Of a stretch of 64,000 nucleotides of DNA, positions 1 through 64,000 are shown piece by piece. The position numbers and the translations under genes were made by a program. The notes under the pieces were generated by a model. The model had not been told where the DNA came from and ran no database searches. It worked only from the letters and a program-made list of their open reading frames with translations. This stretch comes from a bacterium (GTDB taxonomy: Bacteria; Caldisericota; Caldisericia; Cryosericales; Cryosericaceae): positions 186,001 through 250,000 of the forward strand of contig JAJFTL010000022.1 in NCBI GenBank assembly GCA_021373025.1, in the 5' to 3' direction. Position 1 is the stretch's first letter; the number at the start of each line of letters is the position of its first letter.

Positions 1-329
1 GACCTGCAGGGCATGTCATCATTGATGTAGAGAATCGTGACTACATCGTGAAGCATTTTGTGCCTGAGGAATGGCATGTGTGCGATGGCGAATTCGTTCT
101 CGAAAAGCGGCACTTTAATCCTCTCGAAGGTACTGTCTCGACGAAGCGGATCATTGCGGCTGGGACGGAGCGCCATGAATATCGGCGTGTGCTGCGGATG
201 TATACTGCAACGGAATTGGTATCCCTATTGAGTTCTGCTGGGCTCCGCCCGGAACGATGGTATGGTGACTATGATGGATCACGCCTTGGATTCGAGTCCA
301 GGCGAATGATTGTTGTAGCTGTGAGGTGA
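1..329 (+). CDS. SAM-dependent methyltransferase, C-terminal part (5' truncated by window edge)
   Basis: The reading frame is open from base 3 and ends with TGA at 327-329, giving the last 108 residues. The fragment starts in the strand that precedes the IDVENRD-like segment and carries the YTATELVSLLSSAGL helix followed by YGDYDG, a pattern typical of the C-terminal half of class I (Rossmann) methyltransferases of the Methyltransf_11/25 type. The SAM-binding glycine motif would lie upstream, outside the window. The stop is one base before the cdaA start, so the two are probably cotranscribed. The substrate cannot be deduced. Confidence 0.75.
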   Translation, partial: PAGHVIIDVENRDYIVKHFVPEEWHVCDGEFVLEKRHFNPLEGTVSTKRIIAAGTERHEYRRVLRMYTATELVSLLSSAGLRPERWYGDYDGSRLGFESRRMIVVAVR

Positions 330-330
330 C

Positions 331-1245
331 ATGGCATACGTGCTGAAGTTTTTTTCCGACTTGTTTGCAAATCTTACGCTGGCACGAGGTATTTCGATCG
401 TAATTGACATTGCTGTCACATCTCTCCTTTTTTATGCGCTGCTCAAGCTGATTTCGAACACTCGTGCTCTTCAGTTGGCACAAGGTCTCGTGATCTACTA
501 CCTGCTCGTGTACAGCGTAGAGTGGATAAGCCTCAAGGCGGGGTTACTTGCGCTTAACAGTGTATTCAGCTGGCTGCGCAGCTTCTCAACGACGTTTCTG
601 CCTCTTTTGCTCGTCATGGTTTTCCAGCCGGAGCTCCGGCGCATGTTAGGCCGATTGGGGAGCAGTCGATTGGTTTCGTCTGATACGCGAAGCCAATTCC
701 TGGATGTCCATGAGTGGGAAGATTCTGTGGATGAGATAGTAAAGAGTGTTAAGTATTTATCGATGAATCGTATCGGAGCCCTGATCTGTCTCCAACGGCA
801 GACCGGTCTCGAAGATTACGTTGAGACGGGCGTGCGGCTCGATGCCCTTGTGAGAGCGGAGACGCTGTCAACGCTCTTTTATCCTAACAGCGCGCTCCAT
901 GATGGTGGCGTGGTCATTGCGAATAATCGCATTGTGGCGGCACGATGCCTGTTTCCGCTTACTGCAAGCGTTGAATTGGAGAAGGGGCTTGGAACGCGAC
1001 ACCGTGCAGCCATCGGACTGACAGAGGAAACAGACGCGATTGTCGTCGTTGTGTCGGAACAGACGGGGGTCATTTCTCTTGCAGTGCGAGGAAAACTCAC
1101 TCGCTATCTCAGCCCTCTCGAACTCAGAGGAATGCTGCTGGTGATGACGAAGCCGATAGCCAATGAGCATAGGTTCAGCCTGGCCGGTCTTTTCCACAGA
1201 AGAAATCCAAAGAGACCGCAAGGGGGGGACGATGGCAAAGCGTAA
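331..1245 (+). CDS. cdaA: Membrane diadenylate cyclase CdaA
   Basis: Predicted to condense two ATP into cyclic di-AMP at the membrane. Three N-terminal hydrophobic helices (about residues 21-40, 47-65 and 84-98) precede a DAC (DisA_N) domain at about 105-270. The catalytic motif reads HDGG at 190-193, where most family members have DGA, and the second motif RHRAA is intact at 223-227. Length (304 aa) is a little above the usual 270-280. ATG lies one base after the methyltransferase stop. The next gene, ybbR, overlaps it by 14 bases, which is the standard cdaA-cdaR arrangement in which the YbbR protein modulates the cyclase. glmM, the usual third gene, is absent here. Confidence 0.92.
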   Translation: MAYVLKFFSDLFANLTLARGISIVIDIAVTSLLFYALLKLISNTRALQLAQGLVIYYLLVYSVEWISLKAGLLALNSVFSWLRSFSTTFLPLLLVMVFQPELRRMLGRLGSSRLVSSDTRSQFLDVHEWEDSVDEIVKSVKYLSMNRIGALICLQRQTGLEDYVETGVRLDALVRAETLSTLFYPNSALHDGGVVIANNRIVAARCLFPLTASVELEKGLGTRHRAAIGLTEETDAIVVVVSEQTGVISLAVRGKLTRYLSPLELRGMLLVMTKPIANEHRFSLAGLFHRRNPKRPQGGDDGKA

Positions 1246-2455
1246 TATCGGGGCGGTGCTTTTCAATTCCAAGATTATCTCCGTGCTGTTAGCCGTTTTG
1301 CTGTGGATCTATGTCGTAGGGGTGAGAGGTCCGGAGACAACAAAATCCGTCGATGCACAGCTGGTCGCTGTAAATGTACCACAGGGATATGTTCTGACAG
1401 GACCGCTTCCTTCTGTTACCGTTTCGTTGCGGGGGCCAATGAATACATTGTGGAATATTACCAGTGAATACGTGACGCCCACAGTGGACTTGCGTGGGAG
1501 GACCGAAGGTGCTTTTATAGCGCCGGTGCAGGCCCAGGTCGTAGGACTCTCTGGCGTTACGGTTGAGTCTGTGGCTCCCAAGGATGTTAACATCATGCTT
1601 GAGCGGCTGGAGACAGTTGCCATTCCAGTGCACGTTGAGGTAAGCGGTGCGTTGTCCACAAGCTTAGTACTTGGGACCCTTCGCGTTGAGCCAGAGACGG
1701 TGGAGGTGTCCGGACCCAGCTCTCTCGTACGTCAGGTTAAGGAGGCAGCGTTAGTTGTTGCACTAGATAAGCTAGGCATGACGACCGGTGGAAACTTTAC
1801 TGTTGCAGCTGACGTCACAGCCTACGACGCCACAGGCAATGTTGTGAGTGGAGTCCTGGTCTCTCCTCATTCAGCGATTGCAGTTCTCCCCGTCTTGGAC
1901 GCTTCCGGCTTGAAGACCGTGCCAGTGGTGCCTGCAGTATCAGGGTATCCATTGAGAGGATACGCTGTGGCAAGTGCCTCATGCAGTCCGGCAGTCATTA
2001 TGATTACAGGGCCGGCTGGCGCACTGGCCAAAATCGAGGCCGTGAGCACCATGGACATCGATATATCAGATGCGTCGGCCACGATGACGAAGCAGGTGGG
2101 TCTTGTTCTTCCCCCGGGAGTCACTCTCCTGGATGGAAGCAAGACGGTGTCATGTCGGATAGTTCTTGAGCAGGTTGTTGTTGTTGCCGTTCCAGATGTG
2201 CCGATAGAAGTGCGGGGCGCGGGATCGGGCTGGAAGGTGTCTCTTGGCACGACATCGGTTTCTATACTGGTCAGCGGGGCAAATTCCTCAATCATGGCCC
2301 TTCACCCCTCCCAGATCAAAGCCTACATCGATCTCGGCCAGCCTCCGCTCGCGGACGGTTCGTATGCTGTCCTTGTGGACGGATTGAGCGAGGGGATTGT
2401 TTCCGCCTATATCACGCCCTCCTCGGTCATTGCTGATGTTCAGAAAGGGCCATAG
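1232..2455 (+). CDS. ybbR: YbbR-domain protein, CdaA regulator (CdaR-like)
   Basis: A 407-residue extracytoplasmic protein with a short cytoplasmic start, one transmembrane helix at about residues 12-28 (SKIISVLLAVLLWIYVVGV) and then three to four tandem YbbR beta-repeats rich in Val, Ser and Thr. ATG 1232 was chosen because it follows a GGGGGG run and begins with the conserved helix; an in-frame upstream start at 1163 lies deep within cdaA. In Bacilli the homologue CdaR binds CdaA and tunes c-di-AMP synthesis; the 14-base overlap with cdaA supports the same role here. The gene is longer than a minimal CdaR and lacks any enzymatic motif. Confidence 0.88.
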   Translation: MAKRNIGAVLFNSKIISVLLAVLLWIYVVGVRGPETTKSVDAQLVAVNVPQGYVLTGPLPSVTVSLRGPMNTLWNITSEYVTPTVDLRGRTEGAFIAPVQAQVVGLSGVTVESVAPKDVNIMLERLETVAIPVHVEVSGALSTSLVLGTLRVEPETVEVSGPSSLVRQVKEAALVVALDKLGMTTGGNFTVAADVTAYDATGNVVSGVLVSPHSAIAVLPVLDASGLKTVPVVPAVSGYPLRGYAVASASCSPAVIMITGPAGALAKIEAVSTMDIDISDASATMTKQVGLVLPPGVTLLDGSKTVSCRIVLEQVVVVAVPDVPIEVRGAGSGWKVSLGTTSVSILVSGANSSIMALHPSQIKAYIDLGQPPLADGSYAVLVDGLSEGIVSAYITPSSVIADVQKGP

Positions 2456-2537
2456 CGGTTCGATGGTCGAAGATCCTGGTACCCTGCAGGGTCACGTAGA
2501 AACTGTGTTGCCTTGTTCGCGTAGCCCACTCGCGACC

Positions 2538-3440
2538 ATGTCGAGTCCCGACGGGTTCTTTGCTGTATTCAAACCTCGCGGACTGAGTAGCGCGAAGACC
2601 TTGAACGTTGTCAAGCAGCTGTTGGCTGCAGAAAAGGCTGGGTTTTTGGGTACGCTGGATGTCCAGGCTGCGGGCGTTCTTCCTGTTGCTCTCGGTTCGG
2701 CGACGAGGCTGATTCCTTTTCTTCCGTCGAGTGACAAGGAGTATGTCGGCGAACTGGTTCTGGGAATGAGCACAGTGACCGATGATATGGATGGCGAAAT
2801 CATTGACCGCAAAGGTGTAGCGGGACTGGGAGATATGGATGTGAAGACAGCAATGGATAGCGTAGCCGCTCAGGAAACACAGGTTCCACCGCATGTTTCA
2901 GCAAAGCGACTGGGCGGCGTTCGGGGATACAGCGCAGTGCGCAAGGAGGGACGACTCATCGACTTTGCGCCGACTCCCGTGTCAGTCAGGAGTTTCACTG
3001 TTCTGCAGGATCGCCTGGATGGGGAGTTGCGTCGCATTGTCTTCCGTATGCTGGTAACCCCGGGCTTCTACGTCCGAGGGTTTTGCAGAGATGTCGGAGC
3101 TGCTCTTGGCTGTGGGGCCTGCATGGGGCGGCTCCTTCGTACAAGGGCTTACGGGTTCGGCGTAGGCGACACCCTCTCATTAGCGAAATTGAGACGAATG
3201 GCCGAGAGTCATGACTTGTCATTTGTTACGACAGGACAGGAAAGGAAGGATCTGCTGGGGGCTTTGCCACACGTTTCTCTTGATGGAAGGAACTGGAACG
3301 CCTTTGTTCATGGAGTTTCAGTCGAATGTGGACTAATGGATGAGACAGTGATTTCCGTGATCCGTCCAGATGGGCAGCTGGGCGGCGTCGGTACGGTGAG
3401 AGCTGGCAGGTTGTATCCTCGAAAGGTACTTGACCGGTGA
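2538..3440 (+). CDS. truB: tRNA pseudouridine(55) synthase TruB
   Basis: Isomerises U55 in the T-loop of tRNAs. The family signature GTLDPxATGVLP reads GTLDVQAAGVLP here, keeping the catalytic Asp (residue 41 from this start). The KEY motif follows at about residue 72, then the C-terminal segment. The start is uncertain: ATG 2538 gives a family-like N terminus (FFAVFKPRGLSS) but has no clear Shine-Dalgarno sequence, while ATG 2463 would add 25 residues. The stop overlaps the ribF start by four bases (GTGA), so truB and ribF are translationally coupled. The truB-ribF-rpsO-pnp order is widely conserved in bacteria. Confidence 0.87.
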   Translation: MSSPDGFFAVFKPRGLSSAKTLNVVKQLLAAEKAGFLGTLDVQAAGVLPVALGSATRLIPFLPSSDKEYVGELVLGMSTVTDDMDGEIIDRKGVAGLGDMDVKTAMDSVAAQETQVPPHVSAKRLGGVRGYSAVRKEGRLIDFAPTPVSVRSFTVLQDRLDGELRRIVFRMLVTPGFYVRGFCRDVGAALGCGACMGRLLRTRAYGFGVGDTLSLAKLRRMAESHDLSFVTTGQERKDLLGALPHVSLDGRNWNAFVHGVSVECGLMDETVISVIRPDGQLGGVGTVRAGRLYPRKVLDR

Positions 3441-4357
3441 CCAGCGTATATCTGTCGTCTTCGGAGTTTCCAGGGGTTGCGTCTGCCGTTGCCATTGGGG
3501 CTTTCGACGGATTTCATCTGGGACATCAGCGAGTGATCGCGAGACTGACCGACTACGCAAAGAAAGGGTCACTTGCAACAGTGATTTATACGTTTCGGCA
3601 GAATCCGAAAGTGGTGACTCGTGGTGTACGGGGTCTTCTCACCACAAATAGCGAACGAGTCGACTGTGCTGCGAAGGCAGGCATAGAGAACATTGTGCTC
3701 GAGGATTTCTCAACCCGCTTCCAGGGGATGTCTGCTGAAGTTTTTGTGCGGGACATTATTGTGGCTCGTCTGAATGCACGGGTGGTCGTAGTCGGCAAGG
3801 ACTTTCGCTTTGGCCGGGCTCGTACGGGGGACGTCCAGCTGATGTCTCGGATACTTGAAGAGTCCGGAAGGGTTCTTGTCACAGTGGATCCGGTCATTGT
3901 CGATGGAGAAGTATGCTCCAGCTCCCTGATTCGGGCTGCTGTTGAAGAGGGCAATGTTGAACGGGCTGCAGGCTTCCTAGGACGACCATATTCGCTGGAG
4001 GGAGTAATCGTCACGGGAAATCGCATTGGGGGGCGGCTTGGTTTTCCTACGGCAAACATCGAGGTGCCCGATCCGGTTAAACTGGTGCCCGGTAACGGGG
4101 TCTACGCAGTGAGGGGAATGATCGATGAGATTGCGGTAAATGGGGTCTGCAACATCGGGGTTCGGCCCACCATGACCGCTGCATCGAGACGGACCGTCGA
4201 GGTCCACTTGCTGGATTTCGATAGGAAAGTCTACGGCCATCTGGCATCAATCGAATTCATAGCACGTCTGCGCCCCGAAATCCGGTTTTCTTCGTCTGCG
4301 GAGCTAGTAAAGCAGATCTCGCAGGACGTAGCCACGGCTCGAGCCGTACTGGGATAG
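3437..4357 (+). CDS. ribF: Bifunctional riboflavin kinase / FAD synthetase RibF
   Basis: Makes FMN and then FAD from riboflavin. The N-terminal FMN adenylyltransferase domain shows the nucleotidyltransferase motif GAFDGFHLGH at residues 21-30. The C-terminal flavokinase domain shows the GRLGFPTAN motif at about 196-204 and NIGVRPT at about 240-246. Length is 306 aa, normal for the family. The start is GTG, overlapping the truB stop by four bases. FMN supply is relevant to the ApbE flavinylation module near 59-60 kb, though no regulatory link (such as an FMN riboswitch) is seen here. Confidence 0.94.
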   Translation: MTSVYLSSSEFPGVASAVAIGAFDGFHLGHQRVIARLTDYAKKGSLATVIYTFRQNPKVVTRGVRGLLTTNSERVDCAAKAGIENIVLEDFSTRFQGMSAEVFVRDIIVARLNARVVVVGKDFRFGRARTGDVQLMSRILEESGRVLVTVDPVIVDGEVCSSSLIRAAVEEGNVERAAGFLGRPYSLEGVIVTGNRIGGRLGFPTANIEVPDPVKLVPGNGVYAVRGMIDEIAVNGVCNIGVRPTMTAASRRTVEVHLLDFDRKVYGHLASIEFIARLRPEIRFSSSAELVKQISQDVATARAVLG

Positions 4358-4412
4358 GGCGCGAAGTGACCCCAAACCATTCATAGTGAATTCAGCTATG
4401 CACTGGTTTGCC

Positions 4413-4440
4413 TTTACTTGTGGCTCCTTTCTGGTAGAAT
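4413..4440 (+). promoter_or_regulatory. Predicted promoter for rpsO-pnp
   Basis: TTTACT (4413-4418), a 16-base spacer and TAGAAT (4435-4440) lie 81 bases before the rpsO start. The 16-base spacing and the TAGAAT -10 recur at other units in this window. Confidence 0.6.
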
Positions 4441-4521
4441 TGTTGTACATTTCTCCCGCACTCGGTCATGCGTTCCGGCTGGACGTAAGACTGGGTCCTG
4501 GGACACCCTGGAGGTATACAT

Positions 4522-4788
4522 ATGCTTACAGCCGAAGAGAAGTTGAAGATCATCAATGAGTTCAAGCTGAGCGATGACGACACGGGTTCGTTCGAGGTTC
4601 AGATTGCGATGCTTTCCAAGCGGATTCTCGCGCTCACGGAGCATCTGCAGAACCATCAAAAAGACTTCAGTTCAAAGCGGGGGTTGTACAAGCTCATAGG
4701 AGAACGTCGCCGGCTTCTTAACAGCCTGAGGCGTGTCGATGAGGATCGTTATGCGTTGTTGATCAAGCGGCTGGGAATCCGCAAATAG
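4522..4788 (+). CDS. rpsO: 30S ribosomal protein S15
   Basis: An 88-residue protein that binds 16S rRNA in the central domain early in small-subunit assembly. The sequence shows the family hallmarks DTGSFEVQIA (residues 21-30), LTEHLQNHQKD and the RRRLLNSLRR basic segment near the C terminus. A good Shine-Dalgarno GGAGG at 4510-4514 precedes ATG. The leader from about 4441 to 4521 contains a GGGT...ACCC pairing just before the ribosome site, which could be part of an S15 autoregulatory structure, but this is only a suggestion. It is followed six bases later by pnp, the conserved neighbour. Confidence 0.97.
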   Translation: MLTAEEKLKIINEFKLSDDDTGSFEVQIAMLSKRILALTEHLQNHQKDFSSKRGLYKLIGERRRLLNSLRRVDEDRYALLIKRLGIRK

Positions 4789-4794
4789 GAGCCA

Positions 4795-6942
4795 ATGTTG
4801 GAAAATGATGAGATAAAGAGGGTTCAAGGCACTACTGGAGGAAGGACTGTCACGCTGGAGACCGGACGCCTGGCGAAACAGGCTGGTGGCGCTGTTTTGG
4901 CAACCATGGGGGGCACGGTGGTGCTGGCAGCTGTAACTGTCAGCAATACGACGAAGGAAGGGATTGACTTCTTCCCATTGACAGTTGACTATTTTGAGAA
5001 GATGTATGCAGTCGGGAAGATTCCCGGTGGATTCTATAAGCGGGAAGGACGTCCCAGTGAGCGCGAGATTCTTCGTTCGCGGCTCATTGACCGCAGTATC
5101 CGGCCTTTGTTTCCAAAGCACTTCCGTAGAGAGGTCCAGGTCATTGCTTACGTGTTGTCTGCCGATGGAGAGAATTCTCCGGACGTGCTCGCTATCAACG
5201 CAGTTTCGGCAGCCCTTCTCATTAGCAACGCTCCTTTTGTTGATGCTGTTGCTGCAGTCAGAGTGGGCAAGATCAATGGAGAGCTCGTTTTCAATCCATC
5301 GTCTTCTTCGATCGATGCCAGCACGCTCGATCTGATCGTGTCAGGAACAGCCAATGGCATTCTGATGGTTGAGTCAGGATCGCGTGAAATCAGCGAAGCT
5401 GAAATGGTCGAGGCACTGGTTAAGGCACAGGAGCCCATCAAAGAGATGTGCCGCATGGAGGAGGAACTTCACCTCCAGGCTGGTAAGGAAAAGATTGTCG
5501 TACCCGAGTTGACGTTTGATCCAGCCATCCAGAGTGACGCTCGGACAATGGTCAACGATCGTCTGCCGATGGTACTCAAGGACAAGGAGAAGCTAAAGAA
5601 AGAGAAGATCCTCGACGAGTTCAAGGGTGAGCTGGCAGCCGAGCTTGTGGCCAAGTATCCTGATCATGAGTTGGCCATCGGAGAGGCTCTGGATGCTGAA
5701 ATCAAGCATTTCATCAGACAGCGTGTTGTCAGCGATGGAGTCCGCGTTGATGGTCGCAGACCAGAAGAGATTCGCCCTATCGGAGTCGACGTTGGTGTTC
5801 TTCCCATGAGCCACGGATCAGGCCTGTTCTCCCGCGGTCAGACACAGGTGCTGTCGGTTGTTACCCTGGGGGGGAAGAACGAAGGTCAGCTTGTAGAAAG
5901 CTTGGAAGAAGAAGTCACCAAGCACTACATGCACTATTATAATTTTCCCCCCTTCTCTGTGGGAGAAACTCGTCCGATGCGGGGACCAGGCCGCCGGGAG
6001 ATCGGGCATGGTGCGCTGGGAGAACGAGCCCTGCTGCCCGTGATACCAGATGAGAATGAGTTCCCATACTCCATTCGTGTTGTCTCCGAAGTTCTTGAGT
6101 CCAATGGTTCGACATCGCAGGCTTCCATTTGTGGGAGCACGTTGGCACTGATGGATGCAGGAGTGCCCATCACTGCGCCGGTAGCTGGCATTGCTATGGG
6201 GCTCATGAAAGAAGGCGACAAGAGCGTCATCTTGACCGACATTCAGGGAGCTGAGGACGCAAACGGCGACATGGACTTCAAGGTGGCTGGCACTGCCAAG
6301 GGCATCACGGCGCTTCAGATGGATATCAAGATTCATGGCGTCGACAGCGATCTGCTTTCGAAAGCTCTAGATCAGGCCCGTACGGCGCGTCTCTTCATTC
6401 TGGACAAGATGCTGTCGGTTCTGCCAGCACCACGCGGCGAAGTCAATCCTCTGGCTCCGCGCATTTTTACGATGCACATCTCCGGTGACAAGATCGGAGC
6501 GCTCATTGGGCCCGGAGGAAAAGTCATCAAGAAGATCATATCCGATACGGGCTGCGACATCGACATCGAGGATGATGGTTCTGTATTTGTAACTGCGCCC
6601 GATGGGGCAAAGGGTCAGATTGCAATGGATGCCATTAGCGCAATTACTGAAGACATTGTCGTGGGAAAGGTGTACCTGGGCAGAGTGACCGAACTGCGTG
6701 ACTTTGGTGCGTTTGTCGAAATTGCCCCCGGCAAGTCTGGCTTACTGCATGTTTCGCAGGTGTCCGACTCGTACGTCAAAGACATCCACTCGGTATTGAA
6801 AGTCGGCGAACAGATTCTTGTGAAGACTCTTCCTCTTAAGGATGACGGAAAGATCTCTCTGACTCGCAAGGGCTTGACTGAGAGTGACACGAGCAAGGTT
6901 TCGCACGAATCGAGTGGGGGTCACCCACATGGTGGTCAGTAA
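4795..6942 (+). CDS. pnp: Polyribonucleotide nucleotidyltransferase (PNPase)
   Basis: Phosphorolytic 3'-5' exoribonuclease of RNA decay, 715 residues, full length. Two RNase PH-like core domains are separated by an alpha-helical linker (about 230-310). The second core contains the FSVGETRPMRGPGRREIGHG active-site region. A KH domain (GALIGPGGKVIKKI, about 567-580) and an S1 domain (about 620-690, GRVTELRDFGAFVEI) follow. The tail ends in a Ser/Gly/His-rich segment. ATG 4795 follows rpsO by six bases. The M16 peptidase start overlaps the end by 14 bases. Confidence 0.97.
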   Translation: MLENDEIKRVQGTTGGRTVTLETGRLAKQAGGAVLATMGGTVVLAAVTVSNTTKEGIDFFPLTVDYFEKMYAVGKIPGGFYKREGRPSEREILRSRLIDRSIRPLFPKHFRREVQVIAYVLSADGENSPDVLAINAVSAALLISNAPFVDAVAAVRVGKINGELVFNPSSSSIDASTLDLIVSGTANGILMVESGSREISEAEMVEALVKAQEPIKEMCRMEEELHLQAGKEKIVVPELTFDPAIQSDARTMVNDRLPMVLKDKEKLKKEKILDEFKGELAAELVAKYPDHELAIGEALDAEIKHFIRQRVVSDGVRVDGRRPEEIRPIGVDVGVLPMSHGSGLFSRGQTQVLSVVTLGGKNEGQLVESLEEEVTKHYMHYYNFPPFSVGETRPMRGPGRREIGHGALGERALLPVIPDENEFPYSIRVVSEVLESNGSTSQASICGSTLALMDAGVPITAPVAGIAMGLMKEGDKSVILTDIQGAEDANGDMDFKVAGTAKGITALQMDIKIHGVDSDLLSKALDQARTARLFILDKMLSVLPAPRGEVNPLAPRIFTMHISGDKIGALIGPGGKVIKKIISDTGCDIDIEDDGSVFVTAPDGAKGQIAMDAISAITEDIVVGKVYLGRVTELRDFGAFVEIAPGKSGLLHVSQVSDSYVKDIHSVLKVGEQILVKTLPLKDDGKISLTRKGLTESDTSKVSHESSGGHPHGGQ

Positions 6943-8182
6943 CGGAGAGCACAGACCGGAGGTTCTAACACTCAGCAACGGCATTCGCGTCGTTTTTGAC
7001 GTTGACAGAGGGCACCCGACTGCAGCGGTCGGGGCCCTTGTTGCTAGTGGTTCCCGGTTTGAGGATCGTCACACACAGGGTCTAAGCCACTTTATGGAGC
7101 ACATTCTGTTCAAGGGAACTCTACATCGAAGCTCGCTCGAGATTTCTTCAGCGATCGAAAATGTAGGAGGTGAACTGAATGCGTTCACAGATACGCAGTA
7201 CACCATGTTCTACATGCGCGTTCCTCAGAAGCATGTACCGCTCGCATTGGACGTCCTCTCAGACATTCTTCTGCACCCACTATTTGATCCAACTGCGATT
7301 GATTTGGAGCGTCGGGTCATCGAGCAGGAGATCCTTGCCTTTAACGACAGTCCTGATGACGTAGTCACAGACGAGTTGCTGAGGGGTGTCTATGGAGACG
7401 ACCCTGTGGCAGCGAATCCACTCGGGACCATTGAGTCCGTGCGTTCGTTCAGGAGGAGCGACTTTGTGGAATACTACCGCGAACACTTTTCTGCGCCGGA
7501 CATTATTCTGTCTCTAGCTGGAGACATTGATGTCAACGCGTCGGCTCGCTTCCTAGAAGATACATTTGGAGTGCTTCAGCGTGGCAAGAGCAGGAGTCCC
7601 TGGGGAGTGCCGTCGCGGTCAGTCTCCATCAAGGAGACTGAGCGCCCTACTGAGCAAGTCTATATGGCGATGGCACTTCCTGGATTCGCCCAGTTTACGC
7701 GGGAGGGGTCTATCCTCAATCTGGTTTCAAGCGTATTCGGCGGAAACATGTCCAGCCGTCTCTTTCAACGAGCCCGGGAGAAGGAGGCCCTCGTCTATAG
7801 TATCGGTTCGTTTCCGGTGTCGTTCAGCAATACCGGGTTGCTCGGTGTTGCTGCCGAAAGTTCCCCCGAGAATGCGTCACGTGTCCAGGACGTGATCCGT
7901 GAGGAAATCGAGATAATGAGGCGTGACAAGATCAGCATGACCGAACTGCAGCATGCAAAGGATACTGTTCTGGGCGGATTTCTTCTTTCGCTTGAGTCCT
8001 TCTTTCGTAGAATGCACCGAAATGCTTCTGAACTGTACATGAGGGATCGGATCCGAACAGTTGAGGATGTTACCGAGATGGTCAACTCAATTACGCTTGG
8101 CGATGCGTTGAGCGTCATAGACGACGTTTTTGACACCTCGAAGTTGGCGGTGTCCATCGTTCATGGACCCAGCAAAAGCTAA
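6929..8182 (+). CDS. M16 family zinc metallopeptidase (pitrilysin/processing-peptidase type)
   Basis: A 417-residue protein with the inverted zinc motif HFMEH (HxxEH) followed by ILFKGT at about residues 53-63, and the third-ligand region IEQEILAFNDSPDD about 75 residues later. This is the one-domain-pair form found downstream of pnp in many Firmicutes (YmxG/MlpA-like). ATG 6929 was preferred to an upstream in-frame start because a GGGGG ribosome site precedes it and the product then starts at family-normal length. Overlaps pnp by 14 bases and dut by 20 bases, so it is part of the same operon. Substrate unknown. Confidence 0.9.
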   Translation: MVVSNGEHRPEVLTLSNGIRVVFDVDRGHPTAAVGALVASGSRFEDRHTQGLSHFMEHILFKGTLHRSSLEISSAIENVGGELNAFTDTQYTMFYMRVPQKHVPLALDVLSDILLHPLFDPTAIDLERRVIEQEILAFNDSPDDVVTDELLRGVYGDDPVAANPLGTIESVRSFRRSDFVEYYREHFSAPDIILSLAGDIDVNASARFLEDTFGVLQRGKSRSPWGVPSRSVSIKETERPTEQVYMAMALPGFAQFTREGSILNLVSSVFGGNMSSRLFQRAREKEALVYSIGSFPVSFSNTGLLGVAAESSPENASRVQDVIREEIEIMRRDKISMTELQHAKDTVLGGFLLSLESFFRRMHRNASELYMRDRIRTVEDVTEMVNSITLGDALSVIDDVFDTSKLAVSIVHGPSKS

Positions 8183-8699
8183 GTGGCGGGTCGGGGTCCA
8201 GCGCGTGGTTGACCATGCTGGATTCCCGGTACAGGCTACCCCGGGGTCCTCGGGGTACGATCTTTCCAGCGGAGAGGACAGCGAACTCTCGATCGAGCCG
8301 GGGCACGTAGGGCTTGTACGAACCGGCATAGCGCTGGAACTGCCTCCGGGGCTTGAAGGGCAGGTGCGCAGCCGTTCAGGTCTGGCTGCCAAACACAATG
8401 TGTTTGTTCTGAACTCGCCAGGGACTATTGACAGTGACTATCGAGGCGAGGTAAAAGTCGTGCTTGCGAACTTCGGTCAAGAGTCATTTGTGGTTGCTCC
8501 CGGAGATCGCATTGCGCAACTCGTGTTCATTGAAGTCCCGCAAGTCAGGCTCGTAGCTGTCAACGAACTGGCGGCTACAGAAAGAGGGAGCCAGGGATTT
8601 GGATCATCGGGGAACGGCCCTATGGACAGCACCTGTGAGGGGATGAAAGCTACTTCGTGTCTCTCGGAGTCCAGTGCAGAACATTCCGAGACAGAATAG
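8163..8699 (+). CDS. dut: Deoxyuridine 5'-triphosphate nucleotidohydrolase (dUTPase)
   Basis: Hydrolyses dUTP to dUMP, keeping uracil out of DNA. All five trimeric dUTPase motifs can be read: SSGYDL (motif 1), RSRSGLA (2), GTIDSDYRGEV (3), GDRIAQLVF (4) and RGSQGFGSSG (5, usually RGxGGFGSTG). The protein is 178 aa, with about 30 residues after motif 5; this extra tail overlaps the next gene by 26 bases. Overlaps the M16 gene by 20 bases. The neighbour is a uracil-DNA glycosylase, so this pair prevents and repairs uracil incorporation. Confidence 0.94.
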   Translation: MDPAKAKWRVGVQRVVDHAGFPVQATPGSSGYDLSSGEDSELSIEPGHVGLVRTGIALELPPGLEGQVRSRSGLAAKHNVFVLNSPGTIDSDYRGEVKVVLANFGQESFVVAPGDRIAQLVFIEVPQVRLVAVNELAATERGSQGFGSSGNGPMDSTCEGMKATSCLSESSAEHSETE

Positions 8700-9288
8700 T
8701 TCCACAGAGCCAGGGCTCGTGGATACAAGAGTGGTTCTTCTTGGCTCTATTGCCCAAGAGGTGGCCGTGTGTCGGAAGTGTGGTCTCGGGGCGACTCGAA
8801 CGAAAGGAGTGCCAGGCGTTGGGTCTGCACATGCGCGGATCTGTTTTGTAGGCGAAGGGCCGGGGCGCGAGGAAGACATCTCAGGAATTCCTTTTGTGGG
8901 GCAGGCAGGGCAGTTGCTGGATCGCATGCTGGCGGCCGAAGGGCTGAAGCGGAGTGATTGCTACATAACGAATATCGTCAAGTGCAGACCACCCAATAAT
9001 CGTGTTCCAGAAGCCTCGGAAGTTGCTTCGTGTTCGTTGTATTTATACGCCGAGTTGGCGGTTATTGAGCCTGAGGTGATTTGTCTCCTCGGGAATACCG
9101 CGTTACACTTTTTCTTTGGTGATCGATACTCAGTCGGTCAGGTGCGCGGTACCGTACTGACCAAGGACCAACAACGTTTTATGCCGACATATCATCCAGC
9201 TGCGGCATTACGAAATCCCCAGTACATCCGGATTATCCAGGATGATCTGCATAAGCTGTCAGAACTCACTGGACAGCACAGGCCCTAA
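8674..9288 (+). CDS. Type 4 uracil-DNA glycosylase (4Fe-4S, thermostable-type)
   Basis: Excises uracil from DNA. The 204-residue protein has the four cysteines expected to hold the 4Fe-4S cluster (C33, C36, C104, C120), the catalytic-site motif GEGPGREED at about 60-68, and the late motif THYHPAA-like (TYHPAA) near residue 171. This family (TIGR00758) is common in anaerobes, thermophiles and archaea. The start at 8674 overlaps dut by 26 bases in another frame, implying coupled translation. A downstream in-frame ATG is not obvious before the conserved region, so the exact start is moderately sure. Confidence 0.93.
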   Translation: MQNIPRQNSSTEPGLVDTRVVLLGSIAQEVAVCRKCGLGATRTKGVPGVGSAHARICFVGEGPGREEDISGIPFVGQAGQLLDRMLAAEGLKRSDCYITNIVKCRPPNNRVPEASEVASCSLYLYAELAVIEPEVICLLGNTALHFFFGDRYSVGQVRGTVLTKDQQRFMPTYHPAAALRNPQYIRIIQDDLHKLSELTGQHRP

Positions 9289-9343
9289 AAGCGGAGATTA
9301 GGCGCCTGCACAAACCTGGGCCCCGCGCGGTATTGACGCAGAC

Positions 9344-9766
9344 CTACTGAATCAATCGTACAAAGTCGGTCAGTTTAGCCACGAGAGCATCAGAGGCCTC
9401 GGGGCCCATGCTGTCGACCACTTCGCGGACGGTCTTTACTCTCTGCCGAATGACTTTTCGGATAATCAATGCTCCCTGCTTTGTGCATGTCAGCACGATC
9501 TGTCTCTTGTCCGTCGTGTTCTGCGCCTTTGTCACATAGGACAGCTCCACCAGACGATCAACCATTTCTGAGACTGTTGACGCAGCAAGTCCGGTGAGAT
9601 GTGTCAAGTCTCTTATGTTGCGGGCTTCGCCGAAATAGACAAGCTGAAGGATCTGAAACTGCGGCAGGGTGATCTTCACGGTTGACAATGCGTCCCGGCC
9701 CTTCTTTTTGATCCAGTAGGAGATGTCTCGCAGCAGCGACTCCAGTTCTGCAGAAGTATTCTTCAT
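9344..9766 (-). CDS. MarR family transcriptional regulator
   Basis: A 140-residue winged-helix protein. The central segment (about residues 30-100) shows LPQFQILQLVYF, then the helix-turn-helix LTHLTGLAASTVSEMVDRL, and the wing with the DKRQIVLTCTKQG signature typical of MarR proteins. Its ATG overlaps the ndk stop by four bases (ATGA), so it is translated with ndk. The ligand and targets are unknown; divergent or self regulation of the ndk unit is plausible but not shown. Confidence 0.88.
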   Translation of the reverse strand: MKNTSAELESLLRDISYWIKKKGRDALSTVKITLPQFQILQLVYFGEARNIRDLTHLTGLAASTVSEMVDRLVELSYVTKAQNTTDKRQIVLTCTKQGALIIRKVIRQRVKTVREVVDSMGPEASDALVAKLTDFVRLIQ

Positions 9767-10245
9767 GGTCGATTTCCTCCCTGTGATCGTATCTGGTTTG
9801 CGGAAGTTTCTTGCTGTGGTGTAGTAGACAATGTGTGAGGAGCGCCGAAAACGAGTGCAAGCTCTTTCTCTGCATCGACAAAAGACGCAGACGCGTGAAC
9901 CACGTTCTCTGTCAACTGAATGGAATAGTCACCTCGAATCGTTCCTGGCAGCCGATCTTCGGGTCGCGTTGCTCCAATAATGGTTCGAATGAACGCAACT
10001 GCATGAGGTGATTCAATTTCAAGAGCGACGACTGGGCCCGATGTCATAAAGGCAAGCAGTGCAGGAAAGAACTCGCGTTCAACATGCTCCGCATAGAACA
10101 ACCGGCCGAATGCGTCATCCATCTGAAACATCCGTATGTTCCTTATCATCATTCCTTTCTGTTCAATCCTAGCGATGATCTGGCCAATGAGGCCCCGTCG
10201 GACGCCATCTGGCTTGATCATCAGCAAGGTTCGCTCAGTATCCAC
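9763..10245 (-). CDS. ndk: Nucleoside diphosphate kinase, variant active-site loop
   Basis: Transfers the gamma phosphate between nucleoside triphosphates and diphosphates through a phosphohistidine. From a GTG start at 10245, which sits seven bases after a GGAGGA ribosome site, the product is 160 aa: KPDG at 11-14 and the active His at 117. The classical signature NxxH[GA]SD reads NVVHASA, so the Asp after Ser is Ala here. A Gln/Ser-rich tail of about 25 residues follows the normal end. Upstream ATG codons in frame lack ribosome sites. Activity is likely, since the His is kept, but should be treated as unproven. Confidence 0.85.
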   Translation of the reverse strand: MDTERTLLMIKPDGVRRGLIGQIIARIEQKGMMIRNIRMFQMDDAFGRLFYAEHVEREFFPALLAFMTSGPVVALEIESPHAVAFIRTIIGATRPEDRLPGTIRGDYSIQLTENVVHASASFVDAEKELALVFGAPHTLSTTPQQETSANQIRSQGGNRP

Positions 10246-10369
10246 AGTGAGTTCCTCCGGAAGCAACATTGTGTCCCACGCTGGTGGTATAGTTGCTTGC
10301 TTCCCTTTCCTCGTCAGTGTAGCTAGTTCCTGCCGAACCGCAATGTCTGGCATGGATGGCTGCCGGGAC

Positions 10370-10397
10370 TTGCGATGTGATGCAGACGGGGTATGAT
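10370..10397 (+). promoter_or_regulatory. Predicted promoter for the PLD-like gene (leaderless)
   Basis: TTGCGA (10370-10375), 16-base spacer, TATGAT (10392-10397). The expected transcription start, about seven bases downstream, coincides with the ATG at 10404. Confidence 0.5.
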
Positions 10398-10403
10398 GTT
10401 TCG

Positions 10404-11411
10404 ATGAGAGAAAAGGGAGTCAGATGGTTCGGTCCACTGGTCGCGGTGCTGTTGGTTGGTGCATCTGCTCTCGGATGGTTGGGGCTGCGACGAGTTGCCC
10501 CTGCGGCTGCGCTTCCAATTGTGCACCTGAACGCTCAGACCCAGTGTATTGTGACACCGGACCAGGAAGCGCGAGCACTTGTCGTGAGCGATATTGATAG
10601 GGCACAGAGATCCGTTCTCGTCGAATGCTATCTCATATCGGATCCTTCGATTGTTCGATCGCTGCAATCAGCCCGGAAGCGTGGCTGTGACGTGCGCGTC
10701 ATCATGGAGGAAAAGCCATTCGGTGGGTTCTCCATGAATCAGAGTGTCCGAAATCAGTTTCGAAGTTCGGGTATTGACGCCAACTGGGGCAACAGGACGT
10801 ATGCGTTTACGCATGCCAAGTACATCGTCGTTGATGATAGCATGGCCTGGATCATGACTGCCAATCTCACCAAAAGTGCCTTTGACAAGAACCGCGAGGT
10901 TCTTATTAGGACGGACAGCCGTGCCGTCGTCGATGACCTGACGCGCCTGTTCTGGGCCGACCGTCGACGCAATGCCTGTGGTGCCGGGTCACTTGTGGTC
11001 GGTCCAGTGAATGCTCGCCAAAGTCTTGTGTCGATGCTAAAGAGTTCACGACAGAGCATAGAAATAGCGAGCGAGGTCTTTGATGATCCAGAAGTGTACC
11101 AAGTGCTGGTCGAGGCCGCACGGCAGGGCATCAGGGTGCGGGTCCTGGTCGCTGCTCCGGACAGGATTGCTGTCAATGCGGTGACACGATTGAAGATGGA
11201 TGGGAAACATGTTGCCATGCGCTACCTTGAGACGCCGTATCTTCATGTAAAGTACATCGTGGTGGATGGCAAAGTTGCCTATGTCGGATCGAACAACATG
11301 AGTGCCGGGTCGCTGGACGAAAACCGCGAAGTCGGTATCATGACTGCCGATCTCCCCATTATTCAGCTGCTCGAGGCGACCTTTGCAGGTGATTGGGCGG
11401 CAGGAAGATGA
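10404..11411 (+). CDS. Membrane-anchored phospholipase D-like protein with two HKD motifs
   Basis: A 335-residue protein with an N-terminal hydrophobic helix (about residues 8-28) that should export and anchor it, then two PLD repeats. The first HKD motif is HAKYIVVDD followed by N-LTKSAFDKNRE, the second is HVKYIVVDG followed by NNMSAGSLDENRE. Each has the H-x-K-x4-D core, so both halves of the phosphodiesterase site are present. The overall size fits cardiolipin-synthase-like or nuclease-like PLD proteins of unknown substrate. ATG 10404 was preferred because the upstream candidates overlap the promoter; starts at 10380 or 10356 are possible. Confidence 0.85.
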   Translation: MREKGVRWFGPLVAVLLVGASALGWLGLRRVAPAAALPIVHLNAQTQCIVTPDQEARALVVSDIDRAQRSVLVECYLISDPSIVRSLQSARKRGCDVRVIMEEKPFGGFSMNQSVRNQFRSSGIDANWGNRTYAFTHAKYIVVDDSMAWIMTANLTKSAFDKNREVLIRTDSRAVVDDLTRLFWADRRRNACGAGSLVVGPVNARQSLVSMLKSSRQSIEIASEVFDDPEVYQVLVEAARQGIRVRVLVAAPDRIAVNAVTRLKMDGKHVAMRYLETPYLHVKYIVVDGKVAYVGSNNMSAGSLDENREVGIMTADLPIIQLLEATFAGDWAAGR

Positions 11412-11439
11412 AAAACTCCCCGCGGACGATGCGAGGAGT
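11411..11439 (-). terminator. Rho-independent terminator for the rubredoxin/reductase operon
   Basis: On the minus strand ACTCCTCGC pairs with GCGGGGAGT (one mismatch, six-base loop) and is followed by TTTTT. It lies 37 bases past the reductase stop and just overlaps the convergent PLD gene end. Confidence 0.7.
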
Positions 11440-11475
11440 GGATGAACACAGACACTGTTCAAAATCAAGCTAGGC

Positions 11476-12684
11476 TCACATGCCTGAAAAATCCCAATGA
11501 ATGTCGGATAACTGTTCTCGGAATTTGCTTACGTCTACGGCAGATCGCATCGCTTGCTGCAACTGGCGTGAGCCCGATGTTGTTCCATACAGGATGATGC
11601 CGACGATAACGCCCCCGTCAAGCACGACTTTGCGGTAGACCTGTTCGCTCTGGGCCACAATGGCCTCAAGATGCTGGTCTTCAGTTGGATTGACGTTGCC
11701 GATACTCAGAACCTCTACGCCACATGTCTTGAGGGAATTTGACATCACGCTGCCCTTGTAGGTGGCAGAGCCAGAAGCAACCATATTCTGAGCAGCAATT
11801 CTGGCTTGTTCCAGGCATGGTGGGATAATGCCGTAGAGTCGCCCGTGGTGTTCAATGACATCGCCGGCAGCATAGACGTCCGGTGCGGACGTCTGTAGAA
11901 AATCATCGACCTGAACGCCTCGACCCGTCGCGATGCCTGCTTCGCGCGCCAGAGCAACATTCGGGCGGACTCCGGTGGAAAAGAGGACGAATGCTCCACG
12001 TACCACACGACCGTCCTTGAGTACGACGCCGGTGGCGCTATCATCCTGCCCGGTAATTTCTTGTGATTCGGCATTGAGGAATGCGGTGATTCCAAGGCCT
12101 TGCAAGTGCGCGGCAAGCATGTCTGCCGATCTCTGGTCAAGCTGCCTAGAGAGTAGCCAACCCGTGTTCTCGATCACCGTTGCGGTCATGCCACGTTCGG
12201 TGAAAGCTCGTGCGACCTCGAGTCCAAGCACTCCTCCCCCGATCATCACGACGTTGCCACCCGGAGATACCTTTTTTAGCATACGGTCGGCATCATCGAG
12301 CGTTCTGAGGGTGAAAACGCTTGCTTTGCGTACCCCGGGGAGAGGCGGGACGAATGGTGAAGCCCCATTGGCCAAGAGCAGGCGATCGTAGGAGATTGTG
12401 GAGCCATCGTCCAGGGATGCCCGGTGGCGTGTGGTATCAATGGTCTGGACGCGTCGGCCGCTGGTGAGGGAAATCCTGTTGTCGTGATACCAGGGCAGGT
12501 CGTGCATGGCAAGGTGGTTGCGGGACTTGCGGCCCGCGATATAGTCAATCAGGTCAGGTCGCGGATAGTAAAGTTCCGGCTCTGCTTCAACAATAGTAAT
12601 GTCTGAGGACGGATCAAGGCTACGCAGGTGCTGCGCAGCAGCTATTCCCGTCGCCCAACCTCCGACGACGAGGTACTTGTTCAT
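11476..12684 (-). CDS. NAD(P)/FAD-dependent oxidoreductase, probable NADH:rubredoxin reductase
   Basis: A 402-residue pyridine-nucleotide-disulfide oxidoreductase fold: an N-terminal FAD-binding beta-alpha-beta at residues 4-35 (motif VVGGWATG, with the second glycine altered), an NAD-binding GGGVLGLEVARAF segment at about 148-160, and the DVYAAGD FAD motif near 268. It resembles nitrite-reductase-like and NROR-type flavoproteins. It lies 12 bases downstream of a rubredoxin gene in the same orientation, which makes rubredoxin the likely electron acceptor; such pairs feed oxygen- or peroxide-reducing proteins in anaerobes. No such terminal reductase is in the window. Confidence 0.85.
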   Translation of the reverse strand: MNKYLVVGGWATGIAAAQHLRSLDPSSDITIVEAEPELYYPRPDLIDYIAGRKSRNHLAMHDLPWYHDNRISLTSGRRVQTIDTTRHRASLDDGSTISYDRLLLANGASPFVPPLPGVRKASVFTLRTLDDADRMLKKVSPGGNVVMIGGGVLGLEVARAFTERGMTATVIENTGWLLSRQLDQRSADMLAAHLQGLGITAFLNAESQEITGQDDSATGVVLKDGRVVRGAFVLFSTGVRPNVALAREAGIATGRGVQVDDFLQTSAPDVYAAGDVIEHHGRLYGIIPPCLEQARIAAQNMVASGSATYKGSVMSNSLKTCGVEVLSIGNVNPTEDQHLEAIVAQSEQVYRKVVLDGGVIVGIILYGTTSGSRQLQQAMRSAVDVSKFREQLSDIHWDFSGM

Positions 12685-12696
12685 AGGCGTCTCGAA

Positions 12697-12855
12697 TCAA
12701 GCTTTCTCAAAAAGGTCCTTGGCAGCTCCGCAGTCTGGGCAAACCCAGCTTTCGGGCAAATCTTCAAATTTCACGCCAGGATCAATACCCTGTGTACTGT
12801 CACCAACAGCTGGATCATAAACATACCCACATACAGTGCAAATCCACTTCTCCAC
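12697..12855 (-). CDS. Rubredoxin
   Basis: A 52-residue one-iron electron carrier. The four ligands are C6, C9 (CTVCG) and C39, C42 (CPDCGA), with the conserved [16 protein letters not shown] start and the ESWVCPDCG end. The start is GTG at 12855, five bases after GGAGG (on the minus strand); an open frame continues far upstream but without homology. It is the first gene of a two-gene operon with a flavoprotein reductase and has a clear promoter at 12909-12936. Confidence 0.95.
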
Positions 12856-12908
12856 GACTTCCTCCTTGTTTAATGGAATCCCGAAGCAAACAGTGCTTCT
12901 CTCAGGCA

Positions 12909-12936
12909 AGTATACAAGGACGAAGCGTTCTTGCAA
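12909..12936 (-). promoter_or_regulatory. Predicted promoter of the rubredoxin operon
   Basis: On the minus strand TTGCAA (12936-12931), 16-base spacer, TATACT (12914-12909), about 55 bases before the GTG start. Confidence 0.65.
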
Positions 12937-13018
12937 ATGGGGTGATGCTCTTGGAGCGCACACATGGCACTCGGGCAGTATGCTGTGAGGACAGAGCCAG
13001 AAGGCCCTGGGAGGTGAC

Positions 13019-13545
13019 ATGAAATATCAGGCAGTGGTTGATAGACAGCAAGGAGATCGTGAACTTCGGCTCGGCAATGAGGCCGCAGTTCGTGGAGCTC
13101 TCGAGGCAGGGATCGGAGTGGCTGCCAGCTACCCGGGAACGCCGTCCTCGGAGATTGGGGACGTCCTCGGCGCAGGGGCGAAAGCCTCAGGAGTTTATTT
13201 CGAGTTCTCTACAAATGAGAAGGTAGCACTCGAGGTCGCTACAGCCGCTGCAGCAAGTGGTGTTTGGACATTTACGTTCATGAAGCATGTGGGGCTGAAT
13301 GTGCCGGCAGAATCCTCAGGGTGGGCCTTTCGTATCGATTGCCATTGGAGGAAATATGGCAGACGCTCCGGGTGGACCATGAGGTTTGTAGCGGATGCAT
13401 GCCCTGTGTCCAGAAGGTCGCCTGCCCTGCCATTTTTGTCGTGGACAATAGGACAGAGATGCGCCAGGAGCCGTGCGATGGCTGTGGAATCTACTCTCAG
13501 ATCTGTCCCGTACACACTATCGAGGCGAAGAAATGGACTCGCTGA
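13019..13545 (+). pseudogene. iorA: iorA remnant: indolepyruvate ferredoxin oxidoreductase alpha subunit with large internal deletion and frame change
   Basis: The intact protein is about 580-620 residues and oxidises aryl pyruvates with TPP and ferredoxin. Here only about 95 N-terminal residues remain (LGNEAAVRGALEAGIGVAASYPGTPSSEIG and, later, EKVALEVATAAAASG...MKHVGLNV), reading from ATG 13019. At about 13300-13350 the frame changes and joins directly to the C-terminal ferredoxin domain, read one frame off, ending at TGA 13545. All central TPP-binding sequence is missing. The ferredoxin part is also damaged: the second cluster reads CDGCGIYSQICP, with Tyr in place of the third Cys. A good ribosome site (GGGAGGTGAC) still precedes ATG. 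Confidence 0.85.
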
Positions 13546-13937
13546 ATGTGCTCTTTGGTGGAGTCCGAGGACATGGCATCATTACCGAAATTCGCGCAAT
13601 TGTTCCAGTGGCTGTTTCGCTTGGGGGTACACCATATCCTGAGGAGGATGTGTTCGTTCCGCAGATGCGGTCTCAGGTGAAAACAGTGTGTCCTGTCCCT
13701 GCCACAGAGATCGCTGAGACAATCGAATTGACACAGGCTGCCAATATGGTTCTGTCGGGAACAGCCATAAGGACAGACCTGATTCTGCCAGAGCTGGCGG
13801 CAATCCGCGAGACGTTAGTGCGGACTCTGCCGGCAAGAACGCTCGATCTCAACCTTAAGGCACTGGAAGAAGGGTTTGACGTCATCCCGGTGACCCAGGC
13901 CATTGACAGGAAGACCATCAGACAAGGTGGCTGGTAG
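13533..13937 (+). pseudogene. iorB: iorB remnant: indolepyruvate ferredoxin oxidoreductase beta subunit with in-frame internal deletion
   Basis: The normal subunit is about 190 residues. Here an open frame of 134 residues starts with the family N terminus (SLNVLFGGVRGHGII, where the family has GVGGQGI) and then jumps to the RAIVPVAVSLGG strand that normally lies about 80 residues later, followed by an otherwise family-like C-terminal half. The segment with the GSEVHGMAQRGG signature is absent. The gene overlaps the end of the iorA remnant by 13 bases, as in intact ior operons. Because the frame is preserved it could still be translated, but catalysis is not expected. It overlaps the convergent phosphatase by 20 bases. 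Confidence 0.8.
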
Positions 13938-14520
13938 AGTCCATACTCAGCGCCCGCCATGTCTTGTCCTCCATGGTGAGGACGGAAATTCCAGCATTCA
14001 GTTGCTCAAAGTCGCTGTATGCCGAAGCGGGAAGGTCAAGCAGGGTGGAGATGAGAATGCGATTGATGCCTCCATGTGCAACAACAAGTATCAGACGTCC
14101 GGGATGCGATTCAAGAAGCGACCGCACGTTCCTGGCGCGGATGCCCGCCTGGAGCAAGGATTCGCCGCCATCTGGCTGAGCTTCTGGCAACTTTAGTTTC
14201 CATGCCGCAAAAGTATCAGGATACAGTACCTCAACCTCATTCAACGTGTGCCCTTCCCAGCCTCCGAAGTTGATTTCCTGAAGATCCGGAACGACAATAG
14301 CGGGGATACCGAGAGTCTGACCGACAGGCTCTGCTATTGCCCGGGCCCGGGCCAGTGGACTCGTGAAGACTGCATCGAATCGGACAGTGGAGAGAAATGC
14401 AATCGTTTTCCGTGTCTGAACAACTCCTGTTGGTGAGAGGGGTATGTCAAGAGCCCCCTGTACTTTGCCTGCGACATTCCACGCTGTTTCTGCATGACGC
14501 ACAAGATAGACGGTTTTCAC
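13918..14520 (-). CDS. Histidine phosphatase (phosphoglycerate-mutase-like) family protein
   Basis: A 200-residue branch-1 histidine phosphatase. The catalytic RHAET motif is at residues 8-12 (LVRHAETAWN), the proton-donor region is EINFGGWEG at about 83-91, and the second catalytic His is in VVAHGG near 150. These fit the CobC / PhoE / GpmB-like group; the sequence alone does not identify the substrate (phosphoglycerate, alpha-ribazole phosphate or others). No cobalamin genes lie nearby. It is divergent from the SCIFF gene and converges on the iorB remnant. Confidence 0.85.
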   Translation of the reverse strand: MKTVYLVRHAETAWNVAGKVQGALDIPLSPTGVVQTRKTIAFLSTVRFDAVFTSPLARARAIAEPVGQTLGIPAIVVPDLQEINFGGWEGHTLNEVEVLYPDTFAAWKLKLPEAQPDGGESLLQAGIRARNVRSLLESHPGRLILVVAHGGINRILISTLLDLPASAYSDFEQLNAGISVLTMEDKTWRALSMDSTSHLV

Positions 14521-14531
14521 GGCTCAACCCC

Positions 14532-14561
14532 TTGACTTATGCTGTTTAGGATAGATATTAT
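14532..14561 (+). promoter_or_regulatory. Predicted promoter of the SCIFF/maturase operon
   Basis: TTGACT (14532-14537), 18-base spacer, TATTAT (14556-14561), 36 bases before the SCIFF ATG. Confidence 0.6.
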
Positions 14562-14597
14562 CAAGGACAAATCTAGATTTGGCAAGGGAGTGAAATC

Positions 14598-14765
14598 ATG
14601 AAGCTGATCAACGTCGTGGCCGTGAAGACGATCGATATCAATGACAAGCCTGCCAAGGCTTGCCGTGAGTGTCAGACACCATGCAAGTCCGCCTGCAAGA
14701 CATCATGCACGGTGGGAAACCAGGTCTGCGAAACCAGGAAGAAACCGACCAGGTTTATTTGGTAG
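14598..14765 (+). CDS. scfA: SCIFF ribosomal peptide precursor (six cysteines in forty-five residues)
   Basis: A 55-residue peptide. Six cysteines at 22, 25, 29, 33, 37 and 44 sit in the conserved core ECQTPCKSACKTSCTVGNQ, which is the hallmark of the SCIFF family (TIGR03973). The leader is MKLINVVAVK-like and basic, and the tail ends RKKPTRFIW. A ribosome site (GGCAAGGGAG) precedes ATG 14598. The gene ends four bases before the radical SAM maturase that is predicted to install Cys-to-Thr/Ser-type thioether crosslinks (as shown for Clostridium CteA/CteB). The biological role of the mature peptide is unknown. SCIFF is nearly universal in Clostridia; in this divergent genome its presence is a notable marker. 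Confidence 0.93.
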   Translation: MKLINVVAVKTIDINDKPAKACRECQTPCKSACKTSCTVGNQVCETRKKPTRFIW

Positions 14766-14768
14766 GCC

Positions 14769-16157
14769 TTGGCGCTCTCTAAAGTTTTGCCCGCCTCAGT
14801 CCATCTCTTTGAGAGAGGCGGTTTTTTTGTGCTTCTGGATGTGCCGTCGGGTTCAGTCTTCTCTGTGGATGGAAGAGTCTATGACTACCTACAGGTACTA
14901 CTGGAGGATCCTGAGTCCACAACCGAGGTGGTGCTGCAGCGGACAGGACTGGATGCAGAGATAATCCATGAGATCGAAGCTGAGCTCGAACGCCTGATCA
15001 CTGCAGAGTGCCTGTTCACTGAGGCAGAGCGCCCGACCGAAGATGCCTCCCAACTCGTTCTCAAATCATTATGCCTCAATGTGGCCCATGAATGCAATTT
15101 CGCGTGCAGGTACTGTTTTGCCAACGGTGGCGACTATCATGGCCAGGGAACACTGATGACTCATGATGTTGCCCGTGCGGGGATTGACTTTCTGGTACAG
15201 CAAAGCAGTTCTCGCAGGAATGTCGAGGTGGACTTCTTTGGAGGCGAGCCGCTCATGGACTGGGACGTCGTCGTTGATGCCATGGACTATGCCCGCCATT
15301 CATATCCGGAGAAGGAATGGCGCTTTACGTTGACGACCAACGGTTCACTGCTGCGCGACGATATGTTTCCTGTTCTGGAAGCATATGACGTATCGGTCGT
15401 GCTCAGTGTTGATGGGGGCAGAAAGACACATGATGCGAATCGCGTTTTCAAGGATGGGCGAGGTACCTTGGACGTAATTCTCGAACGCATCCGGCACTTC
15501 ACCCGGACGCGCGATGATGAAGGGGGCTACTTTGTGCGAGGCACCTACGCGCGCAATACCCTTGGATTTGCACAGAGTGTGCGTGACCTTCATGAGCTTG
15601 GATTCAAGTACATTTCGATGGAACCTGTAGTGCTGTCTACTGAATCGGCATTGGCTCTTCAAAAGAGTGATCTGCCTGCCATTCGAGCCCAGTACGAAGA
15701 ACTTATTTCCTACTTCCTGCATGAGCTCAGATCAGGATCGGGGTTTGATTTCTTTCACTTCAAGCTAGACCTTGAAGCAGGCCCATGCCTCAGCAAGCGT
15801 ATCTATGGGTGCGGTGCGGGCGTCGAATATATGGCGGTAGCTCCAAATGGGGACATCTTCCCCTGTCACCAGTTCGACGGCATTGAAGAGTTCAAAATGG
15901 GGAATGTTCTCATGAGCCCGGTGATCAGCAGACCGGACCTGGTATCGGAGTTTGCACACGCGAATTTCCTGTTTGCGAAGGACGAGTGCAGTGCGTGCTG
16001 GGCACGCTTTTACTGTAGCGGAGGCTGCCTTGCAAACAATTATCTGATGAACGCGGACATCCTCAAGCCATACGAATTGGGATGTGCTATCCAGAAGGAA
16101 CGCATAGAAGCTGCGCTGGTTGTCAAGACGGCGGAGGCTCCTGACAGCCGTGGATAG
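14769..16157 (+). CDS. scfB: SCIFF maturase: radical SAM/SPASM thioether-forming enzyme
   Basis: A 462-residue enzyme (TIGR03974-like). An N-terminal PqqD-like peptide-recognition region (about residues 1-90, ASVHLFERGG...SGSVFSVDG) precedes the radical SAM core with C109, C113, C116 (CNFACRYC) binding the SAM-coordinating 4Fe-4S cluster. The C-terminal SPASM region carries further cysteines (GCGAG, FPCHQFDG, CSACWARFYCSGGC, ELGC) for auxiliary clusters. The start is taken as TTG 14769, three bases after the SCIFF stop; no upstream in-frame ATG is available. It should crosslink the SCIFF cysteines to neighbouring alpha-carbons, forming thioethers. Confidence 0.92.
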   Translation: MALSKVLPASVHLFERGGFFVLLDVPSGSVFSVDGRVYDYLQVLLEDPESTTEVVLQRTGLDAEIIHEIEAELERLITAECLFTEAERPTEDASQLVLKSLCLNVAHECNFACRYCFANGGDYHGQGTLMTHDVARAGIDFLVQQSSSRRNVEVDFFGGEPLMDWDVVVDAMDYARHSYPEKEWRFTLTTNGSLLRDDMFPVLEAYDVSVVLSVDGGRKTHDANRVFKDGRGTLDVILERIRHFTRTRDDEGGYFVRGTYARNTLGFAQSVRDLHELGFKYISMEPVVLSTESALALQKSDLPAIRAQYEELISYFLHELRSGSGFDFFHFKLDLEAGPCLSKRIYGCGAGVEYMAVAPNGDIFPCHQFDGIEEFKMGNVLMSPVISRPDLVSEFAHANFLFAKDECSACWARFYCSGGCLANNYLMNADILKPYELGCAIQKERIEAALVVKTAEAPDSRG

Positions 16158-16194
16158 CGAAGCATAACTCAGTAATCCAGATATTCCTGGATCA

Positions 16195-16231
16195 TTGCCG
16201 CCGTGCGCCTCGCTGGTGCATCAGGCGGCAA
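16195..16231. terminator. Hairpin after the SCIFF operon, possible terminator
   Basis: TTGCCGCC (16195-16202) pairs with GGCGGCAA (16224-16231), eight bases with a 21-base loop. No T-run follows, so termination is not certain. A small ATCCAG/CTGGAT hairpin lies just upstream. Confidence 0.4.
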
Positions 16232-16307
16232 CGTTTGTGGCGTCATGTGCGGCGGGACGGAGGCATCAAGATGGTGTTTCCATGGGGAGGAGACCTAGAA
16301 ATAGAAA

Positions 16308-16383
16308 TGGTGCCGAGAGGCGGAATTGAACCGTCGACACGGGGATTTTCAGTCCCCTGCTCTACCAACTGAGCTATCTCGGC
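16308..16383 (-). tRNA. tRNA-Phe(GAA)
   Basis: A 76-base cloverleaf on the minus strand: acceptor GCCGAGA/TCTCGGC, D-stem GCTC/GAGC, anticodon loop CTGAAAA (anticodon GAA), T-arm with GGTTCAATTCC, discriminator A and encoded CCA. Confidence 0.97.
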
Positions 16384-16460
16384 ACTCTATCTGAAAGAAA
16401 CCGTTCATCGGGCGTCTTGCCGGCGAACGGTCCCACCATCAAGCAAACATATCGCACTGC

Positions 16461-16535
16461 TGGTGGGCGAAACAGGGTTCGAACCTGTGACTTCTTGCTT
16501 GTAAGGCAAGCGTTCTACCGCTGAACTATCCGCCC
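16461..16535 (-). tRNA. tRNA-Val(UAC)
   Basis: A 75-base cloverleaf on the minus strand: acceptor GGGCGGA/TTCGCCC, anticodon stem CTTGC/GCAAG with loop CTTACAA (anticodon TAC), T-loop GGTTCGAACC, discriminator A and encoded CCA. Confidence 0.96.
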
Positions 16536-16557
16536 TTGAATCATGGCACTTCTGGAA

Positions 16558-16642
16558 TGGTGCCGAGGGTGGGAATTGAACCCACACGGATTGCTCCATG
16601 CGCCCCTTAAACGCACGCGTCTGCCAATTCCGCCACCCCGGC
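16558..16642 (-). tRNA. tRNA-Leu(UAA)
   Basis: An 85-base class II tRNA on the minus strand, with acceptor GCCGGGG/CCTCGGC, anticodon loop TTTAAGG (anticodon TAA), a long variable arm, T-loop GGTTCAATTCC, discriminator A and encoded CCA. It is 18 bases after secG, so the three tRNAs may be read through from the secG promoter. Confidence 0.95.
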
Positions 16643-16660
16643 ACAAGGCTTGAAGCTTCC

Positions 16661-16882
16661 CTAGAACTTGAAGACTACCAGCACCAGGGACAACACCACA
16701 AATGCAACGGATAGAACAATAGCAAGCCGGTCAAGAAGAACGTCTTTCGTCTTCCGTGCATGAAAGACCGTAGCGCTCCCTGAGATAGCGCCCAAGCCAC
16801 TGCCCTTGGGCTCCATGAACAGAATCGCAAGGATAACTCCGACCGCAACCAAAGCCATAACTATTTCCAAAGCGGTTTTCAA
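16661..16882 (-). CDS. secG: Preprotein translocase subunit SecG
   Basis: A 73-residue membrane protein with two hydrophobic helices (about residues 6-23 and 52-71) flanking the polar loop EPKGSGLGAISGSATVF, the recognised SecG loop. It is the small accessory subunit of the SecYEG channel. The start is TTG, six bases after GGAGG on the minus strand. It has its own promoter and is followed by three tRNA genes, an arrangement that often follows secG in anaerobic Firmicutes-like genomes. Confidence 0.93.
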   Translation of the reverse strand: MKTALEIVMALVAVGVILAILFMEPKGSGLGAISGSATVFHARKTKDVLLDRLAIVLSVAFVVLSLVLVVFKF

Positions 16883-16906
16883 CGTAAACCTCCGGTAACA
16901 CTTGCC

Positions 16907-16934
16907 ATTATACTGAAAGCCACTGTCATTTCAA
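16907..16934 (-). promoter_or_regulatory. Predicted promoter of secG-tRNA unit
   Basis: On the minus strand TTGAAA (16934-16929), 16-base spacer, TATAAT (16912-16907), 24 bases before the secG TTG start. Confidence 0.75.
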
Positions 16935-17506
16935 GTGGCGAGTCACATCACGTTCCAACATTGCGACATCCCTCCGCCCTCTCATGAACAAATCATCGCG
17001 CAACAAGAGGAGCTCGCCATGCTGCGACATCCTTGTCTGGACGAAGCAGAAAGGGGTCATGCTGCACGAGTTCTGTGCCGCCACGGGGTACAGTCGCCTA
17101 TCCCTTGCACAAAACAGAAACATAGTGGAGGAAGCACCCCTCGTATCGAGAGAACACCTCGGGAACGACGTCATCCCCGAATGCTCCTGTCGGGGATCCA
17201 CGAACACGGAACCAAACAGGATGGATTCCCGCCTGATGCATCAACTGGGGGACATCGATCCTCTTGCCTTGCAGCGAAACATTGGCATCCTGGAGGCACG
17301 GCTCCTCCGGAGGAGCAACCACGACATCTTCCTCAGAGCCGTGACACACAAGACTATTTCGCTATGATTCTTGACGATGCAATGACTGACACGTTCACGA
17401 TGATTTGTAGATGATGCAATACTATATTCAATGTCCACAAGCCCAACAATGTATGTCGTTCGTCTTGCTTTTGTCTACGAACATCTGTCTCTTATGAAAT
17501 GAAAGA
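16935..17506. other. Gene-poor stretch between secG and the Lys-rich small gene
   Basis: About 570 bases without a gene I can support. Several overlapping open frames exist on both strands (the longest 159 codons, plus strand from 16935), but none shows a ribosome site together with a recognisable domain, and they exclude one another. The stretch holds one copy of a 15-base repeat (17393-17407) that recurs at 18086. It may contain remains of a decayed gene. Confidence 0.5.
17393..17407. repeat. 15-base repeat GTTCACGATGATTTG, copy 1
   Basis: Identical to 18086-18100 in the same orientation, 693 bases apart, on either side of the Lys-rich small gene. Confidence 0.7.
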
Positions 17507-17534
17507 GGAGGACGGTGTAAAAACGCCGTTCTCC
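17507..17534. terminator. Bidirectional-looking hairpin downstream of the Lys-rich small gene
   Basis: GGAGGACGGTG (17507-17517) pairs with CGCCGTTCTCC (17524-17534) over 11 positions including two G-T pairs, with a six-base A-rich loop. On the plus strand TTTT follows; on the minus strand, the likely direction of use, a T/C-rich run follows. Confidence 0.55.
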
Positions 17535-17572
17535 TTTTAGTCTCCTACATTGCGTCCCTGCAAAACTCTTCT

Positions 17573-17728
17573 TTACAACTCTTTTCCAACTCTCTTGACT
17601 TCTTTCCCCGCCTTCTTAACTTCCTTCTTGATTTCTCTTCCTGCTTTCTTTAACTCTTCTCCGACTTCCTTCGACTCCTTTTTCACGGTCTTCGCAACTT
17701 TAGCTCTTGTTTCTTTGCCTGTTGCCAT
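17573..17728 (-). CDS. Small Lys/Glu-rich amphipathic helical protein, function unknown
   Basis: A 51-residue protein starting at ATG 17728 behind a strong ribosome site (AAGGAGGTGAGAG) and a promoter-like TTGCAT-17-TATTGT. It is almost entirely charged: repeats of the type EVKKAGKEVKRVGKEL and EELKKAGREIKK give heptad-like Ala/Val positions every seven residues, consistent with one long amphipathic helix. No cysteine, no membrane helix. It resembles in composition stress-associated LEA-like or histone-H1-like basic helices, but I recognise no family. A longer frame upstream (to 17779) lacks a ribosome site. Confidence 0.7.
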   Translation of the reverse strand: MATGKETRAKVAKTVKKESKEVGEELKKAGREIKKEVKKAGKEVKRVGKEL

Positions 17729-17750
17729 GGTATCTCTCACCTCCTCCTTA

Positions 17751-17779
17751 ACAATACTAGTAAACAGCAAAAAATGCAA
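17751..17779 (-). promoter_or_regulatory. Predicted promoter of the Lys-rich small gene
   Basis: On the minus strand TTGCAT (17779-17774), 17-base spacer, TATTGT (17756-17751), 22 bases before the ATG. Confidence 0.5.
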
Positions 17780-18048
17780 ATCAGTTACCGCAGCCTTTGC
17801 CAGCTTCTGATCTCAGAATATTGACTTTTGAGGGCAAGAAAGGAGTGCATAGACATTCCCCGATTTTCCGGATGTATCTCAAGAAAAGCAGGCTATTTGT
17901 CCCTGAATGAAGTTCAACTCACTTCGTGCACCATCCAGACAGGTACCCTTGCGTGTTCCACGGTCGACGAAGAGTGGCACAGGCACCCCGGGCACGATGT
18001 ACTGACCTGAACTGGGAAAATGCAGCCCAGCGAGTTGTGTCGCATTCC
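17780..18048. other. Non-coding stretch upstream of the Lys-rich gene, downstream of pgk
   Basis: No supported gene. Short open frames on either strand (60-64 codons) have no ribosome site or domain. With the repeats at 18049-18100 it makes up the interval between the small gene and pgk. Confidence 0.5.
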
Positions 18049-18100
18049 ATCATCGTGAACTCGCTCTGCGCCATCATGAACCAATGTTCACGATGATTTG
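18049..18100. repeat. Inverted repeat ATCATCGTGAAC / GTTCACGATGAT downstream of pgk
   Basis: The 12-base arms at 18049-18060 and 18086-18097 are perfect complements separated by 25 bases; a second small palindrome TGAAC-CAAT-GTTCA sits inside. The right arm extends to the 15-base repeat also found at 17393. It lies 18 bases past the pgk stop. It could be an mRNA-stabilising or terminating hairpin, or a protein-binding site; no T-run follows. Confidence 0.65.
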
Positions 18101-18118
18101 AGTACGGTGGCAACAGTG

Positions 18119-19312
18119 CTAGTCAACGGTATCGATCGCCTCAATGCCAGGAAGCTGCTTTCCCTCGAGGTATTCCAGGAATGCTCCTCCGCCAGTGGAA
18201 ACGTGCTTGAACTGACCCTGAAGGTTCAGTGCATCGATGACCGAGGCCGTCTCACCTCCGCCAGCCACAGTTAGTGCGGCAGAATTGGCTGCAATGAGCC
18301 GTGCAAGAGCCTTGGTTCCCTCCGCGAATTCTGGGATCTCAATGACTCCCATTGGCCCATTCCAGACGATGGTGTTAGCTCTTTTGACCTCTGCACCAAA
18401 AGCCTCAATGGTCTTGGGGCCGATATCCACCCCAATCTGATCGCCTGGAATCTCCTCAATATCGACGGTCGTGTAGGCGTTGCCCGCCTTGATCTCGGTG
18501 GTAACGACGACGTCTACAGGAAGAAGCACGCGAATCCCCTTGGTTTTTGCATCCTGCATGATTTCTTCAGCAACTTTGAGGTAGTCCTCTTCAACAAGTG
18601 AGAAACCGATTGCATAGCCCATGGCTTTCAAAAAAGTAAATGCCATGCCGCCGCCGATAAGGATGCTGTCAGTTTTGCTCATAAGGTTCTTGATGAGCCC
18701 AATCTTATCGGATACTTTGGCTCCGCCAAGGATGGCGATAAATGGCTTCTTGGCTGACAAGGTAACGGTCTCAAGCACATTGATCTCCTTCTCCAGCAGG
18801 AAGCCAGCGGCTGATGGCAGAAACTGGGGAACACCAGCAACAGAAGTATCAGGCCGGTGAGCAGTGGCAAATGCATCGTCCACATAAACGTCTGCCAGCG
18901 CAGCCAGCTGCTTTGCCAGCTGGTCCGACTCGTCGTTCTTTTCCTCTTTGAGAAACCGCACGTTCTCAAGCATGATGATGTCGCCTGGCTTTGCTTCAGC
19001 AACGCACTTTGTCACATCAGGACCAACCACTGAATTGAGCTTGGTGACAGGTTTTCCAAGGAGGGCAGCGAGCCGCTGCGCTACCTTGTCCAGACGCAGG
19101 GATTCAACGACCTTGCCGTCTGGACGACCCAAATGAGTCACAATGATCACGATGGCATGTTGTTCGAGCAGGTATCGGATTGTTGGCAGTGTTTCAAGGA
19201 TGCGCTTGTCGTCAGTAATTGCCCCATCTTTGGAAACCGGAACATTGTAGTCTACTCTGAGAAGTACCCTCTTGTTGCGGACGTCAAGATCCCTGAGACT
19301 TCGCTTCGCCAT
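18119..19312 (-). CDS. pgk: Phosphoglycerate kinase
   Basis: A 397-residue glycolytic enzyme that makes ATP from 1,3-bisphosphoglycerate. The N-terminal domain has RVDYNVPV (about 20-27), the substrate-binding HLGRPDG (about 60-66) and the arginine-rich basic patch; the C-terminal nucleotide domain has [10 protein letters not shown] near 194-203 and the closing [12 protein letters not shown] with [13 protein letters not shown]. Length is normal. It follows gap by ten bases with a GGAGGC ribosome site, so both are in one operon driven from upstream of gap. Confidence 0.98.
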
Positions 19313-19322
19313 GCATTGCCTC

Positions 19323-20330
19323 CTAATAGGATGCCTTCTGAGCGATTAGCTTTATCAAATCTGCAACTCGTGCACTGTAGCCCCATTCGTTGTCGTACCA
19401 ACTGAGAACCTGCACAAGGGTTCCATTGGCCATTGTGGACAGGCCGTCGACAACACCTGAATAGAATGTTCCACGGTAATCTGAAGAGACAAGGGGCAGT
19501 TCATTGTATCCGAGATAGCCCTTCATCGTGGTTTCAGAGGCTAGCTTGAATGCCGCGTTGAGTTCGTCCCTTGTGGTGGGCTTGCTCAGCACTGCATCGA
19601 ATACGGTAATGGAGACAGTAGGCGTTGGGACCCGGAGTGAAATACCGTCCAACTTGCCTTTCAGGTCAGGGATGACAAGGGCGACCGCCTTGCTCGCACC
19701 TGTTGTCGTTGGAATGATGTTCGTGGCGGCATTGCGAGCTCTGCGGAGATCCTTGTGTGGAGCATCGAGAATGCGCTGATCCTGTGTATAGCTGTGTACC
19801 GTGGTCATATAGCCCTTCTCAACCCCCCAGGTATCATGCAATACCTTCACGACAGGAGCCAGAGAGTTCGTCGTGCAGGATGCATTGGAGATGATGGTGT
19901 GCTTGGAAGTGTCTAGAAGGCCATCATTGACGCCGAGGACAATCGTGATGTCCTCACCCTTTGCAGGGGCCGTGATAACAACTTTCTTTGCTCCTGCAGA
20001 GATATGTGCCCGAGCCTTGTCGGCATCGGTAAACAGGCCTGTGGATTCGACAACGACGTCGATGCCTAGTTTCGCCCAAGGGAGAGCTGACGGATCTTTT
20101 TCACGGAAGATTTTGATTTCATGGCCATCAATGACGATAGCATCTTCTGTCTCCTTGATGTCGACATTCCATGTACCGTAGTTGGAGTCGTACTTAACAA
20201 GGTGTGCCAGTGTGTGCACGTCCGTGATGTCGTTGGCAGCGACCACTTCAATCTCCGGGTACCGTGTGATGAGATGTTTGAGTACCTGACGGCCAACTCT
20301 GCCAAGGCCGTTGATTGCAACCTTTGCCAT
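19323..20330 (-). CDS. gap: Glyceraldehyde-3-phosphate dehydrogenase, type I
   Basis: Oxidises glyceraldehyde-3-phosphate to 1,3-bisphosphoglycerate with NAD(P). The 335-residue protein has the Rossmann start [10 protein letters not shown] (residues 5-14), the active-site SNASCTTN with Cys152, and the C-terminal [13 protein letters not shown]. The residue after the first strand (VVAANDITD) fits the NAD-preferring class, though this is an inference. A strong ribosome site CTAGGAGGCAATT precedes ATG. It leads a gap-pgk operon; the conserved Firmicute repressor gene cggR is not next to it. Confidence 0.98.
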
Positions 20331-20383
20331 AATTGCCTCCTAGGAAAATGTGTGCTGGTCCCGCTTTGTCAGCACGTACTCAC

Positions 20384-20404
20384 ATCATATACAATTGTCG
20401 ACAA
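20384..20404 (-). promoter_or_regulatory. gap-pgk promoter region with a 10-base palindrome
   Basis: On the minus strand a -10 element TATGAT lies at 20389-20384, and a perfect palindrome TTGTCGACAA at 20404-20395 falls in the spacer. No strong -35 is visible, which suggests an activator or repressor site. Confidence 0.45.
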
Positions 20405-20418
20405 AAGAAAACAGAACA

Positions 20419-21681
20419 TTATTGATTGTCCCTGAAGTATCGGGACGGGATTCCAAGCATGAGCCGGTACTTGGCGACGGTTCTCCGGCTGATATGAATG
20501 CCCTGTGTTTCGAGGATCACGGCGATCTGTCGGTCGCTCAGTGCTCTTGAATGCAAGGTAGAGGTTAGCAGGCGCGTCAGAGCATCTTTAGCGGGAGCTG
20601 AACTCGTTTCCCATCGGTCCAGTACCATGGCTCGCAGTCTGAAGGTTCCCCGCGGCGTCTGTACGTACTTTCGCTGTAGGGCCCGGACCATAGCTGTTCG
20701 TGACAGATTCGTGGCTTCCATCAGCTGTACCACGGGGACGCGTGATGGATGGTCTGCATGTCCGGACAGGTATGCTCCTATGGACGCTATTAACGCTTCT
20801 CCAATTCTCCGAAGCACCAACGTTCGCTCTGCTATAGCATCGTTGATCCATTTAACTCGCGTGAGTTCCAATGATACTCGCTTTCTTGCCTCCGGGTCCT
20901 CACGGGCGGAAGATATCGCAATGGGATCAATGAAGAGTCTCCATGGAGCATCGGGCACTATGCACGAAAGGCTGCCAGTCAGCGGATCTTGCTGGATGAT
21001 GATGTCTGGAACGATGGTTCTCGTCTGATCATTCAACAGGCGCTTGAGCGGGGATGGGTCAAGAAGGCTCAGGATACGCTGGAGATTCTCTGGACTGTAG
21101 TCGATGTTGTACTGCTTGAGGCAGGCTCGTATGACGCCTGGGGCCATAGCACGCTCACGTGTGCGCAGGAAGCGGGTGCAGGCGGCTATGGGAAGGTCTG
21201 GTATGACGCGAGCTATCTGAAGGGCGAATGCATTGGCGACACCAGTAGCTCCCAGTCCCGCAGGCTCAGCAGACCGGATTGCTTCTAGAGATTGTCGGAT
21301 CTGCGCTGCTGTGAAGCCGGTGGACTGCGCATAGGCAGCGACCTCCTTCCTGAAAAAGCCGTTTGCGTCGAGATCCGATACGACAAACCGTACGCAGTCA
21401 ATGAGCGAGTCATCGATCAAACCGTTATCCAGGAGCTGCTCGACAATGATATCAGCAGGATCAGAGACTTCGGGGGCTGCGACGGCATCGAAGTCCCCGT
21501 TCCAGGACTCGCCGGACGCATTTGAGACGGCGTGCTTCTCTGCGAACATGCTGTCGGCTGCAAAGCGGTCCATGAGCGTACCAAAATCGGTGATCGGCTG
21601 CTCAAGGACGAGCGCGCGCGTGGCCAACCAGGATTTCTGACGGAGACTGAGCTGTTGCCGTTGTTTCTGACTACCTTGCAT
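20419..21681 (-). CDS. rpoN: RNA polymerase sigma-54 factor RpoN (divergent N terminus)
   Basis: A 420-residue alternative sigma factor needing ATP-dependent activators. The C-terminal DNA-binding region is clear: a helix-turn-helix near VVQLMEATNLSRTAMVRALQ and the RpoN box ISRRTVAKYR at about 397-406, then GIPSR. The core-binding region (LLDPSPLKRLL, VPDIIIQQ) is also present. The N-terminal Gln/Leu-rich region I, which normally reads like LTPQLxQALxLLQ, is atypical (QKQRQQLSLRQKSWLATRALVL). ATG 21681 was chosen; it overlaps the whiA end by 11 bases. No bEBP activator gene is nearby. Confidence 0.9.
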   Translation of the reverse strand: MQGSQKQRQQLSLRQKSWLATRALVLEQPITDFGTLMDRFAADSMFAEKHAVSNASGESWNGDFDAVAAPEVSDPADIIVEQLLDNGLIDDSLIDCVRFVVSDLDANGFFRKEVAAYAQSTGFTAAQIRQSLEAIRSAEPAGLGATGVANAFALQIARVIPDLPIAACTRFLRTRERAMAPGVIRACLKQYNIDYSPENLQRILSLLDPSPLKRLLNDQTRTIVPDIIIQQDPLTGSLSCIVPDAPWRLFIDPIAISSAREDPEARKRVSLELTRVKWINDAIAERTLVLRRIGEALIASIGAYLSGHADHPSRVPVVQLMEATNLSRTAMVRALQRKYVQTPRGTFRLRAMVLDRWETSSAPAKDALTRLLTSTLHSRALSDRQIAVILETQGIHISRRTVAKYRLMLGIPSRYFRDNQ

Positions 21682-22537
21682 TACGCAGCACCTTGTTGAT
21701 GTGATATTGGATGGTGCTCTTTGAGAGGTGCCCTGGAATTTTGTTGGCAAGTTGTGACAGGGGAAGGTCAGGATACCTCAATCGAGCCTGAACAACTTCG
21801 AGCGTGCGCGAAGAAAGGCGCGAACGATCAGCGTGGTGAAAAGATACGCGCAACCGTTCAAACGCCTCAATCTCTCGTTCGAGGTTCCCAAGCTCGGCGT
21901 TCACCGATCGGTTAATCTGGCTGTCCATGTCCTTTTCAAGTTGTAGTTCCTCAAGGGACAGCAGCGAGTTTGAGGCTCCCCATGCTCCTAGCAGCGACAT
22001 GATGCCCTCTCTCGATTTGAGGTAAGTAATCTCGGACGTCCTGCGGATCTCCGAGCCATGGCCTATCCGGAGTGTTGTCAGAGATCGTTCGACCAGATGA
22101 CGTCCTACGGGCAGGGAGCAGCTGAACTCCAAGTGAGTTCCATCGACTGCAGCATATCCGGACATGATGAAGAATCCTCTTGTGAATGCGGCTGCAGCAT
22201 GTTTGCTGCGAAGGTGCCGTTCCAGAGTTGTCGGTTCGAGAGGGGGCAGCCCCGAAAACAGCTGTTGTACTTGAGCAGCCGTGAGATCGATGGTGAAATT
22301 GAGCTTATGCCCTATTCTTGAGAGCGTTGCCTGTTCTGGGTTCCAGTTGGCAAGGGCCATAGAGGAAAGAGTCAGGAGATAGCGTATAATCAGCGGACTT
22401 TTGGATGTGAAGGAAATCGAAAGAGCGCCTCCATGCCTCAACACCAGCGAGCTTCCACCATAGAGAGCTCCCAACAGTTCATAGACCGGATAGTCCGAGT
22501 GTAGGCTTGCCAACTCTTGTTTCAGAAAATCCATCAT
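21671..22537 (-). CDS. whiA: DNA-binding regulator WhiA (LAGLIDADG-like plus HTH)
   Basis: A 288-residue protein of the WhiA family: an N-terminal region with the homing-endonuclease-like fold that has lost endonuclease residues (about 1-85 and 90-190, with the GGSSLVLRHGGALSIS strand) and a C-terminal helix-turn-helix (LSQLANKIPGHLSKSTIQYHINKVLR). In Actinobacteria it drives sporulation; in Firmicutes it affects division and metabolism. It is the third gene of the conserved rapZ-yvcK-whiA cluster, ten bases after yvcK. Confidence 0.9.
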   Translation of the reverse strand: MMDFLKQELASLHSDYPVYELLGALYGGSSLVLRHGGALSISFTSKSPLIIRYLLTLSSMALANWNPEQATLSRIGHKLNFTIDLTAAQVQQLFSGLPPLEPTTLERHLRSKHAAAAFTRGFFIMSGYAAVDGTHLEFSCSLPVGRHLVERSLTTLRIGHGSEIRRTSEITYLKSREGIMSLLGAWGASNSLLSLEELQLEKDMDSQINRSVNAELGNLEREIEAFERLRVSFHHADRSRLSSRTLEVVQARLRYPDLPLSQLANKIPGHLSKSTIQYHINKVLRNAR

Positions 22538-22547
22538 GGGATCGCCT

Positions 22548-23858
22548 CTACAGGCCGAGCAACGACTCTAGAACGGTGCGGAGTTTGGTCGGATCATGGC
22601 GGACAAAGCCGTCAGCGGTGGAACAGATATCGGCCTCGACGACCATTGGATGCCGTTTTCTGGGAAGATCGTTTCGCACTTGTTCGACGCCGGCAGCGGC
22701 ATATCGTGCCAGAGTCTCCGATGGAATAGGAGTGTTGCTTAGGAGCACCATATCAATATATGGTCCTCCGAGTACCTCTTCGATCTTATGCAAATGCATT
22801 TGAGCTGTGTAGTGGTCCGTTTCACCCTTCTCTGTCATCGCGTTGATAACGAGGACCTTGGTGGCAGAGGAACGCGCAATAGTGTCGGCAGTGACTTCGA
22901 TGGAAAGAGGCGGAAGAAGACTTGTGAACAGGGATCCAGGCCCAATGACAATGAAATCTGCTTCCGTTAGAGCTTGAAGAGCTGGAACAAATGGCTTCGC
23001 ATGGGGCGGAAGTATCTCGATTGAGTCGATAGTTTTTCCCTGAAGAGGAACTTGAGACTCTCCATCGATCGTTGAACCGTCTGTGAAATGTGCCCGTAGA
23101 GAGATATTATCAAGGGACATCGGCAGGACACGTCCAGGAAGTTGCATAAGTTCGGACAATTCCCCGACCGCATCTCCAAAGTTTCCCTTGATATCGGTCA
23201 GTGCTGCGATCATGAGATTCCCCATGTTGTGGCCACCCAGTCCTTCTATTTCATCAGGAAAACGGTAGCCGAGGAGGCGAGCCTTGCGCGTAGAATCTCC
23301 TGCAGTGGCAATCAGGGCATTTCGAAAATCGCCTGGAGGCAGTATTCCCATTGCGTCGCGCAGCCGGCCTGTGCTCCCTCCGCTGTCTGCCATCGTCACG
23401 ATCGTCGTGAGCTTGACGTTCTCTGTGCGAAGCGACTCGATGACAGGTTTGATGCCGGTCCCGCCTCCCACAACGACGATTCTCGGAAGCGAGTCCGCCT
23501 TACGATAGCGGTAGATGATTCGCCCGATTTCCTCTACCCGAAGACCACCAGTCGTTGCTGTCAGAACCGAGCGGGCAAGAAGCACGAGTCCAAGCACAAG
23601 CAGCAACAAAGAGATTACGAGCAAGACGATGCACAGGATTGCGGAGACGATAGTGACGGCCCCTGGCGGGAGGAAGCGCCCCAGACTCTGTCGAATGAAC
23701 GTGAATGCGCTCTGCAGCCAGGACGGGCCCGGTGCCTGAAACAACCCGAATATGGCCAGAACCAGAAGTACCGTTGCGGCAGCACACAGCAGCAGATACC
23801 GCTTGATGTGCATGCCCGGAACCAACCAATACCAGAAGGTGTGTCTACGCCCTTTCAC
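22548..23858 (-). CDS. yvcK: YvcK/CofD-like gluconeogenesis factor with N-terminal membrane domain
   Basis: A 436-residue protein. The first about 110 residues hold two strong hydrophobic segments (LLLCAAATVLLVLAIFGLF and the VTIVSAILCIVLLVISLLL stretch) absent from the B. subtilis form, suggesting a membrane anchor. From about residue 125 the Rossmann-like CofD/UPF0052 fold starts with VVVGGGTGIKP and continues with TMADSGGSTGRLRDAMGILPPGDFRN and LGGHNMGNL. The family binds UDP-GlcNAc and links carbon state to cell-wall synthesis. It overlaps rapZ by four bases and precedes whiA. Confidence 0.92.
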   Translation of the reverse strand: MKGRRHTFWYWLVPGMHIKRYLLLCAAATVLLVLAIFGLFQAPGPSWLQSAFTFIRQSLGRFLPPGAVTIVSAILCIVLLVISLLLLVLGLVLLARSVLTATTGGLRVEEIGRIIYRYRKADSLPRIVVVGGGTGIKPVIESLRTENVKLTTIVTMADSGGSTGRLRDAMGILPPGDFRNALIATAGDSTRKARLLGYRFPDEIEGLGGHNMGNLMIAALTDIKGNFGDAVGELSELMQLPGRVLPMSLDNISLRAHFTDGSTIDGESQVPLQGKTIDSIEILPPHAKPFVPALQALTEADFIVIGPGSLFTSLLPPLSIEVTADTIARSSATKVLVINAMTEKGETDHYTAQMHLHKIEEVLGGPYIDMVLLSNTPIPSETLARYAAAGVEQVRNDLPRKRHPMVVEADICSTADGFVRHDPTKLRTVLESLLGL

Positions 23859-24724
23859 TTCTGCAGATCCCGGTGAAAAACGTGGACGGATCTTGCCAGC
23901 GGCTTGAGGTGATGATACAGCATATTGGCTATAACAACGGAGCGATGTCTGCCCCCAGTGCAGCCGATGCCGATGGTAACGTAGCTCTTGCCCTCCTCTT
24001 GAAAGTGAGGAAGCAGGAAGTCAATGAAATCCGCGAGGCGAACAAAAAAATCCCGGGCATATGGTTCGTGCAGCACATAGAGGATGACTCCCTTGTCGAA
24101 GCCGGTACGATGTACCAGGTCCCCGACATAGTAGGGATTGGGCAGGAATCGCACATCGAACAGAAGATCAAGATCTATTGGCAGCCCACTCTTGTAGCCG
24201 AATGAGACGATATTGATGGCGAGCGTTTGTGATTCCCGTGAATCGAGAACCGCAGCTCGGACTCTGTCCTTCAACTCTGCCAGGGTGAGGTCCGTAGTGT
24301 CGATGATAGCTGTTGCAAGCTCGCGCACCTCTGCAAGCAGTTCCCTTTCCTTCTTGATACTCTCAAGTACAGTGCTTCCTGGCATTGGATGACGCCTTCG
24401 TGTTTCTGAGAACCTGTTTACCAGGACACGTGACGACGCCTCGAGAAAAATGATGCGCGGGTGAATATCACGTGTTGCCAGATGCTGAAGCATGGAGCGG
24501 AACTGGGTCTTGAATCCTGAGCTGCGCACGTCAAGCGCAACAGCAATCTTCGAGATTCTGCCCTCAGTCTGGGCGGCAAGATCCAGGAATTGATTCATGA
24601 GTGAAATTGGCAGGTTGTCCATCGCGTAGTATCCAAGGTCCTCAAGATACCCCATGGCCTTTGTCTTACCGGCGCCGCTAAGACCGGTCACAATGACGAG
24701 ATCCAGAGTCGAGACTACTCCCAC
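23855..24724 (-). CDS. rapZ: RNase adapter RapZ (nucleotide-binding)
   Basis: A 289-residue P-loop protein. The Walker A motif is GLSGAGKT at about residues 14-21, DNLP follows near 36, and the C-terminal domain carries the conserved GIGCTGGRHRSV signature near 255-266. In Enterobacteria RapZ targets the small RNA GlmZ and controls amino-sugar synthesis; in Firmicutes (YvcJ) it is tied to competence and YvcK. The gene heads the rapZ-yvcK-whiA-rpoN run and starts 58 bases past tRNA-Ser. Confidence 0.95.
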   Translation of the reverse strand: MGVVSTLDLVIVTGLSGAGKTKAMGYLEDLGYYAMDNLPISLMNQFLDLAAQTEGRISKIAVALDVRSSGFKTQFRSMLQHLATRDIHPRIIFLEASSRVLVNRFSETRRRHPMPGSTVLESIKKERELLAEVRELATAIIDTTDLTLAELKDRVRAAVLDSRESQTLAINIVSFGYKSGLPIDLDLLFDVRFLPNPYYVGDLVHRTGFDKGVILYVLHEPYARDFFVRLADFIDFLLPHFQEEGKSYVTIGIGCTGGRHRSVVIANMLYHHLKPLARSVHVFHRDLQK

Positions 24725-24782
24725 GCATGCCTCCTGCTTGTCGTGTCAGATGTGCCAACAAAGCACTTCTGGGTGAGCATTG

Positions 24783-24870
24783 TGGCGGAGGGGAGAGGGT
24801 TTGAACCTCCGAAGGCGTTAACCTTGCCGCATTTCAAGTGCGGTGCCATCAACCACTCGGCCACCCCTCC
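24783..24870 (-). tRNA. tRNA-Ser(UGA)
   Basis: An 88-base class II tRNA on the minus strand: acceptor GGAGGGG/CCCCTCC, D-loop, anticodon stem CCGCA/TGCGG with loop CTTGAAA (anticodon TGA), long variable arm, T-loop GGTTCAAACCC, discriminator G as expected for Ser, and encoded CCA. Confidence 0.96.
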
Positions 24871-24883
24871 ACGGTTTAAAACA

Positions 24884-24911
24884 AGTGTAATGAACAACCT
24901 GCGGTTGTCAA
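24884..24911 (-). promoter_or_regulatory. Predicted promoter of tRNA-Ser
   Basis: On the minus strand TTGACA (24911-24906), 16-base spacer, TACACT (24889-24884), with the start of the tRNA 13 bases further on. A perfect -35 fits a strong stable-RNA promoter. Confidence 0.75.
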
Positions 24912-24951
24912 AACAGCACAGATGCCTCAACAGCGGGGGTTGGCGTTCTCA

Positions 24952-26232
<1,281 letters not shown>

Positions 26233-26257
26233 TCAGTATCAGCAGTCTCCAACTGCA

Positions 26258-26285
26258 ATTCTACCGTACCGTTCTCAAAAAGCAA
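26258..26285 (-). promoter_or_regulatory. Predicted promoter of serS
   Basis: On the minus strand TTGCTT (26285-26280), 16-base spacer, TAGAAT (26263-26258), 37 bases before the serS ATG. Confidence 0.65.
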
Positions 26286-26322
26286 CGCCATTATCAGAGA
26301 AGTCTGCTGGCAGGCACTGAGT

Positions 26323-26338
26323 ATGATACTGGTATCAT
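26323..26338. promoter_or_regulatory. 16-base palindrome between the lyase gene and serS
   Basis: ATGATAC-TG-GTATCAT has perfect seven-base arms; it lies 14 bases past the lyase stop and 38 bases upstream of the serS -35. It could be an operator or an RNA hairpin. Confidence 0.5.
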
Positions 26339-26351
26339 AAAATGAATTCCA

Positions 26352-27593
26352 CTAAAAGCCCTCTTCGATCGCCTGTTCCACTGCGTCCATGCGCGGGGGT
26401 ATCGACATGCTGATGCCCTTGACTTTGAGGGCGTTCTGAATGTCTTTCAGTCCATTCCCGGTTATGAGTACCACGATGCGGTCCTCTGGGTGGAGAACAT
26501 TTCCGGCTAGCTTGCGCAGAGCTGCCACGGAAGCCGCTGCCGCTGGTTCGGCGAAGATCCCCTCGTTCCTGCCGAGGAAGCCGAGAGCATCGATGATCTC
26601 GTCGTCTGACACCGTAATCGCCAGCCCATCGGTATCCTTGATGTCACGCAACGCCATGAGATGATTTCGTGGAATACCCGCAACGATACTATCAGCACAC
26701 GATGCCGGGTGTTCAAGGTACTCGATGGGCTCTCCCGAGATGACCGCACGCGCAATCGGCGCGCACCCCTCAGCCTGGACTGCAATGAGCTGGGGAATGT
26801 GACGAATGAGTCCGAGTGCGAGCAGGTCACGAAATCCCTTCGCAACGCCCGAGATGATGCACCCATCGCCGACGGGAACAATGACCTTGTCCGGCTCCTC
26901 GAAATTGAGCTGCTCCGCGATCTCCAGCGCTACCGTTTTCTTTCCCTCGACCATATAGGGATTGAAAGCAGTGTTTCGGTTGTACCATCCAAAGCGCTCT
27001 GTTGCTTCGACGCACAGATCGAATGCTTGGTCATAGTTGCCAAGCACAAGAAACAGGTGGCTCCCAAAAACTTGCAGCTGTGCGATCTTACCCGCAGGAG
27101 CCGAAGCCGGCACGAAAATGTAGGCATCAAGGCCGGCATTTGCGGCAAGGCCGGCAAGGCTTGAGCCCGCATTTCCTGTGGTCGCAGCTGTGAGGACGTG
27201 CTTGTCCAGCTCTGTTGCCTTGGCGATTGCAATGGCGGATGCCCTGTCTTTCAGCGAAGCAGTCGGGTTGCGTCCGTCGTCCTTGAACCAGACATGGTCC
27301 AATCCGAGCGTCGGGCCTATGCGCCGACTCTTGTACAGAGGGGTCCATCCAATTTGCAGCGTCAGCGAAGCGGGGCGCTGATCGATGGGAAGCAACGGGA
27401 GATATCGCCACATGGATAGGTCCCGGTTTCCCTCGAGCGTTTCTCTTGTCAGGAGGGGCCGAATACGGTCATAGTCGTACAGAACTTCAAGAATCCCGTC
27501 GTTTCCACATATTGGGCACGTGTCGCGAACTTCCGAGGGGTCGTACTCTGTACCGCATTTCATACACCGTAGTCGCATTACTGAAGACATCAT
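26352..27593 (-). CDS. Threonine-synthase-like PLP enzyme (fold type II), predicted lyase of the YgeY/YgeW cluster
   Basis: A 413-residue PLP enzyme. A zinc-ribbon-like N terminus has C10, C13, C26, C29 (CMKCG, CPICG). The PLP lysine is K115 in NPTASLKDRAS (threonine synthases usually read PTGSFKDR), the phosphate-binding loop is TTGNAGSS (about 140-147), and the C-terminal domain has GNGLKD. By homology this is threonine synthase (ThrC). However no hom or thrB gene is near; the gene is last in a run with ygeY, ygeW and carbamate kinase. In E. coli that place is held by ygeX, a 2,3-diaminopropionate ammonia-lyase of the same fold type, so a beta-eliminating lyase role is equally possible. Confidence 0.8.
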   Translation of the reverse strand: MMSSVMRLRCMKCGTEYDPSEVRDTCPICGNDGILEVLYDYDRIRPLLTRETLEGNRDLSMWRYLPLLPIDQRPASLTLQIGWTPLYKSRRIGPTLGLDHVWFKDDGRNPTASLKDRASAIAIAKATELDKHVLTAATTGNAGSSLAGLAANAGLDAYIFVPASAPAGKIAQLQVFGSHLFLVLGNYDQAFDLCVEATERFGWYNRNTAFNPYMVEGKKTVALEIAEQLNFEEPDKVIVPVGDGCIISGVAKGFRDLLALGLIRHIPQLIAVQAEGCAPIARAVISGEPIEYLEHPASCADSIVAGIPRNHLMALRDIKDTDGLAITVSDDEIIDALGFLGRNEGIFAEPAAAASVAALRKLAGNVLHPEDRIVVLITGNGLKDIQNALKVKGISMSIPPRMDAVEQAIEEGF

Positions 27594-27608
27594 ACCTCCT
27601 TAGCAAAA

Positions 27609-27638
27609 GGGCGGGAGAGGCTGCTGCCTCACCCGCCC
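27609..27638 (-). terminator. Strong hairpin terminator/attenuator between arcC and the lyase gene
   Basis: On the minus strand GGGCGGG pairs with CCCGCCC, with an inner GAGGC/GCCTC extension and a small loop, followed by TTTT and then the ribosome site of the downstream gene. Confidence 0.7.
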
Positions 27639-27668
27639 CGGGGTCATGTGCTGCCAATGTGCGGCAAG

Positions 27669-28625
27669 CTAGCCGCGGACGACCCTGGTTCCCGTCTGGC
27701 CAGCGATGGCGCGTTCAAGTGATTCCGGATTTGTGATAAGTGCCTCAGTGCCTCCATGCTCAAGAAAAGCGATGACTGCCTCGATCTTGGGAAGCATGGA
27801 GCCCTTTGCAAACTGTCCTTGCTCTATGTATTCCTTTGCCTCCCGGACAGACATGCGGTCGATGCCCTGTTGACTGGGCTTGTTGTAGTTAATGTAGACT
27901 CGTTCGACGGCAGTGCTAATGATGAAGAGATCGGCATGGAGACTGGTCGCCAGCAGACTCGTGGCATGGTCCTTGTCGATGACCGCTGGCACGCCAGCAA
28001 GATTGCCGTGTGCGTCCTTGACGACAGGGATTCCTCCACCGCCTGCTGCGACAACTATAAAGCCCAGGCCAACAAGAGCCTTAATGGCGTCCAGCTCAAC
28101 AACCTCTATAGGCATGGGCGAAGCAACAACTCTTCTCCATCCCCGCCCGGCATCCTCGACAACATTCCAGCCTTCCCTGGCGACTTTCTCATCGATATCA
28201 TGCTTGCTGTAGAAAGATCCGACGGGCTTCTGGGGATGTGCAAACGCAGGGTCATTACGATCGACCAGGACCTGAGTCACCACGGTTACGGCCTGTTTTG
28301 CAATGCCCCGCCTGAGGAATTCATTGTGCAGTGCCTGCTGGATCTGATATCCGACCGCGCCCTGGGTGTCCGCTCCGCACGAATCCAGAGGAACCGGGTG
28401 CAGTCCAGCAGCTTTTTCCGCTATTTCCGACCGCAGCAGGATGAACCCTACCTGGGGGCCATTCCCATGCGTAATAACAACGTTGTAGTCCTGTTCCACC
28501 AAGCCGGCGATGTGCCGTGCAGTCTCGACGATGGCGTCATACTGGTCAGCCACGCTCTTGTGTTCTTCGTCCTTGATCAGCGAGTTTCCACCAATTGCAA
28601 TGACGGCTACTTTGGGCATGTGCAT
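27669..28625 (-). CDS. arcC: Carbamate kinase
   Basis: A 318-residue amino-acid-kinase-fold enzyme that makes ATP from carbamoyl phosphate and ADP. Visible landmarks are the start VAVIAIGGNSLI (about 5-16), THGNGPQVG (about 53-61), the VGYQIQQAL segment, and VVAAGGGGIPVV near 208-219. ATG 28625 has an AGGAGATC ribosome site. It lies 23 bases after ygeW in the same direction. No arginine deiminase is nearby, so the carbamoyl phosphate probably comes from the YgeW-type carbamoyltransferase running in the phosphorolytic direction. Confidence 0.94.
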   Translation of the reverse strand: MHMPKVAVIAIGGNSLIKDEEHKSVADQYDAIVETARHIAGLVEQDYNVVITHGNGPQVGFILLRSEIAEKAAGLHPVPLDSCGADTQGAVGYQIQQALHNEFLRRGIAKQAVTVVTQVLVDRNDPAFAHPQKPVGSFYSKHDIDEKVAREGWNVVEDAGRGWRRVVASPMPIEVVELDAIKALVGLGFIVVAAGGGGIPVVKDAHGNLAGVPAVIDKDHATSLLATSLHADLFIISTAVERVYINYNKPSQQGIDRMSVREAKEYIEQGQFAKGSMLPKIEAVIAFLEHGGTEALITNPESLERAIAGQTGTRVVRG

Positions 28626-28648
28626 TGATCTCCTGTCCGGTGTACCGG

Positions 28649-29629
28649 TTACATGGTAAGCGCAAGAATCGCTTTGACGGTGTGTAGCCTGTTCTCGGCC
28701 TCATCATACACAACCGAATGCGGTCCGTCGATGACTGCGTTTGTCACCTCATATTCGCGGTCGGCAGGAAGCGGATGCATGTAAATGGCCGAATTGCTCG
28801 CCAGCTCCATCCGCCGTTGGTCCATGATCCAGCTGGTGTACTTTTTCGCGATGTCCTGAGACTCCTTGAGGTCCCTGGTGGTCATGAAGCAGCCCCATGA
28901 CTTGGCTTCGACAATATCAGCTCCCTCCAGTGCAGCGTCCATATCGTTTGTCACTTCAAACTTGACGCCTGCAGCTTGAGCGTTCTGGCGGGCAATACCA
29001 AGTGCCTCAGGTTGCAGTGAGAATTCAGGCGGCATGGCGAGCGTGACGTCCATACCAAACCGCGGCATCACCATGATGGAGCCCTGAGCACAAGCCAGTG
29101 GTTTTGCATAGCTGGGGGCATAAGCCCAGGACATGACGAATTTGCGGCCCCGGACCTCGTTGTGAAACTTTTCTTTGATCGTCATAATGTCAGCCATCAT
29201 CTGGCATGGGTGATCAAAGTCCGATTCAAGCGAGATGACAGGAATATCCGCGTACTTGGCAATGCTGGTCATGTACTTGTGCCCTACGCCGAGGTAGATG
29301 TCGTCGCGGATGGCGATTCCATGACCGTAGCGTGATAGGATGATGCCCATCTCTTTCTCCGTGTCACCGTGGGAAATCTGTACTGCTTCTTCAGTCAGAT
29401 AGTGTGCATGTCCGCCAAGCTGGGTCATAGCTGCCTCAGTGGAATTGCGAGTGCGAGTGGACTTGTCCTTGAACAGCATGAACAGTGTCTTGTCTTCGAG
29501 CAGGTGATGGCGAATGCCCAACGCCTTCTGCTTCTTAAGATCAAACGCCACATCAAGAAGCATCTCAAGTTCTTCGGTCGTCCAGTCATTGGTGGACAGG
29601 AAGTCCCTGCCCTTCATTCTGGTGTTCAT
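28649..29629 (-). CDS. ygeW: YgeW-like knotted carbamoyltransferase
   Basis: A 326-residue aspartate/ornithine carbamoyltransferase-fold protein. The carbamoyl-phosphate loop reads STRTR (residues 57-61), DHPCQ follows at 139-143, and the amino-acid-side motif is HPLP (285-288), as in aspartate carbamoyltransferases; ornithine carbamoyltransferases have HCLP. The stretch AIRDDIYLGVGHKYM and the WAYAPSYAKPL segment closely resemble E. coli YgeW, a carbamoyltransferase without known ornithine or aspartate activity, but about 70 residues are missing relative to it. Stop and start overlap ygeY by four bases (ATGA). Together with arcC it should yield ATP from a ureido compound. Confidence 0.88.
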   Translation of the reverse strand: MNTRMKGRDFLSTNDWTTEELEMLLDVAFDLKKQKALGIRHHLLEDKTLFMLFKDKSTRTRNSTEAAMTQLGGHAHYLTEEAVQISHGDTEKEMGIILSRYGHGIAIRDDIYLGVGHKYMTSIAKYADIPVISLESDFDHPCQMMADIMTIKEKFHNEVRGRKFVMSWAYAPSYAKPLACAQGSIMVMPRFGMDVTLAMPPEFSLQPEALGIARQNAQAAGVKFEVTNDMDAALEGADIVEAKSWGCFMTTRDLKESQDIAKKYTSWIMDQRRMELASNSAIYMHPLPADREYEVTNAVIDGPHSVVYDEAENRLHTVKAILALTM

Positions 29630-30831
29630 CGTAGTTCAACCTCCTTGGCAAGCTTCGACGGGAGCAGGGCATAGAAGCGTTCCGCTTCATACAGGTCGCT
29701 GATGCGGACATACTCGTTGGTGGCATGGGCAAGCCATTCATCGCCAGGGCCGAATCCAATGCAGGGGATGTTGAACCGCCCCATGAAAGCAACGCCGTTT
29801 GTCGAAAAAGTCCAGCGCGAGATCCTGGGTGTCTTGCCACGCGCCTCTGTAGCAGCATCAACACCAGCTTTCACGAGAGGATGGTTCTCATCAAGCACCC
29901 ATGTTGGGAAGTACTTCTCTTGCCTGACGTGCAGCCCTGTCCAGCTGGTATCTTCGAACTCTGTCAGCTCAACAGTCGTATGCTCAGGGTCGTACACGGC
30001 ACCACGGAACTCTGCGAGTACAGTGTCTTTTGTCTCGCCGGTCGTAATGCGCCGATCGATGTAGATAGTGCTCTCGTAGGGAACTGAGTTGATCGAAGGC
30101 GCCTTGCTCTCAATGATACTGACCACTGCCGTACCCTTGCCCAGGAAGGGATCATCCTTGAAGGTCTCGGTGAGCTTCTCAATGTTCAATACTGTCCTGG
30201 CCATTTTCGTGATCGCATTGTCGCCCTTGTCCGGGTGGGCCGCATGGGCAGACGTCCCCGTCGTTGTGATCTTGAGTTCGACACGGCCGCGCTGACCACG
30301 ATAAACATCGAGGCTGGTCGGTTCGCACAGGACAACAAAATCGGGCCTGAAACCTTCCTTTTCGATCATGTGGACCGAGGAAAGTCCATCGCAGGTCTCC
30401 TCAAGCACCGTACCAGAGATGTAGAGGGAGAAGCCATCGAGCAGGCCGAGCTGCTTTGCTATGGAGGCGCCATAGACCATGGAAGACATGGCTGCCTTTT
30501 CATCGCTCGACCCCCGTCCATACAGCAGGTTGCCCTCAACGACCGCAGCAAATGGATCCATTCGCCAGTTCTCTCTGTCTTCGGCCCAGACAGTATCGAG
30601 ATGAGCATCATAGAGGATCTTGCGAGGTCCATTGCCTACCCTTCCGAGGATGTTGCCAATCCCATCTATGGTTACCTCATCAAAGTCAAGAGCCTGCATT
30701 TTGGCCTTGATGAGCATGACCAGGTTTTTTTCCTCCGTCGAATAGCTGCGCGTCTTGATAATGTCCTGGGCAAACTCCAGGATTTCGTGCTCGTACGTAC
30801 GTGCCAGTGTTTCGAACGCTTCAGTTGTCAC
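29626..30831 (-). CDS. ygeY: YgeY-like M20 family metallohydrolase
   Basis: A 401-residue di-zinc hydrolase of the M20 (dapE/argE) class, matching the YgeY type (TIGR03526, 'putative selenium metabolism hydrolase') in length and motifs. The first metal site is H77-x-D79 (DAHLDTVW), the bridging Asp and catalytic region are in GRGSSDEKAAM near 106-116, and the catalytic Glu pair EE is at 144-145. The GTG start lacks a strong ribosome site. It is the first gene of the ygeY-ygeW-arcC-lyase run. In E. coli YgeY is needed in purine-derived ureide breakdown; the substrate here is unknown. Confidence 0.88.
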   Translation of the reverse strand: MTTEAFETLARTYEHEILEFAQDIIKTRSYSTEEKNLVMLIKAKMQALDFDEVTIDGIGNILGRVGNGPRKILYDAHLDTVWAEDRENWRMDPFAAVVEGNLLYGRGSSDEKAAMSSMVYGASIAKQLGLLDGFSLYISGTVLEETCDGLSSVHMIEKEGFRPDFVVLCEPTSLDVYRGQRGRVELKITTTGTSAHAAHPDKGDNAITKMARTVLNIEKLTETFKDDPFLGKGTAVVSIIESKAPSINSVPYESTIYIDRRITTGETKDTVLAEFRGAVYDPEHTTVELTEFEDTSWTGLHVRQEKYFPTWVLDENHPLVKAGVDAATEARGKTPRISRWTFSTNGVAFMGRFNIPCIGFGPGDEWLAHATNEYVRISDLYEAERFYALLPSKLAKEVELR

Positions 30832-31062
30832 GATAGTTGCTCGAGCGATAATAGCAGCACGAAGCCTGTACGCATACCACTGACCAGGCTGGGTGGAGGG
30901 CTTTCGAGCGTACTCCTTTCTCCAGTGTTGGATAGGATGTCAAGCAGGGTCAGTCTACTGTATTCGCCTGAGAATACAATGGTCTGGAGGCACCCAGTCA
31001 CCTGGATTTGCTTGAGCGGAGACCATGCATTTGCAGGCGCTCAACATCGACCGCGTGGACCG

Positions 31063-33513
31063 CTATGGCTGTACCTGAACCATTGTGGCGAGCTGGAAGA
31101 TGGTATCGAGGGAAGCAGACCTCCCTACGACGACGATTTCCAGGGGCCCCGCCACTGTCGGCGCATAAGTGACCGTAACAGGGAGGGACAAAGCCGAGGT
31201 GACGAGTGACCCTCCGATATACACGTCGAATGATGATGCGCCTGCTGCTGCGTTTTGGGTCACGTCGACACGGATAGTCGTCTGCTGTCCGACCTTGAAT
31301 TGTTCTGGGAAGGCGGTGACTGATAGGGCACCCGAAGAGGTACCCCCCTGCTGGGCATAGACTTCCGTTGGCACCTGCTCTCGTCGCAGAGTCTTGACGA
31401 TAACCTGAGTGTCCGGCCAATCAGGTGGTGCGAGCTTGGTCGGGTCAATTGCGGCGAGCCGCACTGTCTGGAGGACCGGTGGATGAACCGTGCATGGTTC
31501 AGTCGGAATGTGATTTGACAGGAAATAGGCCGAATACGTAGACTTCGTGGGGCACACGTCCGTGGCAAGCAATCCCGAATCGGCACATACGGTGCGGACA
31601 GAAACGCCACCTGGCTTTGGCCCAAAGTTTGTCTGCTTTTCCAGCGTGATCGCCCGCTGCATATAGGCTTTCCATGTCATCGCCGGGAAGCGGGATCCAG
31701 CATTTCTGATTGCAGACATATTTGCTCGTGCGGCATCTGCACCAACATGGATGACAGTGCAGAGTTCCGGCGTAAAGCCATCATACCAAGCATCATGCCA
31801 ATCGTTGGTGCTCCCGGTCTTGCCGGCCGCCTGAAGTCCCTTGATACGAGCATTGGCAGTGTTCTCATAAACGCCACGCAGCATCTGTTGGACCAGCCAA
31901 GCGGTAGATGCGGGGATTACCTGTGTTGCAGCGAAGTTGTGCTGCTCAATGACGGTTCCATCCTGCGTTTCGATGCGTCGAATGGGATAGGGGGTGATGC
32001 GCTTGCCACCATTGGCTATCGTGGAGTACGCTTCAACCATCTCAAGGGGTGTGATCTCAAAGCTGCCAATGGACAGAGATACATATGGCTTCAGAGGAGA
32101 AGTAACGCCCATTTTTCGTGCATAGTAGATAACTCTGTCGAGGCCTGCTCTCAGGGTAGTCTTGGCAGCGACGATGTTGGAGGATTCCTTGATGGCATTG
32201 GCGATAGATATTCGGCCAAACCACTGATTTGTTCCCAGCCACTCGGGAGGATTCCATCCACCGAAGTCAGTAGGTTGCGAAGCCACGATCTCCGATGGAA
32301 AGGTCACCCCGTTATCGAATGCTGCCGTATAGTCAAACAGCTTGAATGTTGAACCGGGCTGGCGGGCCGCCAGCACGCGATTGAAGTTTGTCTCGTCATA
32401 GTTTGTGCCTCCCACCATGGCCAGAATGTATCCAGTTCTGGGGTCAACACTCACCATGCCCACCTGAGGCTGGAAAACGCCAAGCGCATCCCGGTCGCTT
32501 TCGACAAAGACCTTGTCTTTCTTGGCCTGGTCCCATACCTTTTGAACGGCCGACATGGCAGCCTCTTGAAACTTGGGATCAATGGTCGTATAAATACGCA
32601 GTCCACCCTGATAGAGCATTTCCTGCCCATATTCATCTTGGACAATCGACTTCACATAGTCGACAAACCACCCGATACTCCCGTAAGGAGACCGTAGGCC
32701 ATTCTTCAGCGTCAGTTTTTCAGCGGCAGCCGCATCTGCCTGCTCTTGCGTCAGGTAGCCATTGCGAACCATCTTGTGGAGCACGAGTTGCTGCTGCTCC
32801 GTGGCCTTGGCCAGGTCGACGTATGGATTGTATGCCGAAGGCGCTGGAAGAACCCCGATGATCATGGCTGCCTGTGCAGCATCCAGATCTATCGCGTGGA
32901 TGCCAAAGTACCCAAGAGCAGCAGCCTCGATGCCATACAGACCATTGCCGAAGTAGACATAGTTCAGGTACATGTTGAGGATTTCTTCCTTCGTGTACTG
33001 CTGTTCCAGCCGATAGGCGACGATAATCTCCTTGATCTTTCTCGGAATGGTCACGTCCGTGTCGTGCAGAATTGCCTGGCGTGCAAGTTGCTGCGTGAGC
33101 GTGCTGGCACCTCGTATGCCCCTTCCGAGCAATGGATCGACGAACAGGCCCGCAATGATGCCGCGGATGTCGATGGGTCCGTGGCTGAAAAACCGTTCAT
33201 CCTCCGATGCAATGAGACTCTTGATGGTGATCTCGGAGATTTCTGTAAGAGACTTTGGCAGACGATTCTCTGTAAAGTACACGGAAGACAGTAAATTGTC
33301 GTTGCGGTCAAACACCTGCGACGCCTTTGGGGTTTCAATAAATAGCGATCCGGCAGGAGGGACCTGGGTTGAATAGTGTGCGAACAAAAAAACGACGACG
33401 CCGCCCCCGGCGATTCCAAGAGCCAGCAGCACAATGAGAATCCAGCCAGCCACGGACTTTAATCGAACGCGGCGACGACGCTGTTTGGGGGATGGGGTGC
33501 CTTCTGTGGTCAT
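31063..33513 (-). CDS. Class A penicillin-binding protein (PBP1A family)
   Basis: An 816-residue bifunctional wall synthase. It has a short basic cytoplasmic start, one transmembrane helix (about residues 20-45), the glycosyltransferase domain (GT51, with EDERFFSHGPID, RGASTLTQQLARQ, KEIIVAYRLEQQYTKEEIL), and the transpeptidase domain with the active serine motif STFK, SSN and KTGS (GKTGSTNDWHD). A C-terminal beta-rich domain of about 100 residues is unlike the minimal PBP1A. ATG 33513 follows a good AGGAGG ribosome site; longer frames upstream are not supported. Together with rodA and PBP2 it maintains the peptidoglycan sacculus. Confidence 0.95.
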   Translation of the reverse strand: MTTEGTPSPKQRRRRVRLKSVAGWILIVLLALGIAGGGVVVFLFAHYSTQVPPAGSLFIETPKASQVFDRNDNLLSSVYFTENRLPKSLTEISEITIKSLIASEDERFFSHGPIDIRGIIAGLFVDPLLGRGIRGASTLTQQLARQAILHDTDVTIPRKIKEIIVAYRLEQQYTKEEILNMYLNYVYFGNGLYGIEAAALGYFGIHAIDLDAAQAAMIIGVLPAPSAYNPYVDLAKATEQQQLVLHKMVRNGYLTQEQADAAAAEKLTLKNGLRSPYGSIGWFVDYVKSIVQDEYGQEMLYQGGLRIYTTIDPKFQEAAMSAVQKVWDQAKKDKVFVESDRDALGVFQPQVGMVSVDPRTGYILAMVGGTNYDETNFNRVLAARQPGSTFKLFDYTAAFDNGVTFPSEIVASQPTDFGGWNPPEWLGTNQWFGRISIANAIKESSNIVAAKTTLRAGLDRVIYYARKMGVTSPLKPYVSLSIGSFEITPLEMVEAYSTIANGGKRITPYPIRRIETQDGTVIEQHNFAATQVIPASTAWLVQQMLRGVYENTANARIKGLQAAGKTGSTNDWHDAWYDGFTPELCTVIHVGADAARANMSAIRNAGSRFPAMTWKAYMQRAITLEKQTNFGPKPGGVSVRTVCADSGLLATDVCPTKSTYSAYFLSNHIPTEPCTVHPPVLQTVRLAAIDPTKLAPPDWPDTQVIVKTLRREQVPTEVYAQQGGTSSGALSVTAFPEQFKVGQQTTIRVDVTQNAAAGASSFDVYIGGSLVTSALSLPVTVTYAPTVAGPLEIVVVGRSASLDTIFQLATMVQVQP

Positions 33514-33559
33514 GTAAAGCCTCCTGGTGCCTGTTGAAAATGTCGGCGAACCTGTTTGA

Positions 33560-34066
33560 TTACGGACGCGATGCCTTGATGGCCTCCTTGCGGGCCGTGA
33601 AGTTCTGCAGGATGGTATCAAGACCCTTACGAATTTCTCTCAGTGTATCTCGCCGGCCCAGGTCCTTGGGCGACTCACACAGGGTCTCGAGCCGGTCAAG
33701 GGTATCGTAGATGATCGTCTCGAGGTTGTAGATACCGGACAGATAGTCCGTTGCAAGGTGCTCGCTCGAAAAGAAAGCGGTTTCGCCGTAGCTGACAAAT
33801 TCGATCTTGTCTCGAAGCTCGTTTGTGGTCCGCAGAATTTGTGATAGGTCATCGACAATCGAGGTTTCGGCGTCGTTTGCCTTCTCGATCACGTCCGACA
33901 AGATGTCCCTGAGATCATCAAGCTTGAGGACCATTGTATCGCGCACCATCTTGTCAGCTGCCCGGCGCTGCTCTCTGCCGGAGTACCCCACAAAGCCGGG
34001 AATGCGAGCTGTCAGTTCTGTAAACCAGTCACGTGGCGCGCTTCCTGAATTAGCTTCACTTTCCAT
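33560..34066 (-). CDS. Conserved helical protein of unknown function (IPGxxGY motif)
   Basis: A 168-residue soluble, mostly helical and acidic protein. Near the N terminus it has IPGFVGYSGREQRRAADKMVRD, a pattern (IPG-x2-GY-x3-E-x-R-R-x2-D) I have seen in unnamed bacterial proteins. No transmembrane segment, no signal peptide. It is upstream of and in the same direction as the PBP1A gene (47-base gap), behind a strong promoter that diverges from clpC, so it may act with the wall synthase or with stress response. The function cannot be given from the sequence. Confidence 0.7.
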   Translation of the reverse strand: MESEANSGSAPRDWFTELTARIPGFVGYSGREQRRAADKMVRDTMVLKLDDLRDILSDVIEKANDAETSIVDDLSQILRTTNELRDKIEFVSYGETAFFSSEHLATDYLSGIYNLETIIYDTLDRLETLCESPKDLGRRDTLREIRKGLDTILQNFTARKEAIKASRP

Positions 34067-34102
34067 GGCATCTCCCTATGCGCACGACGGTATCACAGGT
34101 GC

Positions 34103-34131
34103 ATTCTATACGTGATAAGTATACAAGTCAA
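34103..34131 (-). promoter_or_regulatory. Predicted promoter of the IPGxxGY protein/PBP1A unit
   Basis: On the minus strand TTGACT (34131-34126), 17-base spacer, TAGAAT (34108-34103), 37 bases before the ATG. The flanking GTCAAAC (34127-34133) and GTTTGAC (34166-34172) form an inverted repeat shared with the clpC promoter. Confidence 0.7.
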
Positions 34132-34167
34132 ACAGTAACGTCACCCGCTACTGCTGTGACCGGACGT

Positions 34168-34195
34168 TTGACGAATGCCAGAGCGGTGGTAAACT
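34168..34195 (+). promoter_or_regulatory. Predicted promoter of clpC
   Basis: TTGACG (34168-34173), 16-base spacer, TAAACT (34190-34195), 78 bases before the clpC ATG. No clear CtsR box is seen. Confidence 0.6.
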
Positions 34196-34272
34196 ATAAG
34201 CGACCCAGAGACAGATCACAACCTGGCTTCTTGTTGGGTCGGGCATTGTGCTGGGAACGGAGGTATGGATTC

Positions 34273-36744
34273 ATGAATTGGGCAAACTTGACAGAACGAG
34301 CTCAAAAGGCGGTCTGGATGGCCCAGGAGTCCGCCAGTTCGCTTGGCAACGACTTTCTGGATACTGACCATCTTCTGATAGGTCTTGCGAAACTCGAGGA
34401 AGGCATCGCCTACGAGGCCATGGTCGCCAGTGGGATTGACCTTCACAAACTCGTCGATTATATTTCGGATCAGGTGAGGGGAGTTAGACACAATAACTTC
34501 CTTGGGAGAAATGACGAAATCATATTGACTCCCCGGGCAAAAAAGGTCTTGGACCTTGCTGAGCGGGAGGCCATTAATCTGGGCGACGGCTACATCTCGA
34601 CGGAACACATTCTTCTGGCCATCGTGCATGAGGGTGGCGGTGTGGGCGTACGCAATTTGGAGGATGAGGGAGTAGATATTTCCAAGTTGGTCAACACCAT
34701 TCTCTCGTTACGGGGTACAGAGCATACGGCTGAGTCGCAGCATGCTGGACATCAGCCCAGACAGCGCACCAAGACGCCGACCCTGGACCAGTACAGCCGA
34801 GATTTGACGGAGATGGCACGACAGGGCAAGCTTGATCCCGTTATCGGCCGTGAAAAAGAAATGGAGCGGCTCCTGCAGATCCTGCTGCGAAGGACAAAAA
34901 ACAATCCTGTCCTCATTGGTGACCCAGGTGTCGGCAAGACTGCCATTGTTGAGGGATTGGCACGCAAGATCGCTGAAGGCCAGGTGCCGGAGCTCCTTAA
35001 GAACAAGAGGGTCCTTGCACTCGACATTCCGAGCCTCGTTGCTGGAACAAAGTATCGTGGTGAATTTGAAGACCGCATGAAGAAGTTCCTTGCCGAAATG
35101 AAAACCGCCGGCAATACAGTGATTCTTTTCATTGATGAATTGCACAATGTCGTAGGGGCTGGTTCGGCAGAAGGCAGCTCGATCGATGCAGCCAATATCC
35201 TGAAGCCTGCTCTTTCCAGGGGTGAGCTTCAGACAATCGGAGCTACTACGCTTGGAGACTATCACAAATACATCGAGAAGGATCCCGCTCTTGAACGGAG
35301 GTTTCAGCCTATTGTCGTCAACGAGGCGACCATACCGGAGTCCATCGAGATTCTCAAGGGACTGAGGGATCGATATGAGGCACACCATCAGGTGACGATT
35401 ACGGACGCGGCCATCGATGCTGCCGTGCGACTGTCTGTGAAGTACATCACCAGCAGGTTCCTGCCTGACAAGGCAGTGGATCTGATGGATGAAGCGAGCG
35501 CGAAAGTGAGGCTTGCATGCGCGGTTCCAAGCGATGAGTATCGCCTTCTGCAAGATGAGCTTGACAAGATTGAGCGAGAGAAGGACGAGGCTATTCGCAA
35601 CCAGGAATTTGAAAAGGCGGCTGGTCTCCGTGATCAGGAGCGTGATGTTCACGACAGAATCGAGAATATGAAGGGCAACTCTCTGGTTTCGTCAGCGTCT
35701 CGGGAGGCGGTCGTCGGTCCCGATGACATCCGTGCCGTCGTAGCGCTGTGGACCAGTATTCCTGTAGAGCGGCTCGCAGAGGATGAACGAGAGAAACTGC
35801 TTCACCTCGAGGATGCTCTCAAGGCAAGAGTCGTCGGACAGGATCACGCTGTGGCACTCGTGGCCGAGGCTTTGAGGCGTTCACGTGCAGGTCTCAAGCA
35901 CCCCACGAAGCCTGTTGGCTCATTCCTCTTTCTTGGCCCGACCGGAGTGGGCAAGACAGAGTTGGCGCGCGTGTTAGCCGAGGAGCTGTTTGGTACCGAA
36001 TCATCACTGATTCGCCTCGACATGAGCGAGTACATGGAGAAGTTCGCCGTGTCGCGGCTTGTTGGTGCTCCACCCGGCTATGTCGGGTATGAGGAGGGTG
36101 GCCAGTTGACCGAGGCCGTGAGGCGCCGCCCGTTTAGCATCGTTCTCTTCGATGAGATTGAGAAGGCCCACCCAGATGTCTTTGACATTTTGCTTCAGAT
36201 TATGGACGATGGGCGGCTCACTGATTCCAGCGGTAGGACGGTCGACTTCCGGAATGCCGTGATCATCATGACAAGCAACATCGGCGGAGGATATAATCGC
36301 ATGGAGAGCCTCGGCTTCAAGCTACCGGGAGAAAAAGGGGAGGCAGAAGCGCACGCTGCATCGATGATGGACGAACTCAAGCACGGCTTCAAGCCTGAGT
36401 TTCTTAACCGCATCGACGAGATTGTCGTATTCAACCAGCTGTCAATTGAGGACATCGAGAAGATCGTTGGGATTCTCCTGAAGAGAGTGACTCGCGAGAT
36501 CGAGGAGGAAGACATGCACCTTCAGTTCACCCCCGAACTCGTGTCGTATCTCGCGCACAAGGGATTCAGCCCGGAGTATGGTGCTCGGCCATTGCTGAGA
36601 CTGATCCAGCATGAAGTGGAAAATGAGCTTTCGTATCGGATACTGCAGGGTGTGTTCAAGCATGGAGACACGATTGCCGTAACAAGCGATGGCCAGAAGG
36701 TGATCTTCGAACTGCCGCAGAAAGAAAGTGTTCCAGCACAATAG
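34273..36744 (+). CDS. clpC: ATP-dependent Clp protease ATPase subunit ClpC
   Basis: An 823-residue AAA+ unfoldase that feeds ClpP. Two N-terminal Clp_N repeats (about 1-140) precede the first ATPase domain with Walker A GDPGVGKT and arginine-rich sensor, then a UVR-like coiled segment (about 425-465, with NQEFEKAAGLRDQERD) characteristic of ClpC, and the second ATPase domain with Walker A GPTGVGKT and the C-terminal D2-small domain. ATG 34273 follows GGAGG by nine bases. No mcsA/mcsB/ctsR is upstream, unlike the classical Firmicute operon. lepA follows nine bases downstream. Confidence 0.96.
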   Translation: MNWANLTERAQKAVWMAQESASSLGNDFLDTDHLLIGLAKLEEGIAYEAMVASGIDLHKLVDYISDQVRGVRHNNFLGRNDEIILTPRAKKVLDLAEREAINLGDGYISTEHILLAIVHEGGGVGVRNLEDEGVDISKLVNTILSLRGTEHTAESQHAGHQPRQRTKTPTLDQYSRDLTEMARQGKLDPVIGREKEMERLLQILLRRTKNNPVLIGDPGVGKTAIVEGLARKIAEGQVPELLKNKRVLALDIPSLVAGTKYRGEFEDRMKKFLAEMKTAGNTVILFIDELHNVVGAGSAEGSSIDAANILKPALSRGELQTIGATTLGDYHKYIEKDPALERRFQPIVVNEATIPESIEILKGLRDRYEAHHQVTITDAAIDAAVRLSVKYITSRFLPDKAVDLMDEASAKVRLACAVPSDEYRLLQDELDKIEREKDEAIRNQEFEKAAGLRDQERDVHDRIENMKGNSLVSSASREAVVGPDDIRAVVALWTSIPVERLAEDEREKLLHLEDALKARVVGQDHAVALVAEALRRSRAGLKHPTKPVGSFLFLGPTGVGKTELARVLAEELFGTESSLIRLDMSEYMEKFAVSRLVGAPPGYVGYEEGGQLTEAVRRRPFSIVLFDEIEKAHPDVFDILLQIMDDGRLTDSSGRTVDFRNAVIIMTSNIGGGYNRMESLGFKLPGEKGEAEAHAASMMDELKHGFKPEFLNRIDEIVVFNQLSIEDIEKIVGILLKRVTREIEEEDMHLQFTPELVSYLAHKGFSPEYGARPLLRLIQHEVENELSYRILQGVFKHGDTIAVTSDGQKVIFELPQKESVPAQ

Positions 36745-36753
36745 GCTGGAGCA

Positions 36754-38559
36754 ATGGATTCGAAGCGCATTCGGAATTTCTGTATTATCGCGCACATCGA
36801 CCACGGAAAGTCGACACTAGCGGATCGCTTTCTTGAGCGGGCTGGGTTCATTCTCAAGAATAAGGGTGACCAGGTGCTTGACCAGATGGACCTTGAGAAG
36901 GAACGCGGCATTACGATCAAGGCTCATCCCATTCGTCTGACCTTCGCGGCACTGGACGGATCGCCTGTAATATTCAATCTCATCGATACTCCCGGGCACG
37001 TCGACTTCAACTACGAAGTCTCGCGCAGTATAGCTGCCTGTGAGGGAGCGGTCTTGGTGGTCGATGCCACGCAGGGTGTTGAGGCCCAGACTGTTGCAAA
37101 CACGTATCTTGCACTGAATCACAATCTCACGATCATCACTGCTATCAACAAGATCGACCTCCCGAACGCCGATGTGCCCGAGACAAAGCGGGAGATTGAG
37201 GAAATCATCGGAATCGATGCTTCTGATGCGTCTCTTGTGAGTGCAAAGTCTGGACTTGGTGTAGACGAGTTACTGCGCGCTATCGAGGAGAAGATCCCCC
37301 CTCCTTCGGGAGACGCTCTTGCGCCTCTGAGGTGCCTTGTGTTCGACTCTCATTTCGACACCTACAAGGGCGTCGTCGTTCACATCAGAGTCTTCGACGG
37401 AACAATTCGGAAGGGAGACCGGATACGATTTATGGCCACCGGGAGCGAGTTTGATGTCGTCGAGGTGGGCTACTTCGAGTTGACGCCTGTGGTGACCGAT
37501 GTGCTGAGTGCTGGAGAGGTAGGCTATCTTGCGGCAGTGATCAGGGTCCCTGCGGAGGTGCATATTGGTGACACTATAACAGGAGCACTGCGACAGACAG
37601 CCGAGCCGATACCTGGCTACAGGCCGGTGCTTCCCATGGTCTTTGCCGGGCTGTACCCGATCGATGCCAACGACTATGAGAGTCTGAAGTCATCGCTGCA
37701 GCGTCTGCAGCTCAACGATGCTTCGCTCACCTTTGAGCCTGAATCCTCCGGAGCGCTTGGGTTTGGATTTCGCTGTGGATTCAGTGGACTTCTGCACCTG
37801 GACGTGATCACGGAACGGCTTCGCCGCGAGTATGGACAGGATATCATTGTGACCGTTCCAAACGTGCGCTATCGCATCATCAAGCGCAATACCGGGGAAG
37901 AGGTGTTTGCTGACAGCCCCTCGAAGTTTCCTCCGTTGGGCGAAATCGATCATATCGAGGAGCCGTTTGTCAAGGCCGAGATCGTGGTGCCGCACGAGGC
38001 CATCGGTGACGTCATGGAACTGGCAAACAAGCGCAGAGGCATCTACGTCAATATGTCCTATCCTGAAAGCCGACGCGCGGTCCTGGAATACGAACTGCCC
38101 CTTTCAGAAATTATCACAGATTTCTTCGACCGACTCAAGTCAATCACCAAGGGCTATGGAACCCTTGACTACGTGCTGGCCGGATATCGCAAGGAACGAT
38201 TGGCCAAAGTAGACGTGCTGGTGAATGGGACGCCGGTAGACGCGCTGTCTTTCGTGGCACATGAAGACGAGGTCCAGCATATCGCGAGATCCATGCTGCA
38301 GCGTCTGAGGAAGTACGTTCCGCGGCAGATGTATGAAGTGGCACTGCAGGCCGCGATCGGCGGAAAGATTGTGGCACGGGAGAACATTGTGCAGCTGCGC
38401 AAGGATGTTCTTGCAAAGTGCTATGGGGGAGACGTCACGCGCAAGCGCAAGCTGCTGGAAAAGCAGAAAGAGGGGAAGAAGAAGATGAAGCAGATCGGCA
38501 AGGTAAGCATTCCTCAGGAGGCATTTCTCTCCATCCTGAAGCGTGAATCAGACGACTAG
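36754..38559 (+). CDS. lepA: Elongation factor 4 (LepA)
   Basis: A 601-residue translational GTPase that back-translocates stalled ribosomes. The GTP-binding domain has G1 AHIDHGKS, G2 RGIT, G3 DTPGHVDF and G4 NKIDLP; the beta-barrel, domain III, V-like and the LepA C-terminal basic domain (KRKLLEKQKEGKKKMKQIG) follow. Length is normal. It overlaps hemW by 17 bases. Its position between clpC and hemW is not the classic lepA-hemW only arrangement, since clpC precedes it directly. Confidence 0.98.
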   Translation: MDSKRIRNFCIIAHIDHGKSTLADRFLERAGFILKNKGDQVLDQMDLEKERGITIKAHPIRLTFAALDGSPVIFNLIDTPGHVDFNYEVSRSIAACEGAVLVVDATQGVEAQTVANTYLALNHNLTIITAINKIDLPNADVPETKREIEEIIGIDASDASLVSAKSGLGVDELLRAIEEKIPPPSGDALAPLRCLVFDSHFDTYKGVVVHIRVFDGTIRKGDRIRFMATGSEFDVVEVGYFELTPVVTDVLSAGEVGYLAAVIRVPAEVHIGDTITGALRQTAEPIPGYRPVLPMVFAGLYPIDANDYESLKSSLQRLQLNDASLTFEPESSGALGFGFRCGFSGLLHLDVITERLRREYGQDIIVTVPNVRYRIIKRNTGEEVFADSPSKFPPLGEIDHIEEPFVKAEIVVPHEAIGDVMELANKRRGIYVNMSYPESRRAVLEYELPLSEIITDFFDRLKSITKGYGTLDYVLAGYRKERLAKVDVLVNGTPVDALSFVAHEDEVQHIARSMLQRLRKYVPRQMYEVALQAAIGGKIVARENIVQLRKDVLAKCYGGDVTRKRKLLEKQKEGKKKMKQIGKVSIPQEAFLSILKRESDD

Positions 38560-39697
38560 GCCGCTTGGCATCTACATTCACATTCCCTTCTGTCGTCGCA
38601 GGTGTACGTATTGCGATTTTCTTTCTATCGGGGGCTCTCAACGGGTGCCTGACACCTATGTCGATGCCATCCTGTCGGAATGGACCATGTGGAAGCAAAG
38701 ACTGGCTGGGCAGGGGTATCGCCTACAGTCTATTTACCTGGGTGGAGGGACGCCATCCTTGTTGGACCCGCTCCAGGTCGGGCGGGTCATTGAGGCGATG
38801 CGGTCTGCCCTGCCCGAGGCTGCGGATGACGAGATCACACTGGAGGCGAATCCGGATAGCTTGGACGGCGAACGGATCCGGCGTTTCGTTGAGGCGGGAG
38901 TCAACAGATTGAGCGTTGGCGTGCAGAGCTTCAGCGATCGGACGCTCAAGACGCTGGGACGGCTGCACGAGGCAGCACAGGCTGAACGCGTTCTTAGAGA
39001 GGCTCGGCAGGCTGGGGTTCAGAATCTCTCTCTGGACTTGATGTATGGACTCCCCGGGTCTGGGCTGGACGAGGAGATCTCCTCGCTCAGGCACGCCGTT
39101 GAACTGGGGCCCGATCATATCTCATGGTATAACCTGACGCTGGCAGCGGGCACTCCTCTGGCCAGGATGGCTTCTGATGGAGAAGTGGTGATGCCAGACG
39201 ATGACATGGTCCTCGAGACCATGCAGAATGGGTGGGCGCTTCTTGAGGCCAGCGGCTACGAGCACTATGAAATCTCGAATTTCGCTCGCCCTGGTTATGC
39301 ATCGCGCCACAATCTTGCGTACTGGTTGTCCACGGAATATGTTGGCTTGGGTCTGGGAGCGTCAGGATTTGTATCTGGCAGGCGCTGGACGAATATTGAC
39401 GAGATGAACGACTACAATGAAGCCATCTCTCAGCAGAGATTCCCTGTTGCATATGAGGAGCGTCTTGGGGGTAGGTCCCGTGAGGGAGAGTATGCCATGC
39501 TACGCCTGCGCTTGCCGGGCAGCGGCCTCGAGTTCGCTGCATTTACGGATATGTTTCACGAGGATGCACGCGTCGTGTTCAGAGAAGAACTAGCTTGGCT
39601 TGCGGCAGAGCAATTGATCGTGCTGTCAGAAGACAAAGCGGTATGTACCCAAAAGGGTCTTGAATTGAACAATCTTGTCGCTGAGGTTCTTGTCTGA
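38543..39697 (+). CDS. hemW: HemW, radical SAM heme chaperone
   Basis: A 384-residue radical SAM protein. The cluster motif is CRRRCTYC (IPFCRRRCTYCDF, about residues 17-24), followed by GGGTPS near 69-74, the VGVQSFSDRTLKTLGR signature and the C-terminal HemN-like domain. It has the HemW length and lacks the longer N terminus of true HemN, so it inserts or hands over heme rather than oxidising coproporphyrinogen. The start is GTG at 38543, overlapping lepA by 17 bases; lepA-hemW is a conserved pair. Confidence 0.95.
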   Translation: MNQTTRPLGIYIHIPFCRRRCTYCDFLSIGGSQRVPDTYVDAILSEWTMWKQRLAGQGYRLQSIYLGGGTPSLLDPLQVGRVIEAMRSALPEAADDEITLEANPDSLDGERIRRFVEAGVNRLSVGVQSFSDRTLKTLGRLHEAAQAERVLREARQAGVQNLSLDLMYGLPGSGLDEEISSLRHAVELGPDHISWYNLTLAAGTPLARMASDGEVVMPDDDMVLETMQNGWALLEASGYEHYEISNFARPGYASRHNLAYWLSTEYVGLGLGASGFVSGRRWTNIDEMNDYNEAISQQRFPVAYEERLGGRSREGEYAMLRLRLPGSGLEFAAFTDMFHEDARVVFREELAWLAAEQLIVLSEDKAVCTQKGLELNNLVAEVLV

Positions 39698-39716
39698 AGA
39701 GAACGTCAATGCATGA

Positions 39717-39752
39717 CACTGGCCAGTAGCCTTGCATCCACACTGGTCAGTG
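39717..39752. terminator. Hairpin between the convergent hemW and ychF genes
   Basis: CACTGGCCAGT (39717-39727) and ACTGGTCAGTG (39742-39752) form an 11-base stem with one mismatch. It spans the ychF stop and could terminate both genes, although no T-run follows. Confidence 0.35.
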
Positions 39753-40805
39753 CGACACGTTGAACCGGAAATGGGCGATTTCCTTGTTCTTTACGACGTA
39801 GTTCTCTCCCTCTATCCTGAGGAGTCCCTTCTCCTTTGCAATTTTGAAGGAGTTGTCCGCCTTGCGGAAGTCATCCAGCGAAATCACCTCGGCAGCAATA
39901 AAGCCGCGAGCAATATCGGTATGAATCTTGCCCGCTGCTTCCCGAGCCTGTGTACCGGCCTCGATGACCCATGCTTTGCACTCGTCTTCCCCAGCCGTGT
40001 AGAACGTGCGGAGTCTGAGCAGTTTATATGCTCTGCTGATGAAGGTGTCGATCGCCGATCCCGACAGGCCGAACTCTTGAAGAAACTCAGTTTGCTCATT
40101 GGGGGGAAGCTCCGAGATTTCCCTTTCAAGCTTTGCATCGAGTACCATGACGGTAGCATCCACCTGGTCCGCCGTGGTGCTCAAGTCGGTTTCGAGACGC
40201 TTCGCGGCAGCCTCGTCTGTCATAGTAATATTCATGACGTACATGACAGGCTTCAGCGTAATGAATGCATATGAGTTCAAAGCCTTCCTGTCTTCATCTG
40301 CCAGCCCGAGGCTGCGCAAGGCCTTCCCCGCCGAGAGGCATGCTTGTGCGCTTGTGAGGAGTTCGCGCTCATGTTCGAGTGGTGGAGTCAACTTCTCCCT
40401 TTTCATGCGTTCCAGGCGATGCTCTACGATTTCCAGATCGACGAGGGCAAGGTCCAGTTCAAAGCTTTCGATACGAGAGATCAATTCCCCGGGCGACGGT
40501 TTCAAGCTGAAGGCGTCGAATACCTCGACCAGAGCGTCTACATTCTTGACATCCTTCAGAAGCTCATTTCGCCGCGAGGCATGTTCCTGGCCCGAGGGTA
40601 TACCTGGAACGTCAGCGAACTCCACACTGGCCGGTGTCGTCTTTTTCGGCTTGAACACACTGGCGAGAAAGTCGAGGTCTGCATCGGCAACGCTGACTGC
40701 TGCGACGTTGGTTCTGGATTGTGACACTTGAGTGGTTCCCTTGGTCAGCGACTCGAAGAGCGTCGTCTTGCCGGTCTGCGGTGATCCGATTATTCCAATC
40801 TTCAT
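39747..40805 (-). CDS. ychF: Ribosome-associated ATPase/GTPase YchF (OLA1 family)
   Basis: A 352-residue P-loop protein: Walker A GSPQTGKTT (about residues 7-15), Walker B VDVPG-like (FADVPGIPSG), the coiled-coil insertion and the C-terminal TGS domain (about 270-350, FYTAGEDECKAW, TDIARGFIAAEVI). The usual G1 of the family is GxPNVGKS; here the loop reads QTGKT. Its G4 is altered as in all YchF, hence the preference for ATP. Converges with hemW; has its own promoter. Confidence 0.95.
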   Translation of the reverse strand: MKIGIIGSPQTGKTTLFESLTKGTTQVSQSRTNVAAVSVADADLDFLASVFKPKKTTPASVEFADVPGIPSGQEHASRRNELLKDVKNVDALVEVFDAFSLKPSPGELISRIESFELDLALVDLEIVEHRLERMKREKLTPPLEHERELLTSAQACLSAGKALRSLGLADEDRKALNSYAFITLKPVMYVMNITMTDEAAAKRLETDLSTTADQVDATVMVLDAKLEREISELPPNEQTEFLQEFGLSGSAIDTFISRAYKLLRLRTFYTAGEDECKAWVIEAGTQAREAAGKIHTDIARGFIAAEVISLDDFRKADNSFKIAKEKGLLRIEGENYVVKNKEIAHFRFNVSH

Positions 40806-40852
40806 TGGCAGCTCCTTCCCGATAGATCGTTCATGCTTAGGTGTTCTTCGTC

Positions 40853-40881
40853 ATTATACTTTTATCGAAGGCCTGTTACAA
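40853..40881 (-). promoter_or_regulatory. Predicted promoter of ychF
   Basis: On the minus strand TTGTAA (40881-40876), 17-base spacer, TATAAT (40858-40853), about 48 bases before the ATG. Confidence 0.7.
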
Positions 40882-41021
40882 GGACGGCACTGAACATTGT
40901 CTATGTAGGTGTGTAGTTGTGACGCTGCAGGAGATGCCTGGTGCAGGCTTGGTATAGGATCCATTTGAAGGATAGTTGAGGTAGACACTGCAATCTGTCG
41001 CCTCTGGAGACGAATGAGTAG

Positions 41022-41753
41022 ATGAAGATCAAGACGGTACGCGGTGCGTTGAATGCTGTGCAGCGCAAGGTAGTCGCCAGTGCCGGCGAGAAAGTGACCT
41101 CCTCTGCCGGGTTGGATGACACCTATGGAGTACTTGCAACAGAGAAGGCATGGTACATAGTGCGTCTTCTAAGAAAGGATGACTATGTCGATTTTGGGGG
41201 GCTGTTCCCGGATCTGGCGAAACAGATCGGTTGGTCACAGGGAGTCAGGGTCACAAAGCAAGGCCTGTCAGACGCGATCAGCGCCACTCGCAAGCTTCCG
41301 GCCCGCGGTGCAATATCGAGCATCTTGGTGTTTGTCAGCGAAGATGGGCGATTCCTTGAGATTGGTCCTGCCACACTGATGGGTTTCTGTGAATACATGG
41401 GATTGGGAACCGGGCGCAGCAGTGACTCATATGTGTTTCCGACGATCATCCTGAGCCCAGTTTTTGGCAGCAGGCGGACACCAGACGAACAGGCCGCTCT
41501 GCAGCGTGCTTCCCTGATTTCACAGGTCAACAGTGACGAAGCTGACGAGGAAACCCGCAAGGAGTACTTCGCGGAAGCCGTTGCTCAGCTGGGTCAACTT
41601 GATCCCCAAGGGATACCCGATTCGCTTGTGCCCGCCGCATCCTTTGATCAATTTGATTTTTCGGGCGATGGAGCCACGCTGGCAGTGCTGGGTGAGATCA
41701 GCCGAAGCCTGACCCGCATACGCGAGCTTTTGGAGAAGATCTCATCGAAGTAA
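41022..41753 (+). CDS. Protein of unknown function (orphan, 243 aa)
   Basis: A soluble protein with no signal peptide or transmembrane helix. It begins MKIKTVRGALNAVQRKV, has a Gly/Arg-rich middle (YMGLGTGRSSDSYVFP) that separates two parts, and ends with a helical segment (ISRSLTRIRELLEKISSK). The first about 140 residues look like a small alpha/beta domain; the region from about 160 is acidic and helical (DEADEETRKEYFAEAV). I recognise no family. It is 17 bases before the G5/3D-domain gene in the same direction, followed by ksgA, so it may be coexpressed with envelope or rRNA-modifying proteins. Codon use looks normal for the window. Confidence 0.75.
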   Translation: MKIKTVRGALNAVQRKVVASAGEKVTSSAGLDDTYGVLATEKAWYIVRLLRKDDYVDFGGLFPDLAKQIGWSQGVRVTKQGLSDAISATRKLPARGAISSILVFVSEDGRFLEIGPATLMGFCEYMGLGTGRSSDSYVFPTIILSPVFGSRRTPDEQAALQRASLISQVNSDEADEETRKEYFAEAVAQLGQLDPQGIPDSLVPAASFDQFDFSGDGATLAVLGEISRSLTRIRELLEKISSK

Positions 41754-41770
41754 AGTGGGAGCGCTCGGGC

Positions 41771-42583
41771 TTGGCAGCCCTGACAGCTGTTATTGTCATA
41801 ATGTGTGCTGGAGTCATGTCGGTGCGCCTTCCGGCGTATTCCGGGCGGCTGGTGCCAGGCACGATTGCCACGACGCAAGGCAATGCAATGAAAATGGCCG
41901 TTCAAGCGGGCATCGCCACTGGCCTGGAAGTGTCTGCGACCGTCACCCATACCAGTGAAATAGTCAAGCTGGTGACTGGACACGAGCGTCAGAGAGGTGC
42001 TCCACGTGGAGTTCTCTCCTACAGCGGTCAGCCTGCATTTGTCCAGGTTCGCGAACAATTGGTTTCAATTGTTGAGCGAATGCCGTATGAAATGCAATAT
42101 CGGCCTGAGCAGTCTTCAGTGAGAGGCAGAGTGGTTGTCTTGAGAACCGGAACAGGTGGAGTGCGGCAGCGTGTGTTTCGTCTGACCTACGAAGACGGCT
42201 CGCTGGTGTCGGTCGTACTGGTGTCTGACTTCCGTGTGGAACCGGCCGAACGTGACGTGATTGCTGTCGGTACATCCGTGTATCGTGGTGGAGCGACCAA
42301 GGAGTTGTATGTGGAAGCTACGGCCTATACGCCGACAGTTCAGGAGACAGACAGCGATCCGTGGACGACTGCATCCGGAATGAAGTCTGGCCTGGGAGTG
42401 GTGGCTGTTGATCCGAGAGTCATTCCACTGGGCAGTAAGCTGTACGTAGAGGGGTACGGATATGCGATTGCGGGTGACACAGGTGGCGCTATCAGGGGCA
42501 ACCGCATCGATGTCTTCTTCTACTCTCATGACGAGATGGTTACATGGGGAAGGCGTTGGGTGAGAGTGTTCGTCCTGCCATGA
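41771..42583 (+). CDS. Secreted G5/3D-domain protein (YabE/Rpf-like)
   Basis: A 270-residue exported protein. An N-terminal hydrophobic helix (about 2-18) is followed by a linker, a G5-like domain (about 90-160) and a C-terminal 3D domain with the Asp triplet VAVDPRVIPLGSKLYVEGYGYAIAGDTGGAIRGNRID. The 3D fold is the lytic transglycosylase-like core of Rpf/MltA-type proteins, so a peptidoglycan-cleaving role is likely. The start is TTG 41771 with GGGAG nine bases before; no ATG is available in the N-terminal region. ksgA follows 16 bases later; the yabE-rnmV-ksgA order of Firmicutes is similar but rnmV is missing here. Confidence 0.85.
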   Translation: MAALTAVIVIMCAGVMSVRLPAYSGRLVPGTIATTQGNAMKMAVQAGIATGLEVSATVTHTSEIVKLVTGHERQRGAPRGVLSYSGQPAFVQVREQLVSIVERMPYEMQYRPEQSSVRGRVVVLRTGTGGVRQRVFRLTYEDGSLVSVVLVSDFRVEPAERDVIAVGTSVYRGGATKELYVEATAYTPTVQETDSDPWTTASGMKSGLGVVAVDPRVIPLGSKLYVEGYGYAIAGDTGGAIRGNRIDVFFYSHDEMVTWGRRWVRVFVLP

Positions 42584-42599
42584 GATCGGCAGCAGCGGC

Positions 42600-43445
42600 A
42601 TGAAGGCACTTGCCCCTACGCAGCTCCGGGATGTGCTTGGTCGCACCGGGATCGTGTTGTCAAAGCGATTTGGGCAAAACTTCCTGGTAGACAGAAATGC
42701 ACTTGCATCAATGGCTTCGCTGTTTCCATCAGGCAAGGATGTTGTGTTCGTAGAGATAGGCGCGGGAGCTCTTGCACTGACGGGCATCCTCGCCGAGCGA
42801 GGCAAGCGCGTGGTTTCGTTCGAAATCGACGAGCGCTTTCGCAGGGTCCATGAGGAGCTGCTTGACGGTGATCCCCTGAGGACGCGCATCGATCTGAGAT
42901 ATGAAGATGCGTTTGACGCTGACTGGTGCGCACTGCGAGGCGACGGGGAAGCCCTTGTGCTCGTAGGGAATCTGCCATATCTCCGATCATCGGAGACTGT
43001 TCTCAAGCTCACTCGAAGCGCTTGTATCGAGTATGCCGTTCTGCTCTTTCAGCGTGAATTTGCGACGCGCCTTGTCGCGGAGTCCGGGAACCGCGATTAT
43101 GGCTCGCTTTCAGTCGTGGCACAGACATTTTTCACCGTGCGTCGGCTCCTCGACCTCCCACCAGATGTTTTTTTTCCTCGTCCTGAAGTTTCTTCGACTC
43201 TATTGGCGTTCTCAAGGCAGCCAGGCGTTCTTGAAGATGGTGAAGTGGTTCCGTTCATGAGGTTCGTGCAGCAGGCGTTCATGCATCGGCGCAAAAAGTT
43301 GGCTGATCTGTTCCGGCGTCTGGGGGTTCCCTTAACGGGAGCATTCGCTGACACGTCACAGCTTCGTCCTGAGGCGCTGACCGCTATGGAGTTCATTGAT
43401 CTCTACCGGGCAGTGTCCCGGACTATCGCACGAGGAGCGTCATGA
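42600..43445 (+). CDS. ksgA: 16S rRNA dimethyladenosine transferase KsgA (RsmA)
   Basis: A 281-residue SAM-dependent enzyme that dimethylates two adjacent adenines near the 3' end of 16S rRNA. The sequence has QNFLVD (about 24-29), the SAM motif EIGAGALALT (about 52-61), FEIDERF, and the catalytic motif NLPY near 125-128. The C-terminal domain (RRKKLADLFRRLG) is typical. Length is normal. It is the third gene of the 41.0-43.4 kb unit. Confidence 0.95.
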   Translation: MKALAPTQLRDVLGRTGIVLSKRFGQNFLVDRNALASMASLFPSGKDVVFVEIGAGALALTGILAERGKRVVSFEIDERFRRVHEELLDGDPLRTRIDLRYEDAFDADWCALRGDGEALVLVGNLPYLRSSETVLKLTRSACIEYAVLLFQREFATRLVAESGNRDYGSLSVVAQTFFTVRRLLDLPPDVFFPRPEVSSTLLAFSRQPGVLEDGEVVPFMRFVQQAFMHRRKKLADLFRRLGVPLTGAFADTSQLRPEALTAMEFIDLYRAVSRTIARGAS

Positions 43446-43458
43446 GCAATGCCGGTAA

Positions 43459-43486
43459 TTGTCTTTTTGACCCGCTGAGATAGAAT
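43459..43486 (+). promoter_or_regulatory. Predicted promoter of the gcvH-gcvPA-gcvPB-argS unit
   Basis: TTGTCT (43459-43464), 16-base spacer, TAGAAT (43481-43486), 42 bases before the gcvH ATG. Confidence 0.65.
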
Positions 43487-43527
43487 ATCGTGGTTCAGCA
43501 GTTCATTCTGATGTGGAGGTAGCGGTG

Positions 43528-43908
43528 ATGAAGATTCAAGAAGACGCACGGTATGCCAAGTCTGATGAGTGGGCACGAGCTGAGGGCGGAGTGGCAACGG
43601 TTGGCGTGTCTGACTATGCGCAGCAAAAGCTTGGGGACGTCGTGTTTGTCGGTGAGATTTCTGTGGGAGCCACAGTGAAGGCCGGCGAAATCTTGACCTC
43701 GGTGGAGTCTGTGAAGGCTGCTTCAGATATTTATAGCCCGGTGTCGGGCAAGGTTGTTGCAGTAAACCACGAAGTAATTGCGAAGCCTGAACTGATCAAT
43801 GCAGATCCCTATGGAGCGGGCTGGCTGGCGAAGATTGAACTTTCAGCTCCGGAGGAATTGAATACCTTGATGAGTGCGCCCGACTATGCAGAGTATCGCA
43901 AAGAATAG
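43528..43908 (+). CDS. gcvH: Glycine cleavage system H protein
   Basis: A 126-residue lipoyl carrier that shuttles the aminomethyl group from P to T protein. The lipoyl-lysine motif ESVKAASDIYSPVSG is intact (K at about residue 66), preceded by GDVVFVGEISVG. ATG 43528 follows a GGAGG ribosome site; an in-frame GTG upstream is not needed. Its end overlaps gcvPA by 23 bases. GcvT and lipoamide dehydrogenase are not in the window. Confidence 0.96.
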   Translation: MKIQEDARYAKSDEWARAEGGVATVGVSDYAQQKLGDVVFVGEISVGATVKAGEILTSVESVKAASDIYSPVSGKVVAVNHEVIAKPELINADPYGAGWLAKIELSAPEELNTLMSAPDYAEYRKE

Positions 43909-45259
43909 GTTCTCGTTTATTCCAGCAACGGCCGAAGATCAGCAGGCGATGCTTGAAAAGATCGGCCTGGACTTTGATGAGATTGTCGGATGCCTTGCTG
44001 GCAATGCGTGCGTGGAAGGAGGTCTTCGCCTTCCTGACGGGTTGACTGAAGACCAGATCCTTGAGAAGTGGGATGCGCTCATGTCCCGGAATTCCGCTGC
44101 CAAGAAGGCATCCCTGCTGGGCGCGGGTGCATATATGCACTTCATCCCGGCAGTTGTGCCACATCTTGCATCTCTGCCTGGTTTTGTCACGGCCTATACG
44201 CCCTACCAGCCTGAGATCAGCCAGGGTACCCTGCAGGGGCTCTTCGAATTTCAGTCATTTATCGTAGAGTTGACGGACATGGAGCTGGCCAACTGTTCGA
44301 TGTATGACGGTGCGTCATCGACCGCTGAGGCGCTCCTGATGGCACATCGGGTCAAGCAGGTCGATCGTGTTTTTGTGGCGGCTTCCGTGAACCCGTCATA
44401 TCTTGCGACGGTCCAGACATATCTGCGGCCGCACGGCATTGTCCTGGAAACCATCGAGCGCGACGAGAACGGGCAGGTCTCCATGAAGGACCTTGAGTCC
44501 AAGTTGTCTGCTTCGGCTTGCAGTGCGGTGCTGGTCCAGAGTCCCAACTACTTTGGGGTCATCGAGAATCTTGGTGCGATTGGGAGCGTGGTACACGCGC
44601 ACGGTGCACTTTTTGTGGAGTCGTTTACGGAGGCTATGGCGCTCGGGCTTTTGAAGTATGGCCTTGGTACTGGGGCGGACATCGTTACAGGCGAGGGACA
44701 GTCGCTTGGTCTTCCAATGTCATTTGGTGGTCCACATCTTGGCATCTTCGCGACTCGCAAGGAATTCAGCCGCCAATTTCCTGGACGCATCGTCGGCGAG
44801 TCGATCGATACGCAGGGGCGCACGGCCTTTGTCATGACACTGAGAGCCCGTGAACAGGACATCCGCCGGGAGAAGGCAACGTCAAACATCTGCTCGAATC
44901 ATGCACTCAATGCAATGACAGCTGCTATCTATCTTGGCAGTGTGGGGCCATCGGGACTGAGGGCGCTCGCTTGTGAGAGTGCTGCGAAGTTGGACAAACT
45001 TGTCCACGGACTTGAAGCCACTGGTCGTTTCGTGCGCGTTTTCAAGGAAGCTCCGGTGTTCGACGAAGTCGTCCTGGCCAGCTCCATTTCTCCCGAAGAT
45101 CTGCGTTCCCGTTTGGCTGGCATCCCAGTGTTTCCACCACTGGCACTTCCTGGTGGTAGTACCCCGGAGGTTGCAGGCATGCCATATGCCTATCTGATGT
45201 GTGCAACTGAGCTGCTCAAGGACAGTCTCCTTGAACAAGTGGTCAGAGCGTTGAGCTGA
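43886..45259 (+). CDS. gcvPA: Glycine dehydrogenase (decarboxylating) subunit 1
   Basis: The first half of the two-subunit P protein, about 457 residues from ATG 43886 (GTG 43874 is an alternative). Landmarks are FIPATAEDQQAMLEKIG at the start, YTPYQPEISQGTLQ and the conserved MYDGASSTAEALLMAHR near 137-153. This subunit contributes to the PLP pocket with GcvPB. The split form is typical of Firmicutes, Thermotogae, Caldiserica and related anaerobes. gcvPB follows nine bases later. Confidence 0.95.
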   Translation: MQSIAKNRFSFIPATAEDQQAMLEKIGLDFDEIVGCLAGNACVEGGLRLPDGLTEDQILEKWDALMSRNSAAKKASLLGAGAYMHFIPAVVPHLASLPGFVTAYTPYQPEISQGTLQGLFEFQSFIVELTDMELANCSMYDGASSTAEALLMAHRVKQVDRVFVAASVNPSYLATVQTYLRPHGIVLETIERDENGQVSMKDLESKLSASACSAVLVQSPNYFGVIENLGAIGSVVHAHGALFVESFTEAMALGLLKYGLGTGADIVTGEGQSLGLPMSFGGPHLGIFATRKEFSRQFPGRIVGESIDTQGRTAFVMTLRAREQDIRREKATSNICSNHALNAMTAAIYLGSVGPSGLRALACESAAKLDKLVHGLEATGRFVRVFKEAPVFDEVVLASSISPEDLRSRLAGIPVFPPLALPGGSTPEVAGMPYAYLMCATELLKDSLLEQVVRALS

Positions 45260-45268
45260 GGTGGCAAG

Positions 45269-46720
45269 ATGACACTATATGAGAAGAGTGTTGCAGGCCG
45301 GTCTGCCTTTTCATTTGGATTTGAGGAAGATCTTGCGGGTGTCGAGGAGCGCGTTCCAGAATATGCTCAGGCTCCGATGAAACAGTTGCCGCAGGTGAGT
45401 GAGCTGGACTTGGTACGGCACTTTACCAGTCTTGCCTCGAAGAACTATGGTGTGGACACGGGTTTCTATCCCCTGGGTTCATGCACGATGAAGTACAATC
45501 CCAAGATCAATGAGCGCATGGCGGCTGATCCACGTCTTACGGGTCGCCACCCGCTGGATAGTGCGGCAGATAACCAGGGTATTCTACAGATGGAATTCGA
45601 GCTCAAAGAGTCGCTGCAAGAGATCACGGGGATGGACGATTTTACGTTGCAGCCTGCATGCGGGGCCCATGGCGAACTCACCGGCATGCTCATCATTCAC
45701 GCGTATATGCAGGACCATGACCCCAAGCGCACGAAGGTGCTGATTCCTGATTCAGCGCATGGAACGAATCCTGCTTCAGCCACAATGGCCGGATTCCAGA
45801 CCGTGACCATTCCTTCCAACGAGCGAGGCAGTGTTGACATGGACGCCTTGGACAAACTCATGGATGATACGGTGGCAGGGATCATGCTGACCAACCCGAA
45901 CACGGTGGGGTTATTTGAAGAGAACAGCACTCAGATTGCAGAACTGGTGCATGCCCGAGGGGGGCTTCTGTACTATGATGGAGCCAACCTGAATGCTCTG
46001 ATGGGACTCGTGCGCCCCGGCGATCTTGGGTTCGACGTCGTCCATTTGAACCTTCACAAGACATTCTCAACGCCGCATGGCGGTGGAGGACCGGGGGCTG
46101 CTCCTGTCGGCGTCAAGAAGTTTCTGGCTGATTACTTGCCAACTCCCGTTGTCGTCTACCGAGACGGAGCGTACGTTCTTGATAGCGATAGGCCCCACAC
46201 GATTGGGCGCATGTCGGCATTTTATGGCAATACCGCCGTACTTGCCCGCGCCTATGTCTACATCCAGATGATGGGCAGAGACGGGCTTCTTGCTGCGAGC
46301 CATGCCGCGGTCATCAATGCCAACTATGTCAAGGCACTCTTGAGTCCGTATTATCCGCCGGCATATGACAGGCCCGTTATGCACGAAACAGTGCTAAGTG
46401 CCAAAGGATATGACAAGTATGGGGTCACCCTGCTCGACATCGCAAAGCGACTCATGGACTACGGATTCCATCCGCCGACCATCTACTTTCCGCATTTCCC
46501 TCCCTATGCTGAGGAAGTCATGATGGTGGAGCCGACCGAAAGTGAGAGCAAGGAAACAATGGATGCCTTCTGTGACGCTCTGATAAAGATCAGCCGGGAA
46601 GCGAAAGAGAATCCTGAGCTCCTGTTGTCGGCCCCACACAACACCGTGGTGACACGAGTAAATGAAACCTATGCGGCCCGTCACCTGGTCACGAGTCATC
46701 GTGACAAGCAGGGAACCTGA
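45269..46720 (+). CDS. gcvPB: Glycine dehydrogenase (decarboxylating) subunit 2
   Basis: The PLP-bearing half of glycine decarboxylase, 483 residues, oxidising glycine to CO2 and an aminomethyl group on H protein. The PLP lysine lies in [18 protein letters not shown] (about 254-271); [11 protein letters not shown] and [10 protein letters not shown] are also clear. The sequence ends in the normal C terminus. argS starts four bases after the stop. With gcvH and gcvPA it supports glycine fermentation or one-carbon supply. Confidence 0.97.
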
Positions 46721-46724
46721 CTAC

Positions 46725-48380
46725 GTGCTGAATCTACGTGAAACAATAGACCGACAGGTCAACATTGCGCTCAGGGACCTCCTTGCTCCTGAGGAGGTCC
46801 CTCTTGCCGTCTGCTCATTGGCGCGTCCAGGGTTTCTTGACTATACCCTGTCCCTACCGATGAAGGTAGCCAGGACTCGCCACCAGGCTCCGCTGGCCAT
46901 CGCGCAGCAACTCCAGCCTGCTCTTGCCGGTATGCCTGTTGCAGGGTTGGTCGAGGCGGTTGCTCCGGGCTACATCAACATCCGGCTTGCAGATGGATTC
47001 GTCGCGGAACAGCTGAGCCTGATTCTCGCTTCATCTCCACAGACCCTACTGTGCAGGGAAGCGAACGGCCAGAGGATCCAGGTCGAGTTCGTAAGCGCCA
47101 ATCCTACGGGGCCTCTGCACGTTGGGAACGGTCGTGGAGCTGCTCTTGGATCCGTGCTGGCGACACTGCTGGAGACGCAGGGCTATGATGTGGGACGCGA
47201 GTACTACGTCAATGACTATGGCTCGAAAATGCGGCTCTTCACCGAGTCGATCGCTCATGAGCTCTTTCAAATGATGGGACTTGAGTTCCCGATGCCGGAC
47301 GATGGGTATCGTGGGTCATACATCCCCGAGCTTGCACGCGAGATCTTTGCCCGGAAGGGAGCAGAGTTGAGATCCGTCCCGGACGCAGAGCGCTTGTCGA
47401 TCATAGAACGTGAGGGCAGGGAACTGGTGCTGACTGGTATTCGGCAGTCACTTGAAGAGATGGGTGTCTCATTCGATACCTGGTTCTCTGAGAGGTACCT
47501 TGTCGAGAACGGATGGAACGACAGGGTTCTTGAGCAGTTTCGGGCGAGGGGCGTTGTCTACGACCGGGACGGTGCGGTCTGGCTTCGTTCCACTGACTTT
47601 GGCGATGACAAGGATCGCGTCCTGGTGCGCCGCGATGGGGAACCGACCTATACACTTACTGATGCTGCATACCACTTCAACAAGTTTGAGCGCGGGTATG
47701 CGAAGAGCATCGACGTTTTCGGCGCAGACCACATCGGGCATATCGTTCCCATGCAGGCGTTGATGAAGAGCCTTGGACTTCCCGAAGACTTCCTCGAGAT
47801 TATCATCTATCAGATCGTTCACTTTCTGCGTGGTGGCCAGCATGTTGTTCTCTCCAAACAGACGGGCGAGATCATTGAGCTGGCAGACTTGGTGCGCGAG
47901 GTTGGCAAGGACCAGGCGCGTGTCTTCTTCCTGCTTTCGTCGGCAGATTCCGAGCTTGAGTTTGACTTGGAAACCGCGAAGGAGAATTCGCTGGACAACC
48001 CGGCATATTATCTCAAATACACGCATGCAAGACTTGCGAGTGTCATGCGACAGGCAAGGGGAATCGGTGGTTCCATTCCGGCAGAGGCGCGCGATTGCGA
48101 TGTGTCACAGCTTACAACCCCTGAAGATCGTGAACTGCTGAAGTGTCTGCTCAAAGCGCAGGATGAAGTGGATGATGCGGCACGCACAAGACAGCCTCAT
48201 CGGATACTCTACCTCGCCAGTGAGCTTGCCAAATCTGTGAATACGTTCTACCAGAAAGAGAAGGTCATCCAGGAAGACACTGCGCTGGCGCAGGCGCGCA
48301 TGGTGCTCATTGTTACTGCGCAGCGTCTGTTGCAGGCATATGCGTACATTCTGGGCATCGACCTGCCCGAAGCCATGTAG
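46725..48380 (+). CDS. argS: Arginyl-tRNA synthetase
   Basis: A 551-residue class I synthetase. The N-terminal Add-1 domain is followed by the ATP-binding signature HVGNGRGAALG (HIGH-like; about 125-135, in SANPTGPLHVGNGRGA), the catalytic core, and the degenerate KMSK-like SKQTGEII loop near 383, then the anticodon-binding DALR domain with the C-terminal YILGIDLPEAM. ArgRS often lacks a canonical KMSK. The start is GTG 46725 (ribosome site GGGA), four bases past gcvPB; further upstream starts (46662) overlap it. Confidence 0.96.
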   Translation: MLNLRETIDRQVNIALRDLLAPEEVPLAVCSLARPGFLDYTLSLPMKVARTRHQAPLAIAQQLQPALAGMPVAGLVEAVAPGYINIRLADGFVAEQLSLILASSPQTLLCREANGQRIQVEFVSANPTGPLHVGNGRGAALGSVLATLLETQGYDVGREYYVNDYGSKMRLFTESIAHELFQMMGLEFPMPDDGYRGSYIPELAREIFARKGAELRSVPDAERLSIIEREGRELVLTGIRQSLEEMGVSFDTWFSERYLVENGWNDRVLEQFRARGVVYDRDGAVWLRSTDFGDDKDRVLVRRDGEPTYTLTDAAYHFNKFERGYAKSIDVFGADHIGHIVPMQALMKSLGLPEDFLEIIIYQIVHFLRGGQHVVLSKQTGEIIELADLVREVGKDQARVFFLLSSADSELEFDLETAKENSLDNPAYYLKYTHARLASVMRQARGIGGSIPAEARDCDVSQLTTPEDRELLKCLLKAQDEVDDAARTRQPHRILYLASELAKSVNTFYQKEKVIQEDTALAQARMVLIVTAQRLLQAYAYILGIDLPEAM

Positions 48381-48424
48381 GCGACGGTCAGGAATCAGCG
48401 ATTTAAAAGCGAAATGAGGATATC

Positions 48425-48793
48425 ATGAAAAACATACGAAGGTTGCGGCTTGAGTCATTCATAAGACGCAGCGTCGAGAGCAAGCTGGTGCTGATGGACG
48501 ATCCTGAACTGCGACTCTTGACTGTGACACGCATTGAGCTCTCCAATGACTCTCGGCTTGCCAAGGTATACGTCTCAAGCCTCTCTGGCGATGAAAGCCA
48601 TCAGGAAGCGCTCATGGCCGCGCTCTCGAGAGCGTCGGGCAGGTTTCAGCAAACGCTGGCGAGTGATGTGTCGATGCGGTTTACCCCACTGCTGTCTTTC
48701 CACTTCGACCAGGGTTTTGTGAAGGGCACACAGGTGGTAGAGTTGCTGACCCAGCTGGAGAAGGACGAAAAGAAGCACGACTCGGCTCTATGA
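48425..48793 (+). CDS. rbfA: Ribosome-binding factor A
   Basis: A 122-residue KH-fold factor that matures the 5' end of 16S rRNA. The pattern RLESFIRRSVESKLV (about 9-23), DPELRLLTVTRIELSNDSRLAKVYVS and the closing FTPLLSFHFDQGF fit RbfA. It starts 44 bases past argS and overlaps nrnA by four bases. In most bacteria rbfA-nrnA stand before truB-ribF, which here lie 45 kb away. Confidence 0.92.
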   Translation: MKNIRRLRLESFIRRSVESKLVLMDDPELRLLTVTRIELSNDSRLAKVYVSSLSGDESHQEALMAALSRASGRFQQTLASDVSMRFTPLLSFHFDQGFVKGTQVVELLTQLEKDEKKHDSAL

Positions 48794-49791
48794 ACAGGGT
48801 TGACCTGGAAGCCGTTGCAGCACGAATCCGTCCGGCACACACGGTGTTTCTCTTCACGCATGAGTTCGCGGACGGCGATGCTCTTGGGTCCATGGTTGCC
48901 TTGGTGCTATTTCTGCGTTCCATGGGCAAGACTGTTCATGCATTCGTTCCTGGCAAGGTCCAGAATGTGTATCGTTTTCTGGGGACAGACGAGTTGTTGA
49001 ATACGATGTCGGCACAAATGGCCTCCGAGGCAGTGCGTACAGAGCGCGTCACATGCCTCAGTGCGGATGCAGCGGATCTGGATCGTCTGGGAGAGTGGAA
49101 ATCGCTTTTCCTCGCCGGAGCTGAACGACTGGTGATTGACCACCATGGTACCAACACGGGGTTTGGTGACGTGTGTGCTGTCGATGCTTCAGCCAGCTCG
49201 TGCTGCGAAGTTCTTTTGGATCTTTTCAGCGTGGTTGATGTGACCCTTGTCGACGCCAAGATAGCGTCAGCACTCTACGCAGGGCTGATGGCAGACACGG
49301 GTTCCTTTCAATACGCGAATACTGGAGTGCAGTCGTTCCTCCACGGTGCACGGCTTGTCGAGCTGGGTGCTTCGCCGGATGCCATCGCGTGCAGTATCTA
49401 TGAAGGCAAACCATATGCTGCCTTGAGACTCACGGCGGCAGCTGTCTCAGCTTCGCGCCTCCTGTATGCTGGGCAGGTCGTGGTGTCGCACGTGACGCGC
49501 GAGATGCTGGAACATTCTGGTGCGTTGGACGAGGATACGGATGGTATCACCGACGAACTGCGGCGCATAGCTGGGACGAAAGTCGTTGTCGTGTTCCGCG
49601 AGGCACTGGACGGCTCAGTCAAGGTGAGCCTGCGTGGCAAGTATGGGTTTGACGTTAGGCGTATCGCCACGGTGTTCGGTGGTGGAGGGCACCCGCTCGC
49701 CGCGGGCTGTACCATAGCAACAGGACTTGGCGAGGCGGAGGCACTCGTCCTTACCGAACTCGACCGATATTTGGGGCCGTCCAGAATCTGA
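48790..49791 (+). CDS. nrnA: NanoRNase/pAp phosphatase NrnA-type DHH protein
   Basis: A 333-residue DHH/DHHA1 phosphoesterase. The first motif region FADGDALGSMVAL carries the D-x-D pair, the DHH motif is VIDHHGTN (about 114-121), DTGSFQYANTG follows, and the DHHA1 domain has GGGGHPLAAGC near the C terminus (about 297-307). It degrades short RNAs and/or pAp, and in some lineages hydrolyses the c-di-AMP breakdown product pApA, which fits the cdaA gene here. It overlaps rbfA by four bases. Confidence 0.94.
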   Translation: MNRVDLEAVAARIRPAHTVFLFTHEFADGDALGSMVALVLFLRSMGKTVHAFVPGKVQNVYRFLGTDELLNTMSAQMASEAVRTERVTCLSADAADLDRLGEWKSLFLAGAERLVIDHHGTNTGFGDVCAVDASASSCCEVLLDLFSVVDVTLVDAKIASALYAGLMADTGSFQYANTGVQSFLHGARLVELGASPDAIACSIYEGKPYAALRLTAAAVSASRLLYAGQVVVSHVTREMLEHSGALDEDTDGITDELRRIAGTKVVVVFREALDGSVKVSLRGKYGFDVRRIATVFGGGGHPLAAGCTIATGLGEAEALVLTELDRYLGPSRI

Positions 49792-49856
49792 TACCTGTGA
49801 CCAGATCGTGGATCCCAGGACGTGCCGCACTGACCAATGACGGTCGGCTCAAGGTG

Positions 49857-51704
49857 TCAGTGGTTCGTATGGTTGACCAACAGTTGGGTGGGACAGGGAT
49901 TCAGATAGTCCTGTATGCCACACGCATGGCAGCCAGTCTCGCGGCAGGTCGGTAGCAGCTGGCCTTTTTGTGCAGCCTCGTGTTCTTTTCGCAGGAAGTC
50001 GATCGATACGCCTGCATCAATCGTTTGCCAAGGTAGTTCACTGTCTAGGGGAATACTGCGGTGCAGGAAGACGGCTGGATCGACGCCCTGCTTGGCGATA
50101 GCTTCCTGCCAGAGATCGAATCTGAACGATTCACGCCAACCGTCGAATTTGGCTCCGCTTCTCCAAGCCGTCTCGATGACATTGCCAATTGTGCGGTCAC
50201 CTCGGCTGAGCAGACCTTCGAGGAAGGCAGTGCGGGGGTCGCCGAAGTCAACGTGCACTTTCCCACCGAAGCCTCGGAATGCCTTGCGAAGGTACTCGAT
50301 CTTGGCTTCGTAGGCTGATAAAGAGTCCTGAGCGCACCATTGAAAGGGGGTGTCGGGGCGGGGGACGAAGGGATTGACACTAAGATTGATGCCAATGTCT
50401 CGGCGGAACCCCCTGCCAAACGTATAGATCCGGTTCACCAGATCGACCATGGCATCAAGATCTTCCTTCGTTTCGGTTGGAAGGCCGAACATAAAATAGA
50501 ATTTGACGAGGTGCCACCCCTTTCCGAAAACAGTGCGCAAGGTCTTGAAGATGGATTCCTCGGTGATGTTCTTATTAATGACATCGCGCAGTCGCTGGCT
50601 TCCAGCCTCGATCGCAAAGGTCAGCGAGCCTTCGCGCGTTCGCTTGATCTCATCAGCAAGGTATTCTGGAAAGTTCTCCATGCGCAATGATGGGAAGGAG
50701 ATCGCGACGTTGTGCTGTTCCCTGTATGCGCGGACGAGGTCGACAAGGCCCGGCAGATCGCTGTAGTCCGTGCTGCTGAGTGACAGCAGGCCGACTTCCT
50801 CATATCCGGTGTTGGAAACGAGTTGTTCAAGCTGCTTCTGAATGGTTGCCAGTGACCGTTCGCGTGTTGGCCGATACGATATGCCAGCCTGACAGAAGCG
50901 GCATCCGCGCACACAACCGCGGAACAGCTCGATGACACCGCGGTCATGGACAGGCTCCCGATAGGGAACGATAGGAGCCGTAGGAGCGAAAGCATCATTG
51001 AGATCCTCGACGACTCGCTTGCGCACAATTCTTGGCACCGCAGATGAAGCCGGTTCCGCGACGACATAGGGAGCGTTGCGCAGGGCAGGGCGTACTCTGT
51101 ACAGCGATGGGACATAGACGCCCTCAACGTCACGAGCCAGTGTTGACAGGGCAATCTCGCGATTTGCTCCCGCCGCGCGTGATCCAGCGAGGCTTCGAAC
51201 AATTTCAGGGAACAAGTCTTCGCCATCGCCGATGCCAACCACATCCACGAAAGCCGCCATGGGCTCCGGGTTGAAAGCGCAGCTTCCACCAGCCAGAATA
51301 ATCGGCCAGTCGCTGCGATCGTCTGACCGTATGGGCAGTCTGGCCAGGTCGAGCATGTTGAGGACATTGGTGTAGGTCAGTTCCGTGCCGAGGCTGAACG
51401 CGATGAGATCAAACGATTCCAGCGGTTTCTGGCTCTCAAGGGAGAAGAGTGGAACCTGATGCTGCCTGAGCCAGGCTTCGAGATCATGGAAGGGTGCAAA
51501 TACACGCTCTGCAACGACACTGTCGATGCTGTTCAGGAGATGGTAGAGGATGAGGATGCCGTGAGACGACATGCCAACCTCATACAGATCTGGATAACTC
51601 AGAGCGACGCGGAATTTGTCTGACCAGTTCTTGTGAACTGCGTTGAGTTCATTTCCGGCGTAGCGTGATGGGCCTTCGAACTGTTCAAGGAAATGCATAT
51701 CCAT
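49857..51704 (-). CDS. TIGR03960-family B12-binding-like radical SAM protein
   Basis: A 615-residue protein of the family that pairs a vestigial B12-binding fold with a radical SAM core. The cluster motif is CVRGCRFC (residues about 265-272; ELFRGCVRGCRFCQAGISYRP). The N-terminal FSLGTELTYTNVLNML and GGSCAFNPEPMAAFVD segments are characteristic. In most genomes the partner TIGR03936 (DUF2344) domain is fused or adjacent; here no such gene is in the neighbourhood. The gene starts one base from the rodA stop, at the end of the cell-shape unit. Function unknown. Confidence 0.88.
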   Translation of the reverse strand: MDMHFLEQFEGPSRYAGNELNAVHKNWSDKFRVALSYPDLYEVGMSSHGILILYHLLNSIDSVVAERVFAPFHDLEAWLRQHQVPLFSLESQKPLESFDLIAFSLGTELTYTNVLNMLDLARLPIRSDDRSDWPIILAGGSCAFNPEPMAAFVDVVGIGDGEDLFPEIVRSLAGSRAAGANREIALSTLARDVEGVYVPSLYRVRPALRNAPYVVAEPASSAVPRIVRKRVVEDLNDAFAPTAPIVPYREPVHDRGVIELFRGCVRGCRFCQAGISYRPTRERSLATIQKQLEQLVSNTGYEEVGLLSLSSTDYSDLPGLVDLVRAYREQHNVAISFPSLRMENFPEYLADEIKRTREGSLTFAIEAGSQRLRDVINKNITEESIFKTLRTVFGKGWHLVKFYFMFGLPTETKEDLDAMVDLVNRIYTFGRGFRRDIGINLSVNPFVPRPDTPFQWCAQDSLSAYEAKIEYLRKAFRGFGGKVHVDFGDPRTAFLEGLLSRGDRTIGNVIETAWRSGAKFDGWRESFRFDLWQEAIAKQGVDPAVFLHRSIPLDSELPWQTIDAGVSIDFLRKEHEAAQKGQLLPTCRETGCHACGIQDYLNPCPTQLLVNHTNH

Positions 51705-51705
51705 G

Positions 51706-52815
51706 TCAGAACCTCAGGTCATCGCGCGTACGGTATACGCTGACAACGATCGAAGCAGCAAGTACTTGTGTGAGCAGGGACGAGCCACCGTAGCTGATAA
51801 AGGGCAAGGGAATCCCCGTAACGGGTGAGAGACCGATCGTCATGCCCATATTCACAGCTGCCTGCAAGAACCACATCGCCTGAATTCCTATGACCATATA
51901 GCGAGCAAAATCATCCGTAAGTGATCGGAAGACAAGGAAGGTTGACCACATCAGCAGGATAAACAGGACAACCAGCAGCGCGCTGCCTACGAATCCAAAC
52001 AGTTCTCCAACCAGTGAGAAAACAAAGTCTGCATACTGGACGGGAACGAAGGACAGCGGGGCCTGTGTGCTGCCCTTGATGCCGCGCCCCCACATTCCAC
52101 CAGATCCGGTGGCGACGATGGACTGCAAAACGTTGTAGCCGCTTCCGAGCGGGTCTGCCTGTGGATTGAGGAAGGTGTCGATACGTTCCCTCTGATAGGG
52201 CTTGAGGCCAAGCCACACGCCACCAGCAGCGAGAATCAGGGCCAATCCCAGCATGAGCAATTGTCGGTTACTCAGCCGAAAATGCAGCACCATGAAGACC
52301 GCAATTCCGAGCAGCATGACCGCCGACCCGAGATCCGGCTCTTTGGCGACAAGGAGAACAGATGGCACGACCGCCGCTGCCACGAGCAGCAATTTCATTC
52401 CTGTGCCAGCCCTTCTGTCCGGAAGGGTGAGAATGTAGGCCACTAGGATGATAATGGCAATCTTGTGAAGCTCGCTGGGCTGGAGACTTTGGGATCCTGG
52501 CAGAGTTATCCAGCGACGTGATCCGTACATGCCGGTTCCAATGAAGAGAACAGCCGTCAACAATCCCGTTTGAATCGCATAGATCGGGATTGCAAGAAAT
52601 CGGAAGACGCGGTAGTTCACGAACTGGACCGCAACCGCGACGCTCAGACTGAAAGCGAGGAGAAGGAGTGTCTTCTGGAAGTATGAAAAGAAGCTGCCAA
52701 CATGTCCAAGCGTGTACTGCTCCGCAAGGCTGGCAGTGTAGAACGTTGCCAGGTTGAAGCCAATAAGCAGCAGGACAGTGGCCATGAAGAACAGCGGAAA
52801 GTGTCGAGATTTCAC
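51706..52815 (-). CDS. rodA: Peptidoglycan polymerase RodA (SEDS family)
   Basis: A 369-residue integral membrane protein with about ten hydrophobic helices. SEDS landmarks are the loop with EPDLGSAVMLLGIAV and the conserved PVTGIPLPFISYGGSSLL close to the C terminus. It polymerises lipid II with its class B partner PBP2, encoded two genes upstream. It is separated from minC by nine bases and is the penultimate gene of the mreB-...-rodA unit, followed by a radical SAM gene at one-base spacing. Confidence 0.95.
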   Translation of the reverse strand: MKSRHFPLFFMATVLLLIGFNLATFYTASLAEQYTLGHVGSFFSYFQKTLLLLAFSLSVAVAVQFVNYRVFRFLAIPIYAIQTGLLTAVLFIGTGMYGSRRWITLPGSQSLQPSELHKIAIIILVAYILTLPDRRAGTGMKLLLVAAAVVPSVLLVAKEPDLGSAVMLLGIAVFMVLHFRLSNRQLLMLGLALILAAGGVWLGLKPYQRERIDTFLNPQADPLGSGYNVLQSIVATGSGGMWGRGIKGSTQAPLSFVPVQYADFVFSLVGELFGFVGSALLVVLFILLMWSTFLVFRSLTDDFARYMVIGIQAMWFLQAAVNMGMTIGLSPVTGIPLPFISYGGSSLLTQVLAASIVVSVYRTRDDLRF

Positions 52816-52824
52816 AGAGACTCT

Positions 52825-53454
52825 CTACTCCAAGATGTGGGGTTGTACGTCCAGTTTTCCCTGAACAGCCCTTGCCACGTAGTAATGGTTGCGCATGCCG
52901 ACCGGTGCCAGATGAAGCACGGCGCTGGTCGTGCCAATCGACAGTGATGCACCGCCAGCGATCTCAAGGCACGCAATGACGGCATCCTGATTGCCACGTA
53001 TGCCGGCAGCAACCGTCCCTTTGACAGCGCCAAATACAAAGCATGAACGCAGTGTCTCAATGCGCGAACCAGCCAGCACGGATCCAATGACCACGACATC
53101 TCTGGTTGTCTGGATCACCTCGCCCTGGGCCAGATCATGGGCAATAATCATGGCCGAATCGCCCGCGGCGGCAGGCTTCTTTGATTCGCGGATGCGATAA
53201 TTGCTGATGCTGAGGTTGTCGCCGACGATGGTTCTCAGCGCCCGCTCGAGCACGCCCAGCGTCTTAGGTCCGCACAGCCTGTTCTGGAGATCCACCTGGA
53301 GCTTGAGCTGAGGGAGAATGCGGTGCTGTGCTGCTGTTTGAGTGAGCAGCATGTGTTGTGCTTCCTTCCACTTTGCTTTGGGGTGGACGAGAGCCAGCAG
53401 TTCAGTCTGGCTCCCCTTGAAGACGACGATTGGTGTCGCGCTAGTTGCTGCCAT
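52825..53454 (-). CDS. minC: Septum-site-determining protein MinC
   Basis: A 209-residue MinC: an N-terminal domain (about 1-100) and the C-terminal beta-helical domain (about 105-205) with repeats such as VVVIGSVLAGSRIE and FGAVKGTVAAGIRGN. It inhibits FtsZ ring formation. The start ATG 53454 is behind a GGAGGG ribosome site and overlaps the PBP2 end by 14 bases; a longer upstream frame runs through the PBP2 gene. The partner minD is not in the window. Confidence 0.88.
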   Translation of the reverse strand: MAATSATPIVVFKGSQTELLALVHPKAKWKEAQHMLLTQTAAQHRILPQLKLQVDLQNRLCGPKTLGVLERALRTIVGDNLSISNYRIRESKKPAAAGDSAMIIAHDLAQGEVIQTTRDVVVIGSVLAGSRIETLRSCFVFGAVKGTVAAGIRGNQDAVIACLEIAGGASLSIGTTSAVLHLAPVGMRNHYYVARAVQGKLDVQPHILE

Positions 53455-55219
53455 TTTTCCCTCCGTACAGGTCAAAGTAGTGCGCGAGCATCTTGCGAAG
53501 GAGTGGAGCCATACTGGTACTGCGTTGGTATGGCGAATCCTCATACATGAGGAGCACTGCAATCTGAGGATTGTCCATAGGCGCGAATGCTACCATCCAC
53601 GTATGGTACAGGTTGGGGGTGCCAGTCTCGGCAGTGCCCGTCTTGGCGCAGATCTCAATGTTCCCCACTTGGATCCGTGCTGTTCCCCCGGTCTTGGTGA
53701 CGAGGTTCAATCCCTTCTTGACGATGTTGAGCGTGTTGGTGCTGACTCCAAGCGTATCCTGGACGACAGGAACTGTTTGAGTCTCCGCCTTCGTGACAGG
53801 ATCCACTGACGCCTTGAGAAGATGCGGGCGCCATAGCGTTCCATTCATTGCAATTGAACTGTAGATTGAGATATCGCGGATTGGGGTTTCCAGAACGTAG
53901 CCCTGGCCAATGCCCATGTTCATCGTATCGCCTTCGTACCACGGTTGATTGAGCTTGCTGAGCTTCCACTGTGGTGTTGGCACAAAGCCGGTTGTCTCTC
54001 CGGGCAAGTCGATCCCAGTGAGCTTATCCAAGCCGAACTTCTTGGCGTACGTATCCATGGACTCGATCCCCACGAGTCGGGCAACGGTCCAGAAATAAAC
54101 ATCGCAGGAGTCGGCATATGCTTTGTGGATATCCTCGTTGCCATGTGCATCCGGCCAGATCCAGCATTTGAAGAGCCGTCCTCCCACCGTCAATCCTCCG
54201 CCACAGTAGATGATGCTTCGATCGGTGATGGAGTGTGTCTCGAGTCCGGCTGTTCCTGTAATGACCTTGAAGGTACTCGCTGGAGGAAATGACGCCGATA
54301 TTGCCCGGTCGAACAGTGATCCCTGTGCAGTCCACGTTTTCCAATCCTGATCGGAAATGCCGGAGATGAACTTGTTAGGGTCAAATGCCGGGGCGCTTGC
54401 CAGTGCCAGCAGTTCTCCATTGCGGGGGTCCATCATGATCGCTGCGCCCTTATTGTTGCCCAGCAGGTCCTCACATGTTTTTTGTAGCCGTGAATCGATT
54501 GTCAACACCAGACTCTGGCCGGGAACAGCCGGCTGCTCCTGCAACGTGCGTATCGCCTTGCCTTCCGCATCGACCTCGACGAGTTTCTCGCTCTTCTCAC
54601 CACGCAGGAGGGATTCGTACTGCAATTCGATACCATCCTTTCCTATCGTGTCCTTCATGACATATCCGTCTGCCCGTAGGGCCTGAAGTTGGGTTTCGCT
54701 GATCTCGCCCGTGTATCCCAGAACGTGTGCTGCCAGGGTTCCGAGAGGATACGACCTCTTGGTGGACATGACAAGCTGGATGCCGGGCAGGTCTGGCTCT
54801 CGTTCTGCCAGCTTCAGGGCGACGTCCTTGCTGACGTTGCGCGCGACGGTGATGGGGCTATATGGACCGACGCCGGCTTTTTTCACCACATCCTGAAGGG
54901 TCGCCAACTTGATGCCGGAGAGCTGAGCTACTACGGTCAATTCCTCCTCCGGGTTCTTTAGATCGTACGTGGTTACGACGATGTCGAATGAGGGAACATC
55001 GGTAGCCAGGACGACGCCGTTACGGTCGCGGATCTCTCCTCGTGGGGCGTCAGTGCTGATAATGCGCAGACGGTTGTCGTCAGCTACTCCCGCATAGTAA
55101 CTGCCCTTGACGACCTGGAGATAGTAGAGGCGAGCGATGATGCCCGCGAACAGGAGGGTGAACAATACAGTGACGGCGAGGAGGCGGCGTGTTTGATGAG
55201 CCTGCTGCAGTTTATCCAT
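53441..55219 (-). CDS. mrdA: Class B penicillin-binding protein 2 (elongasome transpeptidase)
   Basis: A 592-residue single-pass membrane protein: transmembrane helix at about 13-35, dimerisation domain (RGEIRDRNGVVLA), then a transpeptidase domain with the active serine motif STFK (in FPPASTFKVITG), SCD and KTGTAETG. These motifs are typical of PBP2/SpoVD-type enzymes; genomic context with mreBCD and rodA points to PBP2. ATG 55219 overlaps mreD by eight bases. A TTG 12 bases upstream is an alternative start. Confidence 0.96.
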   Translation of the reverse strand: MDKLQQAHQTRRLLAVTVLFTLLFAGIIARLYYLQVVKGSYYAGVADDNRLRIISTDAPRGEIRDRNGVVLATDVPSFDIVVTTYDLKNPEEELTVVAQLSGIKLATLQDVVKKAGVGPYSPITVARNVSKDVALKLAEREPDLPGIQLVMSTKRSYPLGTLAAHVLGYTGEISETQLQALRADGYVMKDTIGKDGIELQYESLLRGEKSEKLVEVDAEGKAIRTLQEQPAVPGQSLVLTIDSRLQKTCEDLLGNNKGAAIMMDPRNGELLALASAPAFDPNKFISGISDQDWKTWTAQGSLFDRAISASFPPASTFKVITGTAGLETHSITDRSIIYCGGGLTVGGRLFKCWIWPDAHGNEDIHKAYADSCDVYFWTVARLVGIESMDTYAKKFGLDKLTGIDLPGETTGFVPTPQWKLSKLNQPWYEGDTMNMGIGQGYVLETPIRDISIYSSIAMNGTLWRPHLLKASVDPVTKAETQTVPVVQDTLGVSTNTLNIVKKGLNLVTKTGGTARIQVGNIEICAKTGTAETGTPNLYHTWMVAFAPMDNPQIAVLLMYEDSPYQRSTSMAPLLRKMLAHYFDLYGGKNGSN

Positions 55220-55697
55220 GATACTGTTCAAGTGGCGAACGCCGGATCAGGTATCGCGATTCGCCGAATCCTACTGCGATGGCGATGGTGGCGAACAGGG
55301 CAAGGTCGCTGATGCCTGGAATGCTGTTCCCCCTTGCAAGGGAGCTAAGCAGCAGGACAGTGCACGTATAGGCTCCTGCGAACGTGATGCGGGCTAGCAC
55401 GGGTGCAAGCTGTTCAATGTATGGCGAGACACCAGTGACAAGAAGCAGCAGGAGTGCAGTTGGAAGAGCCCGTGACTGACTGAAGTAGGCAAGCAGCAGG
55501 GTGTTGAAAAGGCCTGCCGCGATGCCAAATGGAGCAGGGTGGCGCGCACTGTAGTAGAATACGATGCTAGCGCCTGCCAGAAAGGACAGCGCCCCTGTAC
55601 CTGGTGCGTACATCGCGATCCCGCACAGCAGCACGGCTACAACTGTCTCGACCAGCAGGGTGCCCGCCAGGACAGCATACTGCTGCTTGACGGTCAT
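55212..55697 (-). CDS. mreD: Rod-shape-determining protein MreD
   Basis: A 161-residue small membrane protein with five to six hydrophobic helices and few charged residues between them. It has no strong motif but length, topology and position (mreC-mreD-PBP2) identify it. Its start overlaps mreC by four bases and its stop overlaps PBP2 by eight. Confidence 0.82.
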   Translation of the reverse strand: MTVKQQYAVLAGTLLVETVVAVLLCGIAMYAPGTGALSFLAGASIVFYYSARHPAPFGIAAGLFNTLLLAYFSQSRALPTALLLLLVTGVSPYIEQLAPVLARITFAGAYTCTVLLLSSLARGNSIPGISDLALFATIAIAVGFGESRYLIRRSPLEQYHG

Positions 55698-56527
55698 TTG
55701 GAGCTCCGAATGACAAGCAGATAGCGGGCAGCACCGACCGCGGCAAACGGACGAAGGATGAGCCGTGTCGTGCCGCTGCTGCTGATGCTGTCTATTCTCC
55801 CAATGGGAATATCAGGCGGAAATGTTGCTGAACTGCTGGAGGTGACCACGATGTCACCCGGCTGGAACTGCGGAAGGGGTGAGATGCCAGACAGTTCACA
55901 GAATTCACGATTGGTTCCCTTCACGAGGACGTCTTCTCCGGTGCGCCGGTCAATCCCTGCCAGCACGCATCTGCGGTCGAGCAGCGGAATCACGAGTGCA
56001 TTCGATACAAATGCGTCGCCCACCTTGCCATATACATAGGTCTGTCCCGATTCGTCCGCGACAACAACTCCAGCATTCTTTGTTACGCCGAGGGTTGTTC
56101 CATGGTCGATAAAACTGTCTAGCGAATCCAGGCCTGTTGTTCTTCCTGTTACCTGAACGAGCACGGTCTTCACTGGCAGCTGCTGTTGAATGCCCAGTTG
56201 TGCCTGGAGGCGCTTCAATTCATCACGATTGTCGAGAGCCAGGCGTAGCTGATCGTCAAGATATTGGTTCTGCGCGCGTAGCGCCTCGTTCTCGGCGTAG
56301 ATGCTCCGGGCGAACACTAGAGCATGCACATATCCCACCACGCTGCTTGTGGCAGTTGAGACTGCCTCATTGAGCGTTCGCAGGGCGTGCTGCATACCAC
56401 TGAACGCGAGATTCCCGAGAGTGATGCCATACGATGCCAGCCCAATAATGGTCATCAGGACCAGAAAGAGCGCTATGAAGAACAGGCTGACCGACCTTCG
56501 AGTCGGCTTCCGTCCTGGCCCGGGCAT
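55694..56527 (-). CDS. mreC: Rod-shape-determining protein MreC
   Basis: A 277-residue bitopic protein: transmembrane helix at about residues 13-35, a periplasmic/extracellular coiled coil (about 65-105, ENEALRAQNQYLDDQLRLALDNRDELKRL), and the beta-barrel domain ending in LRPFAAVGAARYLLVI. It scaffolds the elongasome outside the membrane. It starts three bases after the mreB stop and overlaps mreD by four bases. Confidence 0.93.
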   Translation of the reverse strand: MPGPGRKPTRRSVSLFFIALFLVLMTIIGLASYGITLGNLAFSGMQHALRTLNEAVSTATSSVVGYVHALVFARSIYAENEALRAQNQYLDDQLRLALDNRDELKRLQAQLGIQQQLPVKTVLVQVTGRTTGLDSLDSFIDHGTTLGVTKNAGVVVADESGQTYVYGKVGDAFVSNALVIPLLDRRCVLAGIDRRTGEDVLVKGTNREFCELSGISPLPQFQPGDIVVTSSSSATFPPDIPIGRIDSISSSGTTRLILRPFAAVGAARYLLVIRSSK

Positions 56528-56530
56528 TCG

Positions 56531-57535
56531 TTATACCAGAACCTCATGCAGTGAGTCGTAATGTTCAAGCACCTTGCCGGCGCCCTTGGCGACACACAGC
56601 AACGGATCCTCCGCGATGCTGACCAGGATGCCAGTACGCGTGGAAATAAACTTGTCGAGACCCATGATGAGTGCTCCGCCTCCCGACAGCATGATACCGC
56701 TGTCGATGATGTCTGCCGATAGCTCTGGCGGGGTCAGCTCAAGCGCCGACTTGATGGTGGCAAGGATTTGTTCCAGGGGCTCCTTCAGCGCGTCACGGAT
56801 CTCCTCGCTGGTGACATCGACCGCCTTAGGCAGGCCGTTGATCAAATCACGCCCCCGCACCTCATAGGTCCGTTCACTTTCGAGAGCGTATGCCGAACCG
56901 ATCGACAGCTTGACTTCTTCGGCCGTGACGTCGCCAATGAGCAGATTGTATCGACGGCGGATGTGCGTCGCTATTGCTTCTGTCATCTCGTCACCTGCGA
57001 TGCGCAGCGACCTCGATGTCACAATACCTTTCATGGAAATGACGGCGACCTCGGCCGTTCCGCCACCGACATCGACAATCATCACTCCACGAGCTTCAGC
57101 CACGGGAAGTTCCGCCCCGATGGCCGCAGCCATGGGTTCCTGAATCAGCTTTGCTTCGCGGGCGCCAGCGTTGAGTGCGGCATCAACGACAGCCTTCATC
57201 TCGACCTGAGTGATGCCTGAAGGAATGCCGATAAGCACGCGCGGCCTGGCAAAGAGTCCACTGCCCGACGCCTTGCGAATGAAGTATTCCAAAAGTTTTT
57301 CGGTGACGGTAAAATCTGCGATCACCCCATCCCGCAGCGGACGAGTGACGGTGATCGATTGAGGCGTACGCCCTGCCATCTTCTTGGCGTCATTGCCAAC
57401 GGCAAGGACGGTACCATTCTTGATGTCAGTTGCCACAATCGTGGGCTCTCGGATGACGACTCCCTTGTTCTTGACGTAGACGACGGTGTTCGCAGTACCA
57501 AGATCTATTGCCAGGTCCTTTGAGAAAAATGCCAC
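56531..57535 (-). CDS. mreB: Actin-like rod-shape protein MreB
   Basis: A 334-residue bacterial actin. Landmarks are DLGTANTVVYVK (residues 11-22, phosphate 1), VDVGGGTAEVAVIS (phosphate 2, about 160-172), the adenosine motif LSGGGALIMGLD near 287-298, and the C-terminal GKVLEH. It directs wall synthesis in rods. It is followed by mreC and preceded by maf at three bases spacing. Confidence 0.97.
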   Translation of the reverse strand: MAFFSKDLAIDLGTANTVVYVKNKGVVIREPTIVATDIKNGTVLAVGNDAKKMAGRTPQSITVTRPLRDGVIADFTVTEKLLEYFIRKASGSGLFARPRVLIGIPSGITQVEMKAVVDAALNAGAREAKLIQEPMAAAIGAELPVAEARGVMIVDVGGGTAEVAVISMKGIVTSRSLRIAGDEMTEAIATHIRRRYNLLIGDVTAEEVKLSIGSAYALESERTYEVRGRDLINGLPKAVDVTSEEIRDALKEPLEQILATIKSALELTPPELSADIIDSGIMLSGGGALIMGLDKFISTRTGILVSIAEDPLLCVAKGAGKVLEHYDSLHEVLV

Positions 57536-57538
57536 GGC

Positions 57539-58111
57539 TTACCTCCTCAGGTCAACGTTCAATTCGTTACAGAGCGCATAAAAATCGCTCATTGTGAAAC
57601 CGATGATCGTATCCATCGGCCCATCAATTCCTTCGATGAAACTTGCGGCCAGTCCCTGCACCGCATACGCACCGGCCTTGTCGGCATACTCCGGATTACA
57701 GAGGTACGCTTCGCGCTCGGCATTGCTCAGGCATCGCATCCTGACCACGGTCGTCGAGATTCTTGTAGCAATGCGTTCTTCAGGCATCCGCAGTCCGGCC
57801 ATGGCCGTGACGACTCGGTGTTCGTGCCCTTCAAGCAGAAGGAGCATGTTACGGGCCTCTGCCTTGTCGTGTGGCTTTCCCAGAATGTGGCCATCACTGG
57901 CCACAACCGTGTCGGCACCGATCACCAGGCCGTCGCGCACCTGCCTGCCGCCAGCCCTGGCCTTCGCGAGAGCATTCTGAAGGGCGCTGTCTCCGGGTGC
58001 TGCATCCAGCATGATCTCATCGACGTCTGTCTGGAGAATGGAGAACGATATGCCCCATTCGGTAAGCATATGAGCCCTGCGCGGTGACCCGGAAGCCAGG
58101 TAGATGTTCAT
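57539..58111 (-). CDS. maf: Maf family nucleotide pyrophosphatase
   Basis: A 190-residue Maf/Ham1-fold house-cleaning pyrophosphatase that removes noncanonical nucleoside triphosphates (dTTP/UTP-type specificity cannot be assigned). The start is LASGSPRR (5-12), followed by the EMLEDAAP-like loop region, GADTVV (about 65-70) and the C-terminal GIDGPMDTIIGF segment. The Maf Lys/Arg triad is present. Its stop is three bases from mreB and its start overlaps the DUF4321 gene by four bases. Confidence 0.93.
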   Translation of the reverse strand: MNIYLASGSPRRAHMLTEWGISFSILQTDVDEIMLDAAPGDSALQNALAKARAGGRQVRDGLVIGADTVVASDGHILGKPHDKAEARNMLLLLEGHEHRVVTAMAGLRMPEERIATRISTTVVRMRCLSNAEREAYLCNPEYADKAGAYAVQGLAASFIEGIDGPMDTIIGFTMSDFYALCNELNVDLRR

Positions 58112-58353
58112 AACAGCGTCGAGAAGAAGAGAAACAGCAGCGAGAGTCCGACAGTTCCAAGGTTCATGTTCAAGGTGAGCCCGAGGCGCAATTCCATGAA
58201 GCCAAGCTGGAGCGTGAAGTCAGGAATGCCAACGTGGAGGCCGGCCCTCATGAATGGATAATACGCGCCCAGCACCTCGCCCAGCACGGACCCGAGGATA
58301 GCTCCTGCAATAACAAAAAGAATGGAAGTTGCTCGCTCTTTTCTTCTCACCAC
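58108..58353 (-). CDS. DUF4321 membrane protein
   Basis: An 81-residue protein with two hydrophobic helices (about 8-28 and 60-80) and a polar middle (DFTLQLGFMELRLGLTLNMNLG). This DFTL...LxLGLxLxxNLxGxxG pattern is the DUF4321 signature, found in Clostridia and related anaerobes next to maf/mreB. Function unknown. It overlaps maf by four bases and the Gx transporter by seven. Confidence 0.8.
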   Translation of the reverse strand: MVRRKERATSILFVIAGAILGSVLGEVLGAYYPFMRAGLHVGIPDFTLQLGFMELRLGLTLNMNLGTVGLSLLFLFFSTLL

Positions 58354-58892
58354 AGCTCCATATGAATGCCGCCATGGAGGGCTCGATCAAGTCGAGACAG
58401 AATAGCAAGCGAGACTCCACCGATAAGGTATCCGGCAGCCCCGCCTGCTATCACCAGCGCTGGCAGATAATACCACAGTGTACCAACAGTATGGGTAATC
58501 AACAAGAGGAGGTATTGCGATACATTGTTGCACACTCCTCCAATTGTGCTGATCGTCGGAAGGCCGACCCGTCGGCCAAATACCTTCCGTACAAGCACCA
58601 TGACAACGACCGCTCCCAGGCTTCCGCCGAGGGAGAGAACCGACGTGATGGTCATCAGATTACCTTTGATGATGCCGGTGGCCAAAACCCGCAGGATGAC
58701 AAGGGCCACAGCTGCAAGCGTACCATACATTTCCAGGCACAGCATGGTGCTTATCTGGGAGAGTCCCAGTTTCGCCCCCGGTAGGAATGGCAACGGAGGA
58801 TCGAAGTAATTGATGGCGATGGCGACTGCTATGAGCAGCGCAAAGCGGAGGACCGTCTGCGTTGCTGGCCGTTTGCTATTGGGCGACAGCAT
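58347..58892 (-). CDS. Gx transporter / heptaprenyl diphosphate synthase component I-like membrane protein
   Basis: A 181-residue membrane protein with five to six helices. Motifs are PGAKLGLSQISTM (about 37-49), the LATGIIKGNLMTITSVLSLGGSLG segment and the GGVCNNVSQ loop. The Pfam-style name comes from gene neighbourhood with prenyl synthases; the fold resembles S components of ECF transporters, so it may bind a small substrate such as a quinone or flavin precursor. It overlaps the NusG-II gene by 17 bases. The same pair is common in clostridial and EET-type flavinylation loci. Confidence 0.8.
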   Translation of the reverse strand: MLSPNSKRPATQTVLRFALLIAVAIAINYFDPPLPFLPGAKLGLSQISTMLCLEMYGTLAAVALVILRVLATGIIKGNLMTITSVLSLGGSLGAVVVMVLVRKVFGRRVGLPTISTIGGVCNNVSQYLLLLITHTVGTLWYYLPALVIAGGAAGYLIGGVSLAILSRLDRALHGGIHMELW

Positions 58893-59247
58893 CTATCTGG
58901 GTTCCGTTTCCCTGAATCGTGATGACCATGCGATTTGGTACGCAGATGATCTGGTCTCCGGGGCTGCGGGCAGGCAGTGTGTGCACACAGATCTGATCTG
59001 GACAGGTCGACTCCGTGACCCGAATGGATCCCTGTCCATCGGCCACGATCACCAGCGGTCCTACCAGGCCCTCAATGTGTAGCGTCTGAGGTTCATCCGA
59101 GGTCAGGTCGACCGTGGCGACCACGGTGCCATTCACTCGTATCTCGCCCACAGACCCGTGGGTGCGGTGGCGTACGAACCGGCTTCCCAGGACAAGCGCA
59201 GCAGCTGTCAGAAGGATGATCCCGGTGATCCGGTCGCTTCTCTTCAT
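58876..59247 (-). CDS. NusG domain II-containing exported protein
   Basis: A 123-residue protein with an N-terminal transmembrane helix (about 8-26) and a beta domain with ESTCPDQICVHT and ICVPNRMVITI, the signature of the NusG-domain-II (KOW-like) secreted family. It is not the transcription factor NusG. Cys residues at about 83, 88 and 104 are conserved in the family. It is encoded between ApbE (four-base overlap) and the Gx transporter. Confidence 0.85.
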   Translation of the reverse strand: MKRSDRITGIILLTAAALVLGSRFVRHRTHGSVGEIRVNGTVVATVDLTSDEPQTLHIEGLVGPLVIVADGQGSIRVTESTCPDQICVHTLPARSPGDQIICVPNRMVITIQGNGTQIDAVAQ

Positions 59248-60275
59248 GGTCTGCTCTCCTGGGTCAGAGCAATAGGTCCCAATGTGAACACCGTTCCTGT
59301 GGCATCGACGATAACTGCACCGACGACGCCCTGGCTTCTGACGGCGTCGAACAGCGATCGCTGTCTCTGGGCGGTGGAACAGAAGAAGCTCTTTCCAAGA
59401 GCGTCACCATAGGCCCCGTGCATGGGCTCGATTGTTGTGATGAGTGTGACACTTTGATTGAGACTGCAAGGATAGCCCGTGGAGGGGTTGATGATGTGGC
59501 AGTATCTCTTGCCGTCTTTTTCGAAGTACCGCTCATAGTCGCCCGATGTCGCCACAAAGGCGTCGCCCGTGGTAACGTAGCCAATGATTCCCGCGCCGCG
59601 GGGATCCTGGATGCCCACTTTCCAGTTCGTTTTCCTCCCGCCACTGTACAGCAGGAGGTTGCCTCCAAAATTGACCACGACCTGTTTTGGTTGAGGCTTG
59701 ACGGTCGCGAGGTACTGTTCCATGACGTCGAGCGAGTAGCCCTTGGCGATGCCGCCCAGGTCGATGCGAGCTCGGGGATCCCGGAGCTGGGCCGTGGTGT
59801 CTGAAATCACCAGCTGGTCTGCATGGGAGTAGGCAAGAGCATCGGAGATTTCCTTCGCGTCGGGGACCCTGAAGTTCTTGGTAGTGAAGCCCCACAGGGA
59901 TGACACGGGCGAAATTGCTAGATCGAATGTCTTGCCATGGTCGATGTCTTCTACGGCCGCGGCAGTCCGCAGGAGTGACGCGTATTCCGGCGACACCGCA
60001 ACAGGGCCTTTGCCGGCGGCAGCATTCACGAGGGCAGTCTCCGACCCGGTCTTGTAGAAGCTGGTCATGTCTTCGACGTGGGAGGCCAGGGCATGCAGCT
60101 GTTCATTGATGGAGGCAGCGTTGCCGCCAGTGGTGGTGACCGTCAGAACGGTATCCATAAGGAAGTATGTGGATGATACCGGCTGGGGCGAGCTGTGCCG
60201 GGCGGCGATACTCGCGACTCCGGCACCGATGATGGCCAGGATGATGACGGCGAGAATGACCTTCTTTCTCTCCAT
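59244..60275 (-). CDS. apbE: FAD:protein FMN transferase ApbE
   Basis: A 343-residue exported transferase that attaches FMN from FAD to Thr/Ser residues of target proteins. An N-terminal signal anchor (about residues 5-22) is followed by the ApbE fold: MDTVLTVTTTG, DLAISPVSSLWGF, the Mg/FAD-binding IDLGGIAKGYSLD (about 185-197), and TSGDYERYF. ATG 60275 was preferred; the longer frame overlaps the radical SAM gene by over 100 bases. The DxxxGxxxxT-type FMN target motif was not found in neighbouring proteins, so the acceptor is unknown. Confidence 0.93.
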   Translation of the reverse strand: MERKKVILAVIILAIIGAGVASIAARHSSPQPVSSTYFLMDTVLTVTTTGGNAASINEQLHALASHVEDMTSFYKTGSETALVNAAAGKGPVAVSPEYASLLRTAAAVEDIDHGKTFDLAISPVSSLWGFTTKNFRVPDAKEISDALAYSHADQLVISDTTAQLRDPRARIDLGGIAKGYSLDVMEQYLATVKPQPKQVVVNFGGNLLLYSGGRKTNWKVGIQDPRGAGIIGYVTTGDAFVATSGDYERYFEKDGKRYCHIINPSTGYPCSLNQSVTLITTIEPMHGAYGDALGKSFFCSTAQRQRSLFDAVRSQGVVGAVIVDATGTVFTLGPIALTQESRP

Positions 60276-60277
60276 GG

Positions 60278-61171
60278 CTACCTTGTGTTGAGAATCAGCT
60301 CGAGGTCTGTCCCGCACTGTGCACACTTGCCGTCCGTGACAAATGACAGGTCCGGTGGCTGGACCGTACGGTCGATAACTACCGAAAAGCAGTTGGGACA
60401 CATCGTATTATTGAAGAAGTGCCCATGGCAGTTGCTGAGATAGACAAAGCCAACGTGCTGCTTTCGTGCCAGCTCCACCAGATTCTCGAGAAACGATGTT
60501 GACGGTCCATGCTGAATGGCAAATCCATGTTCGGGCGCTATCGCCCGCAAGTGCAGCGGAATATTCCTCCGAAGATCATGATTGATCCACGCGAGCATAT
60601 TCAGGTACTCTGCTTCTTCAGCTGGAGTGTCACGGACGACGTCGAGCATCAGTTCTACATGAATGCCAGATTCAATGGCCTTTTCGACGAGGGAGCAACT
60701 GTTTGACAGCAAGGCATCGGGACCTCCCCGTGAGCGATATGTCTCTTCGGAGAAACCCTTGAACTGAACAAGAAGCGCGTCGATCATCCCTGGCGAATCG
60801 TGAAGAAGGTCCGCGGTCAATCCCCCATTTGTTGCGACGATGACGCTCATGCCGGTATCAAGTACTACACGTGAATTCTCTACCACATTATCCCAATGCA
60901 GGGCCGGCTCCCCTCCGCCCCATACGATTCCCCGAAAGCGAGGATCCTGGGCCAACTGTTCCATGGCACTTGCCAGTCGTTGTGGGTCGTAGGGCGACCA
61001 GGACGCAGAACCCGCCAGCTCGGGGCGATCGCAGTATTGACAACGTAGAGGGCATCCAGGTATTTCGAGAACGAGGACTGAAGCTCCGGGATAAAAGTGA
61101 TACAGAGGCACCTCTTCTATATTTGTGATGTATGGCTGCCCCAGAGGGGTGGAAAGCCTATCAAATCTCAT
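60278..61171 (-). CDS. Radical SAM protein with C-terminal zinc ribbon (AmmeMemoRadiSam-like)
   Basis: A 297-residue radical SAM enzyme. The cluster motif is CPLRCQYC (about residues 40-47, in IPGCPLRCQYCDRPE). The activase-like core follows (VWGGGEPALHWDN, LVQFKGFSEETYRSRGG), and the C terminus has two CxxC pairs (MCPNC, KCAQC) forming a zinc-ribbon-like site. It resembles the pyruvate-formate-lyase-activating or AmmeMemoRadiSam-type enzymes, but the identity of the protein or small-molecule target is not known. It sits upstream of apbE in the same direction with a two-base gap. Confidence 0.75.
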   Translation of the reverse strand: MRFDRLSTPLGQPYITNIEEVPLYHFYPGASVLVLEIPGCPLRCQYCDRPELAGSASWSPYDPQRLASAMEQLAQDPRFRGIVWGGGEPALHWDNVVENSRVVLDTGMSVIVATNGGLTADLLHDSPGMIDALLVQFKGFSEETYRSRGGPDALLSNSCSLVEKAIESGIHVELMLDVVRDTPAEEAEYLNMLAWINHDLRRNIPLHLRAIAPEHGFAIQHGPSTSFLENLVELARKQHVGFVYLSNCHGHFFNNTMCPNCFSVVIDRTVQPPDLSFVTDGKCAQCGTDLELILNTR

Positions 61172-61312
61172 AGGGTCACAACCGGGGAGGCGTGTGGCAT
61201 ATCAGCGTGACGCAGCATGGACATCGATTTCATGGGAGACACAGAACGTCCTTGCTGAGCGTGAACCGGGCAAGAGGGATGTCGGTCGCGCACATCGAGC
61301 CGAGGCTTCGCC

Positions 61313-61891
61313 TCATATACGTATTCCTTGTCCAGACTGGGTCTCAACCATTTCAATGCCAAGGTCCAGCGCTTGCATGTTGAGATTCAGGAACTGCTTC
61401 TTGACATGCATTGCAACTGCCTCGCGAAGAGACTCGACGCGGACGATGGATGTCAGTCCCTGAATGATGCCCAGCAGCGCAACGTTCAAGCCAAGTTCCG
61501 ACTGTAGCCTTGCTACGACAGTGTTGCGGATGGGTAGGGCTACTAGGCCCCGGCAGTTCTCTTCATCAAGCAAGTCCGGAATTGCCATCACTGATGAGTC
61601 AATGATGACTTCAGTTCTGCGGCTGATTCCTCCGCCATATTGCTTGAGCCCCTCGTTGGTCATGGCAGCAAGCAGGTCCGGGTCGGTGACTTTTGGATAG
61701 GCAATATGCCTGTCCGACACGATCAGCTCTGCCTTCGTCGTTCCACCACGTGCCTCTGCCCCATACACCTGGCTTTGGGTAACAGTCTTTCCCTCCAACA
61801 TGGCAGCTTCCGCGAGGATGATAGAAGCAAGAATAAGTCCCTGTCCTCCGCTCCCGGTCATACGGAGTTCGAAGCGCTTGTCACTTTCCAT
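61313..61891 (-). CDS. korC: 2-oxoacid:ferredoxin oxidoreductase subunit gamma
   Basis: A 192-residue subunit. The N-terminal RMTGSGGQGLILASIILAEAA and GAEARGGTTKAELIVS signatures identify the gamma/C subunit of 2-oxoglutarate/2-oxoacid:ferredoxin oxidoreductase. ATG 61891 lies one base after the beta stop. A longer frame to 62209 runs through the beta gene and is not real. It is the last gene of the korDABC set, in the order delta, alpha, beta, gamma. Confidence 0.93.
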   Translation of the reverse strand: MESDKRFELRMTGSGGQGLILASIILAEAAMLEGKTVTQSQVYGAEARGGTTKAELIVSDRHIAYPKVTDPDLLAAMTNEGLKQYGGGISRRTEVIIDSSVMAIPDLLDEENCRGLVALPIRNTVVARLQSELGLNVALLGIIQGLTSIVRVESLREAVAMHVKKQFLNLNMQALDLGIEMVETQSGQGIRI

Positions 61892-61892
61892 C

Positions 61893-62687
61893 TCAGGCCT
61901 GCTCCTTGGGCGCTTCACCGCTCTGAGCGGGGTTGCGCTCGATATTGACGAATTCCCCGATGACCGTCTTTCCGACCAGTTCTTCGGGGGTCTTCTTGTC
62001 GGCCACCGATTTGAGGACCATCCAGTCTTTCTGCGATACGAGCATCTGTCCGGCACTCCCCTTCTTGTTGAACCTGCCAAAGTACGTGGGGCATTGCGCA
62101 ACAGCGTCGACAAGTGAAAAGCCATGGTGTGCAATCGCTTTTCTGATGTGATCCACCATGTGTTTAGTGAAGTAGATGCCCGACCTTGCGACATATGTGG
62201 CGCCGGCACCGGCAGCCAGATTCACAAGGTCAAATGGTCGGTCAAGGGTCCCATTCGGTGCTGTCGTCGTAATGCTGGAAACCGGCGTCAGCGGTGATCC
62301 CTGTCCTCCTGTCATGCCGTAATTAAAGTTGTTGAAGACAATCACTGTGATATCCACGTCGCGGCGTGCGGCGTGAATGAGATGATTGCCGCCAATGGCG
62401 GAACTGTCTCCGTCGCCTGTGACGACGATGACGGTTAGGTCTGGATTGGCCAGCTTGATACCGGTCGCAACAGGGATCGCACGACCGTGCAGCGTATGGA
62501 CATTGTCGAAGGCGGTATAGGCAGGCGCCCGGGATGAACATCCGATGCCTGATACCAGTACGACCTTGTCGGGGTCGAGTTTCAACTGATCGATTGCTTC
62601 GAGGAGGGCCCGAAGAACAATGCCATTTCCACAGCCTGGGCACCAGATGTTGGGAAGTCGCTCACTGCGTAGAGCGTCGAGTTTCAT
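61893..62687 (-). CDS. korB: 2-oxoacid:ferredoxin oxidoreductase subunit beta
   Basis: A 264-residue TPP-binding subunit. CPGCGNGIVLRALLEAI (about 18-34), GIGCSSRAP, and the TPP/Mg motif GDGDSSAIGGNHLIHAARR (about 90-108) and NNFNYGMTGGQ are visible. It binds thiamine diphosphate and, with alpha, decarboxylates a 2-oxoacid. Overlaps korA by four bases. The C terminus has the usual QMLVSQKDW region and ends in a short acidic tail. Confidence 0.95.
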   Translation of the reverse strand: MKLDALRSERLPNIWCPGCGNGIVLRALLEAIDQLKLDPDKVVLVSGIGCSSRAPAYTAFDNVHTLHGRAIPVATGIKLANPDLTVIVVTGDGDSSAIGGNHLIHAARRDVDITVIVFNNFNYGMTGGQGSPLTPVSSITTTAPNGTLDRPFDLVNLAAGAGATYVARSGIYFTKHMVDHIRKAIAHHGFSLVDAVAQCPTYFGRFNKKGSAGQMLVSQKDWMVLKSVADKKTPEELVGKTVIGEFVNIERNPAQSGEAPKEQA

Positions 62688-63811
62688 AGGTTCTCCTCCT
62701 TGACAAAGCTGAGGATTTCCTGGGGACTAATGAGATCGCCATTGATCTTGTTCATGGGCACGATCTGGCGAGAGTCCCCGAAGACTCGCTTGATAAGAAG
62801 GACAAGCTGACCGGAGTTCAACTCGGGCACGACAACGGTTCGAGCATGACCAGCAGCGCTGCGCACACGGTCGTCATCGAATGGAAACAGGGTGATGAAT
62901 CGGAGCGACCCAGCCTTCCGGCCCTGTGAGCGAAGCGATTCGACCGCTTCGCTCACGGCCCGGGCCGTGATGCCAAAGCTCATGAACACGATGTCGGCAT
63001 CCTCGACCCGATCGCTCTCATACTGGATAATGTCATCCAGATTGTTGAACAGCTTGTCGCGCAGGCGTTCGATAAGCGCCTCCGCGACGTGCCCGTTTGC
63101 CGTCTGGAATCCTGATTCATTGTGCACGAGACCGGTAAAGCTTGTCCGATAGCCTGTACCGAGGTTGGCGATAGTGGGAATCAACGAGGCGTCCGTCTTG
63201 TACGGGAGGTATCCTGTCTTGTCGACCGGGAGCTTCCGCTCCACGAGTGTCGGTGTTGTGCTTGTGTCGATCGGTTCGCGCAAATGAGAGATCGTCTCAT
63301 CGGACAGGAGGATGACTGGATTCCTGTACTTCTCTGCCAGGTTGACCGCACGAATGGTCAGCTGGTAGGATTCTTCCACACTGGATGGTGAAAGGACGAT
63401 GATCCAGTGATCACCGTGAGTTCCCCACCGCGTCTGCATCAAATCCATCTGCGAGACTTTTGTCGGCATGCCTGTGGAGGGGCCATAGCGCATGGACTCG
63501 AGAATGACGATGGGAGCCTCGATCATGCACGCGTAGCCAAGACCCTCCTGCATCAGGGAGAAGCCAGGTCCCGATGTGGCGGTCAGGACCTTCTTGCCAG
63601 CCAGGGACGCACCGATAATGGCCATAATGCTCGAGATTTCGTCCTCCATCTGGATAAAGGTGCCGCCCACCTGTGGCATGCGCCTGGCCATGACCTCGGC
63701 GATTTCCGAGGATGGCGTGATAGGGTAGCCTGCAAAAAAGCGCACGCCTGCTGCGAGGGCTCCTTCAGCGACGGCTTCATTGCCTTGCATCAACACCACG
63801 CGCTCACTCAT
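62684..63811 (-). CDS. korA: 2-oxoacid:ferredoxin oxidoreductase subunit alpha
   Basis: A 375-residue subunit. QGNEAVAEGALAAGVRFFAGYPITPSSEI (about 9-36), EDEISSIMAIIGASLAGKK and the TSGPGFSLMQE signature identify it as the alpha/KorA subunit; the tetramer uses four different polypeptides as in the KorDABC type. Substrate preference (2-oxoglutarate, branched-chain or pyruvate) cannot be read from the sequence. The start overlaps the delta stop by eight bases. Confidence 0.95.
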   Translation of the reverse strand: MSERVVLMQGNEAVAEGALAAGVRFFAGYPITPSSEIAEVMARRMPQVGGTFIQMEDEISSIMAIIGASLAGKKVLTATSGPGFSLMQEGLGYACMIEAPIVILESMRYGPSTGMPTKVSQMDLMQTRWGTHGDHWIIVLSPSSVEESYQLTIRAVNLAEKYRNPVILLSDETISHLREPIDTSTTPTLVERKLPVDKTGYLPYKTDASLIPTIANLGTGYRTSFTGLVHNESGFQTANGHVAEALIERLRDKLFNNLDDIIQYESDRVEDADIVFMSFGITARAVSEAVESLRSQGRKAGSLRFITLFPFDDDRVRSAAGHARTVVVPELNSGQLVLLIKRVFGDSRQIVPMNKINGDLISPQEILSFVKEENL

Positions 63812-64000
63812 GGGAGACCTCCTCTACAATGAGGGCAAAGTCTGGACAATGCTCGACACACATCTGACACCCGATGCAGTCTTGTGGATTGACGATAGCC
63901 TGTCGCCCATTGTGATCCATTTCGAAGACCTTCTTGGGACAGACAGCGACACAGATGCCACAGTCCTTGCACCACTTACGATTGTGGGTGATCTTATAGG
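63804..64000 (-). CDS. korD: 2-oxoacid:ferredoxin oxidoreductase subunit delta (ferredoxin), partial
   Basis: The C-terminal 64 residues are in the window; the gene continues past base 64000. Two 4Fe-4S motifs are present: CKDCGICVAVCP and CIGCQMCVEHCP. The protein is the bacterial ferredoxin-like subunit that carries electrons from the TPP/cluster core. The stop TGA at 63806-63804 overlaps the korA start by eight bases. The start codon lies outside the window. Confidence 0.9.
   Translation of the reverse strand, partial: YKITHNRKWCKDCGICVAVCPKKVFEMDHNGRQAIVNPQDCIGCQMCVEHCPDFALIVEEVSHE

Follow-up and report, generated by a model that had tools for sequence, protein, structure and literature searches.

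The window, the 64,000-nucleotide stretch of DNA analyzed here (contig JAJFTL010000022.1, positions 186,001 to 250,000), comes from a Candidatus Cryosericum genome, a permafrost lineage outside Clostridia. It contains a short precursor gene followed directly by the gene of a radical SAM enzyme (Table 1), and the pair belongs to the SCIFF (six-cysteine ranthipeptide) systems, which the literature treats as a feature of clostridia recognized by six cysteines. The named closest relatives, Ca. C. hinesii, odellii, terrychapinii, and septentrionale, have maturases about 77% identical to that of the window; in the NCBI taxonomy the genus is filed under Candidatus Cryosericota.

Table 1. Features of the SCIFF locus and its surroundings (positions in the window)
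Feature	Position	Strand	Basis or remark
Rubredoxin-reductase-like flavoprotein; rubredoxin	11476..12684; 12697..12900	-	
ior remnants	13010..13883		
Histidine phosphatase	13918..14520	-	PF00300
Sigma-70-like promoter match TTGACT-N18-TATTAT	14532..14561	+	Consensus scan, 10/12 matches; a consensus match only, no proof of function
Ribosome-binding site AAGGGAG	14584..14590	+	Read from sequence, seven bases 5' of ATG
SCIFF precursor gene, 55 aa	14598..14765	+	TIGR03973 and PF13165 profiles
Leader, residues 1-21 (boundary inferred)	14598..14660	+	Least constrained part, pN/pS 0.291
Core, residues 22-45, C1xxC2xxxC3xxxC4KTSC5T...C6E	14661..14732	+	pN/pS 0.009
Codon of Cys37 (C5), TGC	14706..14708	+	Codon comparison, trees, G005 peptide; Ser in 14 congeners
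C-terminal tail TRKKPTRFIW	14733..14762	+	Kept in the class
SCIFF maturase, radical SAM/SPASM enzyme, TTG start	14769..16157	+	TIGR03974 499.7 bits, cut-off 425; 5WGG, E = 2e-115
Terminator-like hairpin CCGCCTC-N17-GAGGCGG-TTTTTTT over maturase codons 8-20	14791..14828	+	13 of 14 genus members
N-terminal beta-beta-beta-alpha-alpha-alpha order, putative RRE, residues ~11-78	14799..15002	+	AlphaFold2 model
CxxxCxxC motif for SAM [4Fe-4S] cluster, Cys109, 113, 116	15093..15116	+	Invariant in all compared maturases
SPASM-region Cys340, 348, 366, 407, 410, 416, 420, 439	15786..16085	+	Aligned with CteB Cys335-431
tRNA-Leu, anticodon AAG	16558..16642		
secG	16661..16882		

An initial annotation, made from the letters alone, had named the two genes as a SCIFF precursor and its SPASM radical SAM maturase, and both exceed the curated cut-offs of the profiles it had proposed for checking. 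For the precursor ORF, both models give a clear call, TIGR03973 at 56.9 bits (cut-off 50) and PF13165 at 56.8 (cut-off 27). The enzyme passes TIGR03974, its best-matching equivalog; the exception model NF040492 reaches 443.5 against 855. The 55-codon gene does carry six cysteines, at residues 22, 25, 29, 33, 37, and 44, within the 45 residues named by TIGR03973. Within the genus, the six cysteines hold as a hallmark for the window peptide only, which is the exception: its 14 congeners have five core cysteines each and lack C5. The spacing from the precursor stop to the maturase start is 3 bases, not the four reported at first, and congeners have the two genes in the same order. The position of the window's ribosome-binding site is occupied in congeners by GAGAAGGGAG or a similar sequence, and the maturase start is supported by GTG at the aligned position in 13 of 13 congener loci. 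Over 14 genus members, pN/pS increases from the core through the tail (0.109) to the leader. By this measure, the core is under strong purifying selection; the tail is also clearly constrained, but less so. Since the gene order is constant in the genus and in most of the class and the core is so constrained, the pairing of precursor and maturase is beyond chance.

The best solved relative of the maturase is 5WGG, known as CteB. With ScfB/CteB (TIGR03974; 5WGG) it shares the CxxxCxxC motif, the eight SPASM-region cysteines, and probably an RRE-like N-terminus; it is about 40% identical to the clostridial enzymes and scores about 235-300 bits under their best members on TIGR03974. Twelve CteB cysteines, among them the radical SAM triad and the eight of the SPASM region, are invariant in all Caldisericia enzymes compared, including those of family f4; the counterpart of CteB Cys440 is Ala in Cryosericum enzymes. 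The predicted order of N-terminal elements is consistent with an RRE: residues 31-78 have block pLDDT values of 72-89 in an AlphaFold2 model whose overall mean is only 48.9 (11 near relatives in the alignment). Two other identities were rejected, the PapB family (NF047865, 248.9 against a cut-off of 340) and the quinohemoprotein amine dehydrogenase maturase (TIGR03906, 230.4 against 453). PapB (freyrasin) and PeaB/QhpD have the radical SAM/SPASM thioether chemistry and superfamily in common with the window enzyme, which remains far under their cut-offs, and their substrates differ.

The surroundings agree with the first reading, which had placed a histidine phosphatase and decayed ior genes beside the pair. 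A 663-aa congener IorA matches the remnants in two pieces (residues 37-138 and 604-663) lying in different frames, and IorB likewise matches in two pieces. Large internal loss and frame changes have broken both genes in the window genome, while the three congener loci examined retain them at full length. A rubredoxin and a rubredoxin-reductase-like flavoprotein are also encoded near the SCIFF pair. secG was rejected as a partner: it lies beyond three tRNA genes, and outside the genus it was not found as a shared neighbor. Neighbor genes differ between families, so that the precursor and maturase form the conserved unit.

The precursor profile matched once per genome in 44 of the 49 class members and in 3 of the 5 remaining phylum members (47/54 in all), counted in the search tool's own groups, which are taken to equal GTDB Caldisericia and Caldisericota. 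The genomes sampled from the rest of bacteria gave matches in 4 of 332. The maturase is present at E<=1e-100 in 41 of the 54 phylum genomes. Elsewhere it occurs in 123 of 148 sampled genomes of a class whose frequency and high maturase scores suggest Clostridia, in 11 of 151 sampled genomes of a class taken to be Bacilli, in all three genomes of the phylum f52, and in all nine genomes of another phylum, that of genome G088 (families f42, f239, and f349), possibly Coprothermobacter-like bacteria. The Clostridia count bears out the earlier statement that SCIFF is near-universal in that class. The same annotation had offered the locus as a distant sequence for comparison; this is right in that it lies outside Clostridia, but it is not isolated, being nearly universal in its own class.

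The abundance of SCIFF in Clostridia would suit an ordinary locus recently transferred from there. This explanation is very improbable and was rejected on the tree and synteny: in the maturase tree, Clostridia and Bacilli form one supported side (99/96 and 100/99) with the Caldisericia enzymes outside it, and the gene order around the locus is constant across the genus members compared. The tail, moreover, is absent from all 31 Clostridia peptides. Vertical inheritance in Caldisericia is suggested by the gene tree and by synteny among the genus members; grouping the maturases of tail-bearing peptides in a single clade is compatible with the data (AU p = 0.54).

Peptides of relatives, read from the DNA upstream of each maturase, differ in their cysteines. 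All 31 Clostridia peptides have six, and one Clostridia locus (L141) encodes two tandem cores in a single ORF. C4 is present in all scored peptides of Clostridia, Bacilli, and Cryosericum. C5 is Ser in all 14 congeners, and among the 15 Cryosericum peptides read the window's alone has Cys there. The window peptide seems to have regained C5; a single-base assembly error could also give the Cys37 codon. In other families C5 is Val (f3) or Met (f2 and f52), or is present (f5, f6, and f7). The f4 peptides have Ala at C4 and Asn at C5 and keep C1, C2, C3, and C6, in agreement among five genomes.

The nine-genome phylum goes furthest. C1, C2, and C6 are absent from all eight readable peptides; those of f42 and f239 keep C3 and C4 alone, and that of f349 keeps C5 as well. 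These two- or three-cysteine SCIFF-like peptides (L173-L175 and L177-L185), for example MVRVIIKNELQKEEDFKGACQTACKTSATVSNVTFEPEQ, lie directly 5' of a maturase relative and share with the window peptide the C3-xxA-C4-KTS core. Two of the three families score under both SCIFF cut-offs (the f42 and f239 peptides tested have 22-23 bits against 50 with TIGR03973 and 20.6-20.7 against 27 with PF13165), whereas the f349 peptide is under TIGR03973 only (34.5 against 50; PF13165, 36.5 against 27). That they are real genes is supported by silent codon changes around an unchanged core. The maturases of this phylum lack the cysteine aligned to CteB Cys335, which is Ser or Asp there and Cys in all other SCIFF-type enzymes compared. 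This change is the sole maturase difference tracking the substrate. The paired loss of Cys335 and of peptide C1, C2, and C6 corresponds to one or two independent events, which are beyond statistics, and is therefore a lead only. Compared across these alignments, the six-cysteine feature is not conserved among SCIFF relatives, and as few as two cysteines are kept.

The published chemistry is a single gamma-thioether from the fourth cysteine (Cys32), with the acceptor in dispute: Thr37 was reported in vitro, and Thr34 when the genes were co-expressed (PMC8326336, PMC8172795). Thr34 is kept in all 31 Clostridia peptides, while position 37 is Gly in 25 of them, and this conservation favors Thr34 as the acceptor. 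The equivalents of Cys32, Thr34, and Thr37 in the window peptide are Cys33, Thr35, and Thr38. By analogy with CteA and Tte1186a, we predict for it a single Cys33-Thr35 thioether with Thr38 as the alternative acceptor. The N-terminal recognition domain of the maturase would bind the leader, the 5'-deoxyadenosyl radical would take a hydrogen from Thr35 (CteA Thr34), and the Cys33 thiolate, held by an auxiliary cluster, would then form the thioether. In the f4 loci (L156, L158, and L186-L188), Ala replaces the published donor Cys4 beside an intact maturase (in those checked); the donor in f4 cannot be Cys4, and we infer that another donor must be used or the cross-link must have been lost.

Family f4 also invites a different explanation, in which the conserved cysteines of the mature peptide serve as ligands of a metal or an iron-sulfur cluster and thioether formation comes second. 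C1, C2, C3, and C6 survive there without Cys4 and Cys5, and CxxCxxxC with a distant cysteine could ligate a metal. We regard this as unlikely: the nine-genome phylum retains only C3 and C4 (f349 also C5), which cannot supply a four-cysteine site on one chain.

The initial annotation had remarked that the window tail ends in RKKPTRFIW, and this ending proves to be the local form of a class-wide C-terminus of nearly fixed length without a clostridial counterpart. The tail comprises 11 residues after C6 (Glu counted) in 36 of the 37 tail-bearing peptides scored first and 12 in the other one; L189, an f5 peptide added afterward, has 12 as well. Tails are borne by Cryosericum, f2, f3, f4, f5, f6, and f52 and end in RFIW, RWIW, KWIW, PWIL, TYIF, KFVF, KWTW, or EWMF, the usual form being [RK]-aromatic-I-W. 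No aromatic-ended tail was found in Clostridia, Bacilli, or f7, where peptides usually stop 2-7 residues past C6. The aromatic tail may serve to anchor the peptide to the maturase or to its target.

The hairpin at the gene junction could reduce read-through into the maturase and thereby keep the substrate in excess over the enzyme. Of 14 genus members, counting the window, 13 have a like hairpin, compared with 2 of 84 stretches taken from these genes as controls; the T tract has the full seven T in 12 members and is TTTTTATG in one. A competing explanation, somewhat less likely than not, treats the hairpin as a functionless consequence of encoding the protein sequence PAS-HLFERGGFFV. About 7% of synonymous recodings of the same protein also yield a terminator-like element, the T tract is broken in congener L014, and a standard scan (loops up to 8) does not report the hairpin, whose loop of 17 is long. 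Against it, the number of distinct synonymous codons is lower in the hairpin than elsewhere (1.91 against 2.63; 3 of 194 blocks are as low), and terminator-like hairpins of different sequence occupy the corresponding junction in f3 (5 of 11 loci) and in Clostridia (15 of 31 loci, compared with 1 of 192 controls, which were not intergenic, spacers often holding terminators).

The statement that SCIFF has no known role is out of date: according to two reviews, disrupting the genes in C. beijerinckii reduced the expression of sporulation genes and increased that of agr, and a quorum-sensing function has been proposed for SCIFF ranthipeptides (PMC8326336, PMC8102284). It is nevertheless unlikely that the window product is a secreted antimicrobial, or a sporulation or quorum signal like the one proposed in solventogenic clostridia. 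In favor of this reading are the C. beijerinckii effects and an arrangement in f7 (L152 and L160), where an ABC-type ATPase and two membrane proteins, a possible dedicated exporter as read from sequence, lie directly 3' of the maturase. However, no exporter or protease is conserved beside the pair across the families of the class, and Spo0A_C has no match in any of 71 genomes searched, 54 of them from this phylum (B. subtilis was positive). Near-universal presence in single copy speaks against an antibiotic, the same argument being made in PMC8326336. As a phylum without Spo0A keeps SCIFF almost universally, control of sporulation cannot be its general role; other signaling roles are compatible with the absence of Spo0A. 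Taken together, these features (single copy, near-universality in the class, no conserved exporter or protease, and absence of Spo0A) make a housekeeping signal or regulator the likelier function, a proposal of low certainty.

Our main reading, with a probability of about 0.8, is that the locus encodes a ranthipeptide system of SCIFF type, belonging to a separate subtype that bears the tail and has been passed down vertically within Caldisericia, with the Cys33-Thr35 thioether, attenuation by the hairpin, and a housekeeping role as its proposed parts. At the level of sequence, it has the precursor and maturase families, their constant order, the intact cluster cysteines, the conserved core, and the class-wide tail. 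It shares with CteA of C. thermocellum and Tte1186a the short leader, the CxxCxxxCxxxCKTSC...C core, and the position directly 5' of the maturase. It differs from them in the 11-12-residue aromatic-ended tail of the Caldisericia form and in the loss of Cys5 in the rest of the genus, f3, and f2 and of Cys4 in f4.

The identification of the window genes is in itself ordinary; what is new is the tail shared across the class, the series of peptides with ever fewer cysteines, down to two, the lack of Cys4 in one family, and the conservation of Thr34. A literature search, with most subscription journals outside its scope, found no paper joining Caldiserica and SCIFF. Natural peptides with 6, 5, 4, 3, and 2 cysteines, each encoded beside a maturase relative, amount to a ready-made deletion series in which donor and acceptor can be tested, and the two-cysteine capability and the conserved aromatic tail point to the chemically important part. 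The two-cysteine form scores under the levels at which current models call SCIFF genes. A broader view, which we put at slightly less than even odds, is that SCIFF is an ancient peptide system of anaerobes, spread over several phyla, that works with a core of no more than Cys3-x-x-Ala-Cys4-Lys-Thr. C1, C2, C5, and C6 would be lineage-specific, with the loss of C1, C2, and C6 paired with that of CteB Cys335; Caldisericia would have added a length-constrained aromatic docking tail, and the Coprothermobacter-like bacteria would carry an unrecognized two-cysteine form.

Downstream of the maturase lies a tRNA-Leu gene with the anticodon AAG, which is probably unusual in bacteria; the same anticodon was called in six congener loci.

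Follow-up and report, generated by a model that had tools for sequence, protein, structure and literature searches.

A ThrC-like PLP enzyme beside YgeY, YgeW and carbamate kinase: a probable YgeX-free variant of anaerobic urate degradation

Introduction

The oxygen-free pathway of urate degradation was resolved as recently as 2025, with YgeX assigned to its last step (PMC12507026). The reductive urate cluster of E. coli comprises xdhD-ygfM, ygfK, ssnA, hyuA, ygeW, yqeA, ygeY and ygeX, and the chemistry of XdhD, YgfK, SsnA, HyuA, YgeW, YgeY and YgeX is known; in C. difficile, UacY, a member of the D-aminoacylase family, replaces both YgeW and YqeA (PMC12507026). A 64,000-nucleotide stretch of DNA (the window) from a Caldiserica-like bacterium with a 1.6 Mb genome carries genes for YgeY, YgeW and carbamate kinase followed by a gene resembling threonine synthase. 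What, then, is a ThrC-like enzyme doing at the end of such a cluster? The sequence-only reading of the window had proposed a ureide or diaminopropionate module, in which phosphorolysis gives carbamoyl phosphate, ArcC makes ATP and the ThrC-like enzyme, in the place of YgeX, eliminates ammonia to a keto acid.

Results and Discussion

All four open reading frames were located on the minus strand, at exactly the positions read previously. They encoded a YgeY-family M20 metallohydrolase (29626-30831, 401 aa), a short-form YgeW-group transcarbamylase (28649-29629, 326 aa), the carbamate kinase ArcC (27669-28625, 318 aa) and a ThrC-like zinc-ribbon PLP enzyme, here termed ThrCl (26352-27593, 413 aa). 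The single direction of the genes, the 4-base overlap of the first two and the 23-base gap between the transcarbamylase and ArcC genes agreed with the sequence-only reading, and so did the hairpin before the ThrCl gene. The latter was found on the same strand at 27609-27638 as a GC-rich stem followed by TTTT, similar to a terminator or an attenuator; the region between arcC and the ThrCl gene folded with −41.1 kcal/mol (z = −3.75), and the hairpin was absent from the output of the terminator scan.

The YgeY protein was recognized by the NF009555 (489.9 bits, cut-off 321) and TIGR03526 (470.5 bits, cut-off 321.5) models, and its orthologues, 60-89% identical, were present in 13 relatives. The predicted role of this protein is hydrolysis of the ureido group that is left. 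ArcC exceeded the cut-off of TIGR00746 (376.0 against 358.25 bits). The transcarbamylase matched the OTC, AOTC and YgeW models, none of them above the cut-off, and scored 213 with the YgeW model TIGR03316, for which the cut-off is 500. In the tree, it was placed within a clade of 19 rows (support 97/97) that included E. coli YgeW and left out E. coli ArgI and PyrB as well as the genome's own OTC; the nearer join to E. coli YgeW was supported by 84/78. The motif alignment showed a WAYxPSxxKP segment common to both proteins (WAYAPSYAKP in the window). The transcarbamylase had been described as short and as having HPLP (within HPLPADR), and both observations were correct. However, orthologues 68-73% identical to it carried HCLP, so HPLP was not diagnostic and was dropped as a pointer to a new substrate.

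A catabolic transcarbamylase working with a carbamate kinase in purine breakdown is familiar from the Rubrobacter ureidoglycine carbamoyltransferase module, which differs in following the oxidative allantoate route and in using another transcarbamylase subgroup (PMC4016543). The equilibria of transcarbamylases in vitro favour carbamoylation (PMC4016543), as would suit a biosynthetic pair that makes a carbamoyl amino acid as well as carbamoyl phosphate. Such a direction is nevertheless hardly credible here, given the catabolic gene context and the additional OTC-like and PyrB-like proteins encoded in the genome.

The ThrCl protein passed two threonine synthase cut-offs (PRK08197, 310 against 303; TIGR00260, 200 against 167), and the closest solved structures, both by sequence (32-36% identity) and by fold, were threonine synthases. 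Fold searches returned the expected relatives only, namely ThrC and the CysK/CBS type, with no indication of the substrate. The ThrC fold, the PLP-lysine motif and the zinc ribbon were shared with ThrC, and C10, C13, C26 and C29 of the ribbon were invariant across 21 close orthologues. In spite of these similarities, an ordinary threonine synthase standing beside YgeY-YgeW-ArcC by chance was rejected as very improbable. The genome possessed a hom-thrC operon on contig C25 and thrB on contig C51, both away from the cluster, therefore the ThrC-like gene was not its threonine synthase. Thus, the earlier remark that no hom or thrB was near held locally, with both genes present elsewhere, and the ThrCl gene was not the single thrC of the genome. 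The hom-linked ThrC retained the conserved STGNT and NSxNPxRxEGQKT motifs. Further, residues T88, S155, R160 and N188 (T. thermophilus numbering), which we take to be those binding the phosphate of phosphohomoserine in threonine synthase, were replaced by A, A/G, L/M/T and D, respectively, in 79 of 79 examined members of the ThrCl family, while the hom-linked ThrC kept them. The tree of the PLP enzymes, a check that the sequence-only reading had suggested, placed ThrCl in a clade of its own, apart from ThrC and separate from YgeX (100/99). The curated threonine synthase family scores would thus mis-name ThrCl. YgeX, the 2,3-diaminopropionate ammonia-lyase, and ThrCl both belong to the PALP superfamily and occupy equivalent places in the pathway order, but they are not orthologous.

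Candidates for the upstream steps of purine degradation were found elsewhere in the genome, scattered and unlinked to the YgeY-YgeW-ArcC-ThrCl cluster. SsnA on contig C20 scored 463.4 bits with NF005540 (cut-off 444) and 441.3 with TIGR03314, under the cut-off of 455.5. A PreA-type reductase (392 bits, cut-off 335) adjoined by a PydX-like flavoprotein was encoded on contig C36, XDH-family molybdenum hydroxylase subunits (XdhBCA) occurred at two loci, on contigs C12 and C36, and an adenine deaminase (Ade) stood beside a HyuA/allantoinase-type hydrolase on contig C22. This HyuA homologue scored 389 with the allantoinase model (cut-off 358) and 250 with the D-hydantoinase model (cut-off 393). Four PALP proteins were encoded in the genome, none of which matched a diaminopropionate ammonia-lyase model among the families listed; a second PLP enzyme of 490 aa, PLP25, was encoded outside the cluster. 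Within the genus of the window, SsnA was neighboured by gyrase and pyruvate-ferredoxin-type oxidoreductase genes, which were uninformative. A literature search for Caldisericum and uric acid found nothing.

This genome shares with the E. coli urate cluster SsnA, YgeY, carbamate kinase, a transcarbamylase of the YgeW group, an enzyme of the XDH family and a hydrolase of the HyuA/allantoinase type. Unlike in E. coli, the genes are scattered, the transcarbamylase is shorter, and ThrCl and PLP25 are present where YgeX was not found. The PreA-type reductase also departs from the E. coli cluster and resembles UacX of the C. difficile UacX/UacY variant, in which the reductase is of the PreA/DHO_dh type (PMC12507026).

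The gene order of the relatives joined what was dispersed in the window's genome. Four of them (G016, G043, G046 and G041) contained SsnA-Ade-HyuA-MBL-YgeY-YgeW-ArcC-BMP/ABC transporter as one directional run, the main contig of G046 beginning at HyuA. ThrCl followed the transporter in G016, G043 and G046, and in G041 it lay on another contig, one that carried the transporter. In C. exile-type genomes, ThrCl stood beside the SsnA-Ade-HyuA-transporter genes, and the families of the class without ThrCl were also without XDH and SsnA above the cut-off. A putative molybdenum hydroxylase next to YgeW in a C. exile-type genome was rejected, as the gene scored as alanyl-tRNA synthetase.

Based on the SsnA, reductase, XDH, Ade and HyuA genes of the genome and the head-to-tail order in the relatives, it was concluded that the cluster probably represents the lower half of a reductive, anaerobic route of purine/urate breakdown, in a form that does without YgeX. 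The module might instead act on other ureido or carbamoyl amino acids, for example those derived from hydantoins, pyrimidines or peptides, the urate genes being merely frequent neighbours. The families of YgeY, the transcarbamylases and the hydantoinases are indeed broad, the score of the HyuA homologue is that of an allantoinase, PreA serves pyrimidine reduction as well, and the window cluster is unlinked to SsnA in its own genome. We regard this explanation as improbable, since SsnA, Ade and a BMP-type transporter share one run with the cluster genes in the relatives, and SsnA was detected in 41 of 50 ThrCl genomes across phyla, as compared to 1 of 14 control genomes. In the remaining 9 of the 50, no SsnA match reached the cut-off applied.

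The final step was approached through the distribution of ThrCl and its partners. PLP25 was encoded in 48 of the 50 ThrCl genomes, often adjoining ThrCl. Among 80 ThrCl loci, the neighbours were PLP25 (45), transcarbamylase (35), ArcC (29), YgeY (17), XDH (16) and SsnA (14). In two Clostridiales loci (L200 and L216), PLP25-ThrCl was flanked by ArcC-YgeW-YgeY on one side and SsnA-HyuA on the other, and none of the genes labelled there was YgeX. YgeX was present in 12 of the 50 genomes, two of which (Diplocloster) had it within the ThrCl locus; therefore ThrCl was not a strict substitute for YgeX, and the idea that one strictly excludes the other was rejected. The proposal of a PLP enzyme other than threonine synthase in the place of YgeX was supported, while simple replacement of YgeX became one reading only, with YgeX retained in some genomes and PLP25 nearly always present.

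It could also be argued that ThrCl and PLP25 catalyse a separate step of the serine/glycine/threonine type fed by the pathway, for example from diaminopropionate or aminoacrylate to serine for SHMT, with the β-elimination left to other enzymes. Synergistota-type loci showed the order ThrCl-SHMT-PLP25 together with M20 peptidases, which suggests a serine/glycine link; the chemistry of ThrC is a water-adding replacement, and YgeX is kept alongside in Diplocloster. An SHMT homologue was found, however, in just 5 of the 80 loci, and the majority of ThrCl genomes were without YgeX, so something else must remove diaminopropionate there. We consider the separate step rather unlikely, and retain the consumption of 2,3-diaminopropionate as the likeliest role inferred for ThrCl.

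The relatives provided another constraint. In one genus, ThrCl was fixed beside serS, and the adjoining cassette was either YgeY-YgeW-ArcC or TC-ArcC-TC (TC, transcarbamylase). Across the relatives, YgeY and a second, distinct transcarbamylase replaced each other (11 and 16 genomes, respectively) while the ThrCl gene stayed. The expected target of ThrCl is therefore something common to the two cassettes. The exchange is consistent with a form of the pathway that takes off both ureido groups by phosphorolysis; this second transcarbamylase where YgeY is missing sets some of the relatives apart from C. difficile. In family f2, the transcarbamylase cassette held PLP25 rather than ThrCl. Both the exchange and the co-occurrence of ThrCl with PLP25 went beyond what had been noticed in the window.

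The proposed pathway was modeled on the assumption, made by analogy, that the homologues share the substrates of the E. coli enzymes. XdhABC and the PreA-type reductase would dearomatise the purine, and SsnA and HyuA would open the rings to yield 2,3-diureidopropionate. The YgeW-type transcarbamylase would take off one carbamoyl group with phosphate, the resulting carbamoyl phosphate giving ATP through ArcC, and YgeY would hydrolyse the other ureido group to leave 2,3-diaminopropionate. This would be consumed by ThrCl and PLP25, most likely by removal of the β-amino group, with ammonia and either pyruvate or serine as products. Gene content, the order of the genes in the relatives, co-occurrence, phylogeny and the loss of threonine synthase substrate residues were established here, and from them we infer the substrate and product assigned to ThrCl and PLP25. 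The earlier proposal of a ureide/diaminopropionate module with phosphorolysis and ATP formation by ArcC was thereby supported; in its last step, diaminopropionate stands as the likeliest substrate, from which ThrCl may eliminate ammonia.

Conclusions

The ThrCl/PLP25 pair appears to stand in for the usual final enzyme in many bacterial phyla. More tentatively, a widespread and undescribed anaerobic urate branch may end in this pair rather than in YgeX; in one sub-variant without YgeY, two different transcarbamylases may remove both ureido groups, and each diureidopropionate would then yield two carbamoyl phosphates and, from these, two ATP. In the published neighbourhood map, YgeX was identified by PF00291 (PMC12507026); ThrCl and PLP25 also fall within this broad domain, so the map cannot separate the three. 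If the proposal is true, databases mis-name the final enzyme as threonine synthase across many phyla, Treponema and gut Clostridia among them, and purines become a clear source of energy for small uncultured anaerobes. With the exchange of YgeY for a transcarbamylase, whether energy yield separates the variants of the pathway becomes directly testable.

Organization of the cluster and its host genome

The four genes of the cluster were located on the reverse strand: ygeY (29626-30831), a YgeW-group transcarbamylase gene (28649-29629), the carbamate kinase gene arcC (27669-28625) and the gene of a ThrC-like zinc-ribbon PLP enzyme, ThrCl (26352-27593). The layout claimed in the sequence-only reading was confirmed in the sequence, including the coordinates, the 4-base overlap of ygeY with the transcarbamylase gene and the 23-base gap before arcC. 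A GC-rich hairpin followed by TTTT was found at 27609-27638, upstream of the ThrCl start, by sequence inspection and fold calculation; it was absent from the output of a simple terminator scan. In the family scan, YgeY and carbamate kinase scored above curated family cut-offs, ThrCl scored over two threonine synthase cut-offs, and the transcarbamylase passed no curated cut-off. The genome (1.6 Mb, 64 contigs) was 97.9% complete, and the nearest named records of the ThrCl protein among the matches listed belonged to Caldiserica bacteria (83% and 76% identity). Elsewhere in the window, an ORF at 20419-21750 was noted by eye, flanked by WhiA-like and glyceraldehyde-3-phosphate-dehydrogenase-like ORFs, the C-terminus of which (SRRTVAKYRLMLGIPSRY) resembled an RpoN box.

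Association with urate pathway genes

In three relatives (G016, G043 and G046), a directional run was formed by SsnA, Ade, allantoinase/hydantoinase, a metallo-beta-lactamase-fold protein, YgeY, transcarbamylase, ArcC, a BMP-type ABC transporter and ThrCl, with divergent XDH subunits upstream; in G046 the main contig started at HyuA, and XDH-SsnA-Ade lay on a different contig. An equal run was found in G041 as far as the transporter, ThrCl following the transporter on a separate contig. In the urate clusters of family f3, the metallo-beta-lactamase-fold gene (L037:7388-8194) had HyuA on one side and YgeY, or the transcarbamylases, on the other. In genomes of the C. exile type, named after a relative (G028) which we take to be Caldisericum exile, ThrCl was grouped with SsnA-Ade-HyuA and the transporter, and YgeW-YgeY-ArcC was found at another place. 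The window's own genome encoded SsnA, Ade, a HyuA homologue, a PydX-PreA pair and XdhBCA. Within the class, the families without ThrCl (f4-f6) were also without XDH and SsnA above cut-off.

In the reductive urate pathway of E. coli, YgeW removes one ureido group phosphorolytically, YgeY hydrolyses the second and YgeX, the 2,3-diaminopropionate ammonia-lyase, produces pyruvate (PMC12507026), the order of cleavage being under dispute (PMC12990295). The gene content of the genome and the runs of its relatives matched this pathway, and the assignment of the cluster to it was well supported by gene context.

Distinction of ThrCl from threonine synthase

Four PALP proteins were found in the genome. 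The ThrCl gene was not the only thrC-type gene, a case that the sequence-only reading had named as one that would refute its proposal: the gene of a PALP protein with the usual threonine synthase motifs overlapped a homoserine dehydrogenase gene by four bases on contig C25, and thrB was located on C51. A third ThrC-like paralogue (L002:1414-2673, on C57) adjoined a fumarylacetoacetate-hydrolase-family gene.

The nearest folds to the predicted ThrCl structure (pLDDT 92) were threonine synthases. In an alignment to the Thermus enzyme, A142, A209, M214 and D243 of ThrCl occupied the positions of T88, S155, R160 and N188, which are presumably the phosphate ligands in the substrate-analogue structure of threonine synthase. 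Among 79 sequences (the window ThrCl and the proteins of the scan loci), 142 was A, 243 was D and 206 was R in all 79, and 214 was R in none; the hom-linked ThrC retained T, S, R and N at the four sites. The ThrCl family formed one clade (96/96), separate from ThrC, YgeX and PLP25, a second PLP enzyme, in a tree where the ThrC rows lay on long branches. Based on the hom-linked thrC, the substituted residues and the separate clade, it was concluded that ThrCl is not the threonine synthase of the genome.

Distribution and proposed reaction

At least 581 relatives of ThrCl, possibly including true threonine synthases, were confirmed in 84,980 species genomes. The best 80 of these loci came from Atribacterota, Chloroflexota, Treponema, Synergistota, Bacillota, Riflebacteria and others, and within the flanks examined they carried PLP25 (45 loci), transcarbamylase (35), ArcC (29), YgeY (17), XDH (16), SsnA (14) and YgeX (2). 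PLP25 (490 aa; L004:1180-2652, on C51 of the window's genome) resembled a CysK/CBS-type PLP enzyme extended at both termini; its gene was close to that of ThrCl in many of the loci L177-L254 and came after a PHP-domain gene in family f3. In L206, L243 and L244 (Acetomicrobium- and Synergistota-type), the order was M20 peptidase, ThrCl, a serine hydroxymethyltransferase-type gene and PLP25.

Genome-wide, PLP25 was present in 48, SsnA in 41 and YgeX in 12 of 50 ThrCl genomes, figures that describe co-occurrence without a matched control set because the genomes were picked for having ThrCl; the only comparison for SsnA was its presence in 1 of 14 control genomes. Since most ThrCl genomes were without YgeX, elimination of diaminopropionate by ThrCl/PLP25 was favoured. 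With YgeX present in a quarter of these genomes and an SHMT homologue in five ThrCl loci, it is also possible that both enzymes serve a serine/glycine route.

Alternation of YgeY and a second transcarbamylase

A search of 61 genomes gave a YgeY orthologue (at least 60% identity) in 14; the window-type transcarbamylase was present in these 14 and in no others, the copy in G014 being only a 33-residue contig-end fragment. Among the loci inspected, 11 genomes combined YgeY with a single transcarbamylase of the type WAYxxSxxKP...HxLPADR, and 16 genomes without YgeY had a second transcarbamylase (HPMP and WG(Y/H)xxxxRS), mostly adjoining a first one; YgeY and the HPMP type occurred together in none. 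The HPMP-type enzymes formed their own clade (100/100) and were usually encoded beside ArcC (L050, L051, L053-L056, L058-L060, L062, L063 and L070, all lacking YgeY). In the window's genus, both cassettes occupied one site, between serS-ThrCl and a penicillin-binding-protein gene, and ThrCl was retained at 82-84% identity alongside either.

This pattern is most simply read as a phosphorolytic replacement of YgeY: the second transcarbamylase would take over its role using phosphate, conserving a second carbamoyl phosphate. The retention of ThrCl alongside both cassettes suggests that its substrate is probably a product common to the two.

Follow-up and report, generated by a model that had tools for sequence, protein, structure and literature searches.

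Three adjoining genes in a Cryosericum genome, encoding an ApbE, a NusG_II-domain protein and a Gx (PF07456) protein, likely form a module that exports FAD and transfers FMN to the Rnf complex and a lipoprotein. The radical SAM protein encoded just ahead of them is probably a repurposed enzyme of the AmmeMemoRadiSam type that the module does not need. The genes lie in a 64,000-nucleotide stretch of DNA (the window) from an organism that groups with Candidatus Cryosericum (Caldisericota). Five frames, radical SAM, ApbE, NusG-II, Gx and DUF4321-like, are open in that order on the minus strand and continue into maf-mreBCD-PBP2 (mreC, mreD and the PBP2 gene, which follow mreB, were named by eye from the ORFs). 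Neighbours overlap by a few bases or touch through maf to mreB, with a 2-base gap between the radical SAM stop and the ApbE ATG. An earlier note on this DNA had described five overlapping or nearly touching genes in this order, and the ORFs and Pfam matches bear it out, the DUF4321 assignment being weak by Pfam (Table 1).

Table 1 Genes of the window locus and their neighbours
Feature	Length (aa)	Position	Strand	Basis
Radical SAM protein, C-terminal Cys4 zinc-ribbon-like motif	297	60278..61171	-	PF04055 65.2 bits (cut-off 29.5); TIGR04337 110.2 bits; alignment to canonical copy
ApbE (FAD:protein FMN transferase)	343 (from ATG)	59244..60275	-	PF02424 206.7 bits; motif comparison
NusG_II-domain protein, EetA-like	123	58876..59247	-	PF07009 86.2 bits
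Gx/PF07456 membrane protein, EetB-like predicted FAD-export substrate-binding subunit	181	58347..58892	-	PF07456 91.3 bits
DUF4321-like small membrane protein	81	58108..58353	-	PF14209 24.2 bits, under cut-off 27
maf, downstream neighbour		57539..58111	-	PF02545 158.8 bits
mreB, downstream neighbour		56531..57535	-	ORF list and synteny
korA-korB-korG, 2-oxoacid:ferredoxin oxidoreductase, upstream		61313..63811	-	POR and TPP_enzyme_C domains for korG and korB; korA by eye

ApbE directly follows the radical SAM gene in all 13 genus genomes in which the latter was found, the source genome included, which rules out a chance grouping, and the further genes still on the contig keep an identical order. 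In two of the 13 (L043 and L049) the contig ends within ApbE. The radical SAM gene is out of sight in congeners G008 and G010, where only part of ApbE is matched, apparently because the gene is truncated at a contig end.

The Gx protein scored well above the PF07456 cut-off of 30 bits. PMC9973259 identifies PF07456 as the eetB family and states that Listeria EetB binds FAD and is required for FAD export. It counts 3,328 genomes with eetB close to eetA, 2,169 with eetB close to apbE, and 572 Clostridia genomes with eetB close to Rnf. Because PF07456 is the EetB family known from Listeria, ApbE-NusG_II-EetB corresponds to a known FAD-export/FMN-transfer module. By analogy the Cryosericum Gx protein would be an EetB-like FAD exporter, FAD binding and export being shown in PMC9973259 for the Listeria protein. 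The genome also has ECF A-A'-T genes, seen as a PF02361 match at C52 and, immediately before it, two ORFs recognised by eye as ABC ATPases. The NusG_II protein, which is EetA-like, has an N-terminal membrane anchor (by eye) and resembles the solved chains 4esn, 4obi, 2kpp and 3ld7; its domain immediately precedes EetB at the window locus, and an identical pair occurs in Monoglobus. Literature searches turned up no paper that links eetA to both NusG and extracellular electron transfer, and none on Gx, NusG_II and ApbE together.

ApbE likewise has an N-terminal membrane anchor (by eye), and its catalytic Asp-Ser-His residues are present, matched by motif to D301, S257 and H273 of FmnB. After the Asp, Gly-Lys replaces Ser-Thr (S304 and T305 of FmnB) in all 12 Cryosericum copies compared, and Thr occupies that site in 26 of 26 other rows, which represent 25 distinct genes because L184 and L278 are the same gene. 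The comparison included the G005 copy (L123) and excluded L043 and L049, which are truncated at contig ends, as well as the partial G003, G008 and G010 copies. A passage on FmnB describes S304 and T305 as magnesium ligands that help hold Mg, and as Cryosericum ApbE has neither the Ser nor the Thr its activity is not certain. According to a passage in a review, just Ser, His and Asp are conserved in the ApbE catalytic centre, so the Gly-Lys change may be tolerated. We found no description of the change in the literature; it is a naturally occurring ApbE change at metal-site residues that are important in FmnB.

A domain scan of the genome, as the earlier note had advised, found FMN_bind in two genes, both with target motifs, ruling out that this ApbE is without a target. 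One encodes the RnfG of a complete RnfCDGEAB operon on L036, whose genes were assigned by eye from the ORFs; this RnfG has the FMN_bind domain twice, with the motifs ITSATITS and VSGATFSS. The other encodes a PplA-like lipoprotein, again with two FMN_bind domains, and the motifs SQATGTS and SKATGTS. The [S/T]-x-A-T motif, the FMN_bind RnfG and the Rnf operon together fit an ApbE-flavinylated Rnf system. At the canonical Gly position the PplA-like motifs have Gln or Lys and the first RnfG motif has Ser. These departures speak against the module reading, as does the position of both proposed targets on other contigs, with no module gene adjoining either. The candidate exported carriers are thus encoded elsewhere, as the earlier note had suspected. 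Several congeners have additional FMN_bind matches away from the contig that bears the twin-domain gene. The double-domain RnfG is not new in itself, as a passage in PMC8238504 reports multi-flavinylated RnfG.

We propose that EetB, driven by the shared ECF ATPase and T-subunit genes of the ribosomal locus, would move FAD outward, and that ApbE on the outer membrane face would split it and transfer FMN to the threonine of exported domains. The targets would be RnfG with its two FMN_bind domains, probably RnfD, and the PplA-like lipoprotein; since these would include RnfG and RnfD, the module would mature the Rnf ferredoxin:NAD+ pump. The extra flavin domain of RnfG could relay electrons outward, the acceptor being the lipoprotein or some other molecule, and the NusG_II protein may be an EetB accessory, one without a known role. 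The radical SAM protein would be dispensable for the flavinylation chemistry. Most probably it is the AmmeMemoRadiSam-type enzyme resident in the class. The gain of a second complete trio by Cryosericum would have freed it to lose its N-terminal domain and take on a new substrate. For the Caldisericia this adds an EetB-type FAD exporter that likely serves Rnf, with named candidate targets.

Across 61 genomes, the presence of EetB agreed with that of ApbE in 59 and the presence of FMN_bind agreed with it in 55. The six exceptions to the latter rule were G003, G006 and G057 (ApbE only) and G036, G042 and G047 (FMN_bind only); five of these genomes are 55-80% complete and G057 is rated 100%. As in the Listeria EetB/FmnA/FmnB/PplA system (PMC9973259, PMC8906456), Cryosericum combines a PF07456 subunit, an ApbE-type transferase and a lipoprotein with two FMN_bind domains. 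In contrast to that system, Cryosericum has no dedicated T-subunit alongside, its targets are on other contigs, the locus adjoins maf-mre, and it has Rnf and the ApbE metal-site change. A NusG_II, EetA-like partner is a further likeness, EetA being a NusG_II protein. In a Listeria-type extracellular electron transfer locus, Ndh2 and PplA cluster with demethylmenaquinone genes, whereas the Cryosericum PplA-like lipoprotein is unlinked. The eetB-apbE-Rnf clusters of Clostridia (PMC9973259) likewise bring ApbE and an FAD exporter together with Rnf. The sister family f5 has a cluster of this kind, in which Rnf genes, a large exported-looking ORF, ApbE, EetB and mreB stand in a row in four of four loci read, whereas in the window genome Rnf is unlinked and its RnfG has two FMN_bind domains. 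At the f6 locus (L135) ApbE-EetB occurs with no Rnf operon nearby.

The earlier note had left the radical SAM protein unassigned. Its nearest model is TIGR04337 (AmmeMemoRadiSam, amrS), to which it aligns through the radical SAM core and the C-terminal Cys4 ribbon, covering model positions 54-329 of 349, albeit at half the cut-off of 220 bits, a score that rules out a plain AmmeMemoRadiSam enzyme; four class counterparts score 284-310 bits. Unlike AmmeMemoRadiSam, the window copy has no N-terminal Cys-rich domain (P0001; alignment with the canonical copy), its conserved motifs are changed, and it is not beside MEMO/AMMECR1. The CxxxCxxC motif and the C-terminal Cys4 are invariant in 13 of 13 Cryosericum sequences. 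A canonical AmmeMemoRadiSam trio (with MEMO/AMMECR1) is present, separate from this locus, in 14 of 15 genus genomes. In a tree of 71 rows scoring above 250, built without the fragments or extra copies at L129 (second piece), L182, L185 and L192-L195, the radical SAM protein of that trio clusters with sequences from other phyla. The Cryosericum radical SAM protein lies about five changes per column from the rest of that tree (3.26 + 1.73 across the midpoint root). A tree that gives it a common origin with the canonical copy of Cryosericum was 12.8 log units worse and was not rejected (p-AU 0.17), so the tree does not prove the origin of the protein. Its structure model (mean pLDDT 63) matched radical SAM enzymes in general, and a scan of viral contigs found no relative. 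Literature searches on AmmeMemoRadiSam and on AMMECR1 with radical SAM yielded no function, and we found no description of this truncated derivative.

We consider it unlikely that the radical SAM protein is a working part of the module that acts in the cytosol, ahead of export, on EetA, EetB or ApbE, on the flavoprotein to be exported or on a flavin carrier, modifying one of them. Such a role would fit the constant placing of ApbE behind the gene in Cryosericum and the arrangement in families f2 and f3, where a full-length AmmeMemoRadiSam-type gene directly precedes ApbE in all 21 genomes with both found, and NusG_II and EetB come next in 16 of 16 loci read. In five of eight loci read from a second phylum, a separate member of the radical SAM family stands directly before NusG_II-EetB, which makes a functional link possible but unproven; the other three loci show no link. 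However, all 10 genomes of families f4 and f7 retain the enzyme (in G049 as gene fragments) and lack ApbE, EetB and FMN_bind, the class-level counterpart adjoining maf in such a family, and f5 and f6 have ApbE-EetB without an adjoining radical SAM gene. The G058 phylum, searched at a completeness filter of 80, gave 34 PF07456 matches; 30 had loci, most with 1.5 kb flanks, and none of these showed a radical SAM gene of this family, nor did four longer stretches there. L273 and L274, which extend L244 and L245, show none, and there was none near the one annotated Clostridia NusG_II-EetB pair read. The G056 phylum was searched with a completeness filter of 90, and one genome of the G054 phylum passed the completeness filter. 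The named-genome scan relied on two short peptide patterns, so that distant relatives could be missed. The co-occurrence with NusG-II and Gx proteins that the earlier note had advised checking is seen in Cryosericum, in f2/f3 and in part of the second phylum, and is broken in the other groups named above. Retention of the radical SAM gene without ApbE or FMN targets, which according to the note would refute its proposed flavinylation module, holds for the class-level counterpart in f4 and f7, whereas the Cryosericum copy is seen only beside ApbE. What is supported of that module is ApbE, the predicted FAD export and the candidate flavin targets; the part of the radical SAM protein is not established. 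Distinctly unlikely, too, is a broader reading in which AmmeMemoRadiSam-type enzymes act in flavin export or flavinylation (signature radical SAM-(ApbE)-NusG_II-EetB in two phyla), a pared-down form having then arisen in Cryosericum along with an ApbE using lysine for a Mg ligand and a two-flavin RnfG. The family does gain a specific genomic association with flavin export that can be tested and that some genomes break.

That the radical SAM gene is a decaying leftover without function is very improbable. Its lost N-terminal domain, its long branch and the canonical copy elsewhere in the genome would suit decay, but the frame is open in all 13 genomes at 57-72% identity to the window copy, with conserved motifs of its own and 114 invariant columns, the three cysteines of the radical SAM motif and the four at the C-terminus among them. 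The median dN/dS of 0.14 (run with a score filter; 34 of 78 pairs excluded as saturated or unsolvable) indicates purifying selection and, with the open frames, rules out a pseudogene. A further reading overlaps the one we prefer and differs in emphasis: the module would serve Listeria-like outward electron transfer through the PplA-like lipoprotein, rather than mainly Rnf. EetB, the two-domain lipoprotein and the extra FMN_bind matches of several congeners are consistent with it, whereas the Rnf genes near ApbE-EetB in f5 and the RnfG motifs, which are closer to canonical, argue for Rnf, and we regard that emphasis as improbable.

The attachment of the locus to maf and mreB proposed in the earlier note holds as adjacency and not as shared function: it reflects gene layout, as DUF4321-maf-mre persists in L213, an f7 genome without ApbE. 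DUF4321 adjoins maf across the genus and in f3, and the DUF4321-like protein seems to travel with maf-mre, not with flavinylation. Among the class loci read, the kor genes stand beside the locus in Cryosericum only, being kept in congeners and not found at the f2/f3 loci. A promoter scan gave one site versus 2.5 in shuffles, and terminator-like sites numbered six versus 2.7 (sd 1.8).

The earlier note had described a run of five genes continuing into maf and mreB, and this arrangement was confirmed. The minus-strand gene order is korA-korB-korG, radical SAM, ApbE, NusG_II, Gx/PF07456, DUF4321-like, maf, mreB, mreC, mreD and PBP2 (the kor alpha, mre and PBP2 genes were identified by eye). A 2-base gap separates the radical SAM stop from the ApbE start and the genes further down abut or overlap by a few bases. 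All scored genes exceeded their Pfam cut-offs except the DUF4321-like gene.

Coordinates of the module genes and of the adjoining kor genes in the window
Feature	Position	Strand	Remark
radical SAM	60278-61171	minus	
ApbE	59244-60275	minus	
NusG_II	58876-59247	minus	
Gx/PF07456	58347-58892	minus	
DUF4321-like	58108-58353	minus	Pfam 24.2 vs cut-off 27
korABG	61313-63811	minus	directly upstream of radical SAM

The 11 named loci encoding relatives of the radical SAM protein (57-72% identity) all belong to Candidatus Cryosericum or to Caldiserica/Caldisericota MAGs, which places the window in this lineage. Beyond the genome under study (64 contigs, 1.6 Mb), the protein was present in 12 of the 14 congeners with 58-72% identity; the two having no match, G008 and G010, show a partial ApbE match that a contig end appears to truncate. 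ApbE directly follows the radical SAM gene in 13/13 genomes of the genus that carry the latter, and the remaining genes keep their order as far as the contigs reach. Among the loci read from the class, korABG was found at this locus only in Cryosericum and not in the other families. In another phylum, kor-like genes precede a canonical AmmeMemoRadiSam radical SAM gene by about 1.8 kb (G066, L203:2244-7758). DUF4321 seems to belong with maf-mre, because DUF4321-maf-mre also occurs in a genome of family f7 (L213). In that genome, which lacks ApbE, AMMECR1 is located about 2.2 kb upstream of DUF4321-maf-mreB (L213:3055-6636), a further case of AmmeMemoRadiSam-maf-mre proximity.

The proposal that the module flavinylates an exported carrier encoded elsewhere is well supported, and as a system the module represents a variation on a known type. 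The accessible portion of PMC9973259 equates PF07456 with the eetB family and reports that Listeria EetB binds FAD and, together with FmnA, is required for flavin export to the ApbE-type enzyme FmnB; the module likewise pairs PF07456 with an ApbE-type enzyme. The same portion lists as eetB neighbors eetA (3,328 genomes), apbE (2,169) and Rnf (572 Clostridia genomes), and describes no EET phenotype upon eetA deletion. We take EetA to be a NusG_II protein, and in an annotated Clostridia record NusG_II and Gx genes stand side by side. The ribosomal locus of the genome under study, the usual site of a shared ECF module, contains one PF02361 T-subunit gene and two ABC ATPase ORFs.

The genome scan for FMN-binding domains called for earlier gave two FMN_bind genes, both outside the window, as candidate targets. 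One is RnfG of a complete RnfCDGEAB operon (L036:4434-9847), with two FMN_bind domains and the motifs ITSATITS and VSGATFSS. Two motifs are likewise present in six congener FMN_bind genes that were sampled, whereas those sampled from families f2, f3 and f5 have one each (among these, RnfG identity was confirmed only for G016 and the f5 genes). RnfG bearing several flavins has already been described in Rnf clusters (PMC8238504, accessible portion). The other candidate is a 232-residue lipoprotein-like protein resembling Listeria PplA, with two FMN_bind domains and the motifs SQATGTS and SKATGTS.

In a set of 61 genomes, 46 had a match to ApbE, 44 to PF07456 and 46 to FMN_bind. PF07456 and ApbE agree in 59/61 (exceptions G057 and G059), and ApbE and FMN_bind in 55/61 (both 43, neither 12, ApbE only 3, FMN_bind only 3), although these counts are not independent because the genomes are related. 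Gene order in f5 ties the module to Rnf: in G018, G022, G026 and G030 the row is Rnf genes, one large exported-looking ORF, ApbE, PF07456 and mreB, the Rnf operon of G026 and G030 being truncated at the end of the stretch read. The ORF (about 780-970 residues), found between RnfB and ApbE at 4/4 loci (L278:6667-9462, L134:11148-13496, L137:2500-5079, L183:3536-6434), may be an uncharacterized Rnf partner. At the f6 locus (L135) no Rnf operon was found near ApbE-EetB.

The radical SAM protein is most plausibly an AmmeMemoRadiSam enzyme that has been repurposed, and its gene neighborhood is conserved. Its best NCBIfam match is TIGR04337 (AmmeMemoRadiSam radical SAM), with a score of 110 bits (cut-off 220) and an alignment that begins at model position 54; an equal score is obtained for the most divergent congener, whereas four full-length class counterparts score 284-310. 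The canonical trio (radical SAM, MEMO and AMMECR1) is present in 14/15 genomes of the genus, at C47 in the genome under study, where its radical SAM scores 339. Aligned with that copy (27% shared), the window protein lacks the Cys-rich N-terminus, but the radical SAM Cys triad and the C-terminal Cys4 are retained in 13/13. Median dN/dS within the genus is 0.14 (44/78 pairs usable). No functional study of this family was found in the accessible portions of the literature searched.

In a 71-row tree the Cryosericum copies form a single group about 5 changes per column from all others, and the canonical Cryosericum copies cluster with G058/G059 of other phyla. Constraining the window copies to group with f3, or alternatively with f2, gave trees 4.6 log units better than that of the free search; grouping them with the canonical copies was 12.8 log units worse and was not rejected (p-AU 0.17). 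Tree tests combined with synteny favor, but do not prove, descent of the window gene from the resident copy of the class, the trio having probably been acquired.

In f2/f3 a full-length TIGR04337-family enzyme directly precedes ApbE in 21/21 genomes where both genes were found. Detailed reading of 16 of these loci showed NusG_II and EetB next in line and, on contigs long enough, maf after them; DUF4321 and mre were found there in f3 and not in f2. AMMECR1, where found in f2/f3, is on a separate contig or about 14 kb off. In G028 the radical SAM gene at the ApbE locus is in two pieces (L129:10177-11198), owing either to gene disruption or to an error in sequencing. Within the G056 phylum (9 genomes, completeness at least 90%) every genome has one or two such enzymes above cut-off, and 5/8 second-type copies directly precede NusG_II and PF07456 (G056, G061, G066, G067, G068) whereas 3/8 do not (G063, G064, G065). 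The former loci are L140:9012-10862, L197-L199 and L201; in G056 ApbE is on a separate contig.

Membership of the radical SAM enzyme in the module was not established: it recurs before NusG_II/EetB in two phyla, yet the class counterpart is kept where ApbE, PF07456 and FMN_bind are all absent, directly before maf in f4 (5/5 genomes) and also in f7 (5/5, the G049 copy fragmented). Conversely, f5 and f6 have ApbE-EetB with no adjoining radical SAM. None was seen at 30 PF07456 loci of the G058 phylum (most with 1.5 kb flanks) or in four longer stretches, two with ApbE-NusG_II-Gx, and the main texts of three flavinylation papers nowhere mention one. Because the association recurs in two phyla yet is broken in several families, we rate a functional link to flavin export as possible but unlikely.

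Cryosericum ApbE retains the catalytic Asp, Ser and His, the only residues given as conserved in the accessible part of a review (PMC12052999). The FmnB magnesium ligands are D301, S304 and A187, plus T305 in the ATP complex, and alanine at such residues strongly lowers or abolishes activity (PMC8906456, accessible portion). Matched to FmnB by motif, Cryosericum ApbE has Gly-Lys in place of S304/T305: the aligned DxxST is DALGK in 12/12 copies compared, whereas its Thr is kept in 26/26 other ApbE rows. The lysine might substitute for a metal charge; alternatively, the protein might be a weaker enzyme. A second ApbE, of canonical type, occurs in the congener G002 beside a single FMN_bind protein and a flavodoxin-like ORF (L281:6583-8552).
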